This document shows, piece by piece, positions 1 through 46,579 of a stretch of DNA of 46,579 bases; the first letter of the stretch is position 1; each line of letters begins with the position of its first letter. The position numbers and the translations under genes were made by a program. Source of the DNA: Pseudonocardiales bacterium (GTDB lineage: Bacteria > Actinomycetota > Actinomycetes > Mycobacteriales > Pseudonocardiaceae); the NCBI GenBank assembly GCA_019240665.1, contig JAFAXZ010000033.1, forward strand, positions 1 to 46,579. The letters are read 5' to 3'. Under the pieces are notes generated by a model. That model was not told where the DNA came from, made no database searches, and saw only the letters and a list, made by a program, of their open reading frames with translations.

Positions 1-251
1 ATCGGCTCGGCATCGAGCACATTCCGGCCTACTCCCCGGAAGCGCGCGGCCGCAGCGAGCGCATGTTCGGGACGCTGCAGGATCGCTTGATCAAAGAGCT
101 CAAGCATGCGGGCCTGCGTGACCTCGAGACGGCCAACCACTGGATCCCTGAGGTCTATCTGCCGCAGCACAATGCCCGCTTCGCCAAACCTGCGGCGGTT
201 CCCGAGAAGGCCTTCGTGGCCGTCGACCCCGAGGAAGCGGGTTCATCGTGA
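1..251 (+). pseudogene. ISNCY-type transposase, C-terminal fragment
   Basis: The open frame enters from outside the window in frame 3 and reads RLGIEHIPAYSPEARGRSER, followed by MFGTLQDRL and HNARFAKPAA. These are typical of the integrase-core (rve) end of ISNCY-family transposases common in Bradyrhizobium and relatives. The frame stops at 249-251, shortly after the FVAVDP motif. Family members normally continue for roughly another 80 residues with a beta-rich tail, which is missing here. This is therefore a truncated copy and probably inactive. The 5' part lies outside the window. Confidence 0.75.
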
Positions 252-776
252 CCCGCCCAGCGGCGCCGGGGGTTGTTCCGATTCCCCTCGAACGCCGAAC
301 CCAAAAGCGGACAACTTCAAACGCTACCGACAAACCGCTATGTCTCGCCCGGTTCGAGGCCACAGGCCGTCCGAATGAATTCGCCTCGTACGCCGCTTAA
401 CTCCGCTCGGCGGCCCGGCGAGGATCTGTAGGTTGTCGAGAACGCCATCGCGTCGCCCACAAGGCCCGCAAGCAATCGATGTCCTACAAAGCGAAGACAT
501 CTTCACGCGCTACGGACAGGGCCGCGCGCTCACCCGCGGAGAGGACGCGCGGGGCCGAGAACGGAGCGCCCTCTGCGGATCGAAGAACGGGTTTGGCCGG
601 CCAAGACCGCGTAGCCGCCAGCCAGGATTTTGCGCGCTTCCCTAAGCGCGCCGACTGTACTTTGCCACATTCCTCATAATGTCGCCTTAGTGCGAAACAG
701 CCGGCGCTCGGCTTCAATGCTTGGGCTGAAACACCTTCGCGCTATGTGGCAATGACGCGCACGCCCATTCGGAAAA

Positions 777-799
777 TTTTCACCGCGACTGTCAGAAAA
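777..799. promoter_or_regulatory. TTTTC-N13-GAAAA palindrome, third copy of the LysR-start motif
   Basis: These 23 bp begin TTTTCACC and end TCAGAAAA. They match the 23-bp elements at the start of the intact LysR gene (35244-35266) and of its broken copy (36173-36195) in both arms and in spacing. It could be an operator for that LysR, or the last trace of another duplicated LysR gene start. There is no LysR coding similarity downstream. Function is inferred. Confidence 0.35.
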
Positions 800-854
800 C
801 ACGCAATCGACGTTTGTGCGGCCCCTGGGGCCTATCGCTCAGATGGCATGCGCG

Positions 855-874
855 ACCTACCAGAGTGCAGAGGT
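855..874. promoter_or_regulatory. lux-box-like palindrome 1
   Basis: The 20-mer ACCTACCAGAGTGCAGAGGT has ACCT and AGGT ends separated by 12 bases, the shape of LuxR-family operators. With its left flank (TGCGCG) it matches the element at 2758-2777 over 16 straight bases. The next gene rightwards is the DUF3102 pseudogene at 1023, and then the monooxygenase at 1582, about 710 bp away. It may be a displaced or orphaned operator. Confidence 0.5.
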
Positions 875-1022
875 ATACAACCGATGGCCGCGGAATAGAT
901 TGCGAAACACACGATTTGACGTTTGCGTTCAGGGAGCGAGCCATGACCATGGCCGCAGCAGCAGAAGTCCACATCCGCGCGAGCCGAGATCGTCGGCCGT
1001 TAACCAGAAAGGCGGCCACGAC

Positions 1023-1482
1023 ATGACCCGTCACGGTTCAGCCTCGGCGCCTCCGCCGCAAGCGGACGACTGCGTTGCCGCGTTCGACTAGGCGAGCGTG
1101 TCCCCGGCGGTGGAAAGGTTCCTGCGGTGTCACGCGGATCGCATCCGCCGACAATGTGTCGCCTCGATTATCGAAATCCGCAAGGCCGTGCCGCTCGCCC
1201 GGCACTACTTGTCCGGTGCCAAGTTCCAGGCCTGGATCGAAACCGAGATCGGCCTTTCGGCGCGCAGCGCGCAAAAGCACATGCGCGCCGCGAAATAGGC
1301 AGCGAGCCGGGGCGAAACGGTTACGCATCTGCCGCCGTTCGGCCTTTACCTGCTCGCGTCCCCGACCCCGCCGGACGATCTCGCCGTTGACGTCCTCAAT
1401 CGGGTCGAGGCCGGCGAGCGACCGACGCTGTCGAGCATTCGCGGCGAGTTGCACATCCCGCAATCAAGAGCACCGGACGGCG
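1023..1482 (+). pseudogene. DUF3102-family gene with two in-frame amber codons
   Basis: One reading frame from ATG 1023 encodes a recognisable DUF3102 protein of the kind found on alphaproteobacterial mobile elements: VERFLRCHADRIRRQCV, AWIETEIGLSARSAQKHM and, later, THLPPFGLYLLASPTPPDD and VEAGERPTLSSIRGEL. TAG codons at 1089-1091 and 1296-1298 interrupt it, while homology continues in the same frame on both sides of each stop. They look like simple CAG-to-TAG and TGG-to-TAG changes. The 3' limit is approximate because similarity fades after about 1480. Confidence 0.7.
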
Positions 1483-1581
1483 GCGAAGGCGAATGCGCCG
1501 AGCCGCAGGAGCCGACCTTTCATCAGCGGCAACGGGCATCCCGCTCGTTAACGGCGTCGTTCTGCCCAGGATGGTTCGCCC

Positions 1582-2775
1582 ATGAAGCACGTCATTCCCG
1601 TCTCACCGAGCTTCCAGCCGCCAATTCGCAACGAGAACAAGCTGAAGCTGGGGCTGTTCGGCCCCAACTGTTCCGGCGGGTTGGCACCGACGACGGTGCC
1701 TGAGCGATGGAGGAATACCTGGGAGAACAATCTCGCGCTGGCGCGGATGGCCGACGACGCGGGCCTCGAGTTCCTGCTGCCGATCGCGCGTTGGATCGGC
1801 TATGGCGGCAAGACCGACTTCCACGGCAGCGTGCTCGACAGCATGACATGGGCCGCGGGCCTGTTGGCCTCGACGAAGCACATCAACATCTTCGCGACCG
1901 TGCACACGGCTGTGCACCATCCGGTGGTCATCGCCAAGCAAATCGCCACCCTCGATCAAATCGGCAATGGCCGGGTCGGGCTCAACGTGGTGGTGGGCTG
2001 GAACCCGCCGGAATTTCAGGCGCTGGGCATATCGCTGCCGGTCGACCGTACCTCGCGCTACACGCTGGGGCAGGAGTGGTTGGACATCGTCGTGAAGCTC
2101 TGGTACGGGCCCGGACCGTTCGACTGGAACGGCCAGCACTACCAACTGCAGCGCGTCTACAGCGAGCCGCGGCCGATCGTCAGCCCGATCCCGATCTTCA
2201 ACGCCGCCATCTCGGCGGAGGGGCGCGAGTTCGCGATCCGCAACGCCGAGTATCTGTTCACCGCGGCGATCGACCTGCGCACCGCCAGGGAGGACATCCG
2301 CGCGCTGAAGGCGAACGCCGATAAGCTCGGGCGCCGCGCCGGCGCGCTGACGTTCTGCTACGTGGTTTGTCGTCCCTCCGCCAAGGAGGCGACCGAGTAC
2401 CATCGCTACTACGCCCAGCAGCACACCGATCATGACGCGGTCGACCGCCTCATCGACACCATGCTGCCGCACAGCAAGACGTTGCCGGCAACCGTGCAGG
2501 CCATCATCCGCAACAACTTTGCGGGCGGCCATGGCGGCCGTGCGCTCATCGGCGACCCCGACATGGTGGCGGACGGCCTCGAGGCGATCAGCGCGACCGG
2601 ATTCGACGGCACGACTCTCGCCTTCGTCGACTATGCGGGAGAGTTTCCGTACTTCCGCGACGAGGTGATCCCGCGCCTGGAGCGGCGGGGATTGCGGCGG
2701 CCGTTCCGGCCGCACATCGACGGCAATTCCGCTGCCGCCGCGACGCGGCAATGCGCGACCTACCAGACTGCGTAG
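1582..2775 (+). CDS. LLM-class flavin-dependent monooxygenase
   Basis: A 397-residue protein of the luciferase-like (bacterial luciferase / SsuD / RutA / SfnG) superfamily, which uses reduced FMN and oxygen to oxidise small organic substrates in the cytoplasm. Typical blocks are the N-terminal strand KLGLFGPNCSGG, the HPVVIAKQIATLDQIGNGR segment, GLNVVVGWNPPEF and the RTSRYTLGQEWLDIVVKLW helix. The start follows AGGA by about ten bases. The substrate cannot be read from the sequence. The last codons and the stop lie inside a lux-box-like palindrome (2758-2777), so the gene abuts the quorum-regulated operon that follows. It may serve the cluster or simply neighbour it. Confidence 0.85.
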   Translation: MKHVIPVSPSFQPPIRNENKLKLGLFGPNCSGGLAPTTVPERWRNTWENNLALARMADDAGLEFLLPIARWIGYGGKTDFHGSVLDSMTWAAGLLASTKHINIFATVHTAVHHPVVIAKQIATLDQIGNGRVGLNVVVGWNPPEFQALGISLPVDRTSRYTLGQEWLDIVVKLWYGPGPFDWNGQHYQLQRVYSEPRPIVSPIPIFNAAISAEGREFAIRNAEYLFTAAIDLRTAREDIRALKANADKLGRRAGALTFCYVVCRPSAKEATEYHRYYAQQHTDHDAVDRLIDTMLPHSKTLPATVQAIIRNNFAGGHGGRALIGDPDMVADGLEAISATGFDGTTLAFVDYAGEFPYFRDEVIPRLERRGLRRPFRPHIDGNSAAAATRQCATYQTA

Positions 2776-2777
2776 GT
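2758..2777. promoter_or_regulatory. lux-box-like palindrome 2, upstream of the plus-strand operon
   Basis: ACCTACCAGACTGCGTAGGT has perfect 6-base arms (ACCTAC / GTAGGT) around 8 bases. Its centre is about 80 bp before the DUF2141 start at 2848, compatible with a LuxR-activated promoter in which the box sits near -42. It overlaps the final codons and TAG stop (2773-2775) of the preceding monooxygenase gene. It shares the run ACTGCGTAGGTGCG with the reverse complement of the 23256 element. Confidence 0.65.
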
Positions 2778-2847
2778 GCGCGCCGGCCGCCGCGACGTTA
2801 GGTTGCCGGCGAACCAACGAGACGTTCATTTCACCGAGGAGCTCGTC

Positions 2848-3306
2848 ATGTGGGCAATTGGTAGGGACAGCGGCCTAGTCGCCGGAATCGTCGCCGCGGT
2901 CGCGCTTGTCCGGCTCTCCGCGGCGTCCGCCGGGGAGCTGAAGCTGGAGTTCGCGGACGTTCTTCCCGGACAGGGGCCCGTTCTGGTCGCGGTCGTGCCG
3001 GAAAAGCATGCCGCGGCGTTTCCCACCGTTGCTAACCGGAGCGGCGTCACCTTCCTGCAGATCGACAGCCGCAAGCCGCCGTTCTCGACGACCGTTGAGG
3101 TCCCGAACGGCCGCTACGCCGTCGCCGCCTATCAGGACGTCAACAGCGACGGCGTCCTGCAGACGGCCGAGCCCTTCGGCATCCCGGCGGAGCCATGGGG
3201 CATCAGCAACAACCGCAAGCCGGCGCAGCGCGCTCCCAATTTCAATGACGCGGCGTTCGTCGTCGGCGACGGCATCAATGTGCAGGTCATCAATTTGGGC
3301 CAGTAG
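2848..3306 (+). CDS. Secreted DUF2141-domain protein
   Basis: A 152-residue protein with an N-terminal hydrophobic stretch (about residues 10-28) ending in ASAGE, which reads as a Sec signal peptide. The mature part has the DUF2141 signature: a strand-rich domain with GRYAVAAYQDVNSDGVLQ, then EPFGIPAEPWGISNN and FNDAAFVV. The family is periplasmic or extracellular and its biochemical role is unknown. ATG 2848 was chosen because GAGGA sits eight bases upstream; an in-frame extension to 2776 would start inside the lux box. It is the first gene of the plus-strand operon. Confidence 0.75.
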   Translation: MWAIGRDSGLVAGIVAAVALVRLSAASAGELKLEFADVLPGQGPVLVAVVPEKHAAAFPTVANRSGVTFLQIDSRKPPFSTTVEVPNGRYAVAAYQDVNSDGVLQTAEPFGIPAEPWGISNNRKPAQRAPNFNDAAFVVGDGINVQVINLGQ

Positions 3307-3344
3307 ATCCCTGGCGCAGACAACCAACCGGCCGAGTATCGACG

Positions 3345-3629
3345 ATGACGCACACCATTATGCAGCCGATGACGCACACGGTCGTGCCGCCCATGACGGA
3401 CACCATCATTCAGCTCGCCGACGGCATCAAGGGCATGCTCGCGCTCGACGAGGTGGATCTCGACAGACCGCTGTCGCAGATCGGCGTCGACTCGCTCAAT
3501 GTCGTCGAGATGATCATCATCTGCCAGCAGGTCTACACCAACGTCATCAATTACGACGCGATCAATATCGACGAGAACACCACGATCCGGGAGATCGACG
3601 AGCAGATGCTGGCGCTGTCGGCTCCGTAG
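3345..3629 (+). CDS. Acyl carrier protein (ACP1)
   Basis: A 94-residue carrier protein. The IGVDSLNVVEM motif carries the serine (about residue 50) that receives phosphopantetheine, and the helix around it matches stand-alone ACPs or PCPs. The C-terminal half (NYDAINIDENTTIREIDEQ) is clearly paralogous to the ACPs at 5523 and 22536. The N-terminus repeats MTHT/MTDT three times, so the start could be 3345, 3369 or 3393; the shorter choice matches the two paralogs best. It probably carries an intermediate of the pathway encoded around it. Confidence 0.85.
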   Translation: MTHTIMQPMTHTVVPPMTDTIIQLADGIKGMLALDEVDLDRPLSQIGVDSLNVVEMIIICQQVYTNVINYDAINIDENTTIREIDEQMLALSAP

Positions 3630-3688
3630 CGGCGCGTCGGCGGCCACGCCGCGGAGGTCGCGGCGCGGCCTGAATTGCCTCCTTCCGA

Positions 3689-4681
3689 ATGGATGTGACG
3701 AGCATGCACTATTTGATACCGGCACTGGAGGGCGGCGGCGCCACCGCCGTCGCGTGGACGGGAAGCGGACATGCGGGCGACCCGGATCTGCGCATCGACA
3801 TCGATGCCCTGCACGAGCGCGTGGGCGGCAAGTTCGAATTGACCATCCCGGGCTTTCGGCTGCCGCCCGGGCGGGTGACCGCCCTGATCGGTCCGAACGG
3901 ATCGGGCAAATCGACGCTGCTGTCGTATCTGCTCGGAATGCGGACCGCGACCAGGGGCTCCATCCGCGTTCTCGGTCACCAGCCGGGCAAGCTGCCGATC
4001 CGCGAGCGCGTGCGCATCGGCGTCCAGCTCCAGGACGCCGGATACAACGACATCTACCTGGTGCGAGACATCCGCAAGCTGCACCAGGCTGCCTATCCGC
4101 GATCGCGCGACGACGTGTTCCAGGCGTTCGGGGTCACCGAGCTCGGCGCCAGCCGCTTCGGCTCGCTGTCCTCGGGCGAGAAGCAGCGCGTGCAGCTCGC
4201 CATGGCGATGGCGCATGGCCCCGATCTCATGATCTTCGACGAGCCGACCTCGAACCTGGATCCGCATTTCGAAGGGGTGTTCTGTGAGCTGCTGCGCAAG
4301 CAGGCGGCGGAGAATGCCACGCTGGCGTGCCTGTTCGTCAGCCACTCGCCGCGCGCCGTCGCGGTCTGCGACGACGTCCTCTTCCTTCGCGCCGGCGGCG
4401 TCGAGCATTACGGGCGCAAGGAAGTGGTCGTGGACGACATGTTCGGATCCGTCGGCTGCTCCTTTACCGGGCGGGCCGAGGCGCGCGCCGCGGTCGAGCG
4501 CGCGCTCGCGTCCGTACCGGACATCCGCGCGCGCCGCACGCGGGACGAGACCCTGACGGTCCATGGCGGCGAGGGCCTGCGCGAGGCGGCAAGCGCAGCC
4601 GCCCGCAATATCGAGCTCGACCGGTTCATGGTCTGGTCGACGGACGCATCGGATTTGCTGGAGTCCATCAAAAATGACTGA
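3689..4681 (+). CDS. ABC transporter ATP-binding protein (ABC-2 exporter)
   Basis: A 330-residue ATPase. It shows Walker A GPNGSGKST (about residues 68-76), the Q-loop region GVQLQDAGYND, signature LSSGEKQRVQLAMAMA, Walker B LMIFDEPTSNLD and switch histidine FVSHS. About 90 extra C-terminal residues follow the ATPase fold. Its last bases overlap the permease start at 4674, as ABC-2 exporter pairs usually do. It should energise export of a product or intermediate made by the cluster. The start may be 3689 or the ATG at 3704; neither has a strong Shine-Dalgarno. Confidence 0.88.
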   Translation: MDVTSMHYLIPALEGGGATAVAWTGSGHAGDPDLRIDIDALHERVGGKFELTIPGFRLPPGRVTALIGPNGSGKSTLLSYLLGMRTATRGSIRVLGHQPGKLPIRERVRIGVQLQDAGYNDIYLVRDIRKLHQAAYPRSRDDVFQAFGVTELGASRFGSLSSGEKQRVQLAMAMAHGPDLMIFDEPTSNLDPHFEGVFCELLRKQAAENATLACLFVSHSPRAVAVCDDVLFLRAGGVEHYGRKEVVVDDMFGSVGCSFTGRAEARAAVERALASVPDIRARRTRDETLTVHGGEGLREAASAAARNIELDRFMVWSTDASDLLESIKND

Positions 4682-5474
4682 GGTCGCCCTCCCCCGCGGC
4701 TCGCTTCCGCTTCACCTGTTGAAGATCGAGGTCTTGAGCTACCTCAAGCACCCGCTCGCGGTGTTCTGGACCTTCGCCTATCCCATCATCCTGTTTTTCC
4801 TGCTCAACGCCATCTTCGGCGGCAGCAGCGCGCGCACCGCCGCCGGCGGCGTCAGCTACACCGACTATCTGGTATCGGGACTCGCGGTGATGACCGTGAT
4901 CACCACCGCCCTGTTCGGATTCGCGGTGGCGCTCGTCGAGCTCAGGGCGCGCGGCCGGCTGAAGCTGTTCGGCATGATGCCGTTCTCGAAGAGCACGTTC
5001 TTCCTCAGCTTCACGGCCTCCCGCGTCATGATCCTGGTCGTCTTCTGCCTGGTGTTCGTCGGCGTGTTGTCGCATCTTGCGCCCAACACGCATCCCATCA
5101 CCCTGCCGAACCTCCTGCTGCTGTGCCTGTTTCTGGCGAGCGCCGGCCTGGTCCTGATCGGCTGCAGCATCCTGGTCACGTCGCTGATCAAGCGCACGAG
5201 CACCGCGCACGCGATCATCAACTTCATCAATATTCCGGTGATCTTCCTGTCCGACCTGTTTCTGCCGGCCTCCATCCTGCCGAAATGGCTGTTCGCGATC
5301 GTCAAATGGTCTCCTTTCTTCATCTTCACTGAGAAGTATCGCGCCGTCTATGCGGACACCTACTCGCTCGCCGACATTGCGTTGTGGACCGGTGTGCTGG
5401 CACTGTCCGGCATCGTGCTGATCAATGCGGCGAGCCGGCTGTTCACCTGGAACCCGAGCGAGGCCGGATACTGA
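4674..5474 (+). CDS. ABC-2 type transporter permease
   Basis: A 266-residue membrane protein with six predicted hydrophobic segments, the first at AVFWTFAYPIILFFLLNAIF and later ones such as LLLLCLFLASAGLVLIGCSI. The layout, including a C-terminal ...FTEKYRAVYAD loop and a final helix, is that of ABC-2 permeases (NodJ / DrrB type). The start at 4674 overlaps the ATPase stop in ATGACTGA, so the two are translationally coupled. With the ATPase it forms a complete exporter whose substrate is unknown. Confidence 0.88.
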   Translation: MTEVALPRGSLPLHLLKIEVLSYLKHPLAVFWTFAYPIILFFLLNAIFGGSSARTAAGGVSYTDYLVSGLAVMTVITTALFGFAVALVELRARGRLKLFGMMPFSKSTFFLSFTASRVMILVVFCLVFVGVLSHLAPNTHPITLPNLLLLCLFLASAGLVLIGCSILVTSLIKRTSTAHAIINFINIPVIFLSDLFLPASILPKWLFAIVKWSPFFIFTEKYRAVYADTYSLADIALWTGVLALSGIVLINAASRLFTWNPSEAGY

Positions 5475-5522
5475 GACCGCCCGCGTTCCGCTTCGAGAGC
5501 GATCACCGATCGGGGCTTCGCC

Positions 5523-5822
5523 ATGGAAGATACGCTGACCGCCTTTACCGGAGAAATGAAGCGAATGCTCGGCGTCAAGACGATCGACATCGATGTGCCG
5601 CTCTCGCAGCTCGGCGTCGATTCGTTGAACATCGTGGAAATGGTGATCATCTGCCAGCAGATCTACGTCGACGTCGTGAACTACGAGGACATCGCCATCG
5701 ACGAGAACACCACGATCCGCGAGCTCGACGAGCAGCTGAACTCGCTGTCTGTTGTCCCCGCGATCGACACCGCCGCTGCGGGCGCGCTTCCCGTTCCCAT
5801 GCCCGGGCCGCCGCCGGCGTGA
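5523..5822 (+). CDS. Acyl carrier protein (ACP2)
   Basis: A 99-residue ACP with phosphopantetheine serine 34 in LGVDSLNIVEM. It is nearly identical in its core to the ACP at 22536: both contain KTIDIDVPLSQLGVDSLN, ICQQIY and YEDIAIDENTTIRELDEQ. After residue 78 it ends in an Ala/Pro-rich tail. It sits directly before the ligase at 5892, so it is the likely carrier for that enzyme's aminoacyl or acyl group. Compare VinL of the vicenistatin pathway (functional parallel only). Confidence 0.88.
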   Translation: MEDTLTAFTGEMKRMLGVKTIDIDVPLSQLGVDSLNIVEMVIICQQIYVDVVNYEDIAIDENTTIRELDEQLNSLSVVPAIDTAAAGALPVPMPGPPPA

Positions 5823-5891
5823 AGCAAACGATCGTCTCCGCGTCCGTTATTCGCGCGGTGTGATCTGCCATTGATGACAGGACCTATCAGC

Positions 5892-7469
5892 ATGCGATCT
5901 CATAATGGGGAAACGTCGCTCTTCAAGAGCGCTTCCGTTTCGGTCACGGGAGAGCTGCCGCGCGGAGACGCGCGATTGTGGGCGCATAGCGTCACCGATC
6001 TCGTGGCCGGCTTTGTCCGCGACGGCGGCGTTGAGCGGATTCGCGACAACACCGACGACACCTTGACCATGGCGCGGGTCGAGGATGCGCATGGCCGGCT
6101 CGCGGCTGCGGGTATTCGCGCCGGCGATGTCGTGCTGGTGGAGGCCGAAAACAGCCTGAGTGTCGTCGCAACGTTGTTGGCCGCATGGCTGATGGGATGC
6201 GCGGTGTGTCCGGTCGATCCGGACGCTCCGGAGGCGGTCAAGCTGCTCATCGCCCGCGAATCCAAGGCGCGGGCCAGCGTCACGCCGGACGGAGGGGTTT
6301 TCCTGCACGCCGACGCCGAGCCCGCCCCGGAGCTGATCGTGCTGCGCCGAAGCAAGCGGATCACCGGACCCGACCTTGCGCTGGTCGTCTTCACGTCCGG
6401 CAGCTCGGGCGTGCCCAAGGGCGTGCTGCTGACGCACCAGAACGTCATGTCGGCGGTGCGCAGCATCAGCGCCTACCTGCAGCTGCGCACCGCGGACCGC
6501 ATTCTCTGCGTTCCGCCGTTCTTCTTCGACTATGGGCTCTATCAGCTGCTGCTGACCATGTTCAACGACTGCTCGCTGATCCTGAACAACAACCAGACCA
6601 ACGCCGTCATGGTCTTGAAATTGATCGAGACGATGCGGCCGACGGTCTTGCCGGTCGTCCCGGCACTGGCCTCGAGCCTCGCCCGCATGTTGGAGATCGT
6701 CGGCAAGCAGGGGCCGGACGTTCGGCTGATCACCAATACCGGCGGTCATCTGCCGGACAGCGCCATCAAGTCCATGGCGGCGGCGTTCCCGCGCGCCAAG
6801 GTCGTGCCGATGTACGGGCTGACGGAGTGCAAGCGCGCGCTCTATTACGACCCCGAAGCGTTTCCGGCCCGGCGGGATTCGGTCGGCCGGCCGATGCCCG
6901 GCCTTGAAGCCAAGGTGGTGGTCCACGAGCCTGGCGCCGAGCCGCGCGAAGCCGCACCGGACGAGGTCGGCGAGCTCCACGTGCGCGGCTCCTCCGTCAT
7001 GCAGGGATATCATCGGGGCGACCAGGTGGAGGGAGCGCGGCTGCTGCCGGGCCGCTATCGCGACGACAACTGGCTCGCGACCGGCGATCTGTTCGCCGTG
7101 GATGACGCCGGGCTGTTCTACTTCCGCGGCCGCTCCAAGGCGCTGATCAAGCAGGGGGGCTACTGCATTCACCCGCGCGATATCGAAATCCTGGCCGAGG
7201 CGCACCAGGACGTCGTGACCGCCAGGGTGGTCGGCCGGACCGAGGACAACGGCGACGAGTCCGCCGTTCTGTTCCTGCAACTCGCCGGGCCGGCGACCCG
7301 CGCCCGCCAGAAGCAGGTCACCGGCGAATTGAAGCAGACCATCCACAAGACCCTGATGCCGCGCGTCGTCCGCTTCGTGGAGGAATGGCCCGCGACGCCG
7401 AACGGCAAAATCGACGCGAACGCCCTCGTCGCGTTGACGCGCGAAGACGGCGTGGTCTCAACGCTCTAA
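5892..7469 (+). CDS. AMP-forming acyl/aminoacyl ligase A (adenylation enzyme)
   Basis: A 525-residue ANL-superfamily enzyme. It has the P-loop motif FTSGSSGVPKGVLLTHQN, the A5 motif MYGLTECKRALYY, GDLF...YFRGRSKALIKQGGY and the catalytic C-terminal lysine in PNGKID. It activates a carboxylate with ATP and probably loads it on the adjacent ACP2. A paralog lies at 20591-22246 next to ACP3. ATG 5892 has AGGA about eight bases upstream; in-frame TTG 5871 and ATG 5874 are alternatives. The substrate is not readable by eye; 3-methylaspartate or another amino acid is plausible from the cluster's glutamate mutase. Confidence 0.85.
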   Translation: MRSHNGETSLFKSASVSVTGELPRGDARLWAHSVTDLVAGFVRDGGVERIRDNTDDTLTMARVEDAHGRLAAAGIRAGDVVLVEAENSLSVVATLLAAWLMGCAVCPVDPDAPEAVKLLIARESKARASVTPDGGVFLHADAEPAPELIVLRRSKRITGPDLALVVFTSGSSGVPKGVLLTHQNVMSAVRSISAYLQLRTADRILCVPPFFFDYGLYQLLLTMFNDCSLILNNNQTNAVMVLKLIETMRPTVLPVVPALASSLARMLEIVGKQGPDVRLITNTGGHLPDSAIKSMAAAFPRAKVVPMYGLTECKRALYYDPEAFPARRDSVGRPMPGLEAKVVVHEPGAEPREAAPDEVGELHVRGSSVMQGYHRGDQVEGARLLPGRYRDDNWLATGDLFAVDDAGLFYFRGRSKALIKQGGYCIHPRDIEILAEAHQDVVTARVVGRTEDNGDESAVLFLQLAGPATRARQKQVTGELKQTIHKTLMPRVVRFVEEWPATPNGKIDANALVALTREDGVVSTL

Positions 7470-7493
7470 AACGATGATCGAGGTGCAGGCGGC

Positions 7494-8636
7494 ATGTTGG
7501 CCCAAGACAGCTGGATCGAATTGCTAAACGGGCAGCCGATCGCGACGCCCGCCTACGTGTTTTCGGCCGGCGAGATCACGCGGCAGATGCGGGCGTTGGG
7601 CGCAGCCCTTGGAACGCCGCTGGTGTTCTCGGTGTCGGCCTGCCCCAACGCGGACCTGCTGATGCGGCTGGCCGAGGACGTGCGCTTCGGCCTGCGCTGC
7701 TCATCGCGGGCCGAGATGAGCCTCGTCTCGGGCTGGCAGAGCGAGTTCTCCTACGTGAATCTTCCTTCGATCGACGTGCAGACGATGCGCGCCCTCCTTG
7801 GGGGGAAATTCCGGCTGATCGTCGATGCCCCGCACCAGGTCGAGCTGCTCGCCAAGCTGCGCGGCAAGCGCGAGGTCATGCCTCTGACGCTGGGCGTCAA
7901 TGTCGGGGTGGTCAACCAGTCGATCGAAGGCGCCGCGCTGCCGCTCGACCACCTCGGTATGGACTGGGACGATCTGCGGCAGGCGCTCGCGTTGACGAAG
8001 GCCCATGACATCCCGGTCGACGGTCTGCAGACCTTCGGCGGCCGGCACAGCTTCGGCCGCCACGCCATGTCGATCGTGCGCGCCATCCAGGATCTGGTGC
8101 CGCGGGTCGAGGCCCATCTCGGGCGGCCGCTGCGGACCGTGAACCTCGGCGGCGGCCTCGAGGAGAACTGGCAGGCCATGGGCCACGACTTTGCGGCCTA
8201 TCGCCGCGAGGTGAGGAAGTTTCCCGAGCATCTCCAGGTGATGCACGACGTGGGACGGTCCGTCATGTCGTCGGCCGGATGTTTCGTCACCAGCGTGGTC
8301 GCCAGGAAAAGCATTCAGGGCCGGTCCTACGCCATTTGCGACGGCGGAATGATCCAGGCGTTCCTGCTGTCGCGGGCGGCCGGCGAGCATTGCCTGGCCT
8401 CGCAGCCGCTCGTCAGGTCGGGCGACGGGCCGATCCGCGCCGCGCATGCGAATGGCGGCGGAGAAACCACCATCATCGTCGGCTCTTCGAGCAACCGCGC
8501 CGACATTCTCGGCAGCGCGACCGACGAGCTCCTGCCCGGCGACATCCTCTATTTCCCGGGGGCCGGTGCGTACTGCCGGACCTATACGCCGGGCGAGTAT
8601 CTCGGGCATGGCGGCGCGGTGTCTTACGTTCTTTAG
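7494..8636 (+). CDS. PLP-decarboxylase-like protein lacking the PLP lysine
   Basis: A 380-residue member of the alanine-racemase / ornithine-DAP decarboxylase (fold type III) family. The first-strand motif that should hold the Schiff-base lysine reads VFSVSACPN, with Ser48 (codon TCG) where the paralog at 19450 has VSFKACPN. The usual glutamate of the phosphate/pyridine-binding EPGR-type motif is Asp (HDVGRSV). Glycine loop NLGGGLEENW and CDGGM with its cysteine remain. The reading frame is intact over its full length, so this is not random decay. It may be a pseudoenzyme, a regulatory partner of the intact decarboxylase, or an enzyme with another chemistry. Confidence 0.8.
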   Translation: MLAQDSWIELLNGQPIATPAYVFSAGEITRQMRALGAALGTPLVFSVSACPNADLLMRLAEDVRFGLRCSSRAEMSLVSGWQSEFSYVNLPSIDVQTMRALLGGKFRLIVDAPHQVELLAKLRGKREVMPLTLGVNVGVVNQSIEGAALPLDHLGMDWDDLRQALALTKAHDIPVDGLQTFGGRHSFGRHAMSIVRAIQDLVPRVEAHLGRPLRTVNLGGGLEENWQAMGHDFAAYRREVRKFPEHLQVMHDVGRSVMSSAGCFVTSVVARKSIQGRSYAICDGGMIQAFLLSRAAGEHCLASQPLVRSGDGPIRAAHANGGGETTIIVGSSSNRADILGSATDELLPGDILYFPGAGAYCRTYTPGEYLGHGGAVSYVL

Positions 8637-8668
8637 CGCCGTCATGGGTCACGGAGGGACGACGGAAG

Positions 8669-9514
8669 ATGTTTGAACTGGAATCGGCGATCTACCGGCG
8701 CACGGAACCCTGGGCCGCACTGGCGCGGCAGGGAAAGGATGCGGTCGCGCGAGAATTGGGAGAACTGCTCGGGCGGCAGATCGAGAAGGCCGTGGGCAAT
8801 ATTCCGGCCGACCAGGTGGGTCTCAACATGGTCGTGTCGACGATGCTGGATATGCCCTTCACGTCCGGCTGGATCACGTGGCCCGAAATCGCCGACAACG
8901 CCAGGCAGCACACCCGTTGCCCGCCGGAAAATTTCGTGACCGCGTACGAATGCGCCTCCTGGGGCTACGTCCTGCGCTACGCGAAATCCTGCAAACTCGC
9001 TGCACCTTATGTCGTGGTCACGATTCTGGATCTGAATGTCTTCGACCTTTCCTACTGGCGCGCCAGCCCGATGTGGGGGCACTCCGGCTTCGGCGTGGCC
9101 ACCGTCGTGCTGCGCTGCTCCACGGACGACTTCATCTATTGCCAGACCTCGAAGTCATCCAATGCGTTCGGCGAGTTCTGCTTCGATCTCCGCAACGTCA
9201 TGGCCAAGGACGCGACGCTTCTGGCCTGCCCGCCCTTCTTCCCGCCCAACATTGCGGTGCTTTACGACCGGCTGCTGCCGACCGAGCGGCTGCTGCCCAA
9301 TCGCAATGCGGATTACGGCCACAGTTTCGGGGCGGATCCGTGGATCGCGCTCATCGAGCAGCGCCGCGCTGGCCTCGACCGGCCGGGCGACGTTTTCCTG
9401 GCGACGTCGATCGCGCTCAGCGGGTATTGGTGCTTTGCCGAAGTGCGCCTGCACCCCGCCGGCCAGTTCATCCTCGAGGATACGCTGCCCGCACCAATGG
9501 GAGTAGCCGCATGA
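8669..9514 (+). CDS. KAS III-like (thiolase-fold) protein A
   Basis: A 281-residue protein, clearly paralogous to the product of 17600-18421 (shared SGFG(V/I)ATVV and PPENF.(T/A).YECA.WG). I read it as a beta-ketoacyl-ACP synthase III-like fold. A cysteine at residue 95 in YECASWGYVLRYAK sits where FabH has its nucleophile. The end, DYGHSFGADPW followed by GDVFLATSIALSGYW, resembles the FabH C-terminus, with His in place of the catalytic Asn. Length is somewhat short for the family (about 320). The start has GGA upstream and the stop overlaps the next gene. It may condense or transfer acyl groups between ACPs; the assignment is tentative. Confidence 0.6.
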   Translation: MFELESAIYRRTEPWAALARQGKDAVARELGELLGRQIEKAVGNIPADQVGLNMVVSTMLDMPFTSGWITWPEIADNARQHTRCPPENFVTAYECASWGYVLRYAKSCKLAAPYVVVTILDLNVFDLSYWRASPMWGHSGFGVATVVLRCSTDDFIYCQTSKSSNAFGEFCFDLRNVMAKDATLLACPPFFPPNIAVLYDRLLPTERLLPNRNADYGHSFGADPWIALIEQRRAGLDRPGDVFLATSIALSGYWCFAEVRLHPAGQFILEDTLPAPMGVAA

Positions 9515-10041
9515 CCCTGTCGTTCGAGGCACAGCTGACGTCCGCGCCGTATGCGGGGACGATCATCCCGTCCAATCGGCATCCCGCGGTTCTCGACAGC
9601 GAGGATGATTTTGCCGCCGCGGCGCAGTTCGCCCGGCGCAGCTGGGCGCCGGTGCTGATGTCGTTCGCGCAGCGGCACGCGTTCATGGCGCGGGTTTTCG
9701 AGAAGATCCGCACCGTCCTGGCGGACCGGATTCGCCGGGTCGTCCTGCATGGCCGCGTGCCGCACGGAGAACGCATGCCGCCGGAGCTGGCGAGCGAAGG
9801 AGTCTTCATCGTGACCGAGCTTCAGCCCGAGGTGATCCGCCTGACCCAGACCGGGGAGTCATTCCTGACCTTCTACGAAGGTTTCGTGCGCCATCCGATG
9901 GAGATCGGCAACAACGATGTGCGCATCGAGTGGCATAATTTTCCCGAGGACGGGCCGGCTCGGTTCGCCGCTCTGGGTGACGAGCTGTTGGCGCTGGGCC
10001 TGACGAAGGTCGCCGTGACGTACTCGGGCAGAGCGGCGTAA
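9511..10041 (+). CDS. Small protein of unknown function A
   Basis: A 176-residue protein coupled by an ATGA overlap to the KAS III-like gene. It has no family I recognise. The C-terminal half (FLTFYEGFVRHPMEIGNNDV, then an EW(H)NFPED stretch) matches the product of 17038-17571 (FISIQEGFVRNLMEEGENEL). That gene also sits directly beside a KAS III-like gene. The repeated pairing suggests the two proteins work together, perhaps as a subunit or chaperone of the thiolase-fold partner. No signal peptide or membrane segment is visible. Confidence 0.7.
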   Translation: MTLSFEAQLTSAPYAGTIIPSNRHPAVLDSEDDFAAAAQFARRSWAPVLMSFAQRHAFMARVFEKIRTVLADRIRRVVLHGRVPHGERMPPELASEGVFIVTELQPEVIRLTQTGESFLTFYEGFVRHPMEIGNNDVRIEWHNFPEDGPARFAALGDELLALGLTKVAVTYSGRAA

Positions 10042-10079
10042 CGGATCCGGCGCGCCCGGCACGGCATAGCACGGTGGCC

Positions 10080-11009
10080 ATGTTCCAGCTCGACCATACG
10101 AAAGGCAATATGAGCCTGATGCGCCTTGCCATGCCGGACCGGGCGGACATTGCGTTTCGATTTTTCCACACGTCGAAAGTCCCCAAGGCCGTCGCCGTCG
10201 TGCTGCACGGAACCGGCATGCATGGCGGCTATTACCTGCCGTTCGCGCGCTGCCTGGCGAACGAGGGCGTGCAGGTTGCGCTGATGGACCAGCGGGGCCA
10301 TGGGCTATCCGGCGGCGAGCGCGGGCATATCCGCCGCCGCATGCAATATGCCGACGACCTGGCGGACTGCCTTGCCGCCGTGCACGACGCCCACCCGCTG
10401 CCGCTTTTCGCCCTGGCGCATTCGGGCGCGGCCGCCATCCTGCTGAAGGCGCTGCCGTTGCTGCCGGCCGGCCTGCTCTCCGGAATCGCTCTGCTGACAC
10501 CCACCTTCGCCAATGACGGCGCTCTCGTCCGCAGCGACAGCGCCGGCAAGGGGCGTTTCGACTCGCTGAAGTACATGCTGCGTCCGGACGCCGCGCGGCC
10601 GGTGGAGCAAAGCGGCGACCACAACAAGATGACGTTTGCGTACGGAAAGTTCCTGCTGGCACAAATTCTTCGTCTCGGCACGCAGCGAACGGTCTTGACC
10701 TATCGTCCGCCGGCGTCGCGCGAGCCGCCCTACGGCTACAGCGCCGCCGCGGTCGCGGGCTGCATGATCGGGCAATTGGAGCACGCCCTCGCCCGGATTT
10801 CCTGCCCGATATTCCTGGCCACCGGCGACAACGACGTCTTCGTCCACGGCGCCGCGGTGCAAACGGTTTTGCCGTGGGCGCTGGCTCCCGACGTGCCGTT
10901 CAGTGCGGTCAATTTCGCCGATGCGGATCACTTCACGACCTTGCTCCGCTCGGTGCGGCATCTGGGGGCATGGATCCTGGCCAATGTGACGACGGGCGCG
11001 AGCAGATGA
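10080..11009 (+). CDS. Alpha/beta hydrolase (lysophospholipase / thioesterase-like)
   Basis: A 309-residue alpha/beta hydrolase. It shows the oxyanion HGTGMHGGYY loop, the nucleophile elbow LAHSGAAA (Ser in H-S-G), the acid in ATGDNDVFV and the catalytic His in DADHFTTL. The monoacylglycerol-lipase-like MDQRGHGLSGG block is present. In an ACP-based cluster it could act as a releasing or editing thioesterase. That role is inferred. The start may be GTG 10074, ATG 10080 or ATG 10110. Its stop overlaps the next start. Confidence 0.82.
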   Translation: MFQLDHTKGNMSLMRLAMPDRADIAFRFFHTSKVPKAVAVVLHGTGMHGGYYLPFARCLANEGVQVALMDQRGHGLSGGERGHIRRRMQYADDLADCLAAVHDAHPLPLFALAHSGAAAILLKALPLLPAGLLSGIALLTPTFANDGALVRSDSAGKGRFDSLKYMLRPDAARPVEQSGDHNKMTFAYGKFLLAQILRLGTQRTVLTYRPPASREPPYGYSAAAVAGCMIGQLEHALARISCPIFLATGDNDVFVHGAAVQTVLPWALAPDVPFSAVNFADADHFTTLLRSVRHLGAWILANVTTGASR

Positions 11010-12040
11010 GAACGCAAACGCTGTCCCGTGCGACCGGTCTACCGGTTGTGCTGCCGCTCGCGCGCTACAGCGGCAACACTTGGCACGCGGCCGAAGATCG
11101 CGCGGACGTCTCGGCCGGCGGCGCCGAGGATTGGCCGCTGGACGTCTTGAGCGACCTGGCAACCTACGGCGTCGTTGCCGGATTGGCCGAGATCGGCCGA
11201 AACAGATGCCTGCTGCCCCCGGCGGCGCGCCTCGAGCCCGGGTTCGGCTCGCCGCGCCTTCGCGAGGATCGGGCAGCGCCGGGAATTGGCGGCGATGCCC
11301 TGCGCATTGAATTCGTCGAGACCGGCTCGGGCGCGTCCGCCGACGCACCGAACTATGCGGTTGCCGCCTGGGCCCGGTCGGCGGCGGCGCGGCTGCGGCT
11401 GCCGTTCGTCAACACCAGTCTCCTGACGCTGGTGGCTTGCGCCGACCGGCTGCCTGAAGGCAGCGTGATGGTGCCCCTTGCCAAGACCGACAAGGCGGCT
11501 TTTCTCGACCAGCTGAAGCCGGACGTCCGCGCCGCCGTTGCGGCGCGCGAGGCCGTGCTGCGCGAGCGCCGACGGCTTGCGCTCCGGCTCCCGCGCGGAG
11601 TCGCCGATGGCACCTTGGACCGGCAGATCGAGGCCCGGCTGGTTTTTCCCATGGTGCAGTTCTATCTCGAGAGCTGCCTCGGGCCGCCCGGCGCACGGTT
11701 CCATCTCTGTCATGGCGAGCAGGCGGAAGCTTCGCGTTCCCACACGATCGCTGTCGGAAAGTTCGAGGCGAGCGAGCCGCTCGGCGAAAACATCTTCGCG
11801 TTGGCCATGCGCCGCCTGTTCTACGTCAATCCCAAGACGGCCGTGCGGAGGTCGTTCCAAGTCGCTCCCTTCGCGCTCGGACGGCGGATTGCGCGGCATG
11901 GCGCACAGACCATGCGCGGCGCCGGCGAAGCCATGCTGGCGGCTTTGCAGATGGAATTCCTGCAAACGCATTCGCACCGCACGGCGTCGGGGCTCCGACC
12001 GCCATCCGTGACAGCGCGCGATATCGCAAGCCCATCCTGA
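11006..12040 (+). CDS. Conserved-looking protein of unknown function
   Basis: A 344-residue protein beginning with an ATGA overlap on the hydrolase gene, so it belongs to the operon. I recognise no domain. It is rich in Ala and Arg. A middle segment KTDKAAFLDQLKPDVRAAV is followed by a hydrophobic FPMVQFYLESC and a C-terminal region containing FALAMRRLFYVNPKTAV. There is no signal peptide and no clear transmembrane helix. It has no visible paralog in the minus-strand operon. Confidence 0.7.
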   Translation: MRTQTLSRATGLPVVLPLARYSGNTWHAAEDRADVSAGGAEDWPLDVLSDLATYGVVAGLAEIGRNRCLLPPAARLEPGFGSPRLREDRAAPGIGGDALRIEFVETGSGASADAPNYAVAAWARSAAARLRLPFVNTSLLTLVACADRLPEGSVMVPLAKTDKAAFLDQLKPDVRAAVAAREAVLRERRRLALRLPRGVADGTLDRQIEARLVFPMVQFYLESCLGPPGARFHLCHGEQAEASRSHTIAVGKFEASEPLGENIFALAMRRLFYVNPKTAVRRSFQVAPFALGRRIARHGAQTMRGAGEAMLAALQMEFLQTHSHRTASGLRPPSVTARDIASPS

Positions 12041-12060
12041 CGCGCCGCCACCACCGCGTC

Positions 12061-12291
12061 ATGTCGGCCCAGGCCTTTGCCGAGCTCGGGACCAGCCGGA
12101 TCGCCTACATCAAGGCCATTCGCTCCGAGGACGTCAGCCGGCATTACCCGAACGCGCCCGAAGTCCCGGCACATGCCGTGCTGTTTGCCCTGCACGCCGC
12201 GGACGGGACGCCGATGCTGCTCGCCGGCACCCGCGAGGCGGCTGTTGTCGGCGCGCAGGGACATGAGCTCGAGGCGCTGAGCGTGCATTGA
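12061..12291 (+). CDS. DUF1150-family protein
   Basis: A 76-residue protein matching DUF1150: LGTSRIAYIKAIRSEDVSRHYP, then LFALHAADGTPMLLAGTREAA and a C-terminal LEALSVH. The family is small, cytoplasmic and mostly alphaproteobacterial, often next to small heat-shock genes; its function is unknown. It lies 20 bases after the previous stop, so it is probably the last gene of the plus-strand operon. No terminator with a T-run is visible after it. Confidence 0.75.
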   Translation: MSAQAFAELGTSRIAYIKAIRSEDVSRHYPNAPEVPAHAVLFALHAADGTPMLLAGTREAAVVGAQGHELEALSVH

Positions 12292-12309
12292 GCGGGCCTG
12301 GCCCCCAGA

Positions 12310-12680
12310 TCAGGACTTGAAGACCCCATCGGCCGGCCCAGGCTTCGGCTCACCGCCAACGCGAAGAACGTGACCGTCAGGATCTTCGACCTGAAACTCG
12401 TAGGCCCAGTCGAAATTCTGCGGCGGGCTTCGAATGTGCGCGCCCTTCGCCTCGAATTCGGCGAAGAATGCATCGGCGTCCTCGACGCCGACCCAGAGCC
12501 AGACGCCTGGCTGGCCCTGGGCGCCTTCACACAACATGATCGATTTGCCATCGCGCGACACGGAATCATCCCGCCCGCATCCCAATCCAGCGAAAAGCCA
12601 AGCGTCCGGATGTAATAGCGCCGGCTCGCTGCGAGATCCCGAACCCGCAGGATCGGCGTCACATTCTCGATCCTGGCCAT
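12310..12680 (-). pseudogene. VOC / glyoxalase-like gene with a frameshift
   Basis: On the minus strand ATG 12680 opens MARIENVTPILRVRDLAASR and FSLDWDAGG, the first beta-alpha-beta module of a VOC (glyoxalase / bleomycin-resistance) protein. Near 12570-12580 the homology jumps to another frame, which reads SVSRDGKSIMLCEGAQG, VWLWVGVEDADAFF and VEDPDGHVLRVGG, and ends at 12310. A single lost base explains this. The gene sits between the two convergent operons. It is broken unless the shift is a sequencing error. Confidence 0.7.
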
Positions 12681-12847
12681 GGGGCCAACCTCTGCTGTCG
12701 TCAAGTCCGGAGGATTCCATGGGGCTTCGCGGCGGCTCAGCTGCGGTCATCGAACCGCATATCCGTTTCGGTCACGGCGGGACGGCCGCGCGTCCGCAGA
12801 CAACCGCCCCGTGCCGGAGAGAACCCCGCCCACGGTCGCGGCTTCGG

Positions 12848-14212
12848 TCAGAGGCCGACGGCCTTTGTTCTGAAATGGAGAACCGAGTCGCGCAGCAGCG
12901 CGTATCGGGAGTTGGCCGCAATCTGGGCCTCGCCCAGCTTCTGATAGTTGCGCACCCGCCATTTCGGGCTGACGCTCAATCTGCCGTAGTCCGCGAACCG
13001 TACGGCGCCGTTCTTGGCGCGGATCGGCAGGACGTCCGACCTGATCAGGCTGTTGGCCGACAGCGGGACGTCGAGGTGGCCGCGGGCGAATGCCGCACCG
13101 ACCGCCGCGATGAGATTGTCCTCGCCGAGCGCGCACGACAACAGGTCGCGGACCTCGCCTTCGATCAGCTCGGCCTCCTCTTCGATCGCCGCCGGATCGA
13201 AGGCGATCTGGCCGACCAGCGGGCTGTTGACCAGATTGGTCAGGTTGATCCCCTCGATGTTGCTTTGCGTGGTCGGGATGCCCAGCGCTTCGTGATAGGT
13301 CTTGGTGATGACCTTGTCGGCATTGCCGATCTTGGCGACGAGCGCTCCCAGCAGGATCATCGCCTCCGCGTCGACGCGTCTCGTCGGAAACACGCCCATG
13401 AACTGATGCAGCGCGATGTAGACGTCGTCGCATCCCGCCAGCAGCTCCGACGCCGTTTTGCGCAGAACGCGCAACGCCGCAATATCCTGCTCGGCGTTGC
13501 CCGATTGGCAGATCGCCAAGGTATGACAAACGACGCCGGCGTCGCGCGCGAGGACCGCCTCCAGCAGCGCCGACACGATTGAGATCGATGGCGGCATGAG
13601 GACCGCCGTGAGGGTGCCGAAATATTCCCGGTCGACCTTTATGCTGCGGCGTGCGAGCTCGCCGCATCGCAGGTCGACCTCCTGCCAGAACCGCAAGGTG
13701 TCGACCACGGGAATTCCCTGGCAGTACGGGATATTGTAGCCGATGCCGCCGCCCTCGAACGACGTCAGACCGGCCGCCACGGCATACTCGAACAGGATGC
13801 GCGGATCGGGAGAGCCGTGGCGGACCTCGATCGGCTTGCGCGTTTTCAGGTTGAGCTCGCGCCCGCGCTCCCAGCCATGGCCGACCAGCGGGTAGCCATT
13901 CAATCGATCGGGCGCCTCGAGCATGACCCATCGCGCCTTGTCGAACCGCTGCAGGCGCGTGTGCGAGTCGATCGTCATCGACAGGATATGCGGCACGTCG
14001 GCTGCGTCGAAGTCGAGCAGCAGCGCCAGCATCTTGTGATGCGCGCCGACGCCCGATCGCGGTTGCAGCACGAGCTCCCCGGCGGCCCGCTGCGTGGCCA
14101 GCACGGTCTGAGCGGTCGGCTTTTTCAGCGACCGGATGAAGTCGACGGATTCGTCGAGCGGCGGCAGCTGCTCGAGCAGGCACGCGTGGCCTTTCACGGC
14201 TTGGTCATTCAT
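12848..14212 (-). CDS. glmE: Methylaspartate (glutamate) mutase epsilon-subunit-like protein
   Basis: A 454-residue protein matching the catalytic subunit of coenzyme-B12-dependent glutamate mutase, which rearranges L-glutamate to (2S,3S)-3-methylaspartate. Visible family blocks are [18 protein letters not shown] (substrate-binding Arg), [14 protein letters not shown] (substrate Glu and Tyr residues), [42 protein letters not shown] and a final [15 protein letters not shown]. It is slightly shorter than clostridial GlmE (about 483). It is the last gene of the minus-strand operon, five bases after the acyl-CoA dehydrogenase. The B12-binding partner is the first gene (22591-23187). In vicenistatin-type clusters such a pair makes the 3-methylaspartate starter. 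Confidence 0.88.
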
Positions 14213-14217
14213 CTCGG

Positions 14218-16089
14218 CTACTCAAATCGGCGACGCTGGCGTTGTGCGGTCGGCATCGATCGGGCGGCGTGTTGCCCCAGCGGCAGGCGCTGCGGCAGGT
14301 AGCCGAGCTCGCGCGCGATGTTCGCCAGGCTTGCGGACGATTGCGTCAGACGGCGGCGGACGAAATAGCGCGCGGCTTCGACCTTTTCCTCGTAATACGC
14401 CCGCTCGTCCGGATCGGCGACGTGGTGGGCAAGCGCGCTTTGCGCGACGCCGGCGGCGTCCAGCAGCTGCCAGGCCACCGCGATCTCCGCCAGCCCGGTC
14501 TGGAACTCGCAGGAGAACTCCGGCACGCTGTTCATCCCGCCTTGCCGGACCGCGTTGCCGATCATCTCCGCCGCACCTCGCAACGCGCTCACGGCCGCCT
14601 TCATGTGCTCGGTCTCCCGGGAAAAGCCGCCCATCCCGGCCAACACGTCGAGCGTCGCGGAGACCTCGCCGATCAGACTGTCGAGCTTCGCGTTGCGCAG
14701 GCACAGGCCCAGTTTGTCGCGGATCAGGAACAGCGACTGGATATGGTTCGTCCCCTCCCAGATCGACAGTATCTTGCAATCGCGCGCGTTCTGCTCCACC
14801 GGATAGTCGCGCAGATAGCCGATCCCGCCCAGCGTCTGAATCGCGGTCTCGGTCACGCGCCAGGCCTGATCCGACGTATAGGCCTTCACGATCGGCAGCA
14901 GGATATCCAGGATATCGGTCGCGACCTGGGCGCGCTCCGGAGCAAGCGCCATGGTGCGCAATTGCGCCTGGTAGAAGCCGAGCCGCGCGATCATGGCCCG
15001 GCAGCCCGTCGTCACCGACAACATGTCGAGGCGCATCCGTTTCACGTCCGGATGCTGGCAGATCGGCTGGCTCGTCGCCTTGCCGCTCATCGACTGATCG
15101 AACTTCTTGCCCTGGATGCGCTGAGCCGCATAGATGCGCGCCGTCTCGCAGGCCGAGGCGGCGAGCCCGAGCGCATAGATGCCGGTGCTGATCCGCGCCG
15201 GGGTCATCATCAGCATCAACTGCTGCAGCCCCCGTCCCTCGGTCTCGCCCAGCAGGTAGGCCTCGCTCGGCACCTCTTGTCCGAATTCCAGCAGCGTATT
15301 GGCGCAACCCCGCAGGCCCATTTTCCTGACGACCTCGCGACAGCGCACGCCGTTGTCGATCGCCGGCCTTCCCTCGGCATCAAGGCGATAGCGCGGCACG
15401 AGAAAGCAGGACAGGCCCATCATTCCGGTCGCCTCGGCGTCGGTGCGGGCGAGGACGAAATAGTAGATGTTGTCGGTCAGCTCGTGCATTCCGGCCGAGA
15501 TCAGCCATTTGTGGCCGGTCAGGTGATAGACGCCGCTGTCCTGCCTGCGGCACACGCTGGACAGCAGGTTGAGATCGGAGCCCGCCGCCTTTTCGGTCAG
15601 GCACAGGCAGGCGCTGGCGCTCAGCGTCGCCAGGGCGGGACCATAGCGCCGGCGCAGATCGTCGCTGCCGTAGGTGTTCAACAGGGTCTGCGCCGGACCA
15701 TTGAACCCGACGTAGGTCACGAAGGAGGGGTTCGATCCGACCAGCATTTCGATGATGAGGTTTTGCGCGATTTCCGGCAGCGGCTTGCGACCCTCGTCGG
15801 CGTGCGCCTGCCACGAGCCCCAGATCTCACGATAGCGCCGCATCAGCGCCGGAAAGCTCGCAGGCGTGCATACGACGCCTTGGTGGTCCAGATGGGCTTC
15901 CTGCTCGTCGGTCTCGGCGTAGCTTTGCGCCATGGGACCTTCGGCGAATTCGCGCGCGAGCTCGAGCGAGGAGGAGATCGCCGACCGGTGCTGATCGGAG
16001 GACAGCCCCAAGGTCTGGTGAATTCGCAGTTGCTCCCAGAGCAGGAAATCCATTTCACGCTTGGGCGCCTTGTAGAGAATCCTATGCAC
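14218..16089 (-). CDS. Acyl-CoA dehydrogenase family protein (long, ~620 aa)
   Basis: A 623-residue FAD-dependent acyl-CoA dehydrogenase of the long FadE5 / AidB-like type. It shows CLTEKAAGSDLN (flavin/substrate region), YHLTGHKWLISAGMHE, RISTGIYALGLA and the C-terminal catalytic-Glu motif LSIWEGTNHIQ. About 170 residues extend beyond the core. It may dehydrogenate an acyl-ACP or acyl-CoA intermediate at C2-C3. GTG 16089 overlaps the previous gene; ATG 16053 is an alternative start. A second, much reduced relative lies at 18408-19460. Confidence 0.85.
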   Translation of the reverse strand: MHRILYKAPKREMDFLLWEQLRIHQTLGLSSDQHRSAISSSLELAREFAEGPMAQSYAETDEQEAHLDHQGVVCTPASFPALMRRYREIWGSWQAHADEGRKPLPEIAQNLIIEMLVGSNPSFVTYVGFNGPAQTLLNTYGSDDLRRRYGPALATLSASACLCLTEKAAGSDLNLLSSVCRRQDSGVYHLTGHKWLISAGMHELTDNIYYFVLARTDAEATGMMGLSCFLVPRYRLDAEGRPAIDNGVRCREVVRKMGLRGCANTLLEFGQEVPSEAYLLGETEGRGLQQLMLMMTPARISTGIYALGLAASACETARIYAAQRIQGKKFDQSMSGKATSQPICQHPDVKRMRLDMLSVTTGCRAMIARLGFYQAQLRTMALAPERAQVATDILDILLPIVKAYTSDQAWRVTETAIQTLGGIGYLRDYPVEQNARDCKILSIWEGTNHIQSLFLIRDKLGLCLRNAKLDSLIGEVSATLDVLAGMGGFSRETEHMKAAVSALRGAAEMIGNAVRQGGMNSVPEFSCEFQTGLAEIAVAWQLLDAAGVAQSALAHHVADPDERAYYEEKVEAARYFVRRRLTQSSASLANIARELGYLPQRLPLGQHAARSMPTAQRQRRRFE

Positions 16090-17041
16090 TTTGTGCCCCC
16101 TCCAGGTCGACGTTCCACTTGAAATAGAAATTCTCCAGGCCGTAATATTCGTTCTGCATGTAGAATATCTTCTGCGGCGCGCCGCGCGTGTCGCGATCCG
16201 ACCGCCGCACGACGACCTGGCCCAGGTGTTTCGGCATCCCGGTCGCGGTGGCGACTTTGCCGCAGTCGTGATCTGGGCTCAGAGCAAGGATGCCGAACCG
16301 GCCTCCGGCGCCCAGACAGGTGAGAACGAGCGGCCTCATGCGGGCGTTGCTCAGGTTTGCCGCCAAGTCGAGCAGCGGCCGCACGGTCATGAAATGTTGG
16401 CGGTCGTTCTCCACCGACGGCAGCCAATCCAGCGTGACGCCTTCGAGCGGGGCCAGCACGGACAGGGTCTGTGCCAGCCGGCGCGACCATTCGGAGCAGT
16501 TCTCGAAGGTGACCACCCTGGCTTCCGGGAATTCACGCATGATGGCGCGCAGTCGCGTCAGGATGCGCACGGCGAGCTTGGCGGTGCCGCTCAGCGCCGG
16601 CGGCCTGGCGAGGATCTCGCAGTACGCCACGCGCAACGCGCCGGCAGCCGGGCTGCGGCTGAGATCGACCACGTAGGAGACGTCCTGCGCAATGAATCCA
16701 TCGCCGCCGGTGCCGATATTGGCGAGATCCAGGGTCGCCTGCACGAAATCCGCCGGCGTCTCCAGCAACAGCACCCGCGCATTGCGCGCGTCCGTCTGCA
16801 GGAATTCGAGAATGCAGGCAAACAGGCCGGCGCAGCCGATCGACAGGAACGAGATGGCCTCCTGATGCAGCTTGGGCCGAACCGCGTTGATCACCCGCAT
16901 GGCGGCGGACTGGTTGACGATGTCGATCTCCGCCGAGCTGGTGACGAGAAACAGCTCGAAATGCTCGTCGCGCAAACTGCTGCTCTCCAGGACCTCGCGG
17001 GTCACCGGCTGCAGATTGGTGATGTAGATCGCGTCCTTCAT
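16082..17041 (-). CDS. KAS III-like (thiolase-fold) protein C
   Basis: A 319-residue protein. A cysteine at residue 70 in FLSIGCAGLFACILEFL and a following strand RVLLLETPADF resemble the nucleophile region of KAS III enzymes. A glycine-rich CLGAGGRFGILALS lies near the C-terminus. It is not a close copy of the other two thiolase-like proteins (8669 and 17600). Its start overlaps the previous stop (ATGA) and its end overlaps the acyl-CoA dehydrogenase. The fold assignment is tentative. If correct, it could be a condensing or acyl-transfer enzyme. Confidence 0.5.
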   Translation of the reverse strand: MKDAIYITNLQPVTREVLESSSLRDEHFELFLVTSSAEIDIVNQSAAMRVINAVRPKLHQEAISFLSIGCAGLFACILEFLQTDARNARVLLLETPADFVQATLDLANIGTGGDGFIAQDVSYVVDLSRSPAAGALRVAYCEILARPPALSGTAKLAVRILTRLRAIMREFPEARVVTFENCSEWSRRLAQTLSVLAPLEGVTLDWLPSVENDRQHFMTVRPLLDLAANLSNARMRPLVLTCLGAGGRFGILALSPDHDCGKVATATGMPKHLGQVVVRRSDRDTRGAPQKIFYMQNEYYGLENFYFKWNVDLEGAQSA

Positions 17042-17571
17042 GCGGCCTCGACCTCGCGCTCATCCGCGCAGCACGTCTTCAGCCCGATCGCCTCGAACCC
17101 GCGGATCATCTGATGCAGGCGATCGCCGGCATCGGCGGGCGGCCTGTACCAATCGAGAACGAGCTCGTTCTCTCCCTCCTCCATCAGGTTGCGGACGAAG
17201 CCCTCCTGGATGGAGATGAACCGCCGCCCCTCCGCCCACAGGCGCCGCGTCTCCGCCGCCACGTCGAGCACGAGAAACAGATCCGAGCCGAACATCTCCT
17301 GCGGCATCCGTATCGTGCTCGGCATGCGGGAGTTGAGGATCATCTCATCGCACGCCGACCCGCAATGGCCGCGTATCACCCGCAGGATGTCGGACAAGAG
17401 GCCGTATTTCTCCTCGTAGGTCACGAGCGGCGTTGCCCATTGCGACCGCCCCATCATCTCGAAGCTCTCGAAGTCCATGTCGTCGGTGAACGGCGGGTTG
17501 GAATGGGTGCTCGGTGTGAGCTTGTTGGCGTATTTGGTGGTGACCAGGAGGCCCTCGTAATGCACTCTCAT
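17038..17571 (-). CDS. Small protein of unknown function B
   Basis: A 177-residue paralog of the 9511-10041 product, with the shared motif FISIQEGFVRNLMEEGENEL and a similar C-terminal helix (GFEAIGL versus ELLALGL). It is flanked by KAS III-like genes on both sides, mirroring the plus-strand arrangement. No known domain, signal peptide or membrane segment is seen. The stop overlaps the next start (ATGA). The start codon lacks a clear Shine-Dalgarno. Confidence 0.7.
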   Translation of the reverse strand: MRVHYEGLLVTTKYANKLTPSTHSNPPFTDDMDFESFEMMGRSQWATPLVTYEEKYGLLSDILRVIRGHCGSACDEMILNSRMPSTIRMPQEMFGSDLFLVLDVAAETRRLWAEGRRFISIQEGFVRNLMEEGENELVLDWYRPPADAGDRLHQMIRGFEAIGLKTCCADEREVEAA

Positions 17572-17599
17572 GGGTTGGTGCTCGCGCGGAGAAAATTCC

Positions 17600-18421
17600 T
17601 CAGGCGGTGAACTCGAACCGACAATCGTCGGAAAACGTCAAATCGGTGATCGACCAATACCCGCGCAGGGACGCCGACGTCGCCGTGTAGATCCGCCCGG
17701 CGTCGAGGCGGCCCGACTTGGCATGGGTGATGTAGGACACCCAGGTGTCGGAGCCGAAGCAGTGCCCATACTGGCCGTGCAGGTTGGGCATGAGGCATTC
17801 GCTCTTGAGGAAGTGCGTGTAGATCTCGGCCATGCCGGACGGCAGGAACGGGACGTTGGCGAGCCCCGACTCCGAGGTTTCCAGCCACTTCCGCAGGTCG
17901 ACGCAGAACTCGGCCATGCCGTACGACGACTGCGCCACTCTTGCGATCAGCGGAAAGCGGCCGTCCTCCGGCACCTTGAACACCACGGTCGCGATGCCGA
18001 AACCCGAATTGCCCCAGTTCGGATTGCCGCGCCAGAAGCTGAAGTCCAGGACATTGAGGTCGGCGACCGTGATGACGATGTGCGATCCCGGCAGAAACCG
18101 CCGCTTGGCGTATTCCAGCGCGAAGCCCCATCCGGCGCACTCGTAGGACGCCGTGAAGTTTTCCGGCGGCTTGTCGGTGAACCGGCTGGCCGCCTCGACG
18201 ATGTCCGGCCATTTCAACCATCCGGTGGCGAACAGCAGGTCCATGATGGTCGAGACGCACATGTTGAAGGAGATCTGCTCCGGCGCGATGGTAGGGGTTG
18301 CGCGCGCGATCTCGACGCCCAGCATCTCGCCGACCGCCGCCGCTGCCTGCCGGCCGCCCTGGCGCGCGCAGTCGGGAAATTTTGCAATGCTGCGGTACTG
18401 GACCGCCTCAACCGTCAACAC
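17600..18421 (-). CDS. KAS III-like (thiolase-fold) protein B
   Basis: About 273 residues, paralogous to the 8669-9514 product along its length: TGWLKWPDI, PPENFTASYECAGWGF with Cys95, a WGNSGFGIATVVF core and QYGHCFGSDTW near the C-terminus. As in its paralog, His stands where FabH has Asn. The open frame extends upstream into the neighbouring gene, but alignment with the paralog puts the start at GTG 18421 (or TTG 18418), overlapping the stop at 18408. The role is inferred as acyl transfer or condensation on ACPs. Confidence 0.6.
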   Translation of the reverse strand: MLTVEAVQYRSIAKFPDCARQGGRQAAAAVGEMLGVEIARATPTIAPEQISFNMCVSTIMDLLFATGWLKWPDIVEAASRFTDKPPENFTASYECAGWGFALEYAKRRFLPGSHIVITVADLNVLDFSFWRGNPNWGNSGFGIATVVFKVPEDGRFPLIARVAQSSYGMAEFCVDLRKWLETSESGLANVPFLPSGMAEIYTHFLKSECLMPNLHGQYGHCFGSDTWVSYITHAKSGRLDAGRIYTATSASLRGYWSITDLTFSDDCRFEFTA

Positions 18422-19460
18422 GGCGCAGCTTCTTGTTGCGTTCGTAGATCTCGAAGAAGCATCGGTACGAGCTGCCCTCCATCTTGCTGAAACCGAGGAG
18501 GTCGCGCTGGTCCCCCTTGTGGCGCACGGCGCCGGAGACCACGAGCTCGGCGAAGATTTCGTTGGCAATCCACTTGAGCGCCATCGCTTGGTCCTCGGAG
18601 AATCGGTCGAACACCCCCAGGTTGGCCTGGTTTTGCGCCGCCTGGCGCAGGAACGCGACGCGCTCGCCCATCTCGGCATTGAGCACGATCCGATTGTGCC
18701 GCGCGAGCCAGGCGAGGTGCGAGCACAACGCCTGCACCAGCCACGGCCGCGCCAGGGTGAGAAAGATCTTCGGCGAGATCGGCCCGCCCTCGTTGAGGAA
18801 CCAGCTTGGCTCGGCCTCGAGCATGGCCTGGACGTTTGCGAGCGGCAGATGGCCGTCGAGGAACGCCGCGCCGGACGGCTGCGTCGCCGCCTGCGCGTAG
18901 ACGTCGGGCGCCAGCAAGACCGGGGCCAGGATCATAGAATTGCCGCGCCGCACCACGATGAGGGCGAAATCGGCGCGGCTCGCGTTCATGGCCCAGACCT
19001 TGTCGACCGTCAGCTTGACCGGGCTCCCGGTCGTTGCGCAGGATCGCCACTGCGACGCCAGGGGACCGCCCCGGTCGGTCATGCAGAACGTGCCGGTCAG
19101 GCCCGCATCGACCCAGCTCATGACCTGCGCGACCTGCACGGCGGTTCCGGCCAGCGAAACCATGATGGAGCCGAGCATGCCGAAGAACCGCATGGCGTGC
19201 GGCCCGAATCCGTCGACGGCGATCTCCTCCACCAGCGCGCGCACGCCATGCAGCACGGGCGGCTGGGCAACCGGCAGCTTCACGTGGGACTGCTCGACCG
19301 CCACGAAAGGCGCACACGAATCCGCGACGATCATCATCGAATCGAGCAGTCGCGTCGCCGAGGCCGCCATCAGCTCGCGGATCGACGCCTCCACGTCGGT
19401 GTGGCGCGCGATGGCGTTGAGCGCGGGGGCGGCGAAGATATGACCAAGCTCACATGACAT
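18408..19460 (-). CDS. Degenerate acyl-CoA dehydrogenase-like protein
   Basis: A 350-residue protein with a shortened, divergent acyl-CoA dehydrogenase pattern. GTFCMTDRGGPLASQ corresponds to the usual T-E-x-x-x-GSD block, followed by a beta domain ending KVWAMNASRADFALIVV, then a helical C-terminus. The normal catalytic-Glu motif near the C-terminus is not recognisable, and the protein is about 30 residues shorter than standard enzymes. It overlaps both neighbours, so it is under operon control. It may be an inactive partner of the enzyme at 14218, or may use a different chemistry. Confidence 0.55.
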   Translation of the reverse strand: MSCELGHIFAAPALNAIARHTDVEASIRELMAASATRLLDSMMIVADSCAPFVAVEQSHVKLPVAQPPVLHGVRALVEEIAVDGFGPHAMRFFGMLGSIMVSLAGTAVQVAQVMSWVDAGLTGTFCMTDRGGPLASQWRSCATTGSPVKLTVDKVWAMNASRADFALIVVRRGNSMILAPVLLAPDVYAQAATQPSGAAFLDGHLPLANVQAMLEAEPSWFLNEGGPISPKIFLTLARPWLVQALCSHLAWLARHNRIVLNAEMGERVAFLRQAAQNQANLGVFDRFSEDQAMALKWIANEIFAELVVSGAVRHKGDQRDLLGFSKMEGSSYRCFFEIYERNKKLRRVDG

Positions 19461-20589
19461 AGACGGATGGCCCCCCGAGCTGGAGAAAATTGTTCATGGA
19501 ATAGCTGCGGAAATACGCGCCGCAATTTTCGAAGATCAGAATATCGCCCGCGTTGAGCTCCTCATGTGTCTCGCCGATAACATCGTCACGGCTGCAGGTC
19601 GAGCCGACGATCACCGTCTTCTCGCCCCCGTTCGGCTGCGCGCGGTTGCGACCGAGAACCCGGGGCGCGCGGTATTTGCGCAGGATGTTTTCGGTCTGAG
19701 CGAGCAAGAAAGCTTGCGACATTCCGCCGTCGCAGATCGCATATTTCTGCCCGTCCACTATCTTCGAGAACAGGACCCGCACGGCAAAGCAGCCGGCCGC
19801 GGCAAAGATTGCGCGCCCGAATTCGTGGATGACTTCGATGCGATGCGGAAAGCGGGCGAGCTCGGCGCGATAGGCGGCGAAATCATAGCCCTTCGCGTAC
19901 CAGTTCTCCTCGAGCCCGCCGCCAAGATTGATGGTGTGCAAATGCTTGCCGACGCGCTGCTCGAGCCTCGGCAAGAGGTCCAGCATCGTGCCGACCACGT
20001 GACGGCCGGCGCGTCCGAACGTGTGCGGACCGGCAAACAGGTGGACGCCGCGAATGTCGATGTCCAGCGATCTCGCGACGTCGATCGCCTCGTATGCCTG
20101 GTCGATGTCCATGCCGAACTGATCGTTGCGCAGCGTGGGCGCCGACGAATCGTGCTGGTTGACCAACCGGTTGGAGAGCCGCAGCATGACCGGAAGCACC
20201 GGACGCTTGCCGCGCAGGCGGGCGATCAGGTGCAGGTGCTGCGGCGAATCGACGATGAAGGTGGCTTTGGCGCCGAGCGCCGCACGCACCAGCGTATCGG
20301 TCAGCGCCGGCGTATTCACGTAGAGGTGCCGGCTGCGCAGGCCGGCCAGCATGTGCAGCTCGCCGCGCGACGCCACCTCGACTCCGTCCCAGCAGTCGAC
20401 CGGGATGCGCGAGACCACATCCTGGTTCGGACAAGCCTTGAACGAGACGATCACCGGTGTGCCCAACGCCGCCTTGAGGGCGCGGATCTGGCGGCACACC
20501 TCATCGACCGAATAGACGTAGGCCGGTGTCTCCAGCGCCGCCGCCTCGATATCCGCGGCCCAATGGCCGCGCGCCGGGACCTGGGTCAT
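19450..20589 (-). CDS. PLP-dependent decarboxylase (ornithine/DAP decarboxylase family)
   Basis: A 379-residue fold-type III decarboxylase with the expected residues. Schiff-base Lys51 is in VSFKACPN, HTFGRAGRH follows, NLGGGLEENW is the phosphate-binding glycine loop, HEFGR corresponds to EPGR, and CDGGM holds the catalytic cysteine. GAYFRSY near the end matches the substrate-pocket tyrosine region. It could decarboxylate an ACP-bound amino acid, by analogy with VinO, which converts 3-methylaspartyl-VinL to 3-aminoisobutyryl-VinL. ATG 20589 lies one base after the ligase stop; an in-frame extension to 20625 is less likely. Its paralog at 7494 has lost the lysine. Confidence 0.85.
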   Translation of the reverse strand: MTQVPARGHWAADIEAAALETPAYVYSVDEVCRQIRALKAALGTPVIVSFKACPNQDVVSRIPVDCWDGVEVASRGELHMLAGLRSRHLYVNTPALTDTLVRAALGAKATFIVDSPQHLHLIARLRGKRPVLPVMLRLSNRLVNQHDSSAPTLRNDQFGMDIDQAYEAIDVARSLDIDIRGVHLFAGPHTFGRAGRHVVGTMLDLLPRLEQRVGKHLHTINLGGGLEENWYAKGYDFAAYRAELARFPHRIEVIHEFGRAIFAAAGCFAVRVLFSKIVDGQKYAICDGGMSQAFLLAQTENILRKYRAPRVLGRNRAQPNGGEKTVIVGSTCSRDDVIGETHEELNAGDILIFENCGAYFRSYSMNNFLQLGGPSVYVM

Positions 20590-20590
20590 G

Positions 20591-22246
20591 TCAAAGCTGC
20601 CTTGCGAGTTGCTTGAGGGCGCCAAGATCGATCTTGCCCACCGGCGAGGGCGGCCACTCCGTCAGGAAGTGGATGATTTTCGGCTGCAGCGACTTGTGTA
20701 GCTTCGCCCGAATTCGGGCGCGGACGTCGTCCTGGTGAGCCTCGTCGCCGCGACCGCGCAGGATGGCAAACAGGATGGCGCTCTCGTCGCCATCGGCCTC
20801 ATCCCGGCCGACCACGATCGCGGACGCCACGTCGTGCAGCCCTTCCGCCACCGCCTCCAGATCGCGCGGATAGATGCAATACCCCTTCTGCTTGATCAGG
20901 GATTTGGATCGCCCGCGAAAATACAGGCAGCCATCCTCGTCCCTCTCGAACAGGTCGCCGGTCGCCAGCCAAACGTCGTCGCGATAGCGGCCCGGCACGA
21001 GCCGCGCGCCGGCGCCGCTGTCGGCGCTGTGATAGCCTTGCATGACCGAGCTGCCGCGCAGGTAAAGCTCGCCGACTTCGCCCGCTTTCGCCTCGGCCAG
21101 CGTTCCGGCCTCGTCCCGCACCACGACACGTGCGTCGAGCCCCGGCATCGGTCCGCCGACGGAACCGGCCTTCTGCGCCACCAGCTGCGGCGGCAGATAA
21201 AGCGCGCGCTTCGTCTCCGTCAGCCCGTACATCGGGAAGATCCGGGCGTTGGGAAACGACCGGCTCATCGCCGTGATGGTCGCCGGCGCGAGATGTCCGC
21301 CGGTATTGGAGATGGTGCGCAGGCTCTCGATCGTCTGGTTGAAGGTGTTGAGCACCGTCGCGAGTCCGGAGGCCAATGCCGGGACCACCGGCAGGATGGT
21401 CGGCTGCGCCTGCTCGATCAGCGCCAGGATCTTCAGCGGGCTGGTGACCCCGGAGGCCAGCACCAGCCGGCACCCCGTGAACATTGAGAACAGGACCTGA
21501 TAGAGCCCGTAGTCCAGGAACATCGGCGGCACACAGAAGATCTTGTCGTCGCGGCCGATCTCGAGAAAGCTGCTGATCGCACGCAGCGCCGACATGACGT
21601 TGCCGTGGGTCAGCATGACGCCTTTCGGCACGCCGGAGCTTCCCGACGTGAAGATGATCAGCCCGAGGTCGACGCCAGTGGGCCGACCGATGCGGATGCG
21701 GCTACGACGCGAAGCGCCGGCGCCTTCCGCGAGCGAAACGCAGCCAGCCGAATCCACCACCGCCCGCGCGCCCGAATGGTGGGCGATCAGGTCGTGCACG
21801 CTTGCCGGCGCGGACGGGTCGACCGGACACACCGCGCAACCCTGCAGCCAGGCGCCGAGAAGCGCGGCGGCGCCGTTGACGTCGTTCTTCGCCTTGATCA
21901 GGACCACGTCGCCGGGGCGCACACCGATGTGCTCGAGCCGGTCGCGAGCCGCCACCACGGCGTCCTCGTGCAGCACCTGGCCGCTGACGTCCGCGATATT
22001 GCGACAACCGCCATCGCGCAGGGTTGCCAGCACCAGATGCTGCATGCTGTGCGCCCAGATGCGCGGATCGCCGGGCGGCAGGCCGCCGACGGCGGCGGAG
22101 ACGAAGCGTGCGGCTTCGGTCTGCCGGGGCGCCGCCTCGCGTGGCTGCAGCCGCAAGCCGACATCGAGACGTTCGGGCCGGCCTTTGGCCGGGCTCGGCC
22201 GGCGGGCGTCTATCGCCCCGTCGAGTTGTGCAAGCGCGCCGCTCAT
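20591..22246 (-). CDS. AMP-forming acyl/aminoacyl ligase B (adenylation enzyme)
   Basis: A 551-residue ANL enzyme paralogous to ligase A: FTSGSSGVPKGVMLTHGN, MYGLTETKRALYL, GDLFERDEDGCLYFRGRSKS and the catalytic lysine in PVGKID. It has a longer N-terminus (about 50 residues, with a Pro/Arg-rich linker). ATG 22246 overlaps the stop of ACP3 (ATGA) and was preferred over 22261. It should charge ACP3 at 22243-22536. Position next to the intact decarboxylase and the glutamate mutase subunit makes 3-methylaspartate a reasonable substrate guess. Confidence 0.85.
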   Translation of the reverse strand: MSGALAQLDGAIDARRPSPAKGRPERLDVGLRLQPREAAPRQTEAARFVSAAVGGLPPGDPRIWAHSMQHLVLATLRDGGCRNIADVSGQVLHEDAVVAARDRLEHIGVRPGDVVLIKAKNDVNGAAALLGAWLQGCAVCPVDPSAPASVHDLIAHHSGARAVVDSAGCVSLAEGAGASRRSRIRIGRPTGVDLGLIIFTSGSSGVPKGVMLTHGNVMSALRAISSFLEIGRDDKIFCVPPMFLDYGLYQVLFSMFTGCRLVLASGVTSPLKILALIEQAQPTILPVVPALASGLATVLNTFNQTIESLRTISNTGGHLAPATITAMSRSFPNARIFPMYGLTETKRALYLPPQLVAQKAGSVGGPMPGLDARVVVRDEAGTLAEAKAGEVGELYLRGSSVMQGYHSADSGAGARLVPGRYRDDVWLATGDLFERDEDGCLYFRGRSKSLIKQKGYCIYPRDLEAVAEGLHDVASAIVVGRDEADGDESAILFAILRGRGDEAHQDDVRARIRAKLHKSLQPKIIHFLTEWPPSPVGKIDLGALKQLARQL

Positions 22247-22536
22247 GGTTGCTCCGTGCAAGGAGCCTGGTGGACAAGGGTGCCGGCGTCGACGATGGCC
22301 GCCGGGATGGAAAGGGCGTTGAGCTGCTCGTCCAATTCGCGGATGGTGGTGTTCTCGTCGATCGCGATGTCTTCGTAGTTCACCACGTTGACGTAGATCT
22401 GCTGGCAGATGATCACCATCTCGACGATGTTCAGCGAGTCGACGCCGAGCTGGGACAGCGGCACGTCGATATCGATGGTCTTGACCGCCAGCATTCGTTT
22501 CATTTCATCGGTGAAAGCGCTCAATGTATCGCTCAT
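22243..22536 (-). CDS. Acyl carrier protein (ACP3)
   Basis: A 97-residue ACP whose first 75 or so residues are almost the same as ACP2 (5523-5822), including phosphopantetheine Ser34 in LGVDSLNIVEM. The start at 22536 (MSDTLSAF) aligns with the ACP2 start (MEDTLTAF). In-frame ATGs at 22545 and 22566 are possible. It is translationally coupled to ligase B. It probably carries the amino acid acted on by the decarboxylase at 19450. Confidence 0.87.
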   Translation of the reverse strand: MSDTLSAFTDEMKRMLAVKTIDIDVPLSQLGVDSLNIVEMVIICQQIYVNVVNYEDIAIDENTTIRELDEQLNALSIPAAIVDAGTLVHQAPCTEQP

Positions 22537-22590
22537 ATCGTCCATCTCTGATGCGCGGTTCTGCATGCGAACCCTGCAACGATCACTTCC

Positions 22591-23187
22591 CTACCTTGCC
22601 TGGTCCGGCAATGGACCGCTTGCCAAGTTCTCCCTGAATGCCGGCCCTGACCCGCCGCGGCCCGCGGCCCGCGTCACCGAGGCCCGGCTGGCGGTGAGTC
22701 TGCGCCGCTGCCGAATGTGCGGGTGAGCGGCCGGCGCCTTCGCGTCGGGCGGGGAGGGATACCGATCGCGATGCCGTTCCCGCTCACCCTCGGCCGCCGG
22801 GCGCGACAGCGTCGCGGCGATGGCCAGAAACTCGTCGAAGCCATGAACGATGTAGTCGACCCCGAGGTCCTTGATGGCTTCGATGATGTGGTCCGCCTTC
22901 TCGGCGCCGACCGCCACGTTTCCGCCCAGGAAGATCGGGCACGAGAGCCGGTATTTCTGCTTGTAGAGCTTCAGGTCGATGAGATCGTCATAGGCATGGC
23001 CGTTCTGCGCGCCGAACACGATGGCATCCGCCGAAAACTTCGTCGCCGACGCGAACATCGTGTCGAGAGAAACGCACGCGCCGAGATTGAGGACGTCGAA
23101 TCCGTGCTCCTCCAGAAATAGCTTGAACAAGTAGATGGAAACGGTGTGGCAGTCGGACTCCGTCATTCCGATCGCAATTCTGTTCAT
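22591..23187 (-). CDS. glmS: B12-binding glutamate mutase sigma-subunit-like protein
   Basis: A 198-residue protein; glmS here means methylaspartate mutase S, not glucosamine synthase. The first 130 residues match the cobalamin-binding sigma subunit. ESDCHTVS carries the cobalt-ligating His of the DxHxxG motif, but the Gly is Ser. VLNLGACVS and IFLGGNVAVG follow the family. The usual protein is about 137 residues; about 65 extra Arg/Pro/Ala-rich residues follow ATLSRP and may be a loose tail or read-through after a small indel. It is the first gene of the minus-strand operon, under the lux box at 23256-23275. Confidence 0.82.
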   Translation of the reverse strand: MNRIAIGMTESDCHTVSIYLFKLFLEEHGFDVLNLGACVSLDTMFASATKFSADAIVFGAQNGHAYDDLIDLKLYKQKYRLSCPIFLGGNVAVGAEKADHIIEAIKDLGVDYIVHGFDEFLAIAATLSRPAAEGERERHRDRYPSPPDAKAPAAHPHIRQRRRLTASRASVTRAAGRGGSGPAFRENLASGPLPDQAR

Positions 23188-23255
23188 CCCCCACCTTTCG
23201 CGCGTCCGCTCGTTTGCGTTCGCGACCACACTAATGCTCTGCGGCGGCGATCCGC

Positions 23256-23275
23256 ACCTACGCAGTTGGGTAGGT
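23256..23275. promoter_or_regulatory. lux-box-like palindrome 3 in a divergent promoter region
   Basis: ACCTACGCAGTTGGGTAGGT has perfect ACCTAC / GTAGGT arms. Its reverse complement differs from the 2758 element at only three of 20 positions, and the right flank TGCG also matches. It lies about 70 bp before the mutase sigma gene (start 23187, minus) and about 100 bp before the adaptor gene (start 23378, plus). It is therefore placed to activate both the biosynthetic operon and the exporter operon. Confidence 0.68.
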
Positions 23276-23377
23276 TGTGCGCGCACCCGATGCTGGTACT
23301 CATCGGCAGCGCCGCTCGCTGGCGGCCGCTTCCCTGTGATCGGTGGATGAGTGCAACGGCGAACCGACGAACCCGCG

Positions 23378-24439
23378 ATGAGTGAGGACAAAGCCCTGTT
23401 GCTGCGATCGCTCGTGGTCGAGCGGCCGCACGACCCGGCACCGCCGTTCGCCGGCCGCCGCATGTGGTGGCGTCTTGCCGGCGGCGGCGCGCTCGCCGGC
23501 GTGGCGCTCGCCGGTGTGCTCGGCTTCGCGCCGACCCGGCAGGTCGAGTATCGGGCCGACGTCGCCGCCGCGGCGCCGGCGGTCGCTGGCGCAAATCCCG
23601 GCGCGGCCGAGCGCCCCGGCGGCGGCCTCGTCGCCTCCGGCTACGTCGTTGCCCGGCGCAAGTCCTCGCTGGCCGCCGAGGTCACCGGCAAGGTGGTGGA
23701 ATTGCTGGTGGAGGAAGGGGTGGTGGTGGCGGCCGGCCAGGTGGTGGCGCAGCTCGACAGCGTGCTTGCCGAGCAGGATGTGGCGCTCGCGCGCTCGCGC
23801 GTGACCAGCGCCGAGGCGGCGGCCGCCGCTATTGCCGCCGATCTGCGCGACGCCGCGCAGATCCTGGGCCGGGTCCAGACCCTCTCGCAGAAGGGTTTTG
23901 CCAGCGACGCCGAGCGCACCCGGACGGAGGCAAGGGTCGGCGTCCTGTCGGCGCAGCTCAACCAGGCCCGCGCGCAGGTCGCAACCGCGCGCCTCGATGC
24001 GCAACGCAGCGCGGCGGTGCTGGAGAAGCACAGCATCCGCGCGCCTTTCGCCGGCGTGGTGGTGGAGCGCAGCGCCCAGCCCGGCGAGATGATCTCGCCG
24101 ATGTCGGCCGGGGGCGGCTTCACGCGAACCGGCATCTGCACCATCGTCGACATGGATTCGATCGAGGTCGAGGTCGAGGTCAACGAGGCGCATATCGGCC
24201 GCGTTCATGCCGGCAACGCCGTCACCGCCGCGCTCGACGCCTATCCGGACTGGGCCATTCCGGCGTCGGTCATCGCGGTCATCCCGACCGCCAATCGCGA
24301 CAAGGCAACCGTGAAGGTCCGCATCGGGTTCGCCCGCAAGGACCCGCGCATTCTTCCCGACATGGGGGTCAAGGTGACGTTTCTCGAGGGCAGCCCGCCC
24401 AGCGCCGTGCTGCGCGAGGAGACCTCCGCCAGCAACTGA
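23378..24439 (+). CDS. HlyD/MacA-type periplasmic adaptor protein
   Basis: About 353 residues: one N-terminal transmembrane anchor (around GGGALAGVALAGVLGFAP), a biotinyl-lipoyl-like half motif GYVVARRKSSLAAEVTGKV...VEEGVVVAAGQVVAQLD, an alpha-hairpin (SAEAAAAAIAADLRDAAQIL and following), the second half motif IRAPFAGVVVERSAQPGEM, and a beta-barrel domain. It bridges an inner-membrane ABC transporter to an outer-membrane channel, which is not encoded here. GTG 23351 is an alternative start. It is the first gene of the exporter operon downstream of the lux box. Confidence 0.85.
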   Translation: MSEDKALLLRSLVVERPHDPAPPFAGRRMWWRLAGGGALAGVALAGVLGFAPTRQVEYRADVAAAAPAVAGANPGAAERPGGGLVASGYVVARRKSSLAAEVTGKVVELLVEEGVVVAAGQVVAQLDSVLAEQDVALARSRVTSAEAAAAAIAADLRDAAQILGRVQTLSQKGFASDAERTRTEARVGVLSAQLNQARAQVATARLDAQRSAAVLEKHSIRAPFAGVVVERSAQPGEMISPMSAGGGFTRTGICTIVDMDSIEVEVEVNEAHIGRVHAGNAVTAALDAYPDWAIPASVIAVIPTANRDKATVKVRIGFARKDPRILPDMGVKVTFLEGSPPSAVLREETSASN

Positions 24440-24472
24440 ACGACGCCAAGATCGCCAGCAGAGGACTGATCG

Positions 24473-25162
24473 ATGCCTGACAACACGCTCGTTCGCCTGA
24501 TCGATGTGTGCAAGCGCTTCAACAAGGGCAGCGAGACGATCACCATCTTCGATCGTCTCGAGCTGTCGATTCCGGCGGGCGACTTCGTCGCCGTCATGGG
24601 CCCGTCGGGCTCCGGCAAGACCACCCTGCTCAACCTGCTCGGCGGCATCGACCGCGCCGATTCGGGCGAGATCCACATCGGCGGCATCCGCGTCGACGCG
24701 CTCTCCGAGAGCGCGCTCACCCGCTGGCGCGGCGCCCACGTGGGGTTCATCTTCCAGTTCTATAATCTCATGCCGATGCTCACGGCGGCGCAGAACATCG
24801 AGCTGCCGCTGCTGACCCGCCCCGGCAAGGACCGCCGGCGGCACGTCGAGACGGCGCTCAAGGTCGTCGAACTGGCGGATCGCAAGAAGCACTATCCGCG
24901 CGAGATGTCGGGCGGCCAGCAGCAGCGCGTGGCGATCGCGCGCGCCATCGTGTCGAACCCGGACCTGCTGCTGTGCGACGAGCCGACCGGCGATCTCGAC
25001 CGGGCGACGGCGGACGAGATCCTGTCGGTGTTGCGGCTCCTCAACCGGGACCTCGGCAAGACCATCGTGATGGTAACGCACGATGCAGCTGCCGCCCGCC
25101 ACGCGCGGCGCACGCTGCACCTCGACAAGGGCCGCTTCATCGAACGGGATCTCGCCGCATGA
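24473..25162 (+). CDS. MacB/LolD-type ABC transporter ATP-binding protein
   Basis: A 229-residue ATPase with Walker A MGPSGSGKTTLLNLLGG, Q-loop GFIFQFYNLMP, signature MSGGQQQRVAIARAI, Walker B LLLCDEPTGDLD and the switch histidine in MVTHD. This spacing and sequence is typical of the MacB / LolD / DevA group. The stop overlaps the first permease start (ATGA). It powers the tripartite exporter with the two permeases that follow. Confidence 0.9.
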   Translation: MPDNTLVRLIDVCKRFNKGSETITIFDRLELSIPAGDFVAVMGPSGSGKTTLLNLLGGIDRADSGEIHIGGIRVDALSESALTRWRGAHVGFIFQFYNLMPMLTAAQNIELPLLTRPGKDRRRHVETALKVVELADRKKHYPREMSGGQQQRVAIARAIVSNPDLLLCDEPTGDLDRATADEILSVLRLLNRDLGKTIVMVTHDAAAARHARRTLHLDKGRFIERDLAA

Positions 25163-26319
25163 ACGACCTCGTGCTGATCCGACAGAATCTGCGGCGCCAG
25201 AAGCTGCGCTCGGCCCTCATGGCCGTGTCGATCCTGATCGCCTTCGCGATTTTCGGCGTTCTGGTCGGCTTCGAGCGCAGCATGAACGCGCGCGAGCAGG
25301 CGGCCGCCGCCGACCGCCTCGTCGTCGTCAACAAGATCAATTTCACCCAGCCCCTGCCGATCGCGCACTACAGCCGCGTGCGCGCCATCGAGGGCGTGCG
25401 CCAGGCGACCCATCTGAGCTGGTTCGGCGGCTACTACCAGGAGCCCAAGAACACCCTGATCGTGACGGCGGTCGAGCCCGAGACCTATCTGGAGGTCTAT
25501 GCCAACGACTATGATCTTCGTCCCGACGCGCGCGCGGCCTTCGTTCGGGAACGCACCGCCGCCCTGGTCGGCGAGACCATGGCGGAGAAATGGGGTTGGA
25601 AGGCCGGCGACCGCATTCCCGTCTCCAGCGACATCTATGTGCAGAAGAACGGCTCGCGTGCCTGGGACGTGACGATCGCCGGCATCGTCCGCGGCCGCAC
25701 GCCCCATATCGGCACCAATTTCATGGTGCTGCACTACGCCTATTTCGACGAGACCCGCCTGTTCGGCAAGGACACGATCGGCTGGATCGCGCTCAATACC
25801 GTGTCGCCGTCCGTGAACGATCGCCTGGCCAAGACGATCGACCGGATGTTCGCCAACTCCGCCAACGAGACCGCAACCGACAGCGAAAAGGCCTTCAACC
25901 GCGCGTTCGGCGCACAGCTCGGCAATATCAGTCTGGTGGTCGTGCTCATCATCGGCGCGGCCTTTGCCACGATCCTGATGATCGTCGGCAACACCATGGT
26001 GATGGCGGTGCGGGAGCGCACGCGCGAGATCGGCGTGCTCAAGACCCTGGGCTTTTCGCGCGTGCGCATCCTGCGCCTCATACTTGGCGAATCCCTGATG
26101 CTGGCCCTGCTCGGGGGTTTGCCGGGGCTCGGCCTTGCCGCCCTGACCGCGGTGAGCCTGCGCATGTCGTCCTCGAGCCTCTTTTCCGCCCTCGTGCTCA
26201 CGCCCGACATCGCGCTGACGGCGGTCGTCCTGATGTTCGCCTTTGGCCTCGTGACCGGGCTCGCTCCGGCACTGAGCGCCTTCCGCCTCAAGATCGTCAC
26301 CTCCCTCGGCCGGAGTTGA
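25159..26319 (+). CDS. FtsX/MacB-type ABC permease 1
   Basis: A 386-residue permease: an N-terminal helix (LMAVSILIAFAIFGVLVGF), a roughly 220-residue periplasmic MacB-core domain, then three helices (around LVVVLIIGAAFATILMIVG, LMLALLGGLPGLGLAAL and ALTAVVLMFAFGLVTGLAPA). The MAVRERTREIGVLKTLGFSR segment is the coupling motif of FtsX-like permeases. It pairs with the permease at 26323 as a heterodimer. The start is the ATG overlapping the ATPase stop. Confidence 0.87.
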   Translation: MNDLVLIRQNLRRQKLRSALMAVSILIAFAIFGVLVGFERSMNAREQAAAADRLVVVNKINFTQPLPIAHYSRVRAIEGVRQATHLSWFGGYYQEPKNTLIVTAVEPETYLEVYANDYDLRPDARAAFVRERTAALVGETMAEKWGWKAGDRIPVSSDIYVQKNGSRAWDVTIAGIVRGRTPHIGTNFMVLHYAYFDETRLFGKDTIGWIALNTVSPSVNDRLAKTIDRMFANSANETATDSEKAFNRAFGAQLGNISLVVVLIIGAAFATILMIVGNTMVMAVRERTREIGVLKTLGFSRVRILRLILGESLMLALLGGLPGLGLAALTAVSLRMSSSSLFSALVLTPDIALTAVVLMFAFGLVTGLAPALSAFRLKIVTSLGRS

Positions 26320-26322
26320 GCC

Positions 26323-27510
26323 ATGGCTTCGCTGGTGTTGCAGATCTTTGCCGTGACCATGATCAACCTCAGGAGCATTCCGCAGCGGCTGCTGCTGTCG
26401 ATTTCGACCGTTTTCGCGGTGGCGCTGGTCGTTCTCGTGCTGCTCGGCTTTCTGGCGATGGCCAACGGCTTTCAGCGCACGCTGACGGGCTCGGGCTCCG
26501 ACGACATCGCCATCGCGTTGCGCGGAGGCTCGCGCTCGGAGCTCAACAGCGTGGTCGTGCGCAATCAGGTGAACCTGCTGGCCGAGGCGCCGGGCATCGC
26601 CAGGGACGCGACCGGCAGGCCGTTGATCTCGGCGGAACTCTATCTCGTCATCGACGCGGTCAAGCGCCGGGATCAGGTCAAGGCCAACGTTCCGCTGCGC
26701 GGCATCAGCCGCGAAGGCGCGGCGCTGCGCAAGGGCATCAGCCTGATCGAAGGCCGCATGTTCAATCCCGGCGCCAACGAAATCGTGGTCGGCCAGGACG
26801 TGATCGGCGAGTTCGAGGGCTTCGAGCTCAACCAGTCCATCACGCTCGGAACCGGCCGCTGGACCGTGGTCGGCGTGTTCTCGGCCAACGGCTCGGTGTT
26901 CGGCTCGGAGCTGTGGGCCGATGCCGCGGCGGTGCAGAGCCTGTTCAATCGCAACAACGTGTTCCAGACGGTGCGGGCGCAGCTGGAGAGCCCGGCGGCG
27001 CTTGCGGCCTTCAAGGCCTACGTGGAGGCCGATCCGCGCCTCAAGCTCGAGGTGCAATCGGAGGCCGCCTATTTTGCCGACCAGGCTTCGCGCGTCTCCG
27101 ACCTGATCCGCCGGCTCGGCTGGCCGCTGGCGATCGCCATGGCGTTCGGCGCGCTCGCCGGGGCGCTCAACACCATGTACAGCTCGGTCGCGGCCCGCGC
27201 CTGCGAGATCGCGACCTTGCGCGCCATCGGCTTCGGCGGCATTCCGGCGTTCGTCGGGACGCTGTGCGAATCGATGCTGCTGGCGGCGGTCGGCGGCGCC
27301 ATCGGAGCGGCCGCGACCTTCGTGGCGTTCGACGGGCTGACCGTCTCGACCCTTGGCGGCAGCTTCACGCAGGTCGTATTCAGCTTCCAGCTCAGCTCAA
27401 CGCTGATCGTCAGGGGCGTCCTGCTGGCGCTGCTCATCGGCTTCATCGGCGGGATGTTTCCGGCCTGGCGTGCCGCGCGCATGGGCATCGTCGAAGGGTT
27501 GCGCGGCTGA
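26323..27510 (+). CDS. FtsX/MacB-type ABC permease 2
   Basis: A 395-residue FtsX-like permease with the same design as its neighbour: one N-terminal helix (LLLSISTVFAVALVVLVLLGF), a periplasmic domain, and three C-terminal helices with the coupling region ACEIATLRAIGFGGIPAFVGT. It starts three bases after the previous stop. It is the last gene of the exporter operon and converges with the AHL synthase gene, whose stop is 15 bases away. No T-rich terminator is visible between them. Confidence 0.87.
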   Translation: MASLVLQIFAVTMINLRSIPQRLLLSISTVFAVALVVLVLLGFLAMANGFQRTLTGSGSDDIAIALRGGSRSELNSVVVRNQVNLLAEAPGIARDATGRPLISAELYLVIDAVKRRDQVKANVPLRGISREGAALRKGISLIEGRMFNPGANEIVVGQDVIGEFEGFELNQSITLGTGRWTVVGVFSANGSVFGSELWADAAAVQSLFNRNNVFQTVRAQLESPAALAAFKAYVEADPRLKLEVQSEAAYFADQASRVSDLIRRLGWPLAIAMAFGALAGALNTMYSSVAARACEIATLRAIGFGGIPAFVGTLCESMLLAAVGGAIGAAATFVAFDGLTVSTLGGSFTQVVFSFQLSSTLIVRGVLLALLIGFIGGMFPAWRAARMGIVEGLRG

Positions 27511-27524
27511 GCCGGCCGCGCCGC

Positions 27525-28181
27525 TCATGCCGCCAAGCCGTTGACCACGAGACCAGCCGTCACGGGACGCGCCGGCGCCGGCGGCTCGAGCACGGGGCGA
27601 TCGACGCGGGTCCTGGCCCGCACGCCCGCCAAGATCTCGGCTGACGCGTCCACATAGGCGGCCGCGACGTTGAGGCGTTCCATCCGGCGCGTCGGACCGA
27701 GGATCGCGACCGGGCATCCGGCGGCCCTGATCACGCGCTCGAAAATCCCAAGTGGCATCGCCGCGATATAGCGGGAAATGCCCTGGGCGATCGCGAACTC
27801 GAGACAGCCGCAGATGAGCTCGGCAACGATTCGCCGCCGCGCCTGCGGATCGAGGAAGCAATCGCAGCCGAACCGGGTGGCTTCCCAGACGGCATGGCTG
27901 CGCGGCAGCGGGCCGTCGACCAGGTCGGGCCACAACGTCTCGATCATGTAGGGCTCGGTCGTCGGCAGCAGGCGGGCGACCCCGCGCGCTTGGCCGAAGC
28001 GATCGAGCCACAGGATATATCTGGCGGCGGGCGTATCGAACCGGTCGTATTCGAGCCCGTTGTAGGTCGGCACCCGCCAGTTCTGGCGATCAACGAACAA
28101 GCGATGGCGCAAGCGATGATGCGAGATCCACGCTTCGCCGTGGAGATGCGCGGTTTCCCAGCTCAAGCAGGCGATGGACAT
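27525..28181 (-). CDS. LuxI-family acyl-homoserine-lactone synthase
   Basis: A 218-residue autoinducer synthase. The family's key residues are all present with the right spacing: Arg25, Phe29 and Trp35 (R-H-R-L-F-V-D-R-Q-N-W), Asp46 and Asp49 (YDRFD), Arg70 (VARLLPTT), and Glu100 and Arg103 (VWEATRFG). The enzyme joins an acyl group to S-adenosylmethionine to make a homoserine lactone signal. The overall look is of the BjaI/RpaI branch of Rhizobiales, some of which use branched or aryl acyl-CoA; that is only an impression. GAGG precedes the start. It lies 54 bases after the EamA gene and may be co-transcribed with it. The partner LuxR is at 37083. Confidence 0.9.
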   Translation of the reverse strand: MSIACLSWETAHLHGEAWISHHRLRHRLFVDRQNWRVPTYNGLEYDRFDTPAARYILWLDRFGQARGVARLLPTTEPYMIETLWPDLVDGPLPRSHAVWEATRFGCDCFLDPQARRRIVAELICGCLEFAIAQGISRYIAAMPLGIFERVIRAAGCPVAILGPTRRMERLNVAAAYVDASAEILAGVRARTRVDRPVLEPPAPARPVTAGLVVNGLAA

Positions 28182-28235
28182 GGGTCCTCACGATCCGCGT
28201 CTCGCGCTCATCATCCGCGCGCATTGCCGGTGCGG

Positions 28236-29234
28236 TCAATTGCGCGTTTTCTGACCGTCACGGTGAGAAATCTGCGGGATGGCCGCAATGGCCGGCGCTG
28301 AGGCGGTTGCGCACGCAAGATGCGCGCGACCGCGTCCCCTCGCCTCAATCCACGCGGCGAATCCGTTGGCGAGCGCGCTCGCACGGCTGACGACGACGAT
28401 GCCCGCGCTCACCAACCCGGCCCCCAAGGCGAATTGCAGCGTGATCGGCTCGCCGAGCAGCAGGAAGCTCAACACCACGCCGACGAGGGGCACCGTGAAG
28501 ATGAACGCGCTTGCCGTGCTGGCCGGAACCTGCTGGAGCACGCGGAACCACAGCAGCCAGGCGACGACCGTGCCGGCAATCGCCAGGTAGACGATGGCGA
28601 AGGCCAACGACGCCGTCGGCCGCCAGAGTCCGATGGGCTCGCTTGCCATGCTGACGACGCTGAGCACCGCCGCCGCCGCGATGAACTGGATCAGATTCAA
28701 GGCCGCAGGGTGGACGTCGCGCGCCGCCCGCTTCGTCCACAGGGTCTGAAAGCCCCAGCTGACCGCGGCGAGTAGCATGATCCCCTCGCCGAAGGCCGAG
28801 CCGCCGGTCGCGTCGAGCCGGTGCGCGAATATCGCGACCACGCCGACGAATGCCAGCAGGAGGCCCGCGGATTTGACGAATCCCAGCGGCTCGCGTGGCA
28901 TGATGAAATTGGCCAGCAGGGCGACGAACAGCGGGGTGGTATTCAGAAGAACGATTCCGCGCGCCGCCGCGACGTGGTTGAAGCCGACATGGGTGAACGC
29001 GAGCAGCAGGCAGTAGAACGACGCCGCGACCATCACGACGCGCCACGTGGCCCAATCCGACCTTTTGGGCCAGCGCGGCGCCATCCACAGCCACAGTGCG
29101 GCGGCCGCGACCCACATGCGAACGGCCGCGAGGCCGAGCGGCGGCGCGCTATCGAGCGAGAACTTGATCGCCACCCCGACGCTCGCCCATAGCGCGCAGA
29201 TCAGCAGCGTCATTGCGATCATCCGGCCGGTCAT
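28236..29234 (-). CDS. EamA/DMT-family transporter
   Basis: A 332-residue membrane protein with ten hydrophobic segments arranged as two EamA repeats (LICALWASVGVAIKFSL at the start; GIMLLAAVSWGFQTLWTKRA opening the second half). Drug/metabolite transporters of this type usually export amino acids or other small metabolites. GGGGAGA lies just before ATG 29234. It sits between the amine oxidase and the AHL synthase, all on the minus strand, so a shared transcript is likely. It could protect the cell from a pathway product. Confidence 0.87.
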   Translation of the reverse strand: MTGRMIAMTLLICALWASVGVAIKFSLDSAPPLGLAAVRMWVAAAALWLWMAPRWPKRSDWATWRVVMVAASFYCLLLAFTHVGFNHVAAARGIVLLNTTPLFVALLANFIMPREPLGFVKSAGLLLAFVGVVAIFAHRLDATGGSAFGEGIMLLAAVSWGFQTLWTKRAARDVHPAALNLIQFIAAAAVLSVVSMASEPIGLWRPTASLAFAIVYLAIAGTVVAWLLWFRVLQQVPASTASAFIFTVPLVGVVLSFLLLGEPITLQFALGAGLVSAGIVVVSRASALANGFAAWIEARGRGRAHLACATASAPAIAAIPQISHRDGQKTRN

Positions 29235-29327
29235 GGCTTTCTCCCCGTCTGTCCGACCACCCCCGCCCGCCTCGACCGAACGGAAAGTCGATCTCGGCGA
29301 AACAGTCCGGACGCTACCGTCGGCCCC

Positions 29328-30950
29328 TCACGCGTCGAGGAACGCTCGGCTGCGATTCACGGCACCAGCCGCCTTGGCCTGCGCCAGGATGGAAGCGACC
29401 GCGTCGTGCGCCGAGGCCAGCGCCCCTTCCATCCACGAATGCATCCGCGAGCAATGCTCGCCCGCCAGGTAGATGCGCCCTTCGGGCGCGGTGACATGGT
29501 GATGCAGGGTGGCGAACTGGCCCGGCATGTAGAAGGCGAAGGCGCCGGACGCCCACGGATGGCCGTCCCAGTACCAGCTCCTCACTTCGTCGTGCCGCAC
29601 CGTGCCGGGCTGCAGCAGCTCCGCGTGCAGGGTCTTCCCCAAGGTCTCGATCATGAGAGCCCCGCGCTCGGCGGCACGCATGTGCCCCAGCCAGCGGGCT
29701 TCCTGGCCCCAGCAGTCCGAGACGGCGAGGATGCCGGGTCCGGCCATCCTTGCCTCATCCCGGCCGACATTGTCCGACGGGTAGTAGACCGAGCCCGGCA
29801 TGAGGTCCGTGTAGCTCGCTCCGCCGAAAATTCCCTCGTTCTTTTCCCAGAAGCGCGTCGTCGTCGGTATCAGCAGCTTGGTCGCCGATTCGTAGCGAAG
29901 ATCGCGCATGGCGACCTGCTTCTCCGGCGAGAAGCGGCGATGCGCCTCGAGGCGCGCCAGCACCGGCAATGGAATCGTGCAGATCAGGAAGTCGGCTTCC
30001 TCGCGTTCGTGCTTGTGCGGCCTTGTCCGGTGGCGATAGATCGCGGCGACGCGGTTCGGGTGCTGATCCTGCTGAAAGTCGATGACTTCGCATCCCATCC
30101 TCGGCTTCGAGCGCAGCCTGTGCAGAAAAGCCTTTGGCAGGAGCTCCATGCCGCCGACGATTTCATAGAACCCCGGATTGCTCCAGATCCCGCACAGCTC
30201 CTCGCGCAAGAGCTCGGTGACGGCGGAATGTTGAAGCGTCCTGAGGCCCGAAATCGCCAAGAGGTACTCGATCGCCTCATTGGACAGGCCGGAAAGCTCG
30301 ATCAGCCGCCGCAGCGAGAAGCGATCGAGCTCGATCAGCCGTCGGGTCTTGAAGACGTTGGAATCCCTGAGCTCGCATCGTTCGTCGGCGGCAAGCGCGC
30401 GAATATGGCTGAGAACCGCGCGGTCCCACAGCTCGGCCGGAGATCTCTGCGCTTCGCACGCGTTGAGGCGATAGGCCTGCCGCAGCGAGTCCGGCTGTCC
30501 GGCCGCGACCTGTCGCTTGACCCGACCGATTCTCACGCGCCTGCCGCGGCCGAGATAGAAGGCAGCTTCGCTGCTCGTCACGAACGCTCTGGTCGGAAGA
30601 TTGAATTCGTCTTTCACGTACTTGCGTGCGAGCGCGTGTTGCTCGGGAATGCGCATGGCGCCGAGCTCGCCATAGGATCCGTCGGAAAACCTTGCGGTCC
30701 GCACGCGTCCGCCGACATGCTGCGTCTCGGCTTCGAGGATCGTGTAGGTGCAACCATGCCCTTGCAGCTCATAGGCCGCGCAAAGACCGGCCAGTCCGGC
30801 CCCGACGATGATGACGTGCGGCGCCCTCTCGCTCCGTACCCGTCGGCGCTGTGTGATTGGGCGCACGGCCGCGATGACGTTGCCGGCGCGCACCGCATCG
30901 GCAAACTCGCCCCGCATCGGCTGCGGACCACGAAGCTCGGCGATTTCCAT
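29328..30950 (-). CDS. Flavin monoamine oxidase / L-amino-acid oxidase family protein
   Basis: A 540-residue FAD enzyme. A Rossmann motif VIIVGAGLAGLCAAYEL starts near residue 46, followed by ILEAE and GGRVRTARFSDG. A C-terminal GRIYLAGEHCSRMHSWMEGAL closes the FAD site, as in amine oxidases and L-amino-acid oxidases. The roughly 45 residues before the Rossmann fold look unstructured; there is no clear signal peptide. GGAGGG precedes the start. It lies just downstream of the LodA-like fusion. LodA-type enzymes need a flavoprotein (LodB) to build their quinone; this protein resembles amine oxidases more than LodB, but such a role cannot be excluded. Confidence 0.82.
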   Translation of the reverse strand: MEIAELRGPQPMRGEFADAVRAGNVIAAVRPITQRRRVRSERAPHVIIVGAGLAGLCAAYELQGHGCTYTILEAETQHVGGRVRTARFSDGSYGELGAMRIPEQHALARKYVKDEFNLPTRAFVTSSEAAFYLGRGRRVRIGRVKRQVAAGQPDSLRQAYRLNACEAQRSPAELWDRAVLSHIRALAADERCELRDSNVFKTRRLIELDRFSLRRLIELSGLSNEAIEYLLAISGLRTLQHSAVTELLREELCGIWSNPGFYEIVGGMELLPKAFLHRLRSKPRMGCEVIDFQQDQHPNRVAAIYRHRTRPHKHEREEADFLICTIPLPVLARLEAHRRFSPEKQVAMRDLRYESATKLLIPTTTRFWEKNEGIFGGASYTDLMPGSVYYPSDNVGRDEARMAGPGILAVSDCWGQEARWLGHMRAAERGALMIETLGKTLHAELLQPGTVRHDEVRSWYWDGHPWASGAFAFYMPGQFATLHHHVTAPEGRIYLAGEHCSRMHSWMEGALASAHDAVASILAQAKAAGAVNRSRAFLDA

Positions 30951-31125
30951 GGATTGCGCCCTCCCAGGCCCAGACTACGCAACGACCGACAGTAGACTAG
31001 TCCTTATCTTCTCACCGTGGCCGATCAGAAATGAGCACCTGCGCGCGCGGCGTGTGAGGCCCGACGAACGGTCAGCGGTCGTGCGTGTGTGCGTTTGGAA
31101 ACTGATTGCGATCCGGCGGGCCGGC

Positions 31126-34100
31126 TCAATGCATCGTGCCGAAGCCGATCGCCACACCGGTGGGGTGATGCTCTTCCTCGTCGAGCGTGGAGTCGATGCG
31201 CAACGGCTTCAATTCGCCGAGCCGCACGTCCGGCATGGGGCAGCCGCACTCCAACCACGCCGTCATCATGTCGCGCCCGCAATGACCGTCGTTGCCCGGG
31301 GCGACGAGCTCGAAACCCTGGGCCAGCGGGGTCGCCGCCAGTCGCCGCATGAACGCGCCCGCCGATGGATCTTTCTGTTGCTCGAACTCCGCGCCCAGCG
31401 CTTCCAGATACGCGCGGGCCGTGCGCGCCGGATTCGCCGCATCGCGGATGTCGGCAAGCCATTCGAGCGCGGATTGGCCTTCGGCGGCGTCCGCACGATT
31501 GAACTTGAACCCGCCGTTTTGCGAATTGGTCAAGGGTTGCGCCGCCAAATGGGTCAAGGCGCGCACCATGCCCCAGGCGACCCACGCATTGAACCTGGCC
31601 TCGATCGCGCTCGCCTTGCGTGCCCCGATGCCGTCGGCGGCGCCGTTTGCGGCGGTCGCGGCCGCCGCCGGCGCGCTTGCGGCGTGCCGATCCGCCAGAT
31701 CAACCCACAGCGCGATCCGGCGCGGTGACGTCACCCGCTGCAGGCGGCTCAGCCGGTCTCCGGACAGAAGGTGCGCGAGGCTCGGATCGCGCGCCAGCTT
31801 GCCCTTGAGCCGCTTGACGTCGGCCGCAAGTTCCGACCCGTCATCCTCGGAGTCGGCCAGGCTCCACGCTTCTTCCAGCGTCCACCGGCGCCACAGCTCG
31901 ATCTCCGCCTCCGTGAAGACGCGGTACATCGGCCCGCGGAATCCCAACAAGCCGAGGAACGGGCTCGACGCCGGCTTGCCCGGCACGATGAACCCCGCCT
32001 TGATGAGCGCGCGCAGGAATCCGGTCGGCTCGTTGAACCACTCGTTGATCGGAACGCCGCACAGCGCGCAGGTGCTGTGGTTGTATTGTCCGAACGTCTT
32101 CTTGCGCCGAATGAGGTTTTCCAGCTGCTCCTGCGACGTCAGCGGCTCCTTGACCACCCGGCTGACCTGCTGGATGAGAATCGCGAACGTCAAGGCGAAC
32201 GCCACGTATCCGTCCCAGATGCGCTGCCACTGCTGCTGCACCGCCGGATCCCCGCCCTGCAACATGGCCTGGTGGAGATAGAGCTTCACGGCACGCAGGA
32301 TGCCGGCGCCGTGGCCGTCCTCCGCGTTGTCGATGGCGATGTGCATCCGGTAGAAATGGGCGTCAAGGCCGACCCGTTCGATCATCGCGGCGACCCGGTG
32401 CAGCTCGAGCGCCGTCCACTCCAGCCACAGGGTCATGCCGATTATTTCCGGGTAGTAGCGCTCGGTGAACTCGGCAATCCCGAGCTGAAAGGTGGCGCTC
32501 TCGAACGCCGAATCGAGGAATTGCGGGTCGCGCGCGAACGCCAGGCTGGCGACCGGCGGCGGGTAGAAATCGATCGAGTGGCAGAGGTCGCGGTAGATGT
32601 TCGCGTGGTTCTGCGCCAGCACGCCGTCGCCCAGCTCCTCGTTGAAGATCGAGAACAGGATCGAGTTCACCTCGTCCATCGGGCCCAGGCGGTGGACGTT
32701 GCGCAGCCAGGCGCCATCGAGAAAATTGAACGGCGTGAGCTGGCGAATGCGCTCGGCCATCTGCTCGCGCGTCCTGAAGTAGGGATTGTGGCTCTCGTCC
32801 TCGGGATCGTAGCGCCGCCCGTTTTTCGTGAAGGCGAACTCGAAACAATCGTCATAGATGTCCTTCATCCGCGCCTCGAACGCCTGCTCGCTGTAGCGGA
32901 AAGGCCGGATGTTGTTCATGAAATTGAAGGCGGAGGGGAGCCGCTGCACCTGCCGCGCCGCCGCCAGGACGTTCTCGACGTATTCCTGCACCTTGGGCAG
33001 GCAGTTGCGGTGCTCCTCCAGGTTCAACAGGGCATGGAACAGCTCGCGGATGTCCATGCCGGCATAGGGGCGCCGTTCCGTCTCGACATGAACGATCTCG
33101 CCGCTGGCGCTGCGCCGCGGCACGACGAAGCCGAGCTCGCTCCAGTAACGCACCATGTCGTCGGGGCCGCGCCGCTCCCCGTCGCGCGGATCGTCGACCG
33201 CCCGCGCCGGGTTCTGCCATGGCCGGCGGAACAGCGTGCTCACGCCGAGCCCGCGGTCCCACCGCACCCGACCCTCGAGCCCGGCGCTGACCGGCTTGCC
33301 GCCCGCGCGCCACTGGCTGTCGGCCTCGTCGAAGACCTCCTCCGGCACGATGTCGTCGGGCCGCGCCGCCGGCCACCAGCCGTCCTTGCGCAGGTACAGG
33401 CTCGCCTGCCACGGCACCGCCAGGTACTTGGTGACGTCGCCTGCCTTCGTCTTTTTGCCGTCGATGCGAAATGCACCGGCGTAAAGCCGCGCGTCAGCGA
33501 CCGTGTATGACGCCTCGACGCCCGGATAGAAGGCGCCACCTGCGCATGGTTCCAGCGCGGCCCGCTGCAGCGCCGCGACCTGCGCCTTGGCATCGAGATC
33601 GTCGAGCTTGAGAGCCGTTGCGTGCTCGCCTTCGGCGAACTTGCCGTCGTTCCATTTCTCCAGCTTGCGGTATTGCGACGGCAACAGCGACAGCCAAGTC
33701 GTCGGCTTGCCGTTGGTGGCCTTGCCGCCGTCGCCCGAGAGCGGCGGCATGTATTGGCCGGTCGCCTGTTGGGCGGCAACCGCCGCATCCGGCCGCGGAT
33801 TGCGGATCCGCGCGAACAGCCGCGCCCGCTCTTCCGGCGAGAACGATGGCAGCGCGGCGAACGGCACGCGGTGCGCGCGGCGCACGTCGTTGTTCACCCA
33901 TGCGGTGTCGGCGGCACGCAGCAGGATCGGCTGGATGTCCCGGACGTAGCTCACGTCGGGCTCATCCTCGATCCACCTCGCGTCGATTGCGACTTCGCGA
34001 ACGACATCGAAAAGGGTGACGATCGAGAATATCCCGGGGGCATATTTGGGCGGCGCAACGATGACCCAGGCGGCATCCTCGGGATCGCGGATCTCGATCG

Positions 34101-34842
34101 TCCTCGCGTCCGGGGTCGGCAGCGTCACGGTGGCGGTGACCGGACCATCGGAGATATCGTCGTACCAGTGGTCGTTGTTGGCCCACGTGTCGGTCTGATC
34201 CGGATCCGCTCCGATCGGATTGTCGAGCTTGGTCGATCCGGCCGCGCCGAAGCCGCCGAGAACGATGAGCCGCCCATGACGGTCGGCTTTCAATTCGCCG
34301 AGCGCGACCGTCGTTCCGAGAAATCGGCCGGTGTCGAACTTGGCGTTTTCCGAATGTCCGTGGCTGCTGATGGATCGCGCGCCCGCATCGATGATGAGCT
34401 CGTGGCGATCGTCCGGATCACGCGTATCGGGATTGCGGCCCGGCACGCTGGCAATGTTGCGGAGCGGCGCATCGTCGATCGCCTGATGGCGGCTGACGCA
34501 TTTGCGCCAAGCCCCCTTCTTGTTGGCCAGATGCACCGTCCACTCCACCTTCGCCTTGCCGCCGCCTTTGCGGTCGCCGGGGCCGAGGCAGGGGAGTTCG
34601 CCCAGGTTCCTTCCGTCCTTGTCGTATCCGTAGATGCGAAAGCGCGCCGCCTGCCGTTTCACGCGGCCGCCTGCATCCTTGAAGGCGCCGTCGGGCGCCG
34701 TGACGGCACGCGGGTCGCCGGGAAGCTCGGGTCCGATGAAGTACGCGTCGGGGCTGTTGCCGACGCGCGCCACGCCTATACCGGGATGGATCTTGCATGA
34801 TGCGATTTGCGCAAAGTCGAAAGCGCCCGTCGTGACGGTCAT
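31126..34842 (-). CDS. LodA-like CTQ amino-acid oxidase fused to a haem-oxygenase-like diiron domain
   Basis: A 1238-residue protein. Residues 1-560 match LodA/GoxA quinoproteins: IHPGIGVARVGNSPDAYFIG, KRQAARFRIYGYDKDG, WTVHLANKKGAW. Cys433 (LEPCAGGAFYPGVE) and Trp489/490 (DGWWPAARPDD) sit where LodA forms cysteine tryptophylquinone. Residues 690-880 look like a haem-oxygenase-like diiron oxidase domain: NEELGDG (Glu736), QNHANIY (His746), LEWTALELH (Glu808 or 813), then HIAIDNAEDGH (His834, Asp838, His844). About 350 further residues, with STCALCG, are unknown. LodA itself is about 720 residues. ATG 34842 was chosen for its GGAGGG; the frame extends to 34926. The expected activity is oxidative deamination or another amine oxidation; substrate unknown. 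Confidence 0.8.
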   Translation of the reverse strand: MTVTTGAFDFAQIASCKIHPGIGVARVGNSPDAYFIGPELPGDPRAVTAPDGAFKDAGGRVKRQAARFRIYGYDKDGRNLGELPCLGPGDRKGGGKAKVEWTVHLANKKGAWRKCVSRHQAIDDAPLRNIASVPGRNPDTRDPDDRHELIIDAGARSISSHGHSENAKFDTGRFLGTTVALGELKADRHGRLIVLGGFGAAGSTKLDNPIGADPDQTDTWANNDHWYDDISDGPVTATVTLPTPDARTIEIRDPEDAAWVIVAPPKYAPGIFSIVTLFDVVREVAIDARWIEDEPDVSYVRDIQPILLRAADTAWVNNDVRRAHRVPFAALPSFSPEERARLFARIRNPRPDAAVAAQQATGQYMPPLSGDGGKATNGKPTTWLSLLPSQYRKLEKWNDGKFAEGEHATALKLDDLDAKAQVAALQRAALEPCAGGAFYPGVEASYTVADARLYAGAFRIDGKKTKAGDVTKYLAVPWQASLYLRKDGWWPAARPDDIVPEEVFDEADSQWRAGGKPVSAGLEGRVRWDRGLGVSTLFRRPWQNPARAVDDPRDGERRGPDDMVRYWSELGFVVPRRSASGEIVHVETERRPYAGMDIRELFHALLNLEEHRNCLPKVQEYVENVLAAARQVQRLPSAFNFMNNIRPFRYSEQAFEARMKDIYDDCFEFAFTKNGRRYDPEDESHNPYFRTREQMAERIRQLTPFNFLDGAWLRNVHRLGPMDEVNSILFSIFNEELGDGVLAQNHANIYRDLCHSIDFYPPPVASLAFARDPQFLDSAFESATFQLGIAEFTERYYPEIIGMTLWLEWTALELHRVAAMIERVGLDAHFYRMHIAIDNAEDGHGAGILRAVKLYLHQAMLQGGDPAVQQQWQRIWDGYVAFALTFAILIQQVSRVVKEPLTSQEQLENLIRRKKTFGQYNHSTCALCGVPINEWFNEPTGFLRALIKAGFIVPGKPASSPFLGLLGFRGPMYRVFTEAEIELWRRWTLEEAWSLADSEDDGSELAADVKRLKGKLARDPSLAHLLSGDRLSRLQRVTSPRRIALWVDLADRHAASAPAAAATAANGAADGIGARKASAIEARFNAWVAWGMVRALTHLAAQPLTNSQNGGFKFNRADAAEGQSALEWLADIRDAANPARTARAYLEALGAEFEQQKDPSAGAFMRRLAATPLAQGFELVAPGNDGHCGRDMMTAWLECGCPMPDVRLGELKPLRIDSTLDEEEHHPTGVAIGFGTMH

Positions 34843-35251
34843 GTGGCCCCCTCCCGACCGCGCGCTTCGGCGCGATTCAAACGCGCCAATGGCCGCGATT
34901 TCCCCTTGCAATGGACGTGAAATCAACTAGGATCGGTATCGGTATCATCGTCCTCCTGACGTTGCTCCGCCGAAGTGGGTCGGCCCACTGGGTGAGCGTA
35001 ATGCGTGTACCCCTTTCGGTGGTCGACAAGAAACGGTGATGCTGCACGGGACGCTGCAGACGACGTCGATCAGCGTCAGTTTCCGGAGCGCGTCTTTTCA
35101 CATCCGGCGAACGAATCTGGCCAAAACAGCGACGCGGGAGCGCTGGGAGCTTTGTTCAGACTCGTGACCCCTGTGGGGACACTTCGGTCGGCTCCGATGG
35201 CGCCAACCCTAGGCCGCGAGCACGCGCGCCGCCATCCAACAAATTTTCACC
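34843..35251. promoter_or_regulatory. Divergent intergenic region between the LodA fusion and LysR
   Basis: About 410 bases with no credible gene. It should hold the promoters of the minus-strand oxidase operon and the plus-strand LysR gene. A short hairpin AGTGGG-N4-CCCACT lies at 34974-34989. I saw no ACCT-N12-AGGT element here, unlike the other operon heads. The right edge contains the TTTTC-N13-GAAAA palindrome listed separately. Confidence 0.45.
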
Positions 35252-35266
35252 ATGCCTGTTAGAAAA
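35244..35266. promoter_or_regulatory. TTTTC-N13-GAAAA palindrome over the LysR start codon
   Basis: The 23 bp begin TTTTCACC, include the LysR ATG (35252-35254) and end TTAGAAAA. An inverted repeat covering the start of a regulator gene could serve autorepression. The same element recurs at 36173-36195 (the broken LysR copy) and 777-799. The copy at 36173 is explained by gene duplication; the one at 777 is not. Confidence 0.4.
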
Positions 35267-36148
35267 CAGACACGCGACCTCGACTGGGAGGATCTTCGCT
35301 ACTTCGTTGCCTTGACGCGCCATGGCAGCCTGTCGGCGACCGCCCGCGGTCTGCGCGTGACGCACGCCACCGTCGCGCGCCGGGTGATGAACCTCGAAGG
35401 TTTGCTGGGGCGGCCATTGTTCGAACGGCGTGCCGACGGCTATTCGCTCACGGCCGAGGGCAAGGCGCTGCTCGACGAGGCGAACGCCATGGAGGAGGCG
35501 GCGCTGGCGGTGCTTCGCCGCATGGACACCAGCAACGAGCTCAATGGCCTCGTGCGTTTGACCGCCACCCGTGCGCTGGCCGACAGTTTCCTCATCGATC
35601 GGCTGGGCGAGTTGCACGAGCGCTATCCGGGTATCGACCTCGAGCTGATCGGCGATTCGCGCGTCGTCAGCCTCGCACGCCGCCAGGCCGACATTGCGTT
35701 GCGGCTCGGATCGTCGAAGGACAGCGACCTGATGGCCCGCCGCGTGGCGAGCATCGCGTTTGGTCTCTATGCGTCGCCTGCCTACCGCGACAAGCTCGCG
35801 CCCGGACAGACGCCGGCGATCATCGGCTTCGACCGCGACAGCGACTTCATCTTCGAGGCGGCGTGGCTCACCCGCCAGTTTCCCACCAAGCGGTTCGTGT
35901 TCCGCACCAACAGCCAGATCTCGCAGGCCGCCGCCGCGCGCGCCGGCTACGGCGTCGCCCTGCTGCCGCGATATCTGACGGTGAACGATCCCGGCCTGGT
36001 GCCGGTCCAGTTCGCCGAGCCGCTGCCCAATCGCGACGTCTGGCTCCTCATTCGCCGCGACCTGACCAAAGTCCCGGCCATCAGGGCGGTGGCGGACTAT
36101 CTGGTCGAATTGTTCCGGCGCGAGCGCCACCTCCTGGCGAACGACTGA
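35252..36148 (+). CDS. LysR-family transcriptional regulator
   Basis: A 298-residue LysR protein. The N-terminal winged helix-turn-helix covers about residues 10-70 (DLRYFVALTRHGSLSATARGL, THATVARRVMNLEGLLG, LFERRADGYSLT), followed by a periplasmic-binding-fold effector domain ending with YGVALLPRYL. It lies divergent to the LodA fusion gene, so it may control that gene. A partly destroyed tandem copy follows 32 bases later. The start overlaps the palindrome at 35244-35266. Confidence 0.88.
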   Translation: MPVRKQTRDLDWEDLRYFVALTRHGSLSATARGLRVTHATVARRVMNLEGLLGRPLFERRADGYSLTAEGKALLDEANAMEEAALAVLRRMDTSNELNGLVRLTATRALADSFLIDRLGELHERYPGIDLELIGDSRVVSLARRQADIALRLGSSKDSDLMARRVASIAFGLYASPAYRDKLAPGQTPAIIGFDRDSDFIFEAAWLTRQFPTKRFVFRTNSQISQAAAARAGYGVALLPRYLTVNDPGLVPVQFAEPLPNRDVWLLIRRDLTKVPAIRAVADYLVELFRRERHLLAND

Positions 36149-36172
36149 TCGACCGCACGGCCGCCGAGAAAA

Positions 36173-36195
36173 TTTTCACCCTGCCGGTTAGAAAA
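36173..36195. promoter_or_regulatory. TTTTC-N13-GAAAA palindrome at the dead LysR copy
   Basis: The same 23-bp element as at 35244-35266, with the former ATG changed to CTG (36181-36183). Both arms are kept exactly, although the downstream DNA-binding coding region has decayed. This could be recent duplication or selection on the operator itself. Confidence 0.35.
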
Positions 36196-37068
36196 CAGAC
36201 AATTGACCTCGAGGGGGCGGTCGTCGCTATTGGATGGCGTCGACGCGCCATGGGGCTGTCTGCGACGGCCGGAAATCCTCGCGTTTCTCATGCGACCACG
36301 CGCGTCGGGTCATGGCCTCGCGCTTTGCCCTGGCTTCCGTCGTCCGAACGGCGCGCCGACGGCGATGCGCTCGTCGCCGACGGCCAGGCATTGCCCGACT
36401 AGGCGAACATTTGGAGGACGCGGCGGTGCCGCGCTTCGCCCATGGCTGCGAGCAATGGCTTGAATGGGCTGGTCCGAGTGACCGCGACCTACGCGCTGGG
36501 CGATGGTTTCCTGATCCATCGCCTCGGCGAGCTGCACGACCGTCATCCCGGCATCGACATCGAATTGATCAACGACACGCGCATCGTCAGCCTGGCTCGG
36601 CGCGAAGCCGACATCGCGTTGCGGCAGGGATCGTCGCAAGAGAGCGACCTCACGGCCTGCCGTGTGGCGAGCATCGCTTTCGGCCTTTATGCCTCGCCGG
36701 CCTATCGCGACAAGCTTGAGGCCGGGCATCGGGCCGCCTTCATCGGCTTCGACCAGGACAGCGACTTCATCTTCGAGGCGGCGTGGCTCACGCGTCAGTT
36801 TCCCGCCCGCCGGTTCGTGTTCCGTACCAACAGCCAGATGTCGCAGGCCGCCGCGGCGCGCGCCGGCTACGGGCTCGCGCTGCTGCCGCGATATCTGGCG
36901 GCGAACGATCCCGGACTGGTCAACATCCCGTCCGGCGAACCCATTCCCAATCGCGACGTGTGGCTCCTCATTCGCCGCGACCTCGCGACGGTCCAGCCCA
37001 TCAGGGCGGTGGCGGAGTATCTCATCGAACTGTTCCGCCGCGAGCGGCACGTCCTGGCAAACGACTGA
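36181..37068 (+). pseudogene. Tandem LysR copy with ruined DNA-binding domain
   Basis: DNA from about 36170 repeats the start of the intact LysR gene, but the ATG has become CTG, several indels scramble the first 80 codons, and a TAG lies near 36400. From ATG 36442 a clean frame of 208 residues runs to 37068 and matches the effector domain of the upstream copy along its length (for example ALGDGFLIHRLGELHDRHPGID and AAWLTRQFPARRFVFRTNSQ). The gene could at most produce an effector-domain-only protein without a helix-turn-helix. The LuxR gene begins 14 bases after its stop. Confidence 0.8.
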
Positions 37069-37082
37069 GCGGGGAGACGGTC

Positions 37083-37820
37083 ATGGACATCTTCGACTTC
37101 GTCGAGTGCTCCAACCAGACGAGATCTCCGGAACGGCTGTTCGGCCTCCTCGTCGACGCCGCCGGCAGCGAAGGGTTCGATCAAGTCGCCTACGGGACGC
37201 TCACCTACCGCGCGCCGCTCCAGCCGACCGGCTGCGTGCCTCCGGCCGTCGTGCTGAACTATCCGGTCGGCTGGCAGCAGCGCTACTTCGAGCGCAGATA
37301 TCAGGTGATCGATCCGGTGGTGACGTGCACGCCGCGCATGGCGCGCCCGTTCCTGTGGGATTCCCTTGCCGAGCGGGGCACGCTGGACCGCGCACAGCGG
37401 CTCGTTCTCGACGAGGCGCGCGAAGCGGGACTGCGCAACGGCGTCAGTGTGCCCCTGCACGGGCCGTGCGGAAAGGTGGCCGTCATGTCGTTTGCGTCGC
37501 GCTGCGACGATGGCGACCCGACCGCCAACCTGAGTCGCCTCACCGCGCTTGCGTCGCAATTCCACGTCGCCTTCAGCGAGCTGGCACATGCGGCCGAGCG
37601 CGAGGCCGACAATGTCCAGCTGTCGCAACGGGAACGGGATTGCCTGAGCTGGACCGCGCAAGGCAAGTCATCGTGGGATATCGGCGTCATCCTGATGATC
37701 AGCGAGAACACTGTGAATTTCCACGTCAAGAACGCGATGCGAAAGCTCGAGACGAGCAGCCGGACCGTCGCCGTCATCAAGGCCTTGCGCCGCGGCCTGA
37801 TCGACCTGCCCTACGTGTAG
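37083..37820 (+). CDS. LuxR-family AHL-responsive regulator
   Basis: A 245-residue LuxR protein. The autoinducer-binding residues are conserved with TraR spacing: Trp64, Tyr68, Asp77 and Pro78 (GWQQRYFERRYQVIDPV) and Trp92. A C-terminal GerE-type helix-turn-helix covers about residues 182-240 (LSQRERDCLSWTAQGKSS, ISENTVNFHVKNAMRKL). It should bind the homoserine lactone made by the LuxI at 27525 and act on the ACCT-N12-AGGT operators found at four places in the window. The coupling is inferred from co-location, as the two genes are 9 kb apart. Confidence 0.9.
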   Translation: MDIFDFVECSNQTRSPERLFGLLVDAAGSEGFDQVAYGTLTYRAPLQPTGCVPPAVVLNYPVGWQQRYFERRYQVIDPVVTCTPRMARPFLWDSLAERGTLDRAQRLVLDEAREAGLRNGVSVPLHGPCGKVAVMSFASRCDDGDPTANLSRLTALASQFHVAFSELAHAAEREADNVQLSQRERDCLSWTAQGKSSWDIGVILMISENTVNFHVKNAMRKLETSSRTVAVIKALRRGLIDLPYV

Positions 37821-37826
37821 GCGCCG

Positions 37827-38744
37827 CTATTTCCGCAGATCGGCCAGGGAGAAGTCCTCGAGGATGGGCGGCGGCTGCGGCCGCACCGGCGTCATGCCGG
37901 CGGCGCGCGCCAGGGCTTCGATCTCGCCGCGGTCCAGCATCGCGTCGAGCGCCTGGTCCACCTTGCCGATCAGGACCGGGTCGAGGGCCACGAAACCCAG
38001 ATTGAAGCCGATGCGGTGGTGGTAGCCGGACGGCGTGAGCCGTGTATCCGGATGCTCGGCCCTATAGGCGTCGAGCCGCCGCAATTCCACCAGCACGGCG
38101 TCGTAGTCGCCCTGCTCCAGCCGCGGCAGCAATTCGCCGCGACCGGCAACCACGTGGGTAATCCGGTCGATCAGCCGGCCATTGTCGAACAGCATCAGGA
38201 TGGCGTCGGCGAACGTGCCGCCCTCCACGCCCAAGCGCAGATCCCGCAGGTCCGCCAGGCTCGCGACCGGCCTGCCGGCCGCCGCGCGGCCGAGCACCAC
38301 GGTGAGGAGCGCGCGATGATAGGGCCTGCTGGCTACCAGCGTGCCCAGGGCGACGCGGCGGCGCCGGTCCGCCGCGCCGGCGCCTTCGAAGTCGGGCAGC
38401 CTCGTGGTTTCCAGCCCGGGTTTTCCGAGCGCGGCCCTGACGAGCGGATAGCTCGCCGCCAGCTGGCAGCGTCCATCGGACAGCAGCGCATTGGCCTCGA
38501 GCGCCATGCTGGTGCCCTCGTCGAGCTTGCTCTCGAACCACTGGACCGCGAGGGTGCGTCCGAGGCGCTCGGCGGCCGCCGCCGCGACCGCGAGATCGAA
38601 GCCGCTGCCGCCCTGCGCCCGGTGCACCGAGTAGGGCGGAAGGTCCTGGTTCAGGCAGACGCGCAGGGCCTCCTGCGCACGTGGCGGTGTCGGCCCCCAC
38701 GCCAGCAGGGCGGCGGCAAGCGTAACAGCATGCCGCGCGCTCAA
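37827..38744 (-). CDS. Periplasmic substrate-binding protein (family 3, XoxJ/MxaJ-like position)
   Basis: About 305 residues. An N-terminal secretion signal (LAAALLAWGPTPPRAQE) precedes a family-3 solute-binding fold: LRVCLNQDLPPYSVHR, GSGFDLAVAAAAAERLGR, LRDLRLGVEGGTFAD, YDAVLVEL. In methanol dehydrogenase clusters, a protein of this type (MxaJ/XoxJ) accompanies the PQQ enzyme and may help its maturation. TTG 38744 overlaps the cytochrome stop (TTGA) and has GGAGG upstream, so it is the likely start even though the open frame runs further. It converges with LuxR at 6 bp distance. Confidence 0.75.
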   Translation of the reverse strand: MSARHAVTLAAALLAWGPTPPRAQEALRVCLNQDLPPYSVHRAQGGSGFDLAVAAAAAERLGRTLAVQWFESKLDEGTSMALEANALLSDGRCQLAASYPLVRAALGKPGLETTRLPDFEGAGAADRRRRVALGTLVASRPYHRALLTVVLGRAAAGRPVASLADLRDLRLGVEGGTFADAILMLFDNGRLIDRITHVVAGRGELLPRLEQGDYDAVLVELRRLDAYRAEHPDTRLTPSGYHHRIGFNLGFVALDPVLIGKVDQALDAMLDRGEIEALARAAGMTPVRPQPPPILEDFSLADLRK

Positions 38745-39112
38745 GACTGCCCTCCGGCGCGCACATAAGCCCAGAGCGCGTCGATCTCGTCGGCGCTGAG
38801 AACGTCGCGCCACGGCGGCATGTTGTTCTTGCCGCGCGTCACCGACTCGACGAACCGCGCCTTCTCGTCCCTGGGAAATTCGCGCAAATCGAACGTGACG
38901 TTGCCGGGATTGACCATGTTCAATCCGTGGCAATGCATGCAGTTCTGCACGTAGAGCCGCTTGCCGGCGGCGATCCGTTGCGCCTCGGTCTGGGCCTGCA
39001 GGACCGCGCTCCTCGGCGCGTCCTCGGCCGCCGGGACGTCCGTGAGCGTCGCGGCCGAAAGCACCGCAACCGTCAGGATGACGCCGGCGAAGATGCCGAG
39101 ATCCCGGGTCAT
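38741..39112 (-). CDS. c-type cytochrome (XoxG-like position)
   Basis: A 123-residue secreted cytochrome. After an N-terminal hydrophobic signal (IFAGVILTVAVLSAATLT), one haem site CMHCH appears in LYVQNCMHCHGLNMVNPG, and MPPW downstream is a likely Met ligand. It should accept electrons from the PQQ dehydrogenase upstream and pass them on in the periplasm. The start overlaps the dehydrogenase stop (ATGA). The size and single haem fit a small class I cytochrome. Confidence 0.85.
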   Translation of the reverse strand: MTRDLGIFAGVILTVAVLSAATLTDVPAAEDAPRSAVLQAQTEAQRIAAGKRLYVQNCMHCHGLNMVNPGNVTFDLREFPRDEKARFVESVTRGKNNMPPWRDVLSADEIDALWAYVRAGGQS

Positions 39113-40770
39113 TGCGGCGCCAGCGCAAACGCCCACAGCGACCCGCCCGCCGGCACCGAGGCGAGGCGCGTATCGCCCGAGAACAGTGTGTACACGCCGC
39201 CCAGTCCGGTGGTCACGGCGACGTATTGCACGCCGTCCTGTTCCCAGGTGATCGGCTGGCCTTCGATGCCGGACCCGGTCTTGAACTTCCAAAGCTTGTC
39301 ACCGGTGTCGGCATCAAACGCCTGGAGCTCGCCGTCATAGCCGCCGGTGAATACCAGCCCACCTGCGGTCGTCATCGTTCCGGAGAACCGGGGCAGGTCG
39401 CTCGGCGCCTCCCATTTGGACTTTCCGGTCATCGGATCGATCGCCTTCAGGTAGCCGCGCGGCCCGTCCGGGAAAGTCCAGCCGGCCGCCATATCCATGC
39501 CAAGGTACCATTGGCCGGCCTTGTAATCCGCGGGCACCGCTTGGTAGTTCGACGCGAAATTAAGCGTATTTGCGTAGGCCAGGCCGGTCCGCGGATTGTA
39601 CGACATGGGCGGCCAGTTCTTGCCGCCGAGAATCGAGGGCCACACCGTGACCAATTCGCCGGCGCGCGCCTTGCGGGCGACGTCTGTCTCGATCGGCCGG
39701 CCGGTCTCGAGATCGATGCCCGATGCCCAGTTCATCTGGACATAGGGGTTCGCGCCAATCAGCTTGCCGTTTGTGCGATCGAGCACATAGAAGAAGCCGT
39801 TGCGATCAGCGTGCAGAATGACCTTGGTCGGCACGCCGTTCACCTCGATGGTGGCGAGCAGCATTTCGGCAACGCTGTCATAGTCGAACGGGCTGTTCGG
39901 CGAGAATTGGAAGTGCCACTTGATCGACCCGGTCTGGGGATCGAGGGCCAGCACCGAGCAGGTGTGAAGATTGTCGCCCGGCCGAACCGCGGTGTTGAAC
40001 GGCGCCGGGTTGCCGGTGCCCCAATAGACGGTGTTGAGCTGCGGATCGAACGAGCCGGTGATCCAGGTGGTGCCGCCCCCGTATTTCCAGGTATCGCCCG
40101 CCCAGGTGTCATGGCCGGGCTCGCCCGGTCCCGGAACCGTGTAGGTCCGCCACAGGTGGTTGCCGGTCTCAGCCTCCCAGCCGTCGATGTAACCGCGGGT
40201 ACCAAACTCGGCGCCCGAGACCCCGGTGACCACCACGCCGGCGGCGACCAGCGGCGCCATCGTCATGGAGTACCCAAGCTTGATATCGCCGGCGTTTTGC
40301 CGCCACAGCTCCTTGCCGCTCTTGGCGTCGAGCGCAATGACGTTGGCGTCGAGCGTGGTGCGGAACAGCTTGCCATCGAAGATCGCAGCGCCGCGGTTGA
40401 TGATGCCGCAGCACACGATGCGCGGCGTTGCCGCCGCGTAGTTGACCTTGGTCTTCCAAATCTGGTTGCCGGTCCGGGCGTCGACCGCCATGGTGGCGTT
40501 GTGGGTGGTGACGTAGATCACGCCTTTGTAGACCAGCGGCTGGGATTCTTCGCTGCGGTTGTCGTCGAAGCTGTAGTTCCACACCGGGACCAGGCGCTTG
40601 ACCGTATTCTTGTTGATTTGTTCGAGCGGGCTGTAGCGCTGCTGGTGATAGCCCATGCCGTAGGTGAGCACGCTGGAAGTCTCTCCGCTGGCCAGCTCGG
40701 CAGCTGTTTGCGCGGATGCCGCGAGGGGAGCGAGCAAAGCCAAGCCTGCCGCCCATACCGCGATTTTCAT
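39109..40770 (-). CDS. PQQ-dependent alcohol dehydrogenase, lanthanide type (XoxF/ExaF-like)
   Basis: A 553-residue periplasmic quinoprotein with signal peptide (residues 1-20, ending AASAQ) and an eight-bladed propeller. Cys120-Cys121 form the vicinal disulfide of PQQ enzymes (RIVCCGIINRG). Glu188 (GAEFG), Asn254 (GTGNPAPF) and Asp296 are the metal/catalytic residues. Asp298 in FDYDS is the extra aspartate typical of lanthanide-dependent enzymes (calcium enzymes have Ala or Ser/Thr there). It oxidises a primary alcohol; which one cannot be told. ATG 40770 opens the signal peptide; the frame extends to 40857. It is the first gene of a three-gene operon, 190 bp downstream of a lux-box-like element. 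Confidence 0.85.
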   Translation of the reverse strand: MKIAVWAAGLALLAPLAASAQTAAELASGETSSVLTYGMGYHQQRYSPLEQINKNTVKRLVPVWNYSFDDNRSEESQPLVYKGVIYVTTHNATMAVDARTGNQIWKTKVNYAAATPRIVCCGIINRGAAIFDGKLFRTTLDANVIALDAKSGKELWRQNAGDIKLGYSMTMAPLVAAGVVVTGVSGAEFGTRGYIDGWEAETGNHLWRTYTVPGPGEPGHDTWAGDTWKYGGGTTWITGSFDPQLNTVYWGTGNPAPFNTAVRPGDNLHTCSVLALDPQTGSIKWHFQFSPNSPFDYDSVAEMLLATIEVNGVPTKVILHADRNGFFYVLDRTNGKLIGANPYVQMNWASGIDLETGRPIETDVARKARAGELVTVWPSILGGKNWPPMSYNPRTGLAYANTLNFASNYQAVPADYKAGQWYLGMDMAAGWTFPDGPRGYLKAIDPMTGKSKWEAPSDLPRFSGTMTTAGGLVFTGGYDGELQAFDADTGDKLWKFKTGSGIEGQPITWEQDGVQYVAVTTGLGGVYTLFSGDTRLASVPAGGSLWAFALAPQ

Positions 40771-40959
40771 ACCCGTCCGTCCGCAGCGAAACCCCGCCTC
40801 GGCGCTCGGCGGACTAAGCGCGTTATACGGCGTCAGATGACAAATAGTGGCTTCCATTCACGCGGCTCCTCTGGATTGGCGCAGGTCCGCGCTCAACGGC
40901 GGCACTTTGACCGTAACGATCGCGTGTCGGCAGACTATCCCCAAGCGCAGACCGTGTGT

Positions 40960-40979
40960 ACCTGCTCACGTTAATAGGT
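40960..40979. promoter_or_regulatory. lux-box-like palindrome 4 (weaker) upstream of the PQQ operon
   Basis: ACCTGCTCACGTTAATAGGT has the ACCT-N12-AGGT frame of the other three elements, but its inner arms do not pair as well. It lies 190 bp before ATG 40770 in the 236-bp gap between the PQQ dehydrogenase and the hydrolase gene at 41007. The distance is longer than for elements 2 and 3, so a direct promoter role is less certain. Confidence 0.4.
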
Positions 40980-41006
40980 AGCACCTCGGCACCGTATTGA
41001 TCCTGA

Positions 41007-42023
41007 TCACGATGGGTGTTTCGTCCCCTCGTCACTTGGAACGCCGCGAAGCCATTCGGCAATCCGTTGAAGCACGCCGCGGTCAGTGAATATTCCGAAG
41101 TGATTGATGTGGGCGAGGCTCACCACCTGTGAGTGCGGAGCTCTGCTCGCAAATAGCGCGCGCAGCGCGTCTGCATCCACGGCCTCGTCGTCCACCCCAA
41201 CGAGGACAAGCGCCTTGTCGCCCAGTGCCTCGATGTCGTCGGCGTATCCGTAACGAGGATGATAAGAGACGTTCAGCCGATAGGAATACGACAATGTCTC
41301 CGTACCGTCCCAGTACTTCACCGGCTTGTTGAACGTAATGATCGGAAGCCCGTCGAAGCCATGAATTCCAAGCGCATCAAGGAAAAGAAGCCCATATAGG
41401 CGGCGCCGATGCAGGCTTGCCCAACCGCCCGCCGTCCCTTCCTTGACCGATGGCGAGCCCGGGATTATTGGGCTAAGCAGCAGATAGTTTGATACCAGAT
41501 CGGGGCGAGGGCCCCCAGCGAACCGAATCGCCAGTCCTCCTCCGCTTGAGTGCCCTCCCAAGGTGATGGGCCCTTCGAGATGTTCATCGCGAATGAACTG
41601 GATCAAGTCGACGAGATCGTCTTCGAGTTGGCCGATGTAATCGATATCTCCGCGGCGCCGTCCCGACTGGAAGTGACCGCGCAGATTGGGTAAGACGACC
41701 TTTGCGGCTCCATTCAAGCTCAGGAACGACGCGAGGGCGTGATACCCGGCGCTATGGTACGTTGACCCGTGCACGAAGATAAGGATTCGGTTCGCGATCG
41801 AGTCGTAATAGCGGTAGGCCAGCTGCTCTCCATCTCTCGCTGGATATCTTCTGAGGGTGGGGAGATCGATGTCAGTTGGATCCCGTCGAAGAGTTGTAAA
41901 ATCGAATACATTCCTTGGGGCTTCGATGGCGGGTGGTGCCGAGGCAACCAACAAAAGAGCAGCGGCGCAGACCAGTAGAAAAAATGCCCCAGCACAGGCC
42001 AAACCGGTGATGACACGATTCAT
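41007..42023 (-). CDS. Membrane-anchored alpha/beta hydrolase
   Basis: A 338-residue serine hydrolase. An N-terminal transmembrane or signal-anchor helix (ACAGAFFLLVCAAALLLVAS) is followed by an alpha/beta-hydrolase domain with HGSTYHSAGYHA, LPNLRGHFQSGRR, the nucleophile elbow GGHSSGGGLA, the acid region VGVDDEAVD and the catalytic His in INHFGIF. It probably acts on an ester or lactone at the outer face of the inner membrane. ATG 42023 gives a compact signal; the frame extends to 42068. It may be unrelated to the cluster; base composition is lower in GC from here rightwards. Confidence 0.82.
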   Translation of the reverse strand: MNRVITGLACAGAFFLLVCAAALLLVASAPPAIEAPRNVFDFTTLRRDPTDIDLPTLRRYPARDGEQLAYRYYDSIANRILIFVHGSTYHSAGYHALASFLSLNGAAKVVLPNLRGHFQSGRRRGDIDYIGQLEDDLVDLIQFIRDEHLEGPITLGGHSSGGGLAIRFAGGPRPDLVSNYLLLSPIIPGSPSVKEGTAGGWASLHRRRLYGLLFLDALGIHGFDGLPIITFNKPVKYWDGTETLSYSYRLNVSYHPRYGYADDIEALGDKALVLVGVDDEAVDADALRALFASRAPHSQVVSLAHINHFGIFTDRGVLQRIAEWLRGVPSDEGTKHPS

Positions 42024-42718
42024 GCTTACATCCACGGCGGTTCGATTGCGACCAGTTGAAAAACGCAACAGACATTAGACCAGGTTAATTTGCGGATCAA
42101 CGGTCGCGATTTCTGACATGGCTCTTGCACGCTCGGAGGAAAGTCCGCACCGGTTATTACAGCACGTCGTCGCAACTCCGTAAGGAGCCCATGCCTACTA
42201 CAACATCCTCGAAGCGACACAGAAGGCGATCTCGATATCACGCCCTGGCTGTTATGGCGATGAATCCGTCAGGTCCGCCATGCGCCGCTGAAATTGCGCA
42301 GAGGGGCACCAAAATGGCTCAGAATCCCGCCGCGCGAACCGCGTAGCGCATCCTTCGACTCGAACGCCAGAATTCCAGCTTTCACTTACAAAAAAGATCA
42401 CAAAACACGATCCCTTCGCTCCCGAAGGCATTGGTACTGACAACGCGCGTGGCTGATTTAGCTGGTTCTTAAGATCGCTTTGCTCTCATACTGATGACAA
42501 AACTGACATTTCGACATCAGTTGGTTGGCCAGTCGGATCCATTGAGTCTAGCGCAAGAATGGAAGATACGTCCTCGAAATAGAAGGCGGTGAGAATACCG
42601 AGCATGCGACTTTGAGGTTAGTTCGTAACAGGAGTCGCTATTTCGATTCCCAGCAAAAATTCCGTTGCGAACGTGACAAACACATTTCATAATCATTTTA
42701 AATTGACGCTCGCACTCA
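42024..42718. other. AT-richer gap with a decayed Fic-family fragment
   Basis: No intact gene. At about 42155-42265 the plus strand shows broken Fic-protein homology over shifting frames: YYSTSSQLRKE, then AYYNILEATQK, then GDLDITPWLLW before a stop. This corresponds to the conserved segment before the helical end of DUF4172-type Fic proteins. From 42350 to 42718 the DNA is visibly AT-richer and I see nothing in it. Confidence 0.5.
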
Positions 42719-43276
42719 TGGATTCTTTCTGACGCGCAGGTTCGTAACCTCCTGGTTTATGTTGATGCGACTCGGTGGTCGGCCCGCAACAGGGTGATCG
42801 TCCTGTTGTCAGTCAAGGCGGTTTGCGGGTGGGGGAAATTGCTTGCCTGACTTGGGACATGGTGCTCGACCCATACGGCGAGGTCTCATCGGCTATCGAG
42901 CTACGCGACAGAGCGGCGAAAAAGAATAGCGGTCGGATTATTCCGATCCATCCAGAATTGGGCGCCGCCTTGGTCGCATGGATGGCTCGCACCGGTGGTC
43001 GCGGACCGGTGATCAGATCAGAGCGTGGTGGTTCGATGACGCCGGCCCAGCATCGTGAACTGGTTCTCAGTCGCTTATCGGCGGCTGCATCTTAAAGGTT
43101 GTTCATCGCACTCCGGCCGCCGGACGTTCGTGACTCGAGCCGCGCGGTTGGTCCATCAGGCCGGCGGATCTCTGCGAGACGTGCAGCTGCTCGCGGGTCA
43201 CCGATCGATCCTAACCACCCAGCGATACATCGACGGCGACTCGGACGCCCAGCGGCGACTGGTATCGCTAATCTGA
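42719..43276 (+). pseudogene. Tyrosine recombinase (site-specific integrase), two frameshifts
   Basis: From ATG 42719 the frame reads MILSDAQVRNLLVYVDATRW and VIVLLSVKA. After a lost base near 42820 it continues as GLRVGEIACLTWDMVLD and VIRSERGGSMTPA. After an extra base near 43050 it returns to the first frame with VNWFSVAYRRLHLKGCSSHS, GRRTFVTRAAR and GHRSILTTQRYIDGD. The Arg, His-x-x-Arg, His and Tyr residues of the catalytic domain are all readable, but the two indels cut the product. A short integrase of this kind is widespread on mobile elements of Rhizobiales. Confidence 0.82.
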
Positions 43277-43287
43277 TTGTTCGCCGG

Positions 43288-44316
43288 ATGTCCCCAGCTG
43301 AGGCCATAGTGACCACCACGGATCTGGACCACGCAAAGCGATTGATTGAGCCGGTCTGTCGGGTCGCTGGGCTGCCGTCGTTGATCGAGGATTTTCGCAA
43401 CGAACTAACTAACCACGGGGTCCTAGAAGCCATCGACCAGCACGATTCGGCGGTCCTGTTCGACTGGCTTACCGAGGCCGTGAGCTACCAAAGGATATCG
43501 GACTGGATCGCCTGGGCCTACATGCAGCGCCACGGCCGAGCAACCTGGGCCGAACTTCAGCGGAACCTGACCCGGCCGCCGTCCTGCCCGAAGCTCACAG
43601 TCTTCTGGCATTTCCACGACTGCCGGTACCACAAGGGGTCGGGAACCTGCGCCGAACCCGACCACCTGCCCGATTGCCCGCTGCCAACCCATCGCCTCAG
43701 AAATGGTCGGTTGAACCAGACTGCTTACGGCTTGTTCCTGTTCATCCGGGACGTTGCGGGCGACGACCTTGTGTCCTGGATCGATAACCGGCTCGCCGAG
43801 GGAGACGATCCAGCTGCGCCCGATAGGCTCAGGCGACTCCGCGATAGCCTCCTCGTACCCCTCAGGACCATCTACGGTGTCTCGGACAAAGTCTGGACCA
43901 TGATCCTATCCGGGCTGCTGCTCGGCGGTGGCCAAGGCCGCAAGCGTTGGCTGGAGGTGGGCACCAGCATGGTTGTCGTCGACACTCTGGTGCACAATTT
44001 CCTCCACCGAACGGGGATCCTCGAGCGCTTCTCAGCTGCCCACCCCTATGGCCCCGGGTGTTATCGATCGAACGGCTGCGCGGATATTCTGGAACAGGTT
44101 GCCCAACAGATCGACGCCCGGGCTTTCAACCCAGCATTTCCCGCGGTGTTTCCGAGGTTCGTACAGCACGCCATCTGGCGGTACTGCGCCCAACGGGGTC
44201 TCGACATCTGCAATGGCAACAGGATCGATGACGACGCAGCCTGCACAAACGGTTATTGCCGGGTTTATGGGCTGTGCGACCGGCTGGCGCTGCGAAGTCA
44301 GCGGCAACGCTCGTAA
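43288..44316 (+). CDS. Hypothetical protein, possibly HhH-GPD-like
   Basis: A 342-residue protein I cannot place with certainty. The region VWTMILSGLLLGGG, VGTSMVVVDTLVHNFLHRTGIL and four spaced cysteines near the end (CNGNRI...C....C.....C) resemble base-excision glycosylases of the HhH-GPD type with an iron-sulfur loop, but cysteine spacing differs from the classical C-x6-C-x2-C-x5-C. An FHDCRYHKGSGTCAEPDHLPDC segment near residue 115 adds more Cys/His. ATG 43288 follows the integrase remnant by 11 bases; the open frame itself extends upstream into it. It is probably cargo of the mobile region. Confidence 0.65.
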   Translation: MSPAEAIVTTTDLDHAKRLIEPVCRVAGLPSLIEDFRNELTNHGVLEAIDQHDSAVLFDWLTEAVSYQRISDWIAWAYMQRHGRATWAELQRNLTRPPSCPKLTVFWHFHDCRYHKGSGTCAEPDHLPDCPLPTHRLRNGRLNQTAYGLFLFIRDVAGDDLVSWIDNRLAEGDDPAAPDRLRRLRDSLLVPLRTIYGVSDKVWTMILSGLLLGGGQGRKRWLEVGTSMVVVDTLVHNFLHRTGILERFSAAHPYGPGCYRSNGCADILEQVAQQIDARAFNPAFPAVFPRFVQHAIWRYCAQRGLDICNGNRIDDDAACTNGYCRVYGLCDRLALRSQRQRS

Positions 44317-44477
44317 CATATTGAAATATCAGCCGAATTTAGTCGTTGCAATCGAAAGATGTAATTAGTATTATACTCAATCGGTCGCCGATTCGCCGGC
44401 CGATGGCAGACTTTGGAGGACGACCAATGTCGAACCGATCGCCACCGCCCAGTCGGGCGAAGGTCTCGTCCAAATCA

Positions 44478-44513
44478 GCCGCAGGGGGCCTAAGAGGCCC
44501 CCTGCGGCTTTTT
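44478..44513 (+). terminator. Strong hairpin followed by a T-run (terminator or attenuator)
   Basis: GCCGCAGGGGGCC and GGCCCCCTGCGGC pair perfectly over 13 bases around a five-base loop and are followed by TTTTT. This is a textbook intrinsic terminator on the plus strand. It lies 162 bases after the stop at 44316 and 13 bases before a Shine-Dalgarno-preceded ATG (44526). It therefore either ends the upstream transcript or attenuates the downstream gene. Confidence 0.8.
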
Positions 44514-44525
44514 AGGAGCACCACC

Positions 44526-45147
44526 ATGACCAAACCTTACGACCAAGGTCGCTGATCCCAAACCGAGTGAACCGCTGGATGTTGTTCTGTTCGGCCTTGA
44601 CGAGTCCAAGAAGCCCAGGGCCGCGCGGTTCGGCGGAGCGCATACCCGTCTCGCCGCAAAAGCCGCCGACCTGATGAGCCTTACCGCTTGTCCTGTTAGC
44701 TCGCCGACGTTGGCTGAAATCGCCGAAAAGCTCCCCGCCGGTCGGATGTATGCAAACGGCCGCGCGTTCGTACCCAATATCCGTCGCGACCTGTACGCCA
44801 AGTTGGTCGAAGCGGCAGGGACCAACACCGTCAGTGATGGCCAGGGCCAGCCCGGTGACCCAGCAGGAAAACCGGCCGAACCGGCCGCTGCTGGCACTGG
44901 GCCTGGTCCTTCAGCCGCAGAACCAGCCGAACCTGTTGTCGCCCAGGGCTATCCCCGCGACTGGAACGACATCAGCGTCGGCCACCTGGTCGTCGCGTCC
45001 GGTGGCGCGACTGACGGGTGGTGGGAAGCGATTGTAATCGGCCTCGAGGGCGACATGCTCACCCTGCGTTGGCGCGATCTTCCCAAGTACCCCAAGTTTT
45101 CTCAGCATCGCTCGGCCGTAGCGCTGCTAAAACCGAGCGCGCCCTAA
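44526..45147 (+). pseudogene. Hypothetical accessory gene with an early frameshift
   Basis: AGGAGCACCACC precedes ATG 44526 (MTKPYDQGR, then stop). One base off, the sequence runs on without interruption as TTKVADPKPSEPLDVVLFGL, DESKKPRAARFGGAHTRLAA and through MSLTACPVSSPTLAEIAEKL to 45147. A single extra T near 44536 explains the break. The alternative is a real start at ATG 44674, giving 157 residues: a helical KLPAGRMYANGRAFVPNIRR region, a Pro/Ala-rich linker and a C-terminal SH3-like WEAIVIGLEGDMLTLRWRD stretch. Function unknown. Confidence 0.6.
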
Positions 45148-45277
45148 ACCGCGAGCACTCCAGGCTTGGGCTGTTCCTCAACGGCCCGAGCCCACCCCCT
45201 TATCTGACTTCATTCACAGCCCGATTAGCCGTTGCCTCCGGCGACGGACTGATCGCGCGCGCAAGGAGCGCAAACCA

Positions 45278-45607
45278 ATGAGCACCAACACTGACCGTAT
45301 CCGCGGCCTCAACGATCAACTTCGGCAATACATGACCGGCGGTACAGCGCTGATCACCCCCGGCGTTGCCGCGCTCGGCCAGGAAGCTGTTGATCGGATC
45401 ATCAAGACGGTCGCGACGTTCGACGACTTTTGCCACGCCAACGACCCGCACGAAGAGCATGACTTTGGCGCGTTCGAAGTCGATGGCCAAAGCCTGTTCT
45501 TCAAGATCGACTACTACGACGAGGACCTGAAGTGTCATTCGCCGGATCCGTCCGACCCGAACGTGACCCGGCGTGTCATCACCCTGATGCTCGCCAGCGA
45601 GTACTGA
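45278..45607 (+). CDS. DUF3768-domain protein
   Basis: A 109-residue protein matching DUF3768: RIRGLNDQLRQYMTGG, the acidic NDPHEEHDFGAFEVDGQSLF block, FKIDYYDED and a closing RRVITLMLASEY. The family is common on plasmids and islands of alphaproteobacteria and its role is unknown. AAGGAG lies about 13 bases before the start. It appears intact. Confidence 0.82.
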   Translation: MSTNTDRIRGLNDQLRQYMTGGTALITPGVAALGQEAVDRIIKTVATFDDFCHANDPHEEHDFGAFEVDGQSLFFKIDYYDEDLKCHSPDPSDPNVTRRVITLMLASEY

Positions 45608-46096
45608 CGAGTGTGGGCGCCTTCGTTTGCCGGCAAACGAAGGCACCCGAGTTCCCAGGTCACCAGCCGCCAGACCCCCTAGGGCCATGTCTCGGGCAGA
45701 ACGCGAGCAGGCGCGGCACGAGCATCGGGTCTCCGTTCGGAACCTGTGAGCGGCAGCGTATTTAGCCGATGTTCCAACCAGCGCGAGCGGGTGACCTGGG
45801 AACCAATCGCTACCTTAGCGAGCCACCATGAAACACGTAGGCGCTGTCGCAGCGCTGAGATCTTGGTGTGTCATGGAGGTCTCCCTGTGCCTTGGCACGG
45901 GCACTTCCCCGCTGTCCACTCAATCCCAAGAGTCAGTCGCCGGTTATTTTCCGACATCTCGAGATTGGCTCTACTGGGCATATTCCCTATCGCGACCCAC
46001 CATCCCAGATCGCGATACTGCAAAAGTTACTTTCGTGTCGGTAATGCCAGTCAGCGCGATGCAGAGATCGTTGAACTGCCACACGAGGGATCAGAC
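45608..46096. other. Gap with no clear gene
   Basis: Apart from the perfect palindrome at 45619-45644 I see nothing supported here. The open frame that crosses 45746-46096 is not recognisable as protein until it reaches the DUF2130-like part downstream. Confidence 0.4.
45619..45644. repeat. Perfect 26-bp palindrome after the DUF3768 gene
   Basis: GCCTTCGTTTGC and GCAAACGAAGGC are joined by CG, so the whole 26-mer equals its own reverse complement. It starts 12 bases after the stop at 45607. No T-run follows, so it is a terminator-like or mRNA-stabilising hairpin rather than a classical intrinsic terminator. Confidence 0.6.
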
Positions 46097-46447
46097 ATGA
46101 CGATCTACCAGCTTCTTATGATTATCGAAGTGAGCGACGAAGATGCTCTACGAAGGGCGTTACCTCGAAGAGAACCCTGGCCGGCAATCGGCAAAAACGA
46201 GAAAATGGAAATTTTGTACAACTATCTTTCTGGTTCCGAGTTCAAGCAGCGGGTCGAGGCAATTGTCGAATCGTTCGTCGAAATGCAGCAGGACCTTCAG
46301 GAGGAGCGCCGCGTCGCTGAAAGGCGCTGGTCAAAGCGAGAAAAGCAGATCCAGCGCGTGATCACGAATACGTCCAGCATGTACGGCGATCTTCAGGGCC
46401 TGATCGGCTCGTCGTTGCGCACCATTGCAGCTCTAGCAGGCTGCTGA
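46097..46447 (+). pseudogene. DUF2130 protein, C-terminal fragment
   Basis: From ATG 46097 the frame gives 116 residues. The last 80 (KMEILYNYLSGSEFKQRVEA, FVEMQQDLQEERRVAERRW, SKREKQIQRVITNTSSMYGD) match the C-terminal end of DUF2130 proteins, which are normally over 400 residues. The upstream nuclease-like part is missing. The natural end is also altered: the stop at 46445 lies in what looks like the edge of an insertion sequence. Confidence 0.6.
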
Positions 46448-46579
46448 AAAACCAGCTTTGGAGGCCGATTTTCGTGATGTGCGCGGCGACGAGTCGATCG
46501 CTGGATCGTTTACGCGGCTGCGCACACGGCATCGATGAGCATCTTTCTTCATTTTTTACGCTCCAGGCAGACTCACGCT
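46433..46579. mobile_element. Possible left end of an insertion sequence
   Basis: CAGGCTGCTGAAAAACC at 46438-46454 resembles the terminal inverted repeats of several IS families that begin with GGCTGCTGAAAAA. It coincides with the loss of DUF2130 homology. The rest runs out of the window with no recognisable transposase reading frame, so the assignment rests on the terminal motif alone. Confidence 0.3.

Follow-up and report, generated by a model that had tools for sequence, protein, structure and literature searches.

A LodA-family protein with a C-terminal haem-oxygenase-like diiron domain and no CTQ cysteine in a Pseudonocardiales contig

The window (the whole analysed stretch of 46,579 nucleotides) encodes a fusion of a LodA-like half and a haem-oxygenase-like diiron (HDO) domain. 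We interpret the protein, with a probability of roughly 0.55, as an intact member of a fusion family whose LodA half, in this copy, can no longer build the quinone cofactor CTQ and has been retired to a scaffold, and whose diiron half still acts as an enzyme, probably an N-oxygenating one. The cysteine from which the cofactor would be built is missing from the LodA half, and the iron half is probably the only one with enzyme activity. In the proposed mechanism, the HDO domain would bind two irons and activate O2; by analogy with its closest folds, it would oxygenate a nitrogen atom in an amino acid, an amine or a peptide. The LodA half would now act as a scaffold or a substrate-binding part.

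The fusion gene and its relatives

The frame check confirmed the single open frame of 1238 codons described in the earlier note; it is intact and runs on the minus strand from 34842 to 31126, and GGGAGGGGG was present a few bases 5′ of the ATG. The relevant features are listed below.

31126..34842 (−): LodA-like / haem-oxygenase-like diiron fusion gene, 1238 aa, ATG at 34842
34057..34788 (−): LodA_N domain, residues 19-262 (Pfam PF17990, E 7e-65, above cut-off)
33379..33738 (−): LodA_C domain, residues 369-488 (Pfam PF18417, E 1.7e-21, above cut-off)
33544..33546 (−): Cys433, aligned with LodA residue 442, not the CTQ cysteine
33373..33414 (−): CTQ segment, residues 477-490 (PWQASLYLRKDGWW), from alignments and codons
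32173..33072 (−): haem-oxygenase-like diiron domain, residues 591-890, from Pfam PF14518 at 700-875 and model matches
32311..32637 (−): stretch with six predicted iron ligands, E736, H746, E808, H834, D838 and H844, from alignments
31843..32172 (−): C-terminal extension of the diiron domain, residues 891-1000, also on stand-alone relatives (L081 and the first gene of L006)
31129..31842 (−): C-terminal tail, residues 1001-1238, the counterpart of which in relatives repeats the extension module
29328..30950 (−): FAD L-amino-acid-oxidase-like gene, 175 bases downstream of the fusion, on the same strand
35252..36148 (+): divergent LysR-type regulator, 63-64% identical to the LysR in L051, L053 and L098

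In the protein, LodA (19-488) precedes HDO (700-875), the latter matched by Haem_oxygenas_2 (PF14518) with E 6e-18 and 65.7 bits against a cut-off of 28.9. The Pfam domains substantiate the LodA-type/diiron fusion put forward in the earlier note, which had proposed a search for other proteins with both domains. So do 15 homologues with a co-linear layout, of which contigs of 7-9 Mb carry five. The contig is part of a metagenome-assembled genome (87% complete), and an assembly chimera or a sequencing artefact joining two genes might be suspected on that ground; the co-linear homologues rule it out, leaving it a negligible probability.

We counted 16 fusions, i.e., the window and its 15 homologues; L081 and L006 (Coxiellaceae), stand-alone proteins that have the HDO domain in common with the window and no LodA half, were aligned but not counted. 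The tree comprised 15 rows, without L098, and L002 (Bradyrhizobium uaiense) was aligned by its second open frame only. The genome counts are lower bounds, with only two to four candidates scored per genome. The fusion was present in at least one of 296 genomes of the class sample (the window's own), at least three of 219 of the order sample and at least one of 246 of the phylum sample (E 1e-80). It also occurred in at least 3 of 150 genomes of the genus of S. cinerochromogenes and in at least 5 of 146 and at least 6 of 223 genomes in overlapping samples of the genus of B. uaiense. As for plasmids, 63 of 72,556 records matched, and one (L013) among the 20 matches listed has both halves. The HDO-only matches with loci in the class and order samples had no LodA in frame, several of the frames ending at the locus edge; L023, one such HDO-only match, has a 1013-aa frame cut by the locus end. 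L065, matched as HDO-only, is an exception, being the fusion of L080. In a profile scan, 26 loci with a LodA frame outside the fusions showed no HDO in it, some frames again ending at the locus edge. L014, L038, L048, L069 and L016 gave no HDO match, and L069 has a VWA domain; in Spirosoma (L005), LodA starts at residue 386, with no HDO match.

The earlier note knew of no described enzyme with this fusion, yet Table 3 of PMC4417212 listed five LodA-like proteins with pfam14518 in 2015, from Actinoplanes, Burkholderia, Calothrix, Paenibacillus and Rhizobium. As in the window, a LodA-family and an iron-containing-redox-enzyme domain share one chain. However, that paper describes their pfam14518 region as N-terminal, whereas in the window the HDO domain is C-terminal and Cys, Asp and lodB are missing. 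An N-terminal HDO-LodA order, as worded there, was not found among the loci examined. PMC4417212 was the only account of a LodA-pfam14518 fusion in our literature search, which most subscription papers fell outside. The joining as such has been known since 2015.

The CTQ segment and the LodB partner

The LodA part of the model matched GoxA with Z 20.1 (rmsd 4.8, 377 aligned) and LodA with Z 17.7. The model of residues 1-1000 was weak in its LodA half (mean pLDDT 65 for the model as a whole, below 50 for residues 474-592, the region around Arg485), and we therefore draw no conclusion about that site or about how the domains pack.

The CTQ positions were assigned from alignments, one for the Streptomyces relative and one for the window. 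The position of LodA C516 and GoxA C682 is occupied by Arg485 (codon CGC), and that of the conserved Asp (GoxA D678; LodA 512) by Ser481. The CTQ tryptophan is kept: Trp490 aligns with GoxA W697, and a Trp was present in 16 of 16 fusions. With LodA W581 it aligned only in a short stretch with an insignificant score, and the family profile puts it elsewhere in LodA, where LodA carries a long insertion. The CTQ cysteine was found in 14 of the 16 fusions, being absent from the window and B. uaiense, and the Asp in 13; Asp, Cys and Trp occur together in all but one of the 14 Cys-bearing fusions, and G442 has the Cys and LodB without the Asp. Among the 13 longest frames at LodA loci, the CTQ motif could be located in ten but not in the other three. 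According to PMC4417212, the CTQ Cys and Trp are present in all LodA-like proteins surveyed, and a lodB-like gene lies near the vast majority. The Asp beside the cofactor is termed strictly conserved in tryptophylquinone enzymes in PMC7876137, which also reports that mutation of GoxA D678 does not abolish CTQ formation. With both Cys and Asp replaced, the LodA half is, judging from the sequence, probably unable to build the CTQ quinone.

The earlier note had named Cys433 and Trp489/490 as plausible CTQ residues. The tryptophan held, as Trp490; Cys433 was ruled out by its alignment with LodA residue 442. It was found in all 13 Cys-bearing alignment rows beside their CTQ cysteine and is hence a different conserved residue. 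A sequencing error behind the Cys-to-Arg change was also ruled out, as Arg occurs in two assemblies with different codons (CGC in the window and AGG in B. uaiense), which one-base error does not explain.

A LodB homologue adjoins the fusion in 14 of 14 Cys-bearing fusions. Near the Cys-less fusions, no lodB-like gene was detected at E 1e-4 in 46.6 kb (window) or 18.3 kb (B. uaiense). The best LodB profile match in the window's own genome, within a 762-aa frame, covered 180 of the 375 profile positions and scored 57 bits. It resembles the second-best matches in three other genomes (42-49 bits), whose best matches scored 515, 439 and 261 bits at near full length. A distant lodB could be absent from the data because the genome is 87% complete. 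The window and B. uaiense are sisters in the 15-row tree (support 98/97), and the absence of Cys and lodB from both probably goes back to a single loss in evolution.

The protein could in principle pair a functional CTQ amine oxidase with a diiron oxygenase, the cross-link being made by another cysteine, e.g. Cys433. The retained Trp490 and LodA fold would fit this, as would the complete residue sets and LodB partners of the Cys-bearing fusions; nevertheless, Arg and Ser at the Cys and Asp positions, the presence of Cys433 beside a true CTQ cysteine in relatives, and the contig without lodB make it very unlikely. The window protein shares LodA_N, LodA_C, the fold and the CTQ Trp with LodA (L-lysine 6-oxidase) and GoxA (glycine oxidase), but not the CTQ Cys, the conserved Asp or a detected LodB/GoxB partner. 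It also fell short of both NCBIfam LodA/GoxA equivalog cut-offs, scoring 280 bits where 750 are required and 175 where 600 are required. The term "quinoprotein oxidase", which the earlier note had used, is not supported for the window copy; it is plausible for the 14 Cys-bearing fusions.

The diiron domain and the C-terminal region

The ligand list of the earlier note (Glu736, His746, Glu808/813, His834, Asp838 and His844) agreed with our alignments, with Glu808 as the third ligand. These six residues correspond one to one to SznF E215, H225, E281, H311, D315 and H318, the six essential iron ligands as given in PMC11705231, and this 3H/3C set is invariant in the 15-row fusion alignment. The dimetal site of the domain looks intact. 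Compared to SznF, three residues are inserted between D838 and H844, and Asp709, outside the 32311..32637 ligand stretch, aligns with SznF residue 189.

The earlier note had also called for structure prediction, and the predicted fold was that of an HDO, with RohS (Z 23.4, rmsd 3.3, 268 aligned), HrmI (22.5) and SznF (22.4) about tied as the highest matches. FlcD (17.8), CADD (14.9) and UndA (13.2) were lower, and a Z gap separated the top three from BesC, UndA, PolF and AetD. The alignments of RohS, HrmI, SznF, FlcD and 3bjd start at the beginning of the model and are lengthened by this, whereas most other matches begin near model residue 57-64. All structural matches cover residues 1-316 of this second model, with the C-terminal tail outside. 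Identity to the closest N-oxygenase folds is 11-14%. When the domain profile was compared with PDB sequences, SznF and RohS were the only HDOs matched. On its fold rank, the domain is probably an N-oxygenase. SznF, too, combines an HDO with another metal-binding domain, in its case a cupin (PMC13108848); in the window, the partner domain is LodA-like.

The same paper reports that HDOs with similar ligand sets differ widely in chemistry, and the domain may be active in another reaction (C-C cleavage, desaturation or rearrangement). We consider this possible but rather unlikely, given that the three best fold matches are N-oxygenases set apart by the Z gap and that the profile finds only SznF and RohS. 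We attach very little probability to a further idea, in which the diiron domain hydroxylates Trp490 of the fused LodA domain in place of LodB, giving a Trp-derived cofactor without a Cys cross-link, or to its milder form, in which the HDO domain may make the first Trp hydroxylation in Cys-bearing relatives. We know of no description of a Trp-derived cofactor without the cysteine cross-link. In LodA, the first Trp hydroxylation is thought to be autocatalytic and apparently copper-dependent, according to PMC7876137.

The 350 C-terminal residues, left unassigned by the earlier note, can now be placed in part: the extension is matched in L081 and the first L006 gene, and the tail, diverged in the window, is in relatives a second copy of the same module. 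For this match in relatives, hhalign gave 94.6% (E 6.7e-8); the window's tail is 34% identical to that of B. uaiense and 38% to that of G442. A match of the extension profile to cytochrome c555 (E 0.87) was not accepted as evidence.

Conservation of the two halves and meaning of the fusion

In the window's clade, conservation is lower in the LodA half (280-590) than in the HDO half, with identities of 58% vs 76% between the window and B. uaiense, 57% vs 70% between the window and G442, and 52% vs 65% between G442 and B. uaiense. The halves were within 5 points of each other in eight of nine other fusion pairs; the window and Scin showed a small excess (44% vs 47%), and G313b and Scin also differed (43% vs 52%). 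G442 retains Cys and LodB with a similar rate excess, so the rate does not exactly track Cys loss. Faster change in the LodA half and slower change in the HDO half would fit these identities equally.

Such divergence might indicate a gene in early decay, with the LodA half free of selection and the protein heading to loss. The diverged tail would agree, as would the sister gene of B. uaiense, known from a draft assembly, in which a homopolymer run carries a frameshift. However, the window's frame is open across all 1238 codons, third-position G+C lies between 0.83 and 0.91 in each of the four segments, and Arg has been preserved with different codons. Moreover, of the positions without variation in 12 other fusions, the window keeps 73 of 79 in LodA (as does G442) and 48 of 55 in HDO, which argues that the LodA half is not simply decaying. 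We regard decay as unlikely and prefer a diiron enzyme on a retired scaffold.

The genomic context suggests that the substrates are drawn from amino acids or peptides. A homologue (47%) of the downstream FAD L-amino-acid-oxidase-like gene lies near the fusion in L050, and peptidases adjoin several fusion relatives. The LysR gene in L051, L053 and L098 sits a few genes from the fusion.

In LodA-HDO fusions, two kinds of oxygen chemistry directed at amino groups come together, and none of the papers found assigns a function to a member. The annotation "LodA/GoxA family CTQ-dependent oxidase", carried by a Paraburkholderia relative, could land on a protein unable to make CTQ. A natural member without the quinone Cys but with the diiron site makes it possible to separate the roles of the two halves, and its comparison with a Cys-bearing relative (e.g. 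L050 or L053) would assign the work to each half.

The fusion gene and its family

The window fusion was read as a single gene, with GGGAGGGGG just 5′ of its ATG:

ATG 34842, stop 31126, minus strand: LodA-HDO fusion gene, 1238 residues
Residues 19–262: LodA_N (Pfam, above cut-off)
Residues 369–488: LodA_C (Pfam, above cut-off)
Residues 700–875: Haem_oxygenas_2 (Pfam, above cut-off)

These domains confirm the proposal of the earlier note that one frame joins a LodA-type domain to a haem-oxygenase-like dimetal oxidase (HDO) domain. The genome is metagenome-assembled (3.4 Mb, 87% complete); an artefact joining two genes, raised in the same note, is excluded by co-linear fusions elsewhere (16 with the window). 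These occur in Bradyrhizobium uaiense (L002, frame broken) and its genus (L050, L051, L052 with two, L053, L098), three Streptomyces (L003, L004, L007), the genus of S. cinerochromogenes (L077, L078), a Paraburkholderia caribensis plasmid (L013) and the window's order (L079, L080). Judged by sequence, the LodA-HDO fusions are a family. In the draft assembly of B. uaiense, a frameshift in a homopolymer run interrupts the fusion gene (L002 8740–8900), and L052 (4647–15158) carries a tandem pair of fusion genes, both accompanied by a lodB-like gene of their own. Past the HDO domain, the extension and the C-terminal tail (window residues 891–1238) align as two copies of a module that, by eye, resembles cytochrome c tails.

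As a kind, the fusion has been known since 2015, when PMC4417212 (excerpts) listed five LodA proteins with pfam14518. There the domain is described as N-terminal, whereas the HDO domain of the window fusion is C-terminal. In the literature searched, we found neither a conserved family with the HDO domain placed C-terminally, nor its lodB coupling, nor a LodA-HDO branch without the CTQ (quinone cofactor) cysteine.

The predicted diiron half

The ligands listed in the earlier note, E736, H746, E808, H834, D838 and H844, held up: they were invariant across 15 fusion rows and aligned with E215, H225, E281, H311, D315 and H318 of SznF (E-value 0.0009). Asp709 was also invariant and aligned with SznF residue 189, the extra carboxylate of that enzyme. 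According to excerpts of PMC11705231, each of the six SznF ligands is essential.

The predicted HDO half had block means of 72–97 over residues 601–890. Its model matched RohS best (Z 23.4, rmsd 3.3, 268 aligned), then HrmI (22.5) and SznF (22.4), followed by FlcD (17.8), CADD (14.9), PqqC (14.5), BesC (14.2), UndA (13.2), PolF (13.2) and AetD (11.3). RohS and HrmI are N-oxygenases by their PDB titles, as are HrmI and SznF in excerpts of PMC13108848. Separately, a Coxiellaceae locus (L006 7959–12112) holds two adjacent HDO genes, the first without several metal ligands and the second retaining them, followed by a carbamoyltransferase-like gene (by eye); this may be a biosynthetic cluster.

The CTQ site and its flavoprotein partner

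On the chain sequences, C516 of LodA closes PWQADFFNC, and YWWP holds W581 as its second Trp; D678, C682 and W697 of GoxA lie within the same motif. LodA D512 and GoxA C682 and W697 were numbered here by counting on the chains, in agreement with their usual numbering. C516 and W581 are the LodA CTQ residues in excerpts of PMC4417212, and those of PMC7876137 name GoxA D678. The LodA Trp stretch scored −0.3 bits in one alignment, and the family profile places the WWP columns at another site in LodA; for GoxA, both gave a clear alignment. The profile also matched the gamma subunit of quinohemoprotein amine dehydrogenase over the CTQ segment (1jmx_G, E 0.032), a possible distant link, at sequence level, between the two CTQ families.

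The window segment, PWQASLYLRKDGWWP, contains Ser481, Arg485 and Trp490. Among the 16 fusions, the CTQ positions hold Cys in 14, Asp in 13 and Trp in all; only the window and B. uaiense lack Cys, with Arg encoded by CGC in the window and by AGG in B. uaiense. The two are sister rows in the tree (98/97), adjoining L050 (100/100). The motif was found in 10 of the 13 longest frames from non-fusion LodA loci, each with Asp and Cys. One LodA protein of the window's order (L069) has an intact motif and carries a von Willebrand A domain at its C-terminal end; excerpts of PMC4417212 list this type of fusion too.

A homologue of the flavoprotein LodB adjoins each Cys-bearing fusion (14/14); the window contig and the 18.3 kb surrounding the fusion in B. 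uaiense yielded none. The LodB profile scored 515, 439 and 261 bits in three relatives' genomes, on genes near full length, and 57 bits in the window's 87% complete genome, as a partial match inside a 762-aa frame. In B. uaiense, the LodB so scored sits on a separate contig (C1163) together with a second LodA frame. The losses of Cys and lodB are neatly coupled, yet probably represent a single event, the two fusions being sister rows.

Within the window's clade, conservation was lower in the LodA half (residues 280–590) than in the HDO half (58 vs 76%, 57 vs 70% and 52 vs 65%). In other fusions the halves were within 5 points in 8 of 9 pairs, the exception being G313b against Scin (43 vs 52%). 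Against Scin, the gap was small for clade members (window 44 vs 47%, L050 41 vs 43%, B. uaiense 40 vs 44%). As L050, with Cys and LodB and without Asp, shares the within-clade gap, constraint may have changed starting with the Asp; slower evolution of the HDO half would give an identical pattern. The window LodA half keeps 73 of 79 otherwise invariant positions, which argues at sequence level that it is not in decay.

Gene surroundings and proposed chemistry

Downstream of the window fusion, on the same strand, lies a FAD amino-acid-oxidase-like gene, with a homologue (47%) near the L050 fusion. Peptidases adjoin relatives' fusions (M28 in L050; S10 in L051, L052, L053 and L098; S53 in L013), and thiamine-diphosphate enzymes lie near those of L002, L051, L052, L053 and L098. 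On these grounds the surroundings point to peptide and amino-acid turnover, to no particular substrate. The divergent LysR of the window is 63–64% identical to LysR in L051, L053 and L098, where other genes intervene before the fusion; the other loci compared gave no comparable match at the threshold used. The window also holds a LysR tandem (35252–37068; an intact 298-aa and a shorter 208-aa copy, 78% identical) and, at 37827–40857, a PQQ-dependent dehydrogenase-like gene followed, on the minus strand, by two further genes, one cytochrome c-like and the other with a sub-threshold Pfam match to solute-binding proteins.

Alignment and model support the metal site and HDO fold of the window protein, and for its iron binding, substrate and product we infer the following. 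The HDO half would activate O2 at the dimetal site and attack a nitrogen atom of its substrate, be it an amino acid, an amine or a peptide, and the LodA half, unable to make CTQ, would hold the substrate or shape the protein.
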